Below, piece after piece: positions 1-23,235 of a stretch of 23,235 bases of DNA; positions within the stretch are counted from its first letter, which is position 1; each line of letters begins with the position of its first letter. Under the pieces are notes generated by a model, which was not told the origin of the DNA, did not search any database, and saw only the letters and a list, made by a program, of their open reading frames with translations. The position numbers were made by a program, and so were the translations under genes. Origin of the DNA: a virus; IMG/VR virus record IMGVR_UViG_3300041964_000012, positions 1 through 23,235 of that record; one strand, 5' to 3'.

Positions 1-4
1 TCGC

Positions 5-988
5 ATGCAGACGCTACTCGGCCCGCTCCAGGGAAAAAAGTCTTATCTCATTGCGTTGGCCGGACTGGTCTACGCGATCGGCATTCACTTCGGCTGGTGG
101 ACTAACGAGTCCGAGATCTGGGGCGCTCTCGCCTCGATCTTTGGCCTCACGCTCCGCGCCGGAATCAAGACAGCAGTCCGCCAGATCGCGATCACCGTCG
201 CGACGGATCCGGACCTGAAAGACGACGTCGCCGGTGAAGCCGCGCGTCGGTTCACCGCGAAGGAGGAGACTGCTGCAGCAGGCGGACCACTGCCACCGCA
301 TGCTTACAGCAAGCTGCGCGCTCTTATAGCTGCAGCGGCAATCGCAGCGCTTGCTCTTCAAGGCGCCGGTTGTGCGCAATACAACAAGCTCACTCCGGAC
401 CAGAAGGTCGCGGTGCGCGGCGCGTTCAACCAGATCCTCTCGGCCGCTGTGAGTCAGGTCCTGACGAAGAACGTCTCGGCTGATGACCTGAAGGCGAAGC
501 AGGACCTGATGTATTCCGCCGCGGTCGCGATGCGCTCGTTCTACGGCACGCTGCCGACTGCCGAACAGCTGAAGGAACGGCTGCTCGAGTTCACGGCGAA
601 TAAGAGCCACTGGATCGAGCTCGCTGATTCGATCGTCGCACAGTTCCGTGCTGCGAACCCGCAGACGCCAGCTGCAGCGAACAACTTCCTCGAGACGGCC
701 GCAACGGCGCTCGAGACCGCGCCAGCGGTTGCGCCGGGTGCAGATGGATTACCACCGGCCAACACGGACCCGGAACACTGGAGCAACCGCGTGACCGATA
801 GGCCAGAGACGTCGCGGAAGCTCGACGAGAACGGGATGCCGAATTTCGGTCCGAAGCCGAGCCCGAGCGGCGGCATCGAGTGCACCAACTTCGTGAAGTG
901 CGAGGGCGACCCCACAGTTTACGAAGTGGATCCCGTGACCGGCGAACACACGCCGCCGCGCAAGAGCTCCGGACTGGCGCGTAAGTAA
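5..988 (+). CDS. Two-part membrane protein: holin-like N-terminus joined to lipoprotein-like C-terminus
   Basis: The 327-residue protein has a hydrophobic segment at about residues 13-30 and a second weaker one at 38-52 ending in LTLRAGIKT, a pattern seen in small phage holin-like proteins. At residues 104-123 there is a second signal-like segment, rich in Ala and Leu and ending in GAGC (Cys123), resembling a lipoprotein signal with a non-ideal lipobox (Gly at -3 instead of Leu). The rest is soluble and helix-rich, then Pro/Gly-rich to the end. No ATG in this frame separates the two halves. Its place before an endolysin suggests a lysis role, possibly holin plus outer-membrane spanin, but this is inference. 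The ATG lies 4 bases from the window edge and the frame is open upstream of it, so the true start may be outside. I do not recognise the full-length family. Confidence 0.55.
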   Translation: MQTLLGPLQGKKSYLIALAGLVYAIGIHFGWWTNESEIWGALASIFGLTLRAGIKTAVRQIAITVATDPDLKDDVAGEAARRFTAKEETAAAGGPLPPHAYSKLRALIAAAAIAALALQGAGCAQYNKLTPDQKVAVRGAFNQILSAAVSQVLTKNVSADDLKAKQDLMYSAAVAMRSFYGTLPTAEQLKERLLEFTANKSHWIELADSIVAQFRAANPQTPAAANNFLETAATALETAPAVAPGADGLPPANTDPEHWSNRVTDRPETSRKLDENGMPNFGPKPSPSGGIECTNFVKCEGDPTVYEVDPVTGEHTPPRKSSGLARK

Positions 989-1001
989 GAGGGCTCTTCC
1001 T

Positions 1002-1205
1002 ATGTTTCACCCGAAGGGCGAGATCCTGCGGTTCAAAGGGCCGAACGCTGCGAAGCGGATGGCGCACGTCGAAGCCGAGCTCGCGGGCTTCGTGACGCGC
1101 GTCTCGGCTAACGAGCTGCGTGTCACGCAGGACATCAACTACAAGCCCGCGGCGCGTGCTTTCGACGGCGGCAAAGCCCCTGCCCTTTCGCTGGCGACTT
1201 CGTGA
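1002..1205 (+). CDS. Small conserved-looking phage protein of unknown function
   Basis: The 67-residue product begins 13 bases after the previous stop, and its TGA shares one base with the ATG of the endolysin gene, so it belongs to the lysis operon by spacing. It is basic and mixed in composition, with no hydrophobic segment, no cysteine pairs and no motif I recognise. Third codon positions are GC-rich like those of the neighbours, which supports real coding. No function can be assigned. It could be an endolysin accessory protein or unrelated. Confidence 0.55.
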   Translation: MFHPKGEILRFKGPNAAKRMAHVEAELAGFVTRVSANELRVTQDINYKPAARAFDGGKAPALSLATS

Positions 1206-1774
1206 TGAATCCCGCGAGCAAACGCATCGATATCGTTGCGCTGCAGAAGCGCATCGGCGCCACGCCGGATGGCTTCTGGGGTCCAGGGTCGATCGCGCAG
1301 TGCCAGCGGTATCTCCGCTCACTCATGCCGACGCCAAATCCCTGGCCGAAAAGCGACCAGGCATCGCTGACGAAGTTCTACGGCGCGGCCGGCGATGAAT
1401 CGCAGCTCGTGAATGTGCCGGCGCCAGTGCCGATGAAGTATGACGGCAAGCTGATCAAGACGATCCGCTGCCATCGCAAAGTGGCTGACTCGTTAGTCCG
1501 CGCGCTCACTGAAGCGTATGCGCGCCGGCCGGACATCGTGCAGCGCTACGACGGCTGCTTCAACAATCGCAAGATGCGTGGAGGCAGCCTGCCGAGCCTG
1601 CACGCGCGCGGCGCAGCGATCGATCTCGATGCGGGCCGCAACGGCAACCGCATCAGCTGGCCGGTGGCGGCCGTGATGCCGATCGAGGTCATGGAGTGTT
1701 TTGCGCGCGAGGGCTGGCTGCCGGCGGGCGCGTTCTGGGGCCGCGATGCCATGCACTTCCAGGCGACGCAATGA
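1205..1774 (+). CDS. Endolysin: peptidoglycan-binding domain plus M15-family zinc peptidase
   Basis: This 189-residue protein should cut the peptide part of peptidoglycan at the end of infection. Residues about 8-40 look like a short peptidoglycan-binding repeat (IVALQKRIGATPDGFWGPGS). The catalytic domain has the M15 (VanY/D-Ala-D-Ala carboxypeptidase-like) signature SLHARGAAIDLD, placing zinc ligands at His133 and Asp140, and a second motif DAMHF supplying His184. M15 enzymes act as DD-carboxypeptidases or L-Ala-D-Glu endopeptidases; the bond cut cannot be told from sequence. I chose the ATG at 1205, which overlaps the previous stop by one base. A GTG directly before it is in frame and would add one residue. 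There is no signal peptide, so export needs a holin. The stop overlaps an ATGA that could start the next gene. Confidence 0.85.
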   Translation: MNPASKRIDIVALQKRIGATPDGFWGPGSIAQCQRYLRSLMPTPNPWPKSDQASLTKFYGAAGDESQLVNVPAPVPMKYDGKLIKTIRCHRKVADSLVRALTEAYARRPDIVQRYDGCFNNRKMRGGSLPSLHARGAAIDLDAGRNGNRISWPVAAVMPIEVMECFAREGWLPAGAFWGRDAMHFQATQ

Positions 1775-1785
1775 AGGGAGCAACG

Positions 1786-2355
1786 ATGCTTTTTTATCTA
1801 GCTCAGTGGCAAATCTTAGATGGTGGCGACCTGCTGAAATGGCTCGCGATCGTCGCTGTCCTCCTCTCGCTTTTCGTTCTCGCGCTGCAGGCGCGGAAGC
1901 TCTGGCAGGAGAACTATGGCCGGAAGCCAGGGCTCGATGACGACCTGCGATCGCAAAAGCAGGTGCTCGCCGATCTGAAGCACTCGCTCGCAGGGCTCGC
2001 GCCGAACGAGAAGGTCGAGAGGCTGATCGAGCGTCTCGGATCGTTTGCCACGCAAGAACAGATCCGCGCGATCGAGATCCAGCTGCCGGGATTGATTAAC
2101 CGCGAGGAGCTCGAGCGCTGCCTCGGGAAGCTTGAGCGCGATCTCGACGCGCGAGTGAAGGAGATGTCCGCCTATGTGCACAGGGCAGTGCACGATCTGC
2201 GCGGCGACGTCAACGCGATGCGGATCTCCGTCGAGAGCGGGCGCGAAGGGATCCACGACCGGATCAACCTGCTCGTCGAAGCCACGGCCGGGATGCGCGG
2301 CATGCTCGAGGCAATCCGCGGCGCCTGGGAAGGGCCGCGCAAACACTCTCCGTAA
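1786..2355 (+). CDS. Membrane-anchored coiled-coil protein, inner-membrane spanin-like
   Basis: The 189-residue product has one N-terminal membrane span at about residues 17-35 (WLAIVAVLLSLFVLAL), followed by a long charged, helix-rich, coiled-coil region. This layout and the position directly after the endolysin resemble Rz-type inner-membrane spanins, although the coiled coil is longer than in lambda Rz. I chose the ATG at 1786 because a strong ribosome binding site (GAAGGGAG, 1773-1780) sits five bases upstream. An in-frame ATG at 1771 overlaps the endolysin stop and would add five residues. An even earlier in-frame ATG at 1696 lies deep inside the endolysin gene and is unlikely. A general structural or regulatory membrane protein cannot be excluded. 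Confidence 0.6.
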   Translation: MLFYLAQWQILDGGDLLKWLAIVAVLLSLFVLALQARKLWQENYGRKPGLDDDLRSQKQVLADLKHSLAGLAPNEKVERLIERLGSFATQEQIRAIEIQLPGLINREELERCLGKLERDLDARVKEMSAYVHRAVHDLRGDVNAMRISVESGREGIHDRINLLVEATAGMRGMLEAIRGAWEGPRKHSP

Positions 2356-2369
2356 AAGCGCTCTACAAA

Positions 2370-2627
2370 ATGACTGACGCGACCCTCACTGCTGCGAAGA
2401 CCGCGCTCCTGCACGCGCTGAACAATATCGGCAGCTACGTGATGCCGGAGCAGACGCTGTTCGCAGAACTGAACCTGCGACTCTCCGAGCCGCTTACGCT
2501 CACCGACTTCCGCCAGCTCCTGCAGGAGAGCGAAGAGAAGCGCCGCATCGCGAGCGTGAACACGGAAGACGGGCGCAAATGGAAGATCACTGACAACGGC
2601 CGCGGCCGGCTCGCGGAGCTGGTGTGA
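2370..2627 (+). CDS. Small winged-helix-like protein upstream of terminase
   Basis: The 85-residue protein is helical, and its C-terminal part (residues about 45-80: TDFRQLLQ..EEKRRIASV then RKWKITDNGRGRLAEL) reads like helix-turn-helix plus wing, with the 'ITDNGR' turn common to small winged-helix proteins. In Mu-like phages a few small genes sit between lysis and terminase, and this fits that slot. The stop is 3 bases before the small terminase ATG. DNA binding is inferred from the pattern only. I cannot say whether it regulates late transcription, aids packaging or does something else. Confidence 0.55.
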   Translation: MTDATLTAAKTALLHALNNIGSYVMPEQTLFAELNLRLSEPLTLTDFRQLLQESEEKRRIASVNTEDGRKWKITDNGRGRLAELV

Positions 2628-2630
2628 TGA

Positions 2631-3152
2631 ATGAAAAAACCACGATCCGATTCGAAGCTCGACGCGCTGGACATGGACCAGCAGCGCCAGCTCTGCGAAT
2701 GGCTGCTGACACCAGGGCTTTCGTACGAGCGGGTGAAGAAACTCGTGTTCGACGAGTTCAACGTTTCCACGTCGGGCTCTGCGCTCTCGTCCTTCTATCA
2801 GAGCTATGTGGGAGCGTACGTGCTGGAGCGGCGCCGGCTCGCGGTGGGATTAGCGCAGGAGATCGGCGAGGAGCTGAAGCGTGCGCCGGGCGAGTTCAGC
2901 CAGCAGACGATCGACGCGCTCGAGCAGAAGGCGTTCGAGCTCGCACAGAACCCGATGGTGGATCCGAAGGAGGTCAAAGCGATCTTCTCGTTAGTCCTGA
3001 AAGCGCGCGACCAGGCGCTGAAGAAGTCCGACATCGACATCAAACTGCGCCGGCTCGAGCTGCTCGAGAAGAAGGGCAAAGAGACGCTCACCGACGAGTC
3101 GCTTTCTGCTGCGGAACGAGAGCAGCGGATGAAGCAGATGTTTGGGATGTAG
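2631..3152 (+). CDS. Small terminase subunit, Mu Gp27-like (DUF3486)
   Basis: The 173-residue protein begins PRSDSKLDALD, continues with a helix-turn-helix-like stretch (residues about 15-55: LCEWLLTPGLSYERVKKLVFDEFNVSTSGSALSSF, here split by reading: the 'S.sals.f' ending is typical of Gp27), then a long helical middle and a charged C-terminus ending MKQMFGM. Small terminases recognise phage DNA and recruit the large subunit for packaging. The partner gene starts 2 bases after this stop. The start at ATG 2631 lies just after the previous stop, and a GGAG at 2616-2619 is a weak binding site. Family assignment rests on pattern and on the neighbouring Gp28- and Gp29-type genes. Confidence 0.75.
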   Translation: MKKPRSDSKLDALDMDQQRQLCEWLLTPGLSYERVKKLVFDEFNVSTSGSALSSFYQSYVGAYVLERRRLAVGLAQEIGEELKRAPGEFSQQTIDALEQKAFELAQNPMVDPKEVKAIFSLVLKARDQALKKSDIDIKLRRLELLEKKGKETLTDESLSAAEREQRMKQMFGM

Positions 3153-3154
3153 GG

Positions 3155-4717
3155 ATGGATTCCCTCTCGCAGAGCGAAGGACTCGAGGCGCTGCGCGCCC
3201 GGATCGAGGAGGCGAAGAGCACCGCCGGCGCCGGACTGCGCGACGTGCCGTTCGAGGAGCTCGAGAGTCGCGTCGCGTCGCACGAGCTCGGCGTGAACGT
3301 CAACGGCTGGAAGAATCCCTACCCGAAGGACGACCCGCGCTCGCTCTACCTCGAGTATCAGTTTGCCTACCACCACGACCGCAGCCGCTTTAAGGCTGCG
3401 CTCTGGTCGCGCCAGACCGGCAAAGACTTCACTGGTGAAGGCGAAGCGGTCGAGGATTGCCTGCGCACGCCGAAGACGGAATGGATGGTCGCAGCTCCGT
3501 CCGAGCGCCAGTCGCATGACTCGTTAGACAAGGCGAAGGAGTGGGCGGCCGCGTACGACCTCGCGATCGCGAACTACGAAGAGCAGCGCGAAGGCTCGAG
3601 CTCCGAGACGTTGCTGAAGAGCGCGGAGATCACCTTCGCGAACGGCGCCAGGATCAGCGCGGTGCCAGGGAAGCCGGACACGGTCCGCGGCCGCTCGACG
3701 AACGTCTTCCTCACGGAGTTCGACTTCTTCGAGAACCCGAACGACACCTGGCGCGCGATCCTGCCGTCGATCACGAACCCGCTGCGCGGCGGTGAAAAGA
3801 AGATCCGCGTCGTCACCACGCCGAACGGCGCCGGGAGCGCGATGGACCGCCGGATCTGGAACCGACCAGCCGGCGAGCTGATGTCGTGGAGTAAGCACTT
3901 CGTCACGATTTACCACGCGGTGCTGATGGGATTGCCGGTCGACGCCGCGGCGCTGATCGAAGCGATGGACGATCCGGAAGGCGTCGCGCAGGAGCTCTTC
4001 TGCCGCTTCCTGGACGGCAGCAACGTGCTGCTGCCTTACGACGTGATCCAACTCGCGGAGAGTTTCGACGCTTCCGAGACGTGGGACCTGGCGAACGGCC
4101 GCATGACCGGCCAGACCTATCTCGGCGTCGACTTTGGCCGCACGACCGATCCGACCGTCTGCTGGACGCTGCAGCGAGTCGGCGACATTCTCTGGACGCG
4201 CGAAGTCCTGGTGCTGAAGGCGATCTCGAGCCCGGACCAGGAACAGATCCTGCGCGATCGCATCGCTTCGGCGAACCGCGTCTGCTTTGATTACACCGGG
4301 CCCGGCATCGGCCTCGGCGATTACCTGGCACGGGCGCACGGCGAGTGGGATCCGGCGAAGCATCGCTTCGGAAAGGTCGAGCTCTGCACCTTTACCACTG
4401 GCTTTAAACGCGAGCTCTTTCCAAAGCTGCGCCGGACGTTCGAGGCACCGACGAAGCTCCGGATCCCGGTCTCGACCACGATCCGCGAGGACCTGCACGA
4501 GATGCAGCAGGTGATCACAAACGGCGAATATAACTACTGGTCGCCGCGGACGAAGAACGGTCACAGCGATCGCTGCACGGCGTTGGCGCTGGCAGTGCGC
4601 GCAGTCGGTGACGGCGCGGTCGCGTCGACGAGCCGCGGCGTGTCGATCGGCGCGAGTGATCGCGCGATCACGCGGCGCAACACGGAGGGCGGCCGGCGCA
4701 TCGCCGGCATGGTATGA
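3155..4717 (+). CDS. Large terminase subunit, Mu Gp28-like ATPase/nuclease
   Basis: The 520-residue packaging motor has an N-terminal ATPase and a C-terminal RNase H-like nuclease. The Walker A motif is SRQTGKD at residues 85-91. The Walker B strand is VFLTEF at 184-189, with Glu188 as catalytic base but Thr187 where Asp is usual. The nuclease domain shows Asp326 (LGVDFGR), Asp379 (VCFDYTG) and Asp472 (NGHSDR), a full acidic triad. It drives DNA into the prohead through the portal and cuts the concatemer or host-linked DNA. The frame is open for 531 bases upstream through the small terminase gene, but ATG 3155, two bases past the small-subunit stop, is the natural start. After the stop, 118 bases precede the portal gene with no ORF of interest. 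Confidence 0.9.
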   Translation: MDSLSQSEGLEALRARIEEAKSTAGAGLRDVPFEELESRVASHELGVNVNGWKNPYPKDDPRSLYLEYQFAYHHDRSRFKAALWSRQTGKDFTGEGEAVEDCLRTPKTEWMVAAPSERQSHDSLDKAKEWAAAYDLAIANYEEQREGSSSETLLKSAEITFANGARISAVPGKPDTVRGRSTNVFLTEFDFFENPNDTWRAILPSITNPLRGGEKKIRVVTTPNGAGSAMDRRIWNRPAGELMSWSKHFVTIYHAVLMGLPVDAAALIEAMDDPEGVAQELFCRFLDGSNVLLPYDVIQLAESFDASETWDLANGRMTGQTYLGVDFGRTTDPTVCWTLQRVGDILWTREVLVLKAISSPDQEQILRDRIASANRVCFDYTGPGIGLGDYLARAHGEWDPAKHRFGKVELCTFTTGFKRELFPKLRRTFEAPTKLRIPVSTTIREDLHEMQQVITNGEYNYWSPRTKNGHSDRCTALALAVRAVGDGAVASTSRGVSIGASDRAITRRNTEGGRRIAGMV

Positions 4718-4824
4718 GCCGACGCGCTGTACGCCCCGTAGTCGTTTTCCGGCCTGTCAGTGGTGCTCCCGGCTCGTCCGCGAAGGATGCAGAGCCGTTG
4801 CATTCGTCATTTTGGCCGAATTTT

Positions 4825-4830
4825 CGGAGG
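4825..4830 (+). promoter_or_regulatory. Ribosome binding site deciding the portal start
   Basis: CGGAGG lies five bases before ATG 4836. It fixes the portal start there, although the frame stays open back to 4608 inside the terminase gene. This is one of the few strong Shine-Dalgarno sites in the window. Confidence 0.75.
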
Positions 4831-4835
4831 TCCCG

Positions 4836-6593
4836 ATGATAGCGGAGGCTGCGAATCGCCTAAACGGCCGCGGCGCCGGTCCGACTGCGCCGCCGAAGAC
4901 CGAACCACTCTTCGACGCAGACAGCGTGAAGATGCTCCGGATGATGCGGGTGAACCCGCTCCCGATGCTCGACCCGCAGTCGCTCGGCGTCGCGCTCGAC
5001 CAGTTCGACACCGGCATGCTCCGGATGGCGGCGCTGCTCTGGGACGCGATGTGCCGGCGCGACGACACGCTGGTAACGGTGAAGCCGCAGCTCGAGAACG
5101 AGGTGGCCTCGAGAGACTGGGGAATCTTCCCCGTGAAAGGCGCCGACGAGAAGGAAGCAGCGCGGCACGTCGCGGCGCTCGAGTACTTCTACAACAACCT
5201 CACCGCGACCGATGCCTTCGATCGGAACGAGCGCGGCGGCCGCGACAAGCTCATCGAGCAGATGATGCAGGCGGACTCTTTCAAGTACGCGGTGCACCAT
5301 CTCGTCTGGCGGCCGCAGCCAGGGAAGATGATCGACGTCGACGGCGCGGATCCGGTGCCGGCGCTCACGGCGACGCTCGAGTATGTCCCGCTCTGGTTCT
5401 TCGAGAACACAACCGGCCAGCTGCGCTTCCTGAAGGACGGCGGCTTCGGCGTCGATGGCGTCGAGCTCGACTGGGAAAGCGGCGAATGGATGGTGACCGC
5501 CGGACGCGGGCTCATGTTTGCCGCGTCGATCTGCTACACGTTCAAGCGGCTGACGTTCCAGGACTGGACGATCTTCAACGAACGGTACGCGCAGAACAAA
5601 GTCGTCGGCACGACGCCAGGCGACGAGAACAGCAGTCAGGCGCGATCGCTGCGCGCCGTCCTCGAGAACTTCAACTCGGACCAGGCGATCCTGATCACCG
5701 AGTTCGCCGGCGACGCGAGCAAGCCGCCGATCGCGCTCCTCGGACCGACCGGCACCGCTTCCGTCGAGATCTTTGAAAAGTTCATCGACCGCCAGGACCG
5801 GAAGCTCTCGTCGATGTATCGCGGGAACGATCTCTCGATGATGTCGCGCGGCGGCCGCGGCGAGAACCCGACCGGCGCGAGCCTGCAGGAAGACGAAGGC
5901 GACGCAATGCTGCGCGGCGCTTGCCGGCGGATCGCCGGGACCTGTCAGGAGTTCATCGATCGCACGGTGATCCGCTTCTGCTTCGGCGAGGATGTGCAGC
6001 CGCTCGCCTACTTCGGACTGCCGGAGCTCGACAAAGACGACGTCGCGCAGCTGCGCGAGAGCGCCGGCTTCCTGGCGGATCGCGGCGCGCGCGTCTCACT
6101 ACCAGACACGGCCGAGCGCCTCGGCGTGCAGCTCGTGCCGAAAGCCGAGAAGGATGAAGAGATCCTGCAGCCGGCGATCAAAGGACCGGCGCCTGGTGCG
6201 GAGACGATCGACGAGGATCCGGATCGACCAGGCGGCAAACCAGCCCGCGAAGAGCGCACCGACAAAAACGCGCAATCGACCGAGAACGCGGCCGCGGATC
6301 CGGATCTCGAGGCGTTCCTCGATCCGTACGTCTCTGACTTCCGCAAAGCCTTTGCAGACGACCTGCAGCCGCTCCGCATAGCGATGGAACACGTCGTCGG
6401 ATCACCGAACGCCGCGCTGCAGATCCAGAACATGCAGGCGCTGCGCGGGCTGCTTCCAGAGCTGCTGAAGGAGATCAACCGAGCACCGAAAACCGTGCCG
6501 GTCCTGGTCGAGCTGATGAAAACAGCGATGCAGCGCGGCGCGTCACTCTCCCCGGCAACACCAACCCCCGAACTCGCAGTCACCGCACGATGA
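4836..6593 (+). CDS. Portal protein, Mu Gp29-like (DUF935)
   Basis: The 585-residue protein forms the dodecameric ring through which DNA enters and leaves the head. It follows the large terminase, as in Mu-like phages. DUF935-like features are the early run RMMRVNPLPMLDPQSL, the middle region with WFFENTTGQLRFL, LTFQDWTIFNERYAQNKVVG and ITEFAG, then SVEIFEKFIDRQDRKLSSMYRG and a Glu/Asp-rich helical stretch, the portal crown and clip region in this family. The C-terminal 100 residues are helical and Pro-rich. It starts at ATG 4836 after a strong ribosome binding site. Its TGA overlaps the ATG of the protease gene by four bases (ATGA), implying translational coupling. The length is slightly above the usual 500 or so residues. 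Confidence 0.85.
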   Translation: MIAEAANRLNGRGAGPTAPPKTEPLFDADSVKMLRMMRVNPLPMLDPQSLGVALDQFDTGMLRMAALLWDAMCRRDDTLVTVKPQLENEVASRDWGIFPVKGADEKEAARHVAALEYFYNNLTATDAFDRNERGGRDKLIEQMMQADSFKYAVHHLVWRPQPGKMIDVDGADPVPALTATLEYVPLWFFENTTGQLRFLKDGGFGVDGVELDWESGEWMVTAGRGLMFAASICYTFKRLTFQDWTIFNERYAQNKVVGTTPGDENSSQARSLRAVLENFNSDQAILITEFAGDASKPPIALLGPTGTASVEIFEKFIDRQDRKLSSMYRGNDLSMMSRGGRGENPTGASLQEDEGDAMLRGACRRIAGTCQEFIDRTVIRFCFGEDVQPLAYFGLPELDKDDVAQLRESAGFLADRGARVSLPDTAERLGVQLVPKAEKDEEILQPAIKGPAPGAETIDEDPDRPGGKPAREERTDKNAQSTENAAADPDLEAFLDPYVSDFRKAFADDLQPLRIAMEHVVGSPNAALQIQNMQALRGLLPELLKEINRAPKTVPVLVELMKTAMQRGASLSPATPTPELAVTAR

Positions 6594-7786
6594 AACTCTT
6601 CAACCTCGACTCTCTGTTCCCGACGCCGCGCACGATCGACGACTACCGCACTGCGAACAGCGCGGAGATGCGCCTCTCGGCGATGATCTCCGCGAACGCG
6701 CCGGACGTCTCCGCGATCAACAACGACGAGTGGTTCGTCATCTGTCCGTTCGGCGAGTTCCCTTCGCCGGACCGCAGCTACACGCAGATGTTCGGCAAAG
6801 CCGAAGCCGACGAGGTCCTGCGCACCTGGAACTCGATCCCTGGCACCGCGGCGCGCTGGTTCAAAAATAAGTGGCACCGGCTGACGTCGACGTCGAACGG
6901 CGCGCCTGGCTGGGACGGTCACCCGGAGACAGACAAAAACCGCTGGCCGGTCGAGCGCCTGCTCTGCGAGGTCACCGACCTTCGCGTCACTGAGAACGCG
7001 CTCGAGGGGAAGATCACCTGGAACGCGAAAGGCATGGAACGCCGCACGCGGGGCCCGCTCTTTCCGTCCCCGATCTTCTGGCACAACCCGCCAGACGCGG
7101 AGCGCCGCGTCTTCCCTGCGCTCCTGGAGTCCATCGGTCTCGTACCGACTCCGAACATCGCTTCCGTCCCAGCGTGGACACAAAACGCCTCACCCGAGGC
7201 AACAGCAGAAGAAAACCAAACCTCAAACACTATGGATCGTAAGAAATTGATCGCACAGCTCGGCCTCGGGGCAGACGCCACGGACGAGCAAATCACCGGC
7301 GCGATCGCGACGCTGCAAAGCACCGCGAACACCGCGACCGACAGCCTCACCACGGCCAACGCTGCAAAGCAGACGTTGGAGACACAGCTCAGCACCGCGA
7401 ACGGCCGAGTGACTACGCTCGAGACCGCGAACGGCATCCTGATCGATGGCGTCCTGGATCTGTTCGAAGCGGCCGGCAAGTTCACGCCAGCTCAGCGCGG
7501 CGAGATCCGGACGAAGTTCACCGCGAACATCGCTGACAGCGCCACGGTGATCACCGAGCTGAAGAGCAAGAAACCTGAGATCAACACGAGATCGCTCGAG
7601 ATCAACGGCAACCGCGTCGACCTCTCGACCGCGAACGCTCGCCAGACGGCGCTCGAGTCCGCGGTGACGAAGCGGATGTCTGACGACAAGTGCGATCGCG
7701 ACACCGCGTTCGCAAAGGTCCAGGCGGATCCGGCCTACGCGCAACTCTTCGCGGCAATGAAGCCGGCACCGGCAGCAGCTGCCTAA
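6590..7786 (+). CDS. Prohead maturation protease with fused scaffold, Mu gpI/Z-like
   Basis: This 398-residue protein joins two parts. Residues 1-214 match the gpI-type serine protease: W50-FVICPFGEFPSP region, then PSPIFW with candidate catalytic Ser160, and GLVPTPNI at 183-190, resembling the 'aLtn.PNi' turn of this family. Residues 215-398 are a charged, helix-rich scaffold beginning MDRKKLIAQLGLGADATD. The protease digests the scaffold and trims head proteins during maturation. The tripeptide TAN occurs once near the N-terminus (21-23) and six times in the scaffold half. The start overlaps the portal stop. An internal ATG at 7232 can produce the scaffold alone, as Mu does with Z. Catalytic residue assignment is by family pattern and is not certain. 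Confidence 0.75.
   Translation: MKLFNLDSLFPTPRTIDDYRTANSAEMRLSAMISANAPDVSAINNDEWFVICPFGEFPSPDRSYTQMFGKAEADEVLRTWNSIPGTAARWFKNKWHRLTSTSNGAPGWDGHPETDKNRWPVERLLCEVTDLRVTENALEGKITWNAKGMERRTRGPLFPSPIFWHNPPDAERRVFPALLESIGLVPTPNIASVPAWTQNASPEATAEENQTSNTMDRKKLIAQLGLGADATDEQITGAIATLQSTANTATDSLTTANAAKQTLETQLSTANGRVTTLETANGILIDGVLDLFEAAGKFTPAQRGEIRTKFTANIADSATVITELKSKKPEINTRSLEINGNRVDLSTANARQTALESAVTKRMSDDKCDRDTAFAKVQADPAYAQLFAAMKPAPAAAA
7232..7786 (+). CDS. Nested internal start giving free scaffold protein (Z-like)
   Basis: ATG 7232 (residue 215 of the protease gene) opens an in-frame 184-residue product with the helical scaffold half only. Its leader, TCAAACACTATG, nearly repeats the leader of the decoration gene at 8267 (ATCAACACTATG), which has no Shine-Dalgarno site either. 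In Mu the scaffold Z is made from a start inside I in the same way. Separate expression here is inferred. Confidence 0.5.
   Translation: MDRKKLIAQLGLGADATDEQITGAIATLQSTANTATDSLTTANAAKQTLETQLSTANGRVTTLETANGILIDGVLDLFEAAGKFTPAQRGEIRTKFTANIADSATVITELKSKKPEINTRSLEINGNRVDLSTANARQTALESAVTKRMSDDKCDRDTAFAKVQADPAYAQLFAAMKPAPAAAA
7322..7636 (+). repeat. Thr-Ala-Asn repeats across the scaffold domain
   Basis: Within 105 residues the scaffold holds six TAN tripeptides, with Thr at 245, 255, 269, 279, 311 and 347. Preceding residues are usually Ser, Thr, Glu or Phe. Codons vary (ACC GCG AAC, ACG GCC AAC and others), so the amino-acid motif and not only a DNA repeat appears to be kept. Spacing of about 10 residues in the first four fits exposed, regularly placed sites along a helical rod. 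Confidence 0.7.
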
Positions 7787-7792
7787 CGAGGG

Positions 7793-7833
7793 ACCACCAC
7801 CACCACCAAAACCAACCAGCATACCACCAGGAG
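7793..7833 (+). promoter_or_regulatory. ACC-repeat leader and ribosome binding site of gene 7842
   Basis: Five tandem ACC triplets (7793-7807) are followed by more A/C-rich, purine-pyrimidine simple sequence and then AGGAG at 7829-7833, eight bases before ATG 7842. Such leaders are unstructured and would keep the start open. A similar A/C-rich leader without AGGAG precedes the gene at 16373. Confidence 0.5.
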
Positions 7834-7841
7834 AAAAACTT

Positions 7842-8225
7842 ATGATTCGAATCAAACTCGCGCTGCTGAGTGCGATTGCCGTCGCCTTTGCGCGGCCGAT
7901 CGGCTTCAGCACCGCTAACGCGGCCGCGACCGACGCGCCTCCAACCGAGGAAAAGCCGAAAACAAACAGCGACCGCATTGCTCTCCTCGAGCAGCGGATC
8001 GCGGCACAAGATGACGAGCTCGCACGTCTGCGCACCGCTTCGCCGGTCGCGATCGAGCCCGGCACCGATCACACCACGCAGCTCCTGATCAAAGGCGCCG
8101 GCGTGAAGATGGAAGACGTCGGCTGGCGCATTCGCGCTGGTCTCTCGCCGGCGCAAGCCGTCGAGGTTGCGCTCACCGAGAAGACCGAGGCGGACAGCCT
8201 CAACAACGACGGAGGCAAAAAGTAA
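7842..8225 (+). CDS. Head-region protein with signal-like N-terminus, unknown function
   Basis: The 127-residue protein opens with a Sec-like N-terminus: basic MIRIK, a hydrophobic core LALLSAIAVAFA, then RPIGFSTANAA. The remainder is a short coiled coil (residues about 43-62: RIALLEQRIAAQDDELARL), a mixed region GTDHTTQLLIKGAG and a helical, acidic tail. It lies between the scaffold and the decoration gene, so a head role is likely. The stretch RPxxFSTAN is shared in form with the decoration protein (RRPFSTAN), indicating a common processing or targeting element. I do not recognise a family. A minor decoration or scaffold helper are possibilities. Confidence 0.6.
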   Translation: MIRIKLALLSAIAVAFARPIGFSTANAAATDAPPTEEKPKTNSDRIALLEQRIAAQDDELARLRTASPVAIEPGTDHTTQLLIKGAGVKMEDVGWRIRAGLSPAQAVEVALTEKTEADSLNNDGGKK

Positions 8226-8266
8226 GGAGCGCAGCCGCAAAGCTGAAGCCCTGAAGCATCAACACT

Positions 8267-8710
8267 ATGAAGCATCTAAAAATTGCACTCGTCTCGGCCG
8301 CTGCGCTGGTCCTCACCGGACTGCGCCGGCCGTTCTCCACCGCGAACGTCGAAGGCACTGTCGGCACGCATGAAAAGGCGATCGGTCGCTATACCGACGC
8401 CGCGATCCCTACGCGCTACCTGCTCGTGAAAAAAGGCAGCGACGCCGATCACATCGCCCTCTGCGGCGCCGGCGACGTGCCACTCGGCACTGTCGACGAT
8501 GAAGCGAGCGCCGCTGAAAAGCGCGTGCACGTCAACCTCCTCGGCAAAGGACCGTCCAAGAAGATGGTCGCGAGCGGCGCCATCGGCGCAGGCGTGCGGG
8601 TGTATGCCGCTGCAGGTGGCAAGATCGCCGCTGCGGGCACTGTCGAAGTCGGCATCTCGCTCACCGCGGCCGCGGCTGACAACGACATCCTCGAAGTCAA
8701 CGACCGCTAA
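8267..8710 (+). CDS. Capsid decoration/cement protein, DUF2190 family
   Basis: Residues 28-147 match the DUF2190 head-decoration pattern: short beta strands with CGAGDVPLGTVDDEA, a valine/glycine-rich middle (SGAIGAGVRVYAAAGGKIA) and the closing ISLTAAAADNDILEV. Such proteins bind the outer capsid surface and stabilise it against DNA pressure. Unusually, about 27 residues precede the domain: MKHLK, a hydrophobic core IALVSAAALVLTGL, then RRPFSTAN. Family members usually begin directly at the domain. Cleavage after TAN would give a normal 120-residue protein. The start has no Shine-Dalgarno site but has the A/C-rich leader shared with the internal scaffold start. Confidence 0.8.
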   Translation: MKHLKIALVSAAALVLTGLRRPFSTANVEGTVGTHEKAIGRYTDAAIPTRYLLVKKGSDADHIALCGAGDVPLGTVDDEASAAEKRVHVNLLGKGPSKKMVASGAIGAGVRVYAAAGGKIAAAGTVEVGISLTAAAADNDILEVNDR

Positions 8711-8760
8711 ATCCGCACAGCGTCACAACCAGCCCTAACGACTCCCAGTCACTCACAAAA

Positions 8761-10209
8761 ATGAAATCACTACTCACACTCAGCATCGCAATCACGGCGC
8801 TGGCGTTCAGCTCGACCAGCACTCGAGCGGAACTCACACCACCGTCTCTGTCGGAACAGTCCGTCGCCAGCACCGAGCAATCGGCACCGGCGCCTGGCTC
8901 GTTTGTTTACCTCAAATCTTCTGACGCACCGATCGCGGCCTTCGCCTACATCGCATCCGTCCCAGCCGACCGCTGGACGCAGAGCATCTTCGCGATCGCT
9001 CTTGCTTTCGCGGCCTGCGCGTATCTGCCGAAGTGCTACCGCAGCCTCGGCGCCTTCAAACGCTACATCGTCGAAGTGATGCGCGACCCGCTCGAGAGGG
9101 TCTCTCTGCAGGTGAAACGAGCGCTCTTCGTGCTCCGGGTCATCGCGGCACAGTTCTGCAACGGTCTCCGCTCAGACTTCTGCACGGCGAACCGTGCGGA
9201 TCTCCGTACGGCGAATGCAGCCGAAGTGCGCGCGGTCCTGGCTGGCGCACGCCTGCCGGATTACGATCCGAACGCGCAGCTGCGGCACGGTCTCCTGACG
9301 ACGGCGAACGCCTCACTCTTCGACTCGACGCATCTGTCTGAGGCGATGACTGGCTACGCGGTCGGATGGACCGATCCGCACGGCTACGACGCAGCGAGCG
9401 AATTCATCGCTCCGTCGCTTATGCCTGGCGGCGAGCTCTACGAGCACTTCGAATACCCGAACGCGGAGGCGTTTCTCAGCGACGAAGCACCGGATGATCT
9501 GCGGCCGATCGGCGCGGACTTCAAGACGGTCGACTACACCCAGAGCAAAACGCAGCGCGAGATCCCGAATCGCGGTCTCCGCATGGTCGTCGATTACGAT
9601 CGCGTGCGCCGCATGCCGAACTGGCAGCAGCTCTACACCGGCCGTCTGATGCAGCGGCTGAAGCGCAACGCCTTCCGGCGTAAATACGCGCTTGCTCTTG
9701 CAGCTGGCGCCGCCGCCGCGCTGACGTGGGACGCCGCCGGTGGAGCGGATCCGGATCTCGACATCGCGAAACAGACGAAGGCCGCCGGCGACTCGAGCGG
9801 CATCTCGCCGAACCGCGCGCTCTGGGGCCAGGCTGCGAAGCTCCTCCGCTTCGCGACCTATGGCGCGACCAACACCGCGAAGGCGATGGCTGGCCGCATG
9901 CTGAGCCCGGAGGAAGCGAGCGCGAAGGCCGGCCTGCAGGCGCTGGTCGACGAGTCCCGCGTCCAGAACGGCGCGAGCAAAGCGCAGATCGTCGGCAGCA
10001 AGATCATCTTGTTCAGCGCCTATGGCATGAGCGGCGAAGATCCGAGCAACTTCAAGACGGCGATCGGCACGACGCAGCAGGGCGGCCGCTATGCGGTCTA
10101 CGTGCGCCAGATCGGCGTGAAGTTCTGGGAGATCACGGTCGAGACCTACGAGACCGAATTCTGCGCGACCACGCTCGGCGTGCGGACCCTCACCATCTCT
10201 GACGTCTAA
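8761..10209 (+). CDS. Major capsid protein with long hydrophobic N-terminal extension
   Basis: The 482-residue protein follows protease, scaffold and decoration genes, the slot of the major head subunit. Residues from about 185 on are of HK97-fold character: MPGGELYEHFEYPNAEAF, then DYDRVRRMPNWQQLYTGRLMQRLKRN (the long helix), a SPNRALWGQAAKLLRFA stretch and a beta-rich end with YAVYVRQIGVKFWEI. The first 180 residues are odd: a signal-like start (MKSLLTLSIAITALAF to TRA23), a second hydrophobic segment at 75-90, a basic amphipathic region at 93-132, then TAN at 142-144, 150-152 and 181-183. Removal at the last site leaves about 299 residues, a normal capsid-protein size. The extension may act as an HK97-like delta domain. 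I rate the capsid assignment high and the processing as inference. Confidence 0.8.
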   Translation: MKSLLTLSIAITALAFSSTSTRAELTPPSLSEQSVASTEQSAPAPGSFVYLKSSDAPIAAFAYIASVPADRWTQSIFAIALAFAACAYLPKCYRSLGAFKRYIVEVMRDPLERVSLQVKRALFVLRVIAAQFCNGLRSDFCTANRADLRTANAAEVRAVLAGARLPDYDPNAQLRHGLLTTANASLFDSTHLSEAMTGYAVGWTDPHGYDAASEFIAPSLMPGGELYEHFEYPNAEAFLSDEAPDDLRPIGADFKTVDYTQSKTQREIPNRGLRMVVDYDRVRRMPNWQQLYTGRLMQRLKRNAFRRKYALALAAGAAAALTWDAAGGADPDLDIAKQTKAAGDSSGISPNRALWGQAAKLLRFATYGATNTAKAMAGRMLSPEEASAKAGLQALVDESRVQNGASKAQIVGSKIILFSAYGMSGEDPSNFKTAIGTTQQGGRYAVYVRQIGVKFWEITVETYETEFCATTLGVRTLTISDV

Positions 10210-10231
10210 CGAGTTCCGGGGGGAATAGGTA

Positions 10232-10250
10232 GCTCGCTGGCCTGGCGAGC
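10232..10250 (+). other. Hairpin downstream of the capsid gene
   Basis: GCTCGC at 10232-10237 pairs perfectly with GCGAGC at 10245-10250 around a seven-base loop. It starts 22 bases after the capsid stop and is the first of two tandem hairpins. It may protect the capsid mRNA 3' end. Confidence 0.45.
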
Positions 10251-10259
10251 ATCCGAATC

Positions 10260-10287
10260 ACCCGCAGGTGCGCAAGCGCCTGCGGGT
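10260..10287 (+). terminator. Strong GC hairpin after capsid gene, possible partial terminator
   Basis: ACCCGCAGG at 10260-10268 pairs with CCTGCGGGT at 10279-10287, a perfect nine-base stem, and the ten-base loop can add two inner pairs. No T-run follows, so a classical intrinsic terminator is not complete. Attenuation or mRNA stabilisation after the highly expressed capsid gene is the likely job. Confidence 0.5.
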
Positions 10288-10336
10288 TGAACGGTCGAAA
10301 GGCGGAAACGCCACACCAACCAAAAGGAGACACATC

Positions 10337-10510
10337 ATGAACCCGAATCAGAATCAAGGCGACGCCGGAGCCGCAGCTAATCCTGGCGCAATCAAAGAGA
10401 CGACCCAGACCACGCGCACGCCTGGCCAGCCGGAGAAAGTCGAGACGACCAAAACGGTCGAGAAGACGGACGGCACTCAGCAGCAGGACGCCGGCGCAGC
10501 GCAGCAGTAA
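10337..10510 (+). CDS. Small hydrophilic Gln/Thr/Ala-rich protein, unknown function
   Basis: The 57-residue product is low in complexity and disordered in character, with runs such as ETTQTTRT and TKTVEKTDG and a Gln-rich end. It has no hydrophobic residues beyond Ala and Val, and no known domain. AAGGAG at 10324-10329 lies seven bases before the chosen ATG. An in-frame start further upstream (10268) sits in the hairpin and lacks a binding site. Its place between capsid and Gp36-like genes resembles small linker proteins in Mu-like head modules. It could be a minor head protein or an assembly aid. Confidence 0.55.
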   Translation: MNPNQNQGDAGAAANPGAIKETTQTTRTPGQPEKVETTKTVEKTDGTQQQDAGAAQQ

Positions 10511-10575
10511 GCCGCTCGCGTCTCTTCAACACGAGCGTCGGTTGCGGCCGGCGCTCTCCTGAACAGACAAACCCG

Positions 10576-11055
10576 ATGCCTGCCTGGATCACACTCACCA
10601 CCGACAAACTCCGCGACACGAAAGCGTCTGCGCTCATCGACGCGTACCAAGGCGCCGCGCTCGGCGAGGACCAGACGGATCCGGTGCCGCGGAAGATCGC
10701 GACCGTCTGCGATCGAATCCGCGCCGAGATCCAGGCGTCCGGCAAATACCAGGTGAGCGCGACGCCGCACTCGATCCCGCCTTCGCTCGAGGATCTCGTA
10801 GCTCGCCTGATCACGTGGGATCTGCGCGGCCGGCTGAACGCGACCGCGGGCTCGTCGCTCGAGCCTACTGACCAGGACAAGATCGATCACCGCGATGACC
10901 TCGCCTACTTGCAGCGCATCGCGGCCGGCGAAGTGCCGATCGAAGTGCCGCTGGATCCGGAGAGTAGTCCCGAAGTGCAGAGCGGCGCGCCGAAGGTCGA
11001 GGCGATCGGCTGCCGGCCGAGGCAAAACACGCGCGACACGATGCGCAATCTCTAG
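10576..11055 (+). CDS. Gp36-like head-tail connector protein (DUF1320)
   Basis: The 159-residue helical protein follows the DUF1320 pattern seen in Mu Gp36: an N-terminal WITLTTDKL then a short helix, VPRKIATVCDRIRAEIQASGKY, SIPPSLEDLVARLITWDLRGRL, and a helix ending RDDLAYLQRIAAGEVPIEVPLD. Family members act at the head-tail junction, after the capsid gene, and the position here agrees. The C-terminal 30 residues are Pro/Ser-rich and probably flexible. The start follows an A/C-rich leader (GACAAACCCG) without a Shine-Dalgarno site. Confidence 0.75.
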   Translation: MPAWITLTTDKLRDTKASALIDAYQGAALGEDQTDPVPRKIATVCDRIRAEIQASGKYQVSATPHSIPPSLEDLVARLITWDLRGRLNATAGSSLEPTDQDKIDHRDDLAYLQRIAAGEVPIEVPLDPESSPEVQSGAPKVEAIGCRPRQNTRDTMRNL

Positions 11056-11061
11056 CCACTC

Positions 11062-13125
11062 ATGACGAACCGCATTTGCATCATCACTGCAGCGATCGCG
11101 CTGACGCTTTGCAGCGCCAGTGCACAACAGCGCCAGCAGAAGATCTCAGAGCTCGCCACGAAGCCGGTGCCATCAGGGACGGACGTCTTCGCGATCGTCC
11201 AGGCAGACGGATCCCCGCGGAAAGTGACGATCGACGATCTGCTCGAGCTCGTGCCGGAAGTGACGAAGAGCTCGCTCGGGCTCGGGAACGTGGACAATAC
11301 GAGCGATGCGGCGAAGCCGGTGAGTTCGGCGCAAGCCGCGGCGCTGGCGACGAAAGAAGGAGCGCTCGGCAATCCGGCAACGAGCGGCCACGTGCTTTCA
11401 TCGACAACCGGCGGTGTGCGCTCGTGGATTGCCGCGGGCGGCATTGCGGACGGCGACAAAGGCGACGTTACCGTTTCGGGGAGCGGCGCCACCCTCACGA
11501 TCGACAACGGCGCGATCACAACCGCGAAGCTGGCCGCGTCACTGCAACTGGCGACGCCGAACATCGGGGACGCGACCGCCACGAGCATCGCGCTGGCGAA
11601 TGGCAAGATCACCTTCAACGCCACCGGGCCGCTCAATTTCCTCGAGATCAACCCGCCAGCGAACGGTGACCCCGGCGTCATGCCGTATCAGGTGTTCATG
11701 GAGAACGATGAAAACGACACCGATCCCGCACGTGGAATAACCCGGTCAAGAGGGGCTTCATGCCAACGGACGTGTAGACCCGACCAAACCAGGTATCCAC
11801 TGGTCCACTGAGCCGCGCTTCGTACGAATGGCGCGCATTACCTGGAAGAGATCCTGGAGGGCTATCATCCAAACCGCGGCGACGGACAACCGGGTGCTCC
11901 CCGTTTTCTTTTTCTGACTTTCGTCCCGCGAGCCACGCTGCTGGAAGCCACAGCCACGATGGACCTGCGCGCCACGTCGTTCTCGATCGCGGGCCTGCTC
12001 GGGACGCCGCACTTTTATGTGAATCCCGGTGGTCTAACGATAGGGAACACGTCTCTCTCGGAAAGCGACGGCGTCTCTTATCTGCTCAACGCATCCGGCG
12101 CGGGACGGCCGCTCGACCTAGCGAGCGGTTGGTCGCTTCTCAGTTTGCCGGCCGACGTTCGTTTCGCGAGTGGGGCTGGCATCATTCCGGCAACACGAAC
12201 GGCTTCGTCATTGTTGGCGGCGGCGACGGGTCGAAGGGAACGGTGCTTATCTGCGCGCGAACTCGAACGGCGCAGCGTCCAATCCCGGCGGTCTTGACCT
12301 ATGGGTCGACTACCTGAACGCATCAGCCAAAATCGGTTTCGGCGCGAAATACTCGACGGCGGTTACGCCCGAACCTGGCGACGATGGATCAATACGGGCA
12401 ATGGGTGTTCGCACCGCTTGCCGGCGTCGGCATCAAGATCGATGCGGCGAGTCAGTATGCGGCAATCCGTTTGAGGTTTACAACGGCGCCGCGCTGCTCG
12501 CGAGCTTGAGCAAGACCGGCGCGCTCACGGTAGCTGATTCGATCACGGCCGCGTCGCTCTCTCTTACGGGCGGCATCCCGTCGTTCTTCATGCGTCCGGC
12601 TTCGGGTCCGGCCGGCGCGCGCATCGCGGGCCGCACCGATAATAACACCGCCGTCGTCGAGGTCTTCCGCACGACCGACAGCATGTCGAGCCCGGCGAAC
12701 TCGAGAAGTTCACCTTCGGCTTTAATCAATATCTCGGTCTCGGCACGAATGCCTTCTTCGGCACGGAGAAAGGCGGCAGCGGCGCCAGCAGGGACGTTTC
12801 GCTGCTCGTCGGCGGCACAGAGACCATGCGGTTCACGGCGGACGGCAATGCGACGCTGGCGAACAACCTGGCGGTCAACGGTGGCGTGCAGGTGAAAGGC
12901 GGCACGAATGCACGCATCGGCCAGGCCACGCTTAGCGGCGGCACAGCCACAGTGAGTAACACGAGCGTCACGACGAACACGCGCTTCGTGCTCACGAGCC
13001 GCAGCACCTCAAACGTGGGCGCGCTCACAGTCGGCACCGTCACGGCCGGCGCGAGCTTCGTCGTCAACAGCTCGAACGCACTCGATGCGGGGACGTTCGA
13101 TTACACGCTCATCGAACAGAACTGA
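11062..13125 (+). pseudogene. Tail-fibre-like gene broken by about eight frame changes
   Basis: The intact N-terminal part (11062 to about 11726) starts with a textbook signal-like sequence (MTNRICIITAAIALTLCSASA), then fibre-type repeats: KISELATKPVPSGTDVF, SLGLGNVDNTSDAAKPVS and GDVTVSGSGATLTIDNGAITTAKLA. These are typical of side-fibre proteins. Beyond it, coherent protein continues only if the frame is changed near 11727, 11763, 11818, 12160, 12237, 12385, 12465 and 12690. The pieces read for example NPVKRGFM, NGRVDPTKPGIHWSTEP, GAHYLEEILEGYHPNRGDG, GNTNGFVIVGGGDG, LDLWVDYLNASAKIGFG and LEKFTFGFNQYLGLGTNAFF. The C-terminus (12826-13125) is the beta-rich fibre tip common to phage fibres. 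Nearly all shifts are in the direction expected from one lost base. Real decay or sequence error are both possible. As written, the gene ends at a stop at 11811. Confidence 0.7.
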
Positions 13126-13129
13126 CGCA

Positions 13130-13391
13130 ATGATCACGCTCTTCAAAATCCTCATCGCGTGGAGCTCATCGTCTGCCTCGTGTTGCTCGTGTCTCGTTCC
13201 GCAGCTTGCGGACGGAATGGAAGACAACGCTCGCAGGGCTCTGCGTGCTCGCGGTGACGCTGTTCGTCAACGGTATGTATTTCGCGCGGACCGGCGGCAT
13301 CTACGACATGCCGGGGCTCGCGATCAACCTCGCGATCGCGATCGCGTTCTTCATCTGCCCCGATGGACAGCAACGGGAGCCGCGCCAATGA
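13130..13391 (+). pseudogene. Small holin-like membrane protein, frameshifted
   Basis: ATG 13130, four bases after the fibre stop, opens MITLFKILIA. Hydrophobic sequence then continues one frame over (ELIVCLVLLV, near 13162-13190), and a third frame holds RTEWKTTLAGLCVLAVTLFVNGMYF then GLAINLAIAIAFFICPDG to the stop at 13389-13391. Joined, they make a protein of about 87 residues with two or three membrane spans, holin-like in size and pattern. The first part could instead be a separate tiny gene. The two shifts run in the same direction as those in the fibre gene, so a shared cause is likely. Confidence 0.45.
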
Positions 13392-13398
13392 CGGTTTG

Positions 13399-14079
13399 TC
13401 ACCGAGGGGGCTTTGCGCCGATCGAGATCTCGATCGAGCTGCCGCTCGAGTACGGGCCGGGGAACCTCTTCTCTGGGTGCCCGAGTGGGACAAGTAGCGC
13501 CGCAAGCCGCGCGACAATCGTGAGCGAAGCGGGATCGTCGTCGCGCGCCGCGAGCGATACGCCTGGCGGGCGGTCCGGCATGTTCAGGCTGCTCATCATG
13601 CGGCCGCCTCTGATCTCGTTGCGATCGCCGATGAGCGACCGGATGAATTGCAGCCACTCCTCCGCGAGTCGACTACTCTCGTCGTCGTTGCTGGAAGAGA
13701 TGCGCACCACAATATGCGTGGGCGCATCAGCGAAGGCGGTCGCGATCGCCTTCTTCTCGGCCTCCGTCAACGTCCTGTTGTGCTCGCGTGCCCTGATTCG
13801 CTCGAGCTCGAGCCGTGCTTCGGCTGCCTGCTTCTCCAGCCCTGCCGCGCGTTCGTTCGCCTTAGCTGCGATCGCGTCAGCTCTCGCTGCATGTTCTTGG
13901 GACGTCGCAATCGCGGCACCGGTCGACTGCTTGTACCGATCGAGCGCGTCAGCCTTGATCTTGGCATCCAGTCCCGAGAAGTACTTGAACAGCAGACCGC
14001 ATAGCGCTGCCAACGCTGTGAGCGAGACAGCAAGTACGCCAGTCCAGAACGAGACGGTCTCGATAAGTTTCGGCGACAT
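13399..14079 (-). CDS. Lone minus-strand membrane/coiled-coil protein, likely accessory (moron) gene
   Basis: The 226-residue protein starts MSPKLIETVSFW, with one or two hydrophobic turns at about 11-33 (TGVLAVSLTALAALCGLLFKYF), then a long Ala/Glu/Lys-rich coiled coil (about 35-100), then RTLTEAEKKAIATAF and two alternating strand-helix units ending IEISIGAKPP. I know this layout (membrane anchor, coiled coil, 'R.LT' helix, small alpha/beta domain, 'IxIxIGxKP' end) from uncharacterised bacterial proteins but cannot name a function. It is the only gene on this strand, convergent with the holin-like gene (7 bases between the stops) and divergent from the gpF gene. The frame stays open upstream to 14772, but that part is the shadow of gpF. 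No clear ribosome binding site is visible. Confidence 0.7.
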   Translation of the reverse strand: MSPKLIETVSFWTGVLAVSLTALAALCGLLFKYFSGLDAKIKADALDRYKQSTGAAIATSQEHAARADAIAAKANERAAGLEKQAAEARLELERIRAREHNRTLTEAEKKAIATAFADAPTHIVVRISSSNDDESSRLAEEWLQFIRSLIGDRNEIRGGRMMSSLNMPDRPPGVSLAARDDDPASLTIVARLAALLVPLGHPEKRFPGPYSSGSSIEISIGAKPPR

Positions 14080-14172
14080 CAACTTGTGGGCGTGTGCGGC
14101 GGTCGGGCTGCTCGTCCTGACTTGGGCGGTTGTTTGCTCGAGGAGTTTACGGCGGTCGCAGGAGGGAAAGCG

Positions 14173-15087
14173 ATGATCTTCTCTCGCACAAAACGCATCG
14201 CCTTCGCGGTGGCTGCGCTGACAACGAACGCGATCGCATTCTCGCGGCCGCTGCCGTTTGCGGCTGCGGTCGAGTCGCGTGACGTGCGCTCGATCCTGCC
14301 GACGACGCTCTCGAGCGCGGACATCCGCGACGCGCTGGTGCAGGACTTCATCGATCGCGCGACGTTCTCGGCCAGAGTGACGAACGCGCGTTTTCTGGAC
14401 GAGATCGACGAGGTCACGCGCCTGGCGATAGCCGGCCAGATCGACCCGGCAACGGCCGAGCTCCGGCTGCTCAATATCCTGCACGACATCGGCTACGAGC
14501 CGACGCGCGAAGATGCCGGCACGATCCGAGATCTCTCGAGTCACGAGCGCCTGCAGCTGATCATCCGGACGAACGCGCAGATGGCGCAAGGCTACGGGCA
14601 ATGGATCCAGGGCCAGACGCCAGGCGGGCTCGACGCGTTCCCGGCGCAGGAGCTCTTCCGACTGCAGCGGCGCCGCGTCGAGCGCGGCAGCACAAAGAGC
14701 ACGATCGGCTGGCCGCAGCGATGGACCGACGCCGGCGGCACGATCTACCAGGACGTCGACCGCAACGGGCAACCGATCGGCCGCATGATCGCGCGGAAAG
14801 ACGACCAGGTCTGGATCCGCCTCGGCACGATGTGGAACGACTCGCTCGGCAATCCCTACCCTCCCTTCGCTTTTAATAGCGGCATGTGGGTGAAGGGCGT
14901 CAGCCGCAAGGAAGCGATGCGGCTCGGCATCATCGACCGCGACACGCAGATCTCGCCGCAGTCGAAAGGATTCAACGACGACCTGCGCTTTCCGGCGCAG
15001 GTGCGCAGCGAGGCGCTGCTGCAGGCGCTGCTCGAATCCCTCGGCCCGGACTACGACATTCTCGACGGAGTGCTGACATCGCGATGA
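14173..15087 (+). CDS. Minor head protein, Mu gpF-like
   Basis: The 304-residue protein is identified by its C-terminal half: PFAFNSGMWVKGVSRKEAMRLG matches the 'FNSGM.V.dv.r.eA..LGl' ending of Mu gpF-type head morphogenesis proteins, preceded by a helical QLIIRTNAQMAQGYGQW region. GpF is a minor head component near the portal. In Mu the gene follows the portal; here it lies over 7 kb away. The start at 14173 has a strong AGGAGGG (14160-14166) six bases upstream; the frame is open further up but without such a site. The N-terminus has a basic, hydrophobic signal-like segment (SRTKRIAFAVAALTTNAIAF) then SRPLPFAAAV, like the decoration protein. It overlaps the next gene by four bases. Confidence 0.75.
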   Translation: MIFSRTKRIAFAVAALTTNAIAFSRPLPFAAAVESRDVRSILPTTLSSADIRDALVQDFIDRATFSARVTNARFLDEIDEVTRLAIAGQIDPATAELRLLNILHDIGYEPTREDAGTIRDLSSHERLQLIIRTNAQMAQGYGQWIQGQTPGGLDAFPAQELFRLQRRRVERGSTKSTIGWPQRWTDAGGTIYQDVDRNGQPIGRMIARKDDQVWIRLGTMWNDSLGNPYPPFAFNSGMWVKGVSRKEAMRLGIIDRDTQISPQSKGFNDDLRFPAQVRSEALLQALLESLGPDYDILDGVLTSR

Positions 15088-15746
15088 GTGCTTCTCTCTC
15101 GATCAACACCGACGAGCTGCGCGAAGTCGATCGCTCGATCGCGGAGACTTTCGGACCAGTCGGTCTGCAGCAGGCACGCGAAGGGATGGGAGCGGCCGCG
15201 CGCCTCGAGCTGATCGACCACTTCACGGATCTCGAGCAGGACAGCGTGCACCATAAGACGGCGCAGCGTCTCGGCGCGCAGTCGACTGGATTCTACGCGG
15301 AAGCGGCGCGGAGCGTGCAGATGCCGGAGATCTCCGGCGACGACGTCACGATCTCAATCAACGGACCGGTCGGGCTGGCGCAGCGTTTCTTCGGCGGCAC
15401 GATCGTGCCGAAGAAAGGCAACTGGCTAACGATCCCGGCGATCGCGGCCGCGTACGGCGCACGAGCTCGCACGTTCAACAATCTGCGTTTCGTCTACTTC
15501 CGGCCGGATCTCGCAGCGCTCGTCGAGCGACTTGCAGCGACGGTGCAGCGCGGCCGAAACGGCGTTTACAGAGCCGTCCAGTCTTCAGTCGGGACGGTCG
15601 TCTACTGGCTGAAGCCGAGCGTGACGCAGGCCGCGGATCCGACCGTGTTGCCGACTGAGGATCGACTCGCCGGCGTCGCGATCACGGCCGGCCAGGAGAC
15701 TTTCGGCCGACTCTGGGAACGGCAGATCGGAGGCGCGAAGGCATGA
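15084..15746 (+). CDS. Virion morphogenesis / tail completion protein, Mu gpG-like
   Basis: The 220-residue protein carries RRLGAQ-type wording in KTAQRLGAQSTGFYAEAA, followed by VTISINGPVGLAQRFFGGTIVPKKG and WLTIPAIAAAYGARARTFNNL, which match phage virion-morphogenesis (gpG, tail completion) proteins where a glycine-rich loop precedes 'LTIPa'. A C-terminal YWLKPSV..DPTVLP segment ends the conserved core. These proteins complete the head-tail joining site. It sits between gpF and the terminator-like gene, coupled to both by ATGA overlaps, so the three are likely co-translated. The family name is moderately certain. Confidence 0.6.
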   Translation: MSASLSINTDELREVDRSIAETFGPVGLQQAREGMGAAARLELIDHFTDLEQDSVHHKTAQRLGAQSTGFYAEAARSVQMPEISGDDVTISINGPVGLAQRFFGGTIVPKKGNWLTIPAIAAAYGARARTFNNLRFVYFRPDLAALVERLAATVQRGRNGVYRAVQSSVGTVVYWLKPSVTQAADPTVLPTEDRLAGVAITAGQETFGRLWERQIGGAKA

Positions 15747-16333
15747 GCAGCCCTAACGACATCTACGACCACTTCGTGATGTTGCAGAACCGCATCCTCG
15801 CGCGGCTCACGGTGACGGATCCGGCAGTCGATCGCGTCGCGGAAAACTGGCCGGTGCCGATGAGCGCCAACGAAGGGGCGCGGATCTCGTTCATGACCGA
15901 GCGCGTCGGGAATCTCGAGAGCATGCTGCAGAAGTCGCTGAACCAGCTTGGCGGCATCGCGTGCATCATCCTCACGCCGACTGCACGCATGCTCGAGCCT
16001 GGCGAGGAGTCGCTCGAGCTTGAGGCGCCGGTGCTGATCCAGATCCAGGAGAACGTGCTCATCAACCAGGGTGCGAAAGGCACGAAGATCTCAGCGCTGA
16101 CGATGGTCGCTTTCATCATGCGCCGGCTGCAGGGCTTTTCGCATGGTCTCTATGGCGGCACGCCGGAGATGAGCCGCATGCACCTGGATCCGAAGCCGTT
16201 CGTCCTGATCAAAGACGAGAACCCGGTGATCTACAACGTCGCCGCGATCGCGCCGCTCGACCTCGAGGCGCGGCTTCCGGATGAATTCGACGCCCTACTC
16301 TTCGACGACGGCTCGGTCGTCCAATACGCCTAA
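15743..16333 (+). CDS. Tail terminator-like / head-tail joining protein
   Basis: The 196-residue protein starts in a four-base overlap with the gpG-like gene. It has an N-terminal helix (DHFVMLQNRILARL), a glycine/Ile-rich strand (GGIACIILTPTARML), a strand-rich centre with LELEAPVLIQIQENVLINQ, and a helix SALTMVAFIMRRLQGFSHG. This alpha/beta layout, with a sequence describing an input vector and 'qenvliN', is that of tail terminator or Gp37/DUF1834-like proteins that cap the tail tube. The placement just before the tail tube gene supports this. Sequence similarity to a named family is not clear enough for certainty. Confidence 0.5.
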   Translation: MSSPNDIYDHFVMLQNRILARLTVTDPAVDRVAENWPVPMSANEGARISFMTERVGNLESMLQKSLNQLGGIACIILTPTARMLEPGEESLELEAPVLIQIQENVLINQGAKGTKISALTMVAFIMRRLQGFSHGLYGGTPEMSRMHLDPKPFVLIKDENPVIYNVAAIAPLDLEARLPDEFDALLFDDGSVVQYA

Positions 16334-16372
16334 CGAGCAACCAACAACCACCACCACGAACACCACACAGTT

Positions 16373-16711
16373 ATGAACAGAATCCTCAACGCCGGCGCCT
16401 CAGTCACATTCGTGGCGGCGGCTGGCAAAAATCAGAAAGCCGTGATCATCGAGCGCCTGCAGGATGGCACTGCGCGTCTCGATCTGACACCGCGCAACGA
16501 CAAGAACGAAGCCGTCGATCCCGAGAAAGCGCCGCTCGGCACACACACCGTGATCGCCTCGCATTCAGCGACCGGCGAGGAGAACACCTTCCACTTCGAC
16601 GGCGAGAACAAGCCGGCGAAGAAAGCCGCCACGAAGGACGCGCTCGACCATGACGGCAACGGCCGCAAAGGCGGCAGCCTGCCGCGTAGCACCGTAACCA
16701 CAACCACCTAA
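16373..16711 (+). CDS. Small tail-region protein with Asp/Gly-rich C-terminus
   Basis: The 112-residue protein has a beta-rich N-terminal half (VTFVAAAGKNQKAVIIE, GTHTVIASHSA) and a linker, then DALDHDGNGRKGGSLP near the C-terminus. 'DHDGnGk.GGS' endings are common in small unnamed phage proteins next to tail tube genes, and may bind calcium, but the function is unknown to me. The leader is A/C-rich (ACCACCACCACG region) without a Shine-Dalgarno site. It lies between the terminator-like and tail tube genes. Confidence 0.55.
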   Translation: MNRILNAGASVTFVAAAGKNQKAVIIERLQDGTARLDLTPRNDKNEAVDPEKAPLGTHTVIASHSATGEENTFHFDGENKPAKKAATKDALDHDGNGRKGGSLPRSTVTTTT

Positions 16712-16747
16712 CCGCAGACACACCGCAGCTTTTAGAAACTCACCATT

Positions 16748-17500
16748 ATGATTGAACAGGGAACACTCAGCACAGCTAACCGGGCGAGCTACGATCGGCT
16801 CACCGGCAAGGCCGTTTTCTTTGAAGACGGCGTCAGTCACGGCGTCGATTTCGGGCTGATCGATATGACGGCAGCCGAGTACGGCATCGAGCGCGAGAAG
16901 ATCATGGCCGCGATCCAGGGCAACGTCGTGCAGGCGTTCGAGGAGACGGTCAGCGTCTCGCCGATCTACACGCTCAAAGGAAAGCAGTTTCACGCGCAGA
17001 TCATGCCGCTCGTTCTGCTCGGCACTCGCAACGCCGACGTTGCGCAGGCGCAGGCAAACGGCGCGACCACTGTCATCGCGAACGTGACGCTCGGCGGCAC
17101 CTATGACATCGGTGCGCGTAACATCAGCGCCGTAGTCGTGACGCAGGCGGCAGACACACTCGAGGCGGACGTCGACTACTTCCTCGACGCGGCCGCAGGG
17201 TTCATCCGCTTTGCGTTTGTGCCGAGTTCGAAGCTCTCCGGCGGCGAATCGGTGACGGTCACGTTCAACAAGCCGGCGATCACGCGCGAGAGTCACACCG
17301 CGTTCAACAAGCTAAACCGCGACGGCGTCCTGAAGCTCCTCGAGTTCGACAACAAGAGCTCGGTCGTTAAAAACGAGTGGGCGTTTCCTGGCTCGCTCAG
17401 CGCGGAGAATCCTGGCGACACCGATCCCACGAAGTCGAAGCAATGGAGCTTCCGCTTCTCGCTGAACGGCCAGCCGACACTGCTGCGCCGCGCGGCTTAA
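16748..17500 (+). CDS. Major tail tube protein
   Basis: The 250-residue protein is beta-rich, with the features of siphovirus tail-tube subunits: a repeated FFEDGVSHGVDFG / YTLKGKQFHAQIMPLVLLG start, an immunoglobulin-like insert (VTLGGTYDIG..ISAVVVTQAADTLEADVDYFLDAAAG) and a C-terminal strand block ending KSKQWSFRFSLNGQP. It precedes the chaperone pair and tape measure, the usual order. A TAN motif lies at 9-11 (LSTANRA). No tail sheath gene is found, so the tail should be non-contractile. The start has an A/C-rich leader (AAACTCACCATT). Confidence 0.75.
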   Translation: MIEQGTLSTANRASYDRLTGKAVFFEDGVSHGVDFGLIDMTAAEYGIEREKIMAAIQGNVVQAFEETVSVSPIYTLKGKQFHAQIMPLVLLGTRNADVAQAQANGATTVIANVTLGGTYDIGARNISAVVVTQAADTLEADVDYFLDAAAGFIRFAFVPSSKLSGGESVTVTFNKPAITRESHTAFNKLNRDGVLKLLEFDNKSSVVKNEWAFPGSLSAENPGDTDPTKSKQWSFRFSLNGQPTLLRRAA

Positions 17501-17532
17501 CCCGGAGCGTCTGAACCGAACCACTCCCCGGA

Positions 17533-18039
17533 ATGCCAAAGGCTAAAGCAGACGCAGTCGGAATGACGACGCTCCTCGGCGGCGACGTCATCGAAGTGAC
17601 CTATCGCGCCGCCGATGCGTTCGACGAGATCACCCTGAAGCGGCTGGTGCAATTCCAGCCGCTTCTCGGGACGAAGGAGCGCGTAAAAGTGCGCCAGGTT
17701 ATCGCGGACCAGATGACGGACTACGGCAACGCGGTAATCTTCAATAACGAAGCGCGGCAGCTCGAGATCTACTGCGGCCGCGATCCAGGCTGGGCGAACC
17801 TGCTCACTCCCGAGAGTCACAACGCGGTCGCGGACAAGGGGCTCGAGATCAACCTCCCTTTTTTCGGAGCCTGGTATCAGCGCCAGGCAAAATGGAAAGA
17901 GCAGCAGACGCCGCCGGCGCTGGAGAAGGCGATGACGGAACTGCAGAGGAAGATGACAGAGCTGCAGGCGATGCTGACGAAAAGCGCGTCAGCTTCCCCG
18001 AACTCTGCGTCGAGCTCCTCGCACTCAGCGACGGGCTGA
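17533..18039 (+). CDS. Tail assembly chaperone, upstream frame (lambda G-like)
   Basis: The 168-residue protein lies between tail tube and tape measure, where siphoviruses keep their tail chaperones. It has a compact N-terminal domain (VIEVTYRAADAFDEITLKRLVQFQPLLG), [19 protein letters not shown], then a helical coiled region ([21 protein letters not shown]) and a Ser/Ala-only tail after about residue 150. The tail contrasts with the next frame, which there reads like real protein, pointing to a frame change near 17980. GC-rich third positions hold to that point in this frame and then pass to the -1 frame. It shapes tube assembly around the tape measure and is not in the virion in known systems. 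Confidence 0.65.
   Translation: MPKAKADAVGMTTLLGGDVIEVTYRAADAFDEITLKRLVQFQPLLGTKERVKVRQVIADQMTDYGNAVIFNNEARQLEIYCGRDPGWANLLTPESHNAVADKGLEINLPFFGAWYQRQAKWKEQQTPPALEKAMTELQRKMTELQAMLTKSASASPNSASSSSHSATG
17859..17865 (+). promoter_or_regulatory. Candidate -1 slippery heptamer TTTTTTC
   Basis: In the chaperone frame this is T TTT TTC (codons at 17860 and 17863), a canonical slippery heptamer. A one-base slip back enters the frame that is open to 18227. However, GC-rich third positions favour the original frame up to about 17980, so a later, non-canonical switch at ACGAAAAGC (17977-17985) is an alternative. Confidence 0.4.
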
Positions 18040-18227
18040 CGTTCACCGATGTGCAAGCGATGAGCGGGCCGCAGATCATCGCGCTGTATCACGCGAAGCG
18101 ACGCGCGCTGGGCATGAAAGCACTGATCGACCTGCAGGTGAGCGCGGCGCCTAACGAACAGAAGCAACTCGACCGCGTGCGCGACATGCTGGTCGCGATG
18201 GCAGAAGGCAAACCCTACGATGGCTAA
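17865..18227 (+). CDS. Tail assembly chaperone, -1 frame extension (lambda T-like part)
   Basis: This frame is one base behind the upstream chaperone and is open from the slippery site to a stop at 18225-18227. Residues after about 17982 ([43 protein letters not shown]) look like a real helical domain; before that the same frame is Asp/Ala/Gly-rich and doubtful. In lambda and many phages, G and the fused G-T product form by -1 frameshifting; a small fraction of ribosomes makes G-T, which binds the tape measure. The tape measure ATG lies 8 bases before this stop. Separate starts at ATG 17892 or 18060 are possible but lack clear binding sites. Confidence 0.6.
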
Positions 18228-21018
18228 CAATGCCGAGCGGATCCTGAAGATCCTCCTGCAGCTGAAGGCGGACACCGCCGAGACGGCGAAGGTGAACGCC
18301 GCGATGCAGAGCGTCGAGGCGCAGGCGCAGAAGACGCAGGCGAGCGTGAACACCGCCGGCGCGAATGCAACGTCGCTGCAGGCGCGCGCAACCGAGCTGC
18401 AGCGCACGCATGGACTCACGGCCGAGTATGCGCTGAAGGTCGCAGGCCGGAAGCTCGCAGCCGAGGAGGCGTCGCTGACCGCGCAGACGAAAGTGGTCGC
18501 AGCGACGCGCGAGCAGGGCCAGGCGATCGACCAGAACGCCGCGAAAGCGATCGGCCTCGGCAACGCGATCGGCATCGGCGCGGTCGTAGGCCACGCGCTC
18601 TACAACATCATCACGAAGATCGGCGACGAGCAGGTGCGGATCCAGCGCGAGATCCTGGGGCAGACGCGCGAGCTCGACAAACAAGTGTCGAAGTGGATCG
18701 AGCTCGCGAGCGCGGCCAGCAACTTCGGCGACGTCGTGAAGCTCGGCCTGAACGTCGGGCCGCAGCTCGCCGCGGCGGCGGCAAAGCTCGAGGAGTTTCG
18801 CAGCCAGCAGCTCACGCTGCAGCAGCAGCTCGTCGACAAAGTCTCGAGCATGTGGTCGGCCATTCCAGGACACGGCGCGCGACCGAACCAGGCGAACGCC
18901 GACGCGCAGCGCAAAGCGGCGGAAGAGCATCTCCGGCAGCTCCTCGTAGGCGGCAACGCGATGGTCGACCGCGCGCGCGAGACCGCGGAGACCTGGCAGC
19001 GATTCAAGACGCTCCCTCCGAGTGAGGGGATCGAATTTTACACCGCGAAGATCGACACGCTGCGCGGGAAGATGGCGGCGCTCGAGGAGACGCGAAAGAC
19101 TTCGCCGGCGGCGTTCCAGCAATACTTCGAAGCAGGGCAGCAGCTCGTTGTGCTCGAGGGCCGCGTGAGCGAGCTGCAGAAGGCGCAGGAGAAACTGAAC
19201 AAGTCCGAGGACCGCGATGCTAAGCGCGAGTATAACGACCTTTTACGGCAGCAGGCCGAGCTCCTGCGCGAGATCCAGAGCGAGCGCAGCGCAGTCGAGA
19301 GTGATCCGTTTGCGCTCACCGGCCAGCAACGCGCGCAGCTGATCCCGGTTCTGCAACGTGAAGCGCAGGCGCTGCGCGAGGCGGGCGATGCGTGGGGCGC
19401 GCTGCGCGTCGAGCAGGAGCTCGCGACGCTGAACTTCACCGGCGAGTTTCACGCGAACCTCGTCAGCTGGGTGAACGGCATGGGAACGGCCGCGAGCCAG
19501 GCGGCCGACCTGATCACCGGCACGCTGAACGGCGCGATCCAGCAGACGTCGCAGCTGCTGACGGATGCGATCTTCCGCACTGGCGACTGGGAGGCGGCGA
19601 TCATCTCGGTCGCGGAGTCGTTCGTGCAGCAGGGGCTCGTGATGGTCGGCCAGATGATCTTCCAGCACACGATCGGGGAGGCACTGAAGACTGAATCCGC
19701 GGCGACGTCGGTCGCAAAGAACGCGACGGTCCTCGCCTCCGCAGCGCCCGCGGCCGCGGCTGAAGGCGCGGCATCGTGGGGCGCGAACTGGGTAGTCGGC
19801 GGCATCGCGGCAGTCGCAGCGATCGCGGCGATCGCGGCCGCACTTTCCGGAGGCTTCCGGCGCGGCGGTTTCACCGGCTACGGACGCGACGACGAGCCTG
19901 CCGGCGTCGTGCACAAAAACGAGGTCGTGGTGAATGCGGAGGACGTGCGCGCGGCCGGCGGTCCCGAAGTTGTGCAGCGCAAGGTTCGCGGCTTTGCTCG
20001 AGGCGCACGAGCTAGCAGCACCGGCGGTCAAGGTTTCACCGTTGAAGATGAGTACTGGGGCTATTCCCCGACTGACGACCAGATGCCAGGAGACCTGATC
20101 CTGCCGGGCAATCTGGATCGCGGCCGCGGGATCTCCGGCGGCGCCAGCGGCAGCGTCTGGCCTGGCGCGACGGCGATCGGCGGCATGACTCGGCCGTGGC
20201 AGGGGCCGCCGAGCGTTACGATCACGACGACCGGTCGCGGGCCGAGCGTCTACACGAGCGGCAATAATGGCATGGGGAGCGTCACCGTCACCAGCGGCGG
20301 CGTGCGCAACGAAGGGATCGGCGGCTGGGGCGCCTTCGGGCCGGCCGGCAATACCGGCTTCGGCACCTACTCAGGAAATCCGGGACTCGGCTCTGGTCAG
20401 ACCGCGATCGCGACCTACTGGGGCCAGAGCAACGGCCAGACCGGCGCCTGGCGCGGCGTCGCCGGCAGCGGCACAAGTGGCGGCTCGCTCGGCGGCGTCG
20501 GCAACAGCAGCGGCGGTTTCGGCAACGCCGGCGCCTTCGGTCTCGGTGCGTTCGGCGGGATGGCGTCCGGCATGGGAGGCACTTACCTCGCGCAGGCGAT
20601 GAGCTCCTACGGAGGGCACAACAACAAAACGCCGGATCTCAAGAAATTCGCGGACGGTGTGCGTCTGGCGGGCCCGGCATCGATGACCGACACGATCCCG
20701 GCGATGCTCGCGAAAGGCGAGGTCGTGATCAGCGCGCCAGACGTCGAATTCTGGGACGGGCAGCTCGGCGCCTCGTTCCTGGATGGATTGCGCGAGCGGC
20801 GGTTCAACGTGCCGAAGATGCCTGGCTTCGCGGCCGGGACACGTCTCAGCGGCGGCGGCGGATCGAGCAGGACCGCGAGCAGCGGCGGCGGCATGGGAGG
20901 CGTGCGGATCATCAACGTGACGAACATCAAAGACGCGATCAAAGAGACGATGAGGTCCTTCGATGGTCAGACGATCATCGTCGACACGCTCACCGGCCGG
21001 CAGCACCAGGTAATGTAG
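18220..21018 (+). CDS. Tape measure protein
   Basis: The 932-residue protein sets tail length and helps pass DNA through the envelope. Residues 1-110 and 180-420 are long coiled coils rich in Ala, Glu, Gln and Lys. Hydrophobic segments occur at about 110-130 and 524-545 ([13 protein letters not shown]). At about 549-575 is [19 protein letters not shown], and at 810-845 [25 protein letters not shown], two versions of a motif found at the ends of phage tape measures. Between them lies a Gly/Ser/Asn-rich stretch of more than 180 residues. The gene overlaps the chaperone extension by eight bases. The coding length predicts a tail of about 130-140 nm using the common ratio of 0.15 nm per residue, an inference. 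Confidence 0.85.
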
Positions 21019-21033
21019 CGAAGCGGCGCGAGC

Positions 21034-23133
21034 ATGAAGTTCCTCACGCACAGCGACGAGACGATCGCGCTCCTGCTCGCACCGCCGAACCGCACCGTGC
21101 GGCCGCGCGTGACGCCGACGCTGCCGTTCACTAACATCGACCGCGCGCTCTCCGGCCGGCAGGAGCGACGCACGTTCGGGCAGAGCTCGCGTTACTCGTT
21201 CGAATACACGCCGCGTTTCCGGACCGTGAAGGAAAGCACCGAGTTCCGGCTGGGTCTGGTTAGGCTAAAAGACGAGCCGCTCGCGGTGCCGCTCTGGAAC
21301 GACGGCATCACGATGACGTCGCCGTGTCTCGCCGGCGCGTCGTCGCTCGCGAAGGGGAACACCGATCACCCGGTGCGCTACGGCGCCGAATGGGTAGCGA
21401 TCGGCGCGAATGGCAGTCACGAGATCCTAGTCGTGACGAACCTCAGCGCGAACGCGCTGACGCTCGACAAGCCGACCGAGAACGCCTGGCCGGCCGGGAC
21501 AATGGTGTACCCGCTTCTCTTCGGTCGCTTCTCGCCTCGGCCGACGCTGACATCGGTCACGCCGAGAACGGTCACCGGTGGCCTGACAATCGTCGAGGAC
21601 TCGCCGTATGCGCGGCGCCTGAACCCGTTCGCGAGCGGGATCGCGACGGTCGGCCCGGCGGTGCCGGAATTGTCCGCGATGCCGTTCTGGACGCTCGAGC
21701 CGAACTGGAAAGACGTGCTCGACACGACGGAGGTCGACATCATCTACCGGGCGATCGGATTCCTGCGACAGGAACAGCGGCGCGTCTATCCGCAGCCGGT
21801 CGTGCGCGGGCTTGAGATGGAATTCGTGTGTCGATCGCGCGCGATCATCGCCGCGGTCGAGAACTTCTTCGCGAACCGGCGCGGGCCGGTGCGGCCGTTC
21901 ATGATCCCGACGTTCCGGGACGATCTCGAGCTGACGCAGGATGTGAACGCCGGCGACACGACGCTGCACATCGCCGGCGGCAACGTCTTCTCGGATCCAG
22001 CGTATGCCGAGACGCATCCGGGCTGGCCGTTCCTGGCGCTCGTGCGCAGCGCGCAGGGTGGCAATCCACCGGCGGTCGAGCCGGTGCGGCTGACCGAGAT
22101 AAATGGCGGCACCTTGACGACGAGCGTGCCGATCAGCGACACGTGGGACCGCGCGCGGACGCGACTGTGTCACCTAATGCTGGTCTGCTTCGCCGACGCA
22201 AAAATCGAGTGGGATTACTCGACGCCGACGCGCGCGATCTGCCGGCGGAAAGTGGTCGAGGTCCCGAGCGAATACGTCACGCCGAATCCGGATCTGCCAG
22301 AGCCTGCCTACCTCTATTGGTTTCACCAGAAGCTACCAGGCGGCGCGATCCACACGCTCGGCCTTTACACCTCCTACGAGAACGCGATCGTTTACAACAA
22401 CAGCACCTGGACGCCGGCGCCGTTCTCGCACGGCGTGATCGAGCGCACGCTCGACCTCACCGACAAGACAGACCTCACAAGCTGGGGCGGCGATTTTCCG
22501 GGCAATCCGCTCCGGAAGTTCCTGCCGTTCACGCTCGAGAGCGATCTCTACCTCGAGATCACCGAAGTGAACGCGAACGCGCCAGACGACGGCTCGTACG
22601 AGATCCTCTTCAGCGGCATCGTGCGCGAGCCGCAGATGATCGGCGACGACTGGAAAGCGACGGTCGATCTCGGCCGCATCATCTCGGGAAAGTTCCCGCG
22701 CTTCCAGTACCAGCGCAGCGACAATCACATCCAGTTCTCTGAGCCGACGCAGCTCGATCGCGCGGACTTCAAAGTCACTGCGACGATCAGCGCGAAGAAC
22801 GGCTTCCAGCTCGACGTCACCGGGCCCGCGCAGGCGGCGCAATACTTCGCCGGCGGCGAGCTCGAGACCGGCGCGGCCGCGACGTATGAAGGGCGCTCGA
22901 TCCTGCACTCGATGCCGATCTCCGGCGGCCAGCGTTTCACGCTCGATCGACCGGTCCTCGGCGCGGTCCTCGGCGCGATCGTGGATCTCTACCCTGGCTA
23001 CAGCGGCAGCCTCGGGGACTGCGTTGCGCGGTTTAACAACGGCATCAACTTCGGCGGCTTCCCGTTCTTCTCAGATCTCGGGCCGCAGATCAAAGCGGCC
23101 GAGCAGAAGGCTGCATCGGGAGCGAAAAAATGA
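21034..23133 (+). CDS. Distal tail plus hub protein, DUF2163 C-terminal type
   Basis: The 699-residue protein follows the tape measure, the place of distal tail and hub proteins. The N-terminal half contains beta blocks (FRLGLVRLKDEPLAVPLWNDG, WPAGTMVYPLLFG) and the run AIIAAVENFFANRRGPVRPFMIPTFRDDLEL, which resembles distal tail proteins with 'F...r.G....F.iPt...Dl'. The C-terminal half (about residue 420 on) has the DUF2163 pattern: LYWFHQKLPGGAIHTLGLYT, YEILFSGIVREP, and the closing CVARFNNGINFGGFPFF at 663-679. In gene transfer agents the two are separate genes. It starts 15 bases after the tape measure stop and overlaps the next gene by four bases. Confidence 0.7.
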   Translation: MKFLTHSDETIALLLAPPNRTVRPRVTPTLPFTNIDRALSGRQERRTFGQSSRYSFEYTPRFRTVKESTEFRLGLVRLKDEPLAVPLWNDGITMTSPCLAGASSLAKGNTDHPVRYGAEWVAIGANGSHEILVVTNLSANALTLDKPTENAWPAGTMVYPLLFGRFSPRPTLTSVTPRTVTGGLTIVEDSPYARRLNPFASGIATVGPAVPELSAMPFWTLEPNWKDVLDTTEVDIIYRAIGFLRQEQRRVYPQPVVRGLEMEFVCRSRAIIAAVENFFANRRGPVRPFMIPTFRDDLELTQDVNAGDTTLHIAGGNVFSDPAYAETHPGWPFLALVRSAQGGNPPAVEPVRLTEINGGTLTTSVPISDTWDRARTRLCHLMLVCFADAKIEWDYSTPTRAICRRKVVEVPSEYVTPNPDLPEPAYLYWFHQKLPGGAIHTLGLYTSYENAIVYNNSTWTPAPFSHGVIERTLDLTDKTDLTSWGGDFPGNPLRKFLPFTLESDLYLEITEVNANAPDDGSYEILFSGIVREPQMIGDDWKATVDLGRIISGKFPRFQYQRSDNHIQFSEPTQLDRADFKVTATISAKNGFQLDVTGPAQAAQYFAGGELETGAAATYEGRSILHSMPISGGQRFTLDRPVLGAVLGAIVDLYPGYSGSLGDCVARFNNGINFGGFPFFSDLGPQIKAAEQKAASGAKK

Positions 23134-23235
23134 GCGAGACGGAACCTTGCCCGAATTGCTACGGCGGACACTTCCGGCCGTGTCAATGGTGCGGCGACTC
23201 TGGACGGGTCACGCTCGTGCCGCACCAGTGGTACT
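23130..23235 (+). CDS. Zinc-ribbon-like small protein (partial, runs off the window)
   Basis: The ATG at 23130 overlaps the hub stop. The visible 35 residues read CPNCYGG then CQWCGDSGRV, two CxxC pairs in the DnaJ-like 'CxxCxG' spacing, so a zinc-binding knuckle is likely. Small zinc-ribbon proteins near tail genes are common and of unknown role. The C-terminal part is missing. Confidence 0.55.
   Translation, partial: MSETEPCPNCYGGHFRPCQWCGDSGRVTLVPHQWY

Follow-up and report, generated by a model that had tools for sequence, protein, structure and literature searches.

The prohead protease gp21 of phage T4 cuts at L/I-x-E, shreds the scaffold and trims the shell proteins of proheads that are bound to the inner membrane (PMC9026906), and gp245 of phage SPN3US uses A-x-E (PMC10052503). 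No cut site for gpI of phage Mu, no cut-site consensus for Mu-type gpI proteases and no Asn-specific prohead protease was found in the published literature searched. The window analysed here (the whole stretch of DNA, 23,235 nucleotides) is a phage fragment carrying a head module of Mu type, in which the tripeptide TAN is very probably the recognition signature of the phage's own gpI, which would cut after Asn in its scaffold and in the propeptides of the capsid, decoration and small proteins; this cleavage is inferred, with neither mass spectrometry nor an isolate available.

The head module and its repeated tripeptide

The genes of the module are ordered terminase, portal (identified by a profile match to PF06074), gpI protease-scaffold, small protein, decoration protein, major capsid protein and gp36-like adaptor, and all features located below are on the + strand. 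The gpI gene (6590..7786), which lies between the portal and capsid genes, encodes a 398-amino acid fusion of a prohead protease with its scaffold, which scores 29.6 bits against PF10123, above the curated cut-off of 25.2, and matches phrog_328 (head maturation protease) with E=8e-20. Its putative catalytic residues His111 (6920-6922) and Ser160 (7067-7069) are kept in Mu gpI and in 28 of 28 class B and 27 of 27 class A relatives (classes defined below). The scaffold stretch resembles PF06810 only weakly, below the cut-off (20.3 versus 35), and matches the head scaffolding family phrog_194 with E=0.0019. Membership of the Mu gpI family was tested on profile, His and Ser residues, gene position and fused scaffold, and these tests were met by the predicted protein, proteolysis being inferred. 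No solved relative of gpI was found in a search with the gpI profile.

TAN is present in gpI at residues 21-23 (6650..6658), a possible pro-site upstream of the protease domain at which Asn is aligned in 24/28 class B and 17/27 class A proteins, and again in the scaffold at residues 245 (7322..7330), 255 (7352..7360), 269 (7394..7402), 279 (7424..7432), 311 (7520..7528) and 347 (7628..7636). Some of these scaffold copies, which fall within a coiled-coil-like stretch, may escape cutting. The small protein (7842..8225; 127 amino acids) has a hydrophobic N-terminus that ends in FSTAN (7911-7919, with TAN at residue 24). The C-terminal AGLxxxQA element of this protein resembles, by eye, small ORFs at the same position in loci L006, L027, L040, L082 and L109. 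The decoration (cement) protein precursor (8267..8710) consists of a helix at residues 2-18, basic residues, FSTAN (TAN at residue 25, 8339-8347) and a 120-amino acid beta domain; in its structure model (mean pLDDT 89), where the beta domain starts from residue 38, the low-confidence stretches are residues 23-27, which are the FSTAN between helix and beta domain, and 30-32. The major capsid protein precursor (8761..10209) has an N-terminal region of 183 amino acids and an HK97-fold domain of 299, with TAN within the propeptide at residues 142 (9184..9192) and 150 (9208..9216), and at residue 181 (9301..9309), the predicted final cut, where it adjoins the mature domain.

The initial annotation had placed all of these copies correctly, as well as those elsewhere, which number one in a lysis-region protein (residue 197) and one in the tail tube (residue 9), with none in the terminase, portal, tape measure or hub. 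By comparison with composition-shuffled sequences, the enrichment of TAN in the head proteins is established: the four proteins (1154 amino acids) contain it 12 times, against a shuffle mean of 0.61 and a maximum of 5 in 5000 shuffles, and it is the commonest of all tripeptides in this set, whereas the other 18 proteins (5379 amino acids) contain it twice, with 1.75 expected. The context hydrophobic-x-TAN, which accounts for 10 of the 12 copies, occurs 10 times in the head set versus 0.16 expected. Codon usage also varies as had been claimed, six different triplet sets encoding TAN, although ACC-GCG-AAC still encodes 6 of 12. LSTAN at the tail tube position (16772..16780) is unexplained and may be due to chance, the count of TAN in non-head proteins being equal to expectation.

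Conservation of Asn at the start of predicted mature proteins

Single-sequence searches with the capsid protein or gpI found no relatives in IMG/VR or among GenBank phages, because both proteins are too divergent. With the terminase as bait, 131 loci were recovered from IMG/VR and GTDB genomes, the named hosts being mostly Verrucomicrobiota and close kin (Opitutaceae, Akkermansia, Kiritimatiellae), and iterated profile searches of these yielded 57 head modules with both gpI and a capsid protein, non-redundant at 75% gpI identity. They were divided into class A (n=29), with no capsid extension, and class B (n=28, including the window), in which the capsid protein is N-terminally extended. Class A forms essentially a single clade in the gpI tree, and the difference between the classes corresponds to about one change (one or two events). 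Many independent origins of the extensions are ruled out by this tree, and so their joint presence in capsid and decoration proteins does not represent many independent events; the stronger facts are the covariation of residues P4-P2 and the constancy of Asn across sequences less than 35% identical.

In class A, the capsid protein begins with Met where the shell domain does, the offset being 0-3 residues in nearly every case; in a few, the open frame is longer but has a Met at this position. Class B capsid proteins have 28-183 extra residues, of which the last is Asn in all 28 by alignment, and P1' at these sites is often small. The decoration protein is extended in the same 28 phages, and its extension, too, ends in Asn in every one. 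Both Asn columns coincide with the position at which unextended homologues begin with Met, and Met is found within the first two residues of the mature capsid protein in 0 of 28 class B phages. Comparison of the homologues thus aligned establishes that Asn is exactly at the start of the mature domains; the mature sizes that had been estimated for the window, 299 amino acids for the capsid protein (after 183) and 120 for the decoration protein (after 27), agree with this position.

The interpretation of TAN as a maturation protease site is supported by these results, but with a change of emphasis: the conserved element is Asn, and Thr is the window phage's own variant. The enrichment in related phages that the initial annotation proposed as a check does not hold for literal TAN, which is private to the window phage and has only scattered matches in relatives, but Asn-ending variants were found on reading the relatives' sequences, and the motif in this generalised form is present in 28/28. 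The motif, as read from the alignments, is phage-specific residues at P4-P2 followed by Asn, a signal that is predicted to be Asn-specific and phage-tuned and is not TAN as such.

Matching of the residues before Asn within each phage

The sequence around Asn differs from phage to phage: TAN in the window, LAN in L006, R[LI]NA in L021, AAN in L022, LANE in L025, EANA in L027 and A-[FVTI]-N in L072, with RLN also among the phage-specific variants elsewhere. For each phage, a profile of P4, P3, P2 and P1' was derived from the Asn contexts of its gpI only. A phage's own capsid site scored 1.57 bits, against -2.03 in mismatched phages, and its own decoration site scored 1.35 against -2.24 (0 of 20,000 permutations in each case). 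Among 16 phages with gpI less than 35% identical, the corresponding values were 1.85 versus -1.99 for the capsid protein and 1.08 versus -2.26 for the decoration protein (again 0 of 20,000 permutations), and control Asn residues of the mature capsid protein, scored by the same gpI profile, showed no effect. Covariation of P4-P2 across substrates is established by this comparison, and the P3 residue is identical between the capsid and decoration sites of one phage in 61% versus 20%. In the C-terminal quarter of the portal protein, the own-phage match was 2.27 versus 0.07 (0 of 10,000 permutations), and no match signal with the gpI profile was detected in the rest of the portal (its N-terminal part); the portal C-terminus is likely to be a further predicted substrate, and in the window the best portal score by the gpI-derived profile is STEN/A near the C-terminus (6276..6287), a weaker candidate site.

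There are limits to what the profile captures. The capsid site outscores every mature-capsid Asn by its own profile in only 11 of 28 phages, and therefore context beyond P4-P1' must matter. A residue-context scan was supportive only: it identified Asn as the most constrained residue in no more than 17 of 28 gpI proteins of class B and 13 of 29 of class A, and in Mu and RhkS_P1 the expected residue did not stand out. The agreement between unrelated proteins within a phage is accounted for by enzyme recognition; composition, signal peptidase and self-cleavage do not explain it.

Four of the scaffold copies (residues 245-279) are in a Leu-repeat stretch and half of all TAN copies are ACCGCGAAC, as would be consistent with T/A/N-rich coiled coils and biased codons yielding repeated TAN by chance, but the count of TAN was reached in 0 of 5000 shuffles, and composition could produce neither the cross-phage pattern nor those copies that lie beyond the coiled coil, precisely where propeptides end. 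Chance is statistically refuted by the shuffles, and essentially no credence is left to it. Host signal peptidase I, which removes hydrophobic signal peptides, might be supposed to cut STA/N, which is small at both -3 and -1; the N-terminal stretches have a hydrophobic character, and the window phage, though it alone, satisfies the -3/-1 rule with STA. Relatives read RLN, VCN, RHN, RVN, ALN and similar at this site, which breaks the rule, and the motif is repeated within the scaffold, where no signal peptide exists. In many relatives, moreover, the hydrophobic stretch is followed by basic residues, from which a cytoplasmic C-terminus is predicted. All of this makes the explanation very improbable.

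Spontaneous breakage of the bond by Asn cyclisation occurs in capsid maturation of nodaviruses and tetraviruses, and would be in keeping with a P1 that is always Asn and a P1' that is often small in capsid sites. Self-cleavage of this type is dictated by how a single protein folds locally. Here, in contrast, phage-specific P4-P2 residues in agreement with the protease's scaffold are shared by four unrelated proteins, and cyclisation is barely credible. The covariation indicates recognition by a common partner and not cleavage as such, and would equally be expected of a docking signal, for protease or scaffold binding or for prohead targeting, that is itself uncut. However, a docking signal would have no need to coincide with the mature homologue's start, as the motif does exactly in 28/28 capsid and 28/28 decoration proteins, and there are relatives of the capsid protein that are complete without the extension; a small residual probability is assigned to docking. 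Cleavage by gpI after Asn is the preferred reading.

Propeptides, proposed maturation and known systems

As the initial annotation had noted, the propeptides of both the decoration and capsid proteins of the window are hydrophobic. Of the 28 decoration extensions of class B, 26 contain a segment whose hydrophobicity would suffice for a membrane helix, versus 3 of 29 for the first 60 residues in class A, and in the extensions it is commonly followed by basic residues; by the positive-inside rule, this suggests that most decoration propeptides may be N-out/C-in membrane anchors, insertion into the membrane being inferred. Capsid extensions are equally hydrophobic in only 2/28, of which the window is one. 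The hydrophobic anchor module of its capsid propeptide (residues 35-132; 8863..9156) has its homologue in L072 not in the capsid protein but in the propeptide of the decoration protein (phmmer E=3.9e-13), so that an anchor-like module moves between substrates. The capsid model has low confidence in the N-terminal region, with poor quality up to around residue 160 and a confident fold beyond around 180, and the HK97 fold is supported by both the model and its Foldseek matches. For the mature decoration domain, the best Foldseek matches are capsid-surface chains of HFTV1 (E=2e-4), followed by the phi29 gp8.5 base, which like the TW1 stabilising protein is a weaker match; it has a cement fold, yet its score against PF09956 is below the cut-off (20.8 versus 24).

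In the proposed pathway, in which the enzyme, the bond, the cut itself and its timing are all inferred, gpI would be translated fused to its scaffold and would cut after Asn (P1) once the prohead has assembled. Several of the cuts would fall in its C-terminal scaffold, which would then come apart, and one before its own catalytic domain. The capsid propeptide would be cut after Asn183, with two further sites inside it; the corresponding residues are Asn27 in the decoration protein and Asn26 in the small protein, and the portal would probably be cut near its C-terminus too. Cutting would thereby detach the mature proteins from the inner membrane, and perhaps entire proheads with them. The decoration protein is outside the shell and the protease is thought to act inside, and the topology of the decoration cut is unexplained; the cut might precede assembly, or the precursor might be reached through the early shell.

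Class A gpI scaffolds contain Asn-Arg/Lys 192 times versus 64 expected, Mu gpI contains LSA six times (0.24 expected), phage B3 has F-[AS]-E seven times (0.27 expected), and Alteromonadaceae phage B23 has ALN five times (0.24 expected); these motifs were picked after looking, so the counts illustrate and do not test. The simplest reading is that each gpI would write its own cut site repeatedly into its scaffold. Tentatively, and with slightly more doubt than conviction, the Verrucomicrobiota phages may be envisaged to build their heads on the inner membrane, tethered by cleavable N-out/C-in anchors that the decoration protein carries (as does the capsid protein in the window phage), with an Asn-specific gpI as both assembly clock and release switch, its specificity drifting and its substrates following, and every phage of the gpI family repeating in its own scaffold a cut code that can be read from sequence. 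The analysis gives a sequence-readable cut-site consensus for Mu-type gpI proteases, testable also in Mu (LSA) and B3 (F-A/S-E), and a clean natural case of enzyme-substrate co-evolution, in which the protease and several substrates shift specificity together with P1 fixed. A further link is drawn between capsid maturation and membrane-anchor-like propeptides on an outer-shell protein, which raises the question of where the heads of Verrucomicrobiota phages are built.

In common with T4 gp21, there is a short motif repeated in the scaffold and at propeptide ends, predicted trimming of a capsid propeptide, and a serine protease at the same step; prohead assembly at the inner membrane, a feature of T4 (PMC9026906), is proposed here. 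T4-type specificity is not met, P1 being Asn and not Glu (28/28 capsid, 28/28 decoration), and unlike in T4, protease and scaffold are one protein, the decoration protein has an anchor-like propeptide, and each phage has a motif tuned differently. SPN3US gp245 and phiKZ gp175 are similar in their three-residue signature, N-terminal propeptides and several sites per propeptide, but have Glu at P1, belong to giant phages, and have no fused scaffold reported in the literature consulted. The mature decoration fold is like that of the HFTV1 capsid-surface and phi29 gp8.5-base cement proteins, but in the present phage a hydrophobic propeptide with Asn at its end comes before it. Mu gpI/Z and ORF36 of Pseudomonas phage B3 are alike in being of the PF10123 kind, with a fused protease-scaffold and their own repeated scaffold tripeptide, and the conserved His and Ser are common to the window gpI and Mu; both differ from the window phage at P1, and the Mu capsid protein T begins at its own start codon according to its record note, and so Mu has no capsid propeptide. 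Asn at P1 is a new specificity, with cleavage inferred, within a known kind of system.

Other possible sites in the window

The minor-head-like protein of the window (14113-15087) has a hydrophobic N-terminal stretch, KRIAFAVAALTTNAIAF, containing TTN, a near match to the proposed TAN cleavage site. The tail tube protein carries LSTAN nine residues in (16772-16780), which may be a chance occurrence or may mark an additional substrate.

Hydrophobic N termini and repeats in related phages

One hydrophobic module is common to the capsid propeptide of the window (8863-9156) and the decoration propeptide of a relative (L072:14746-16071). Another relative has an additional gene (L035:14113-14799) in the interval between the genes for gpI, the protease fused to its own scaffold, and the decoration protein; its product, which has a hydrophobic start ending in CALAN|E, is perhaps a second scaffold-like substrate. 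Seven terminase relatives with another type of portal and protease (L001, L002, L004, L010-L012 and L018) encode capsid proteins with one or two hydrophobic segments at the N terminus, followed by a coiled-coil-like region. A portal-like open reading frame (L015:11317-14001) contains a long run of near-identical STSRLLD/STSQLLN repeats.

Candidate motifs elsewhere in the gpI family

In class A phages, which lack the capsid and decoration extensions, the gpI scaffolds (among them those of L003, L009, L013, L014 and L016) contain Asn-Arg/Asn-Lys at threefold the expected frequency, and these dipeptides are present also in some portal C termini. Judged from sequence, this sister clade likely uses a different code, Asn-Arg/Asn-Lys.

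The following tripeptides were chosen after inspection, and their counts are illustrations rather than tests. The I protein of Alteromonadaceae phage B23 (L136:13430-14452) contains ALN five times, but despite these repeats the N-terminal extension is absent from the B23 capsid protein and decoration-position protein. In gpI of phage Mu (L132:3057-4142), LSA occurs six times (0.24 expected), with five of the six copies in the scaffold part; LSA is a candidate for the Mu protease site, putative at the sequence level and open to laboratory testing. ORF36 of Pseudomonas phage B3 (L133:6358-7629) contains F-[AS]-E seven times (0.27 expected), a repeat similar to the L/I-x-E of T4, and P1 is therefore not uniform within the gpI family.
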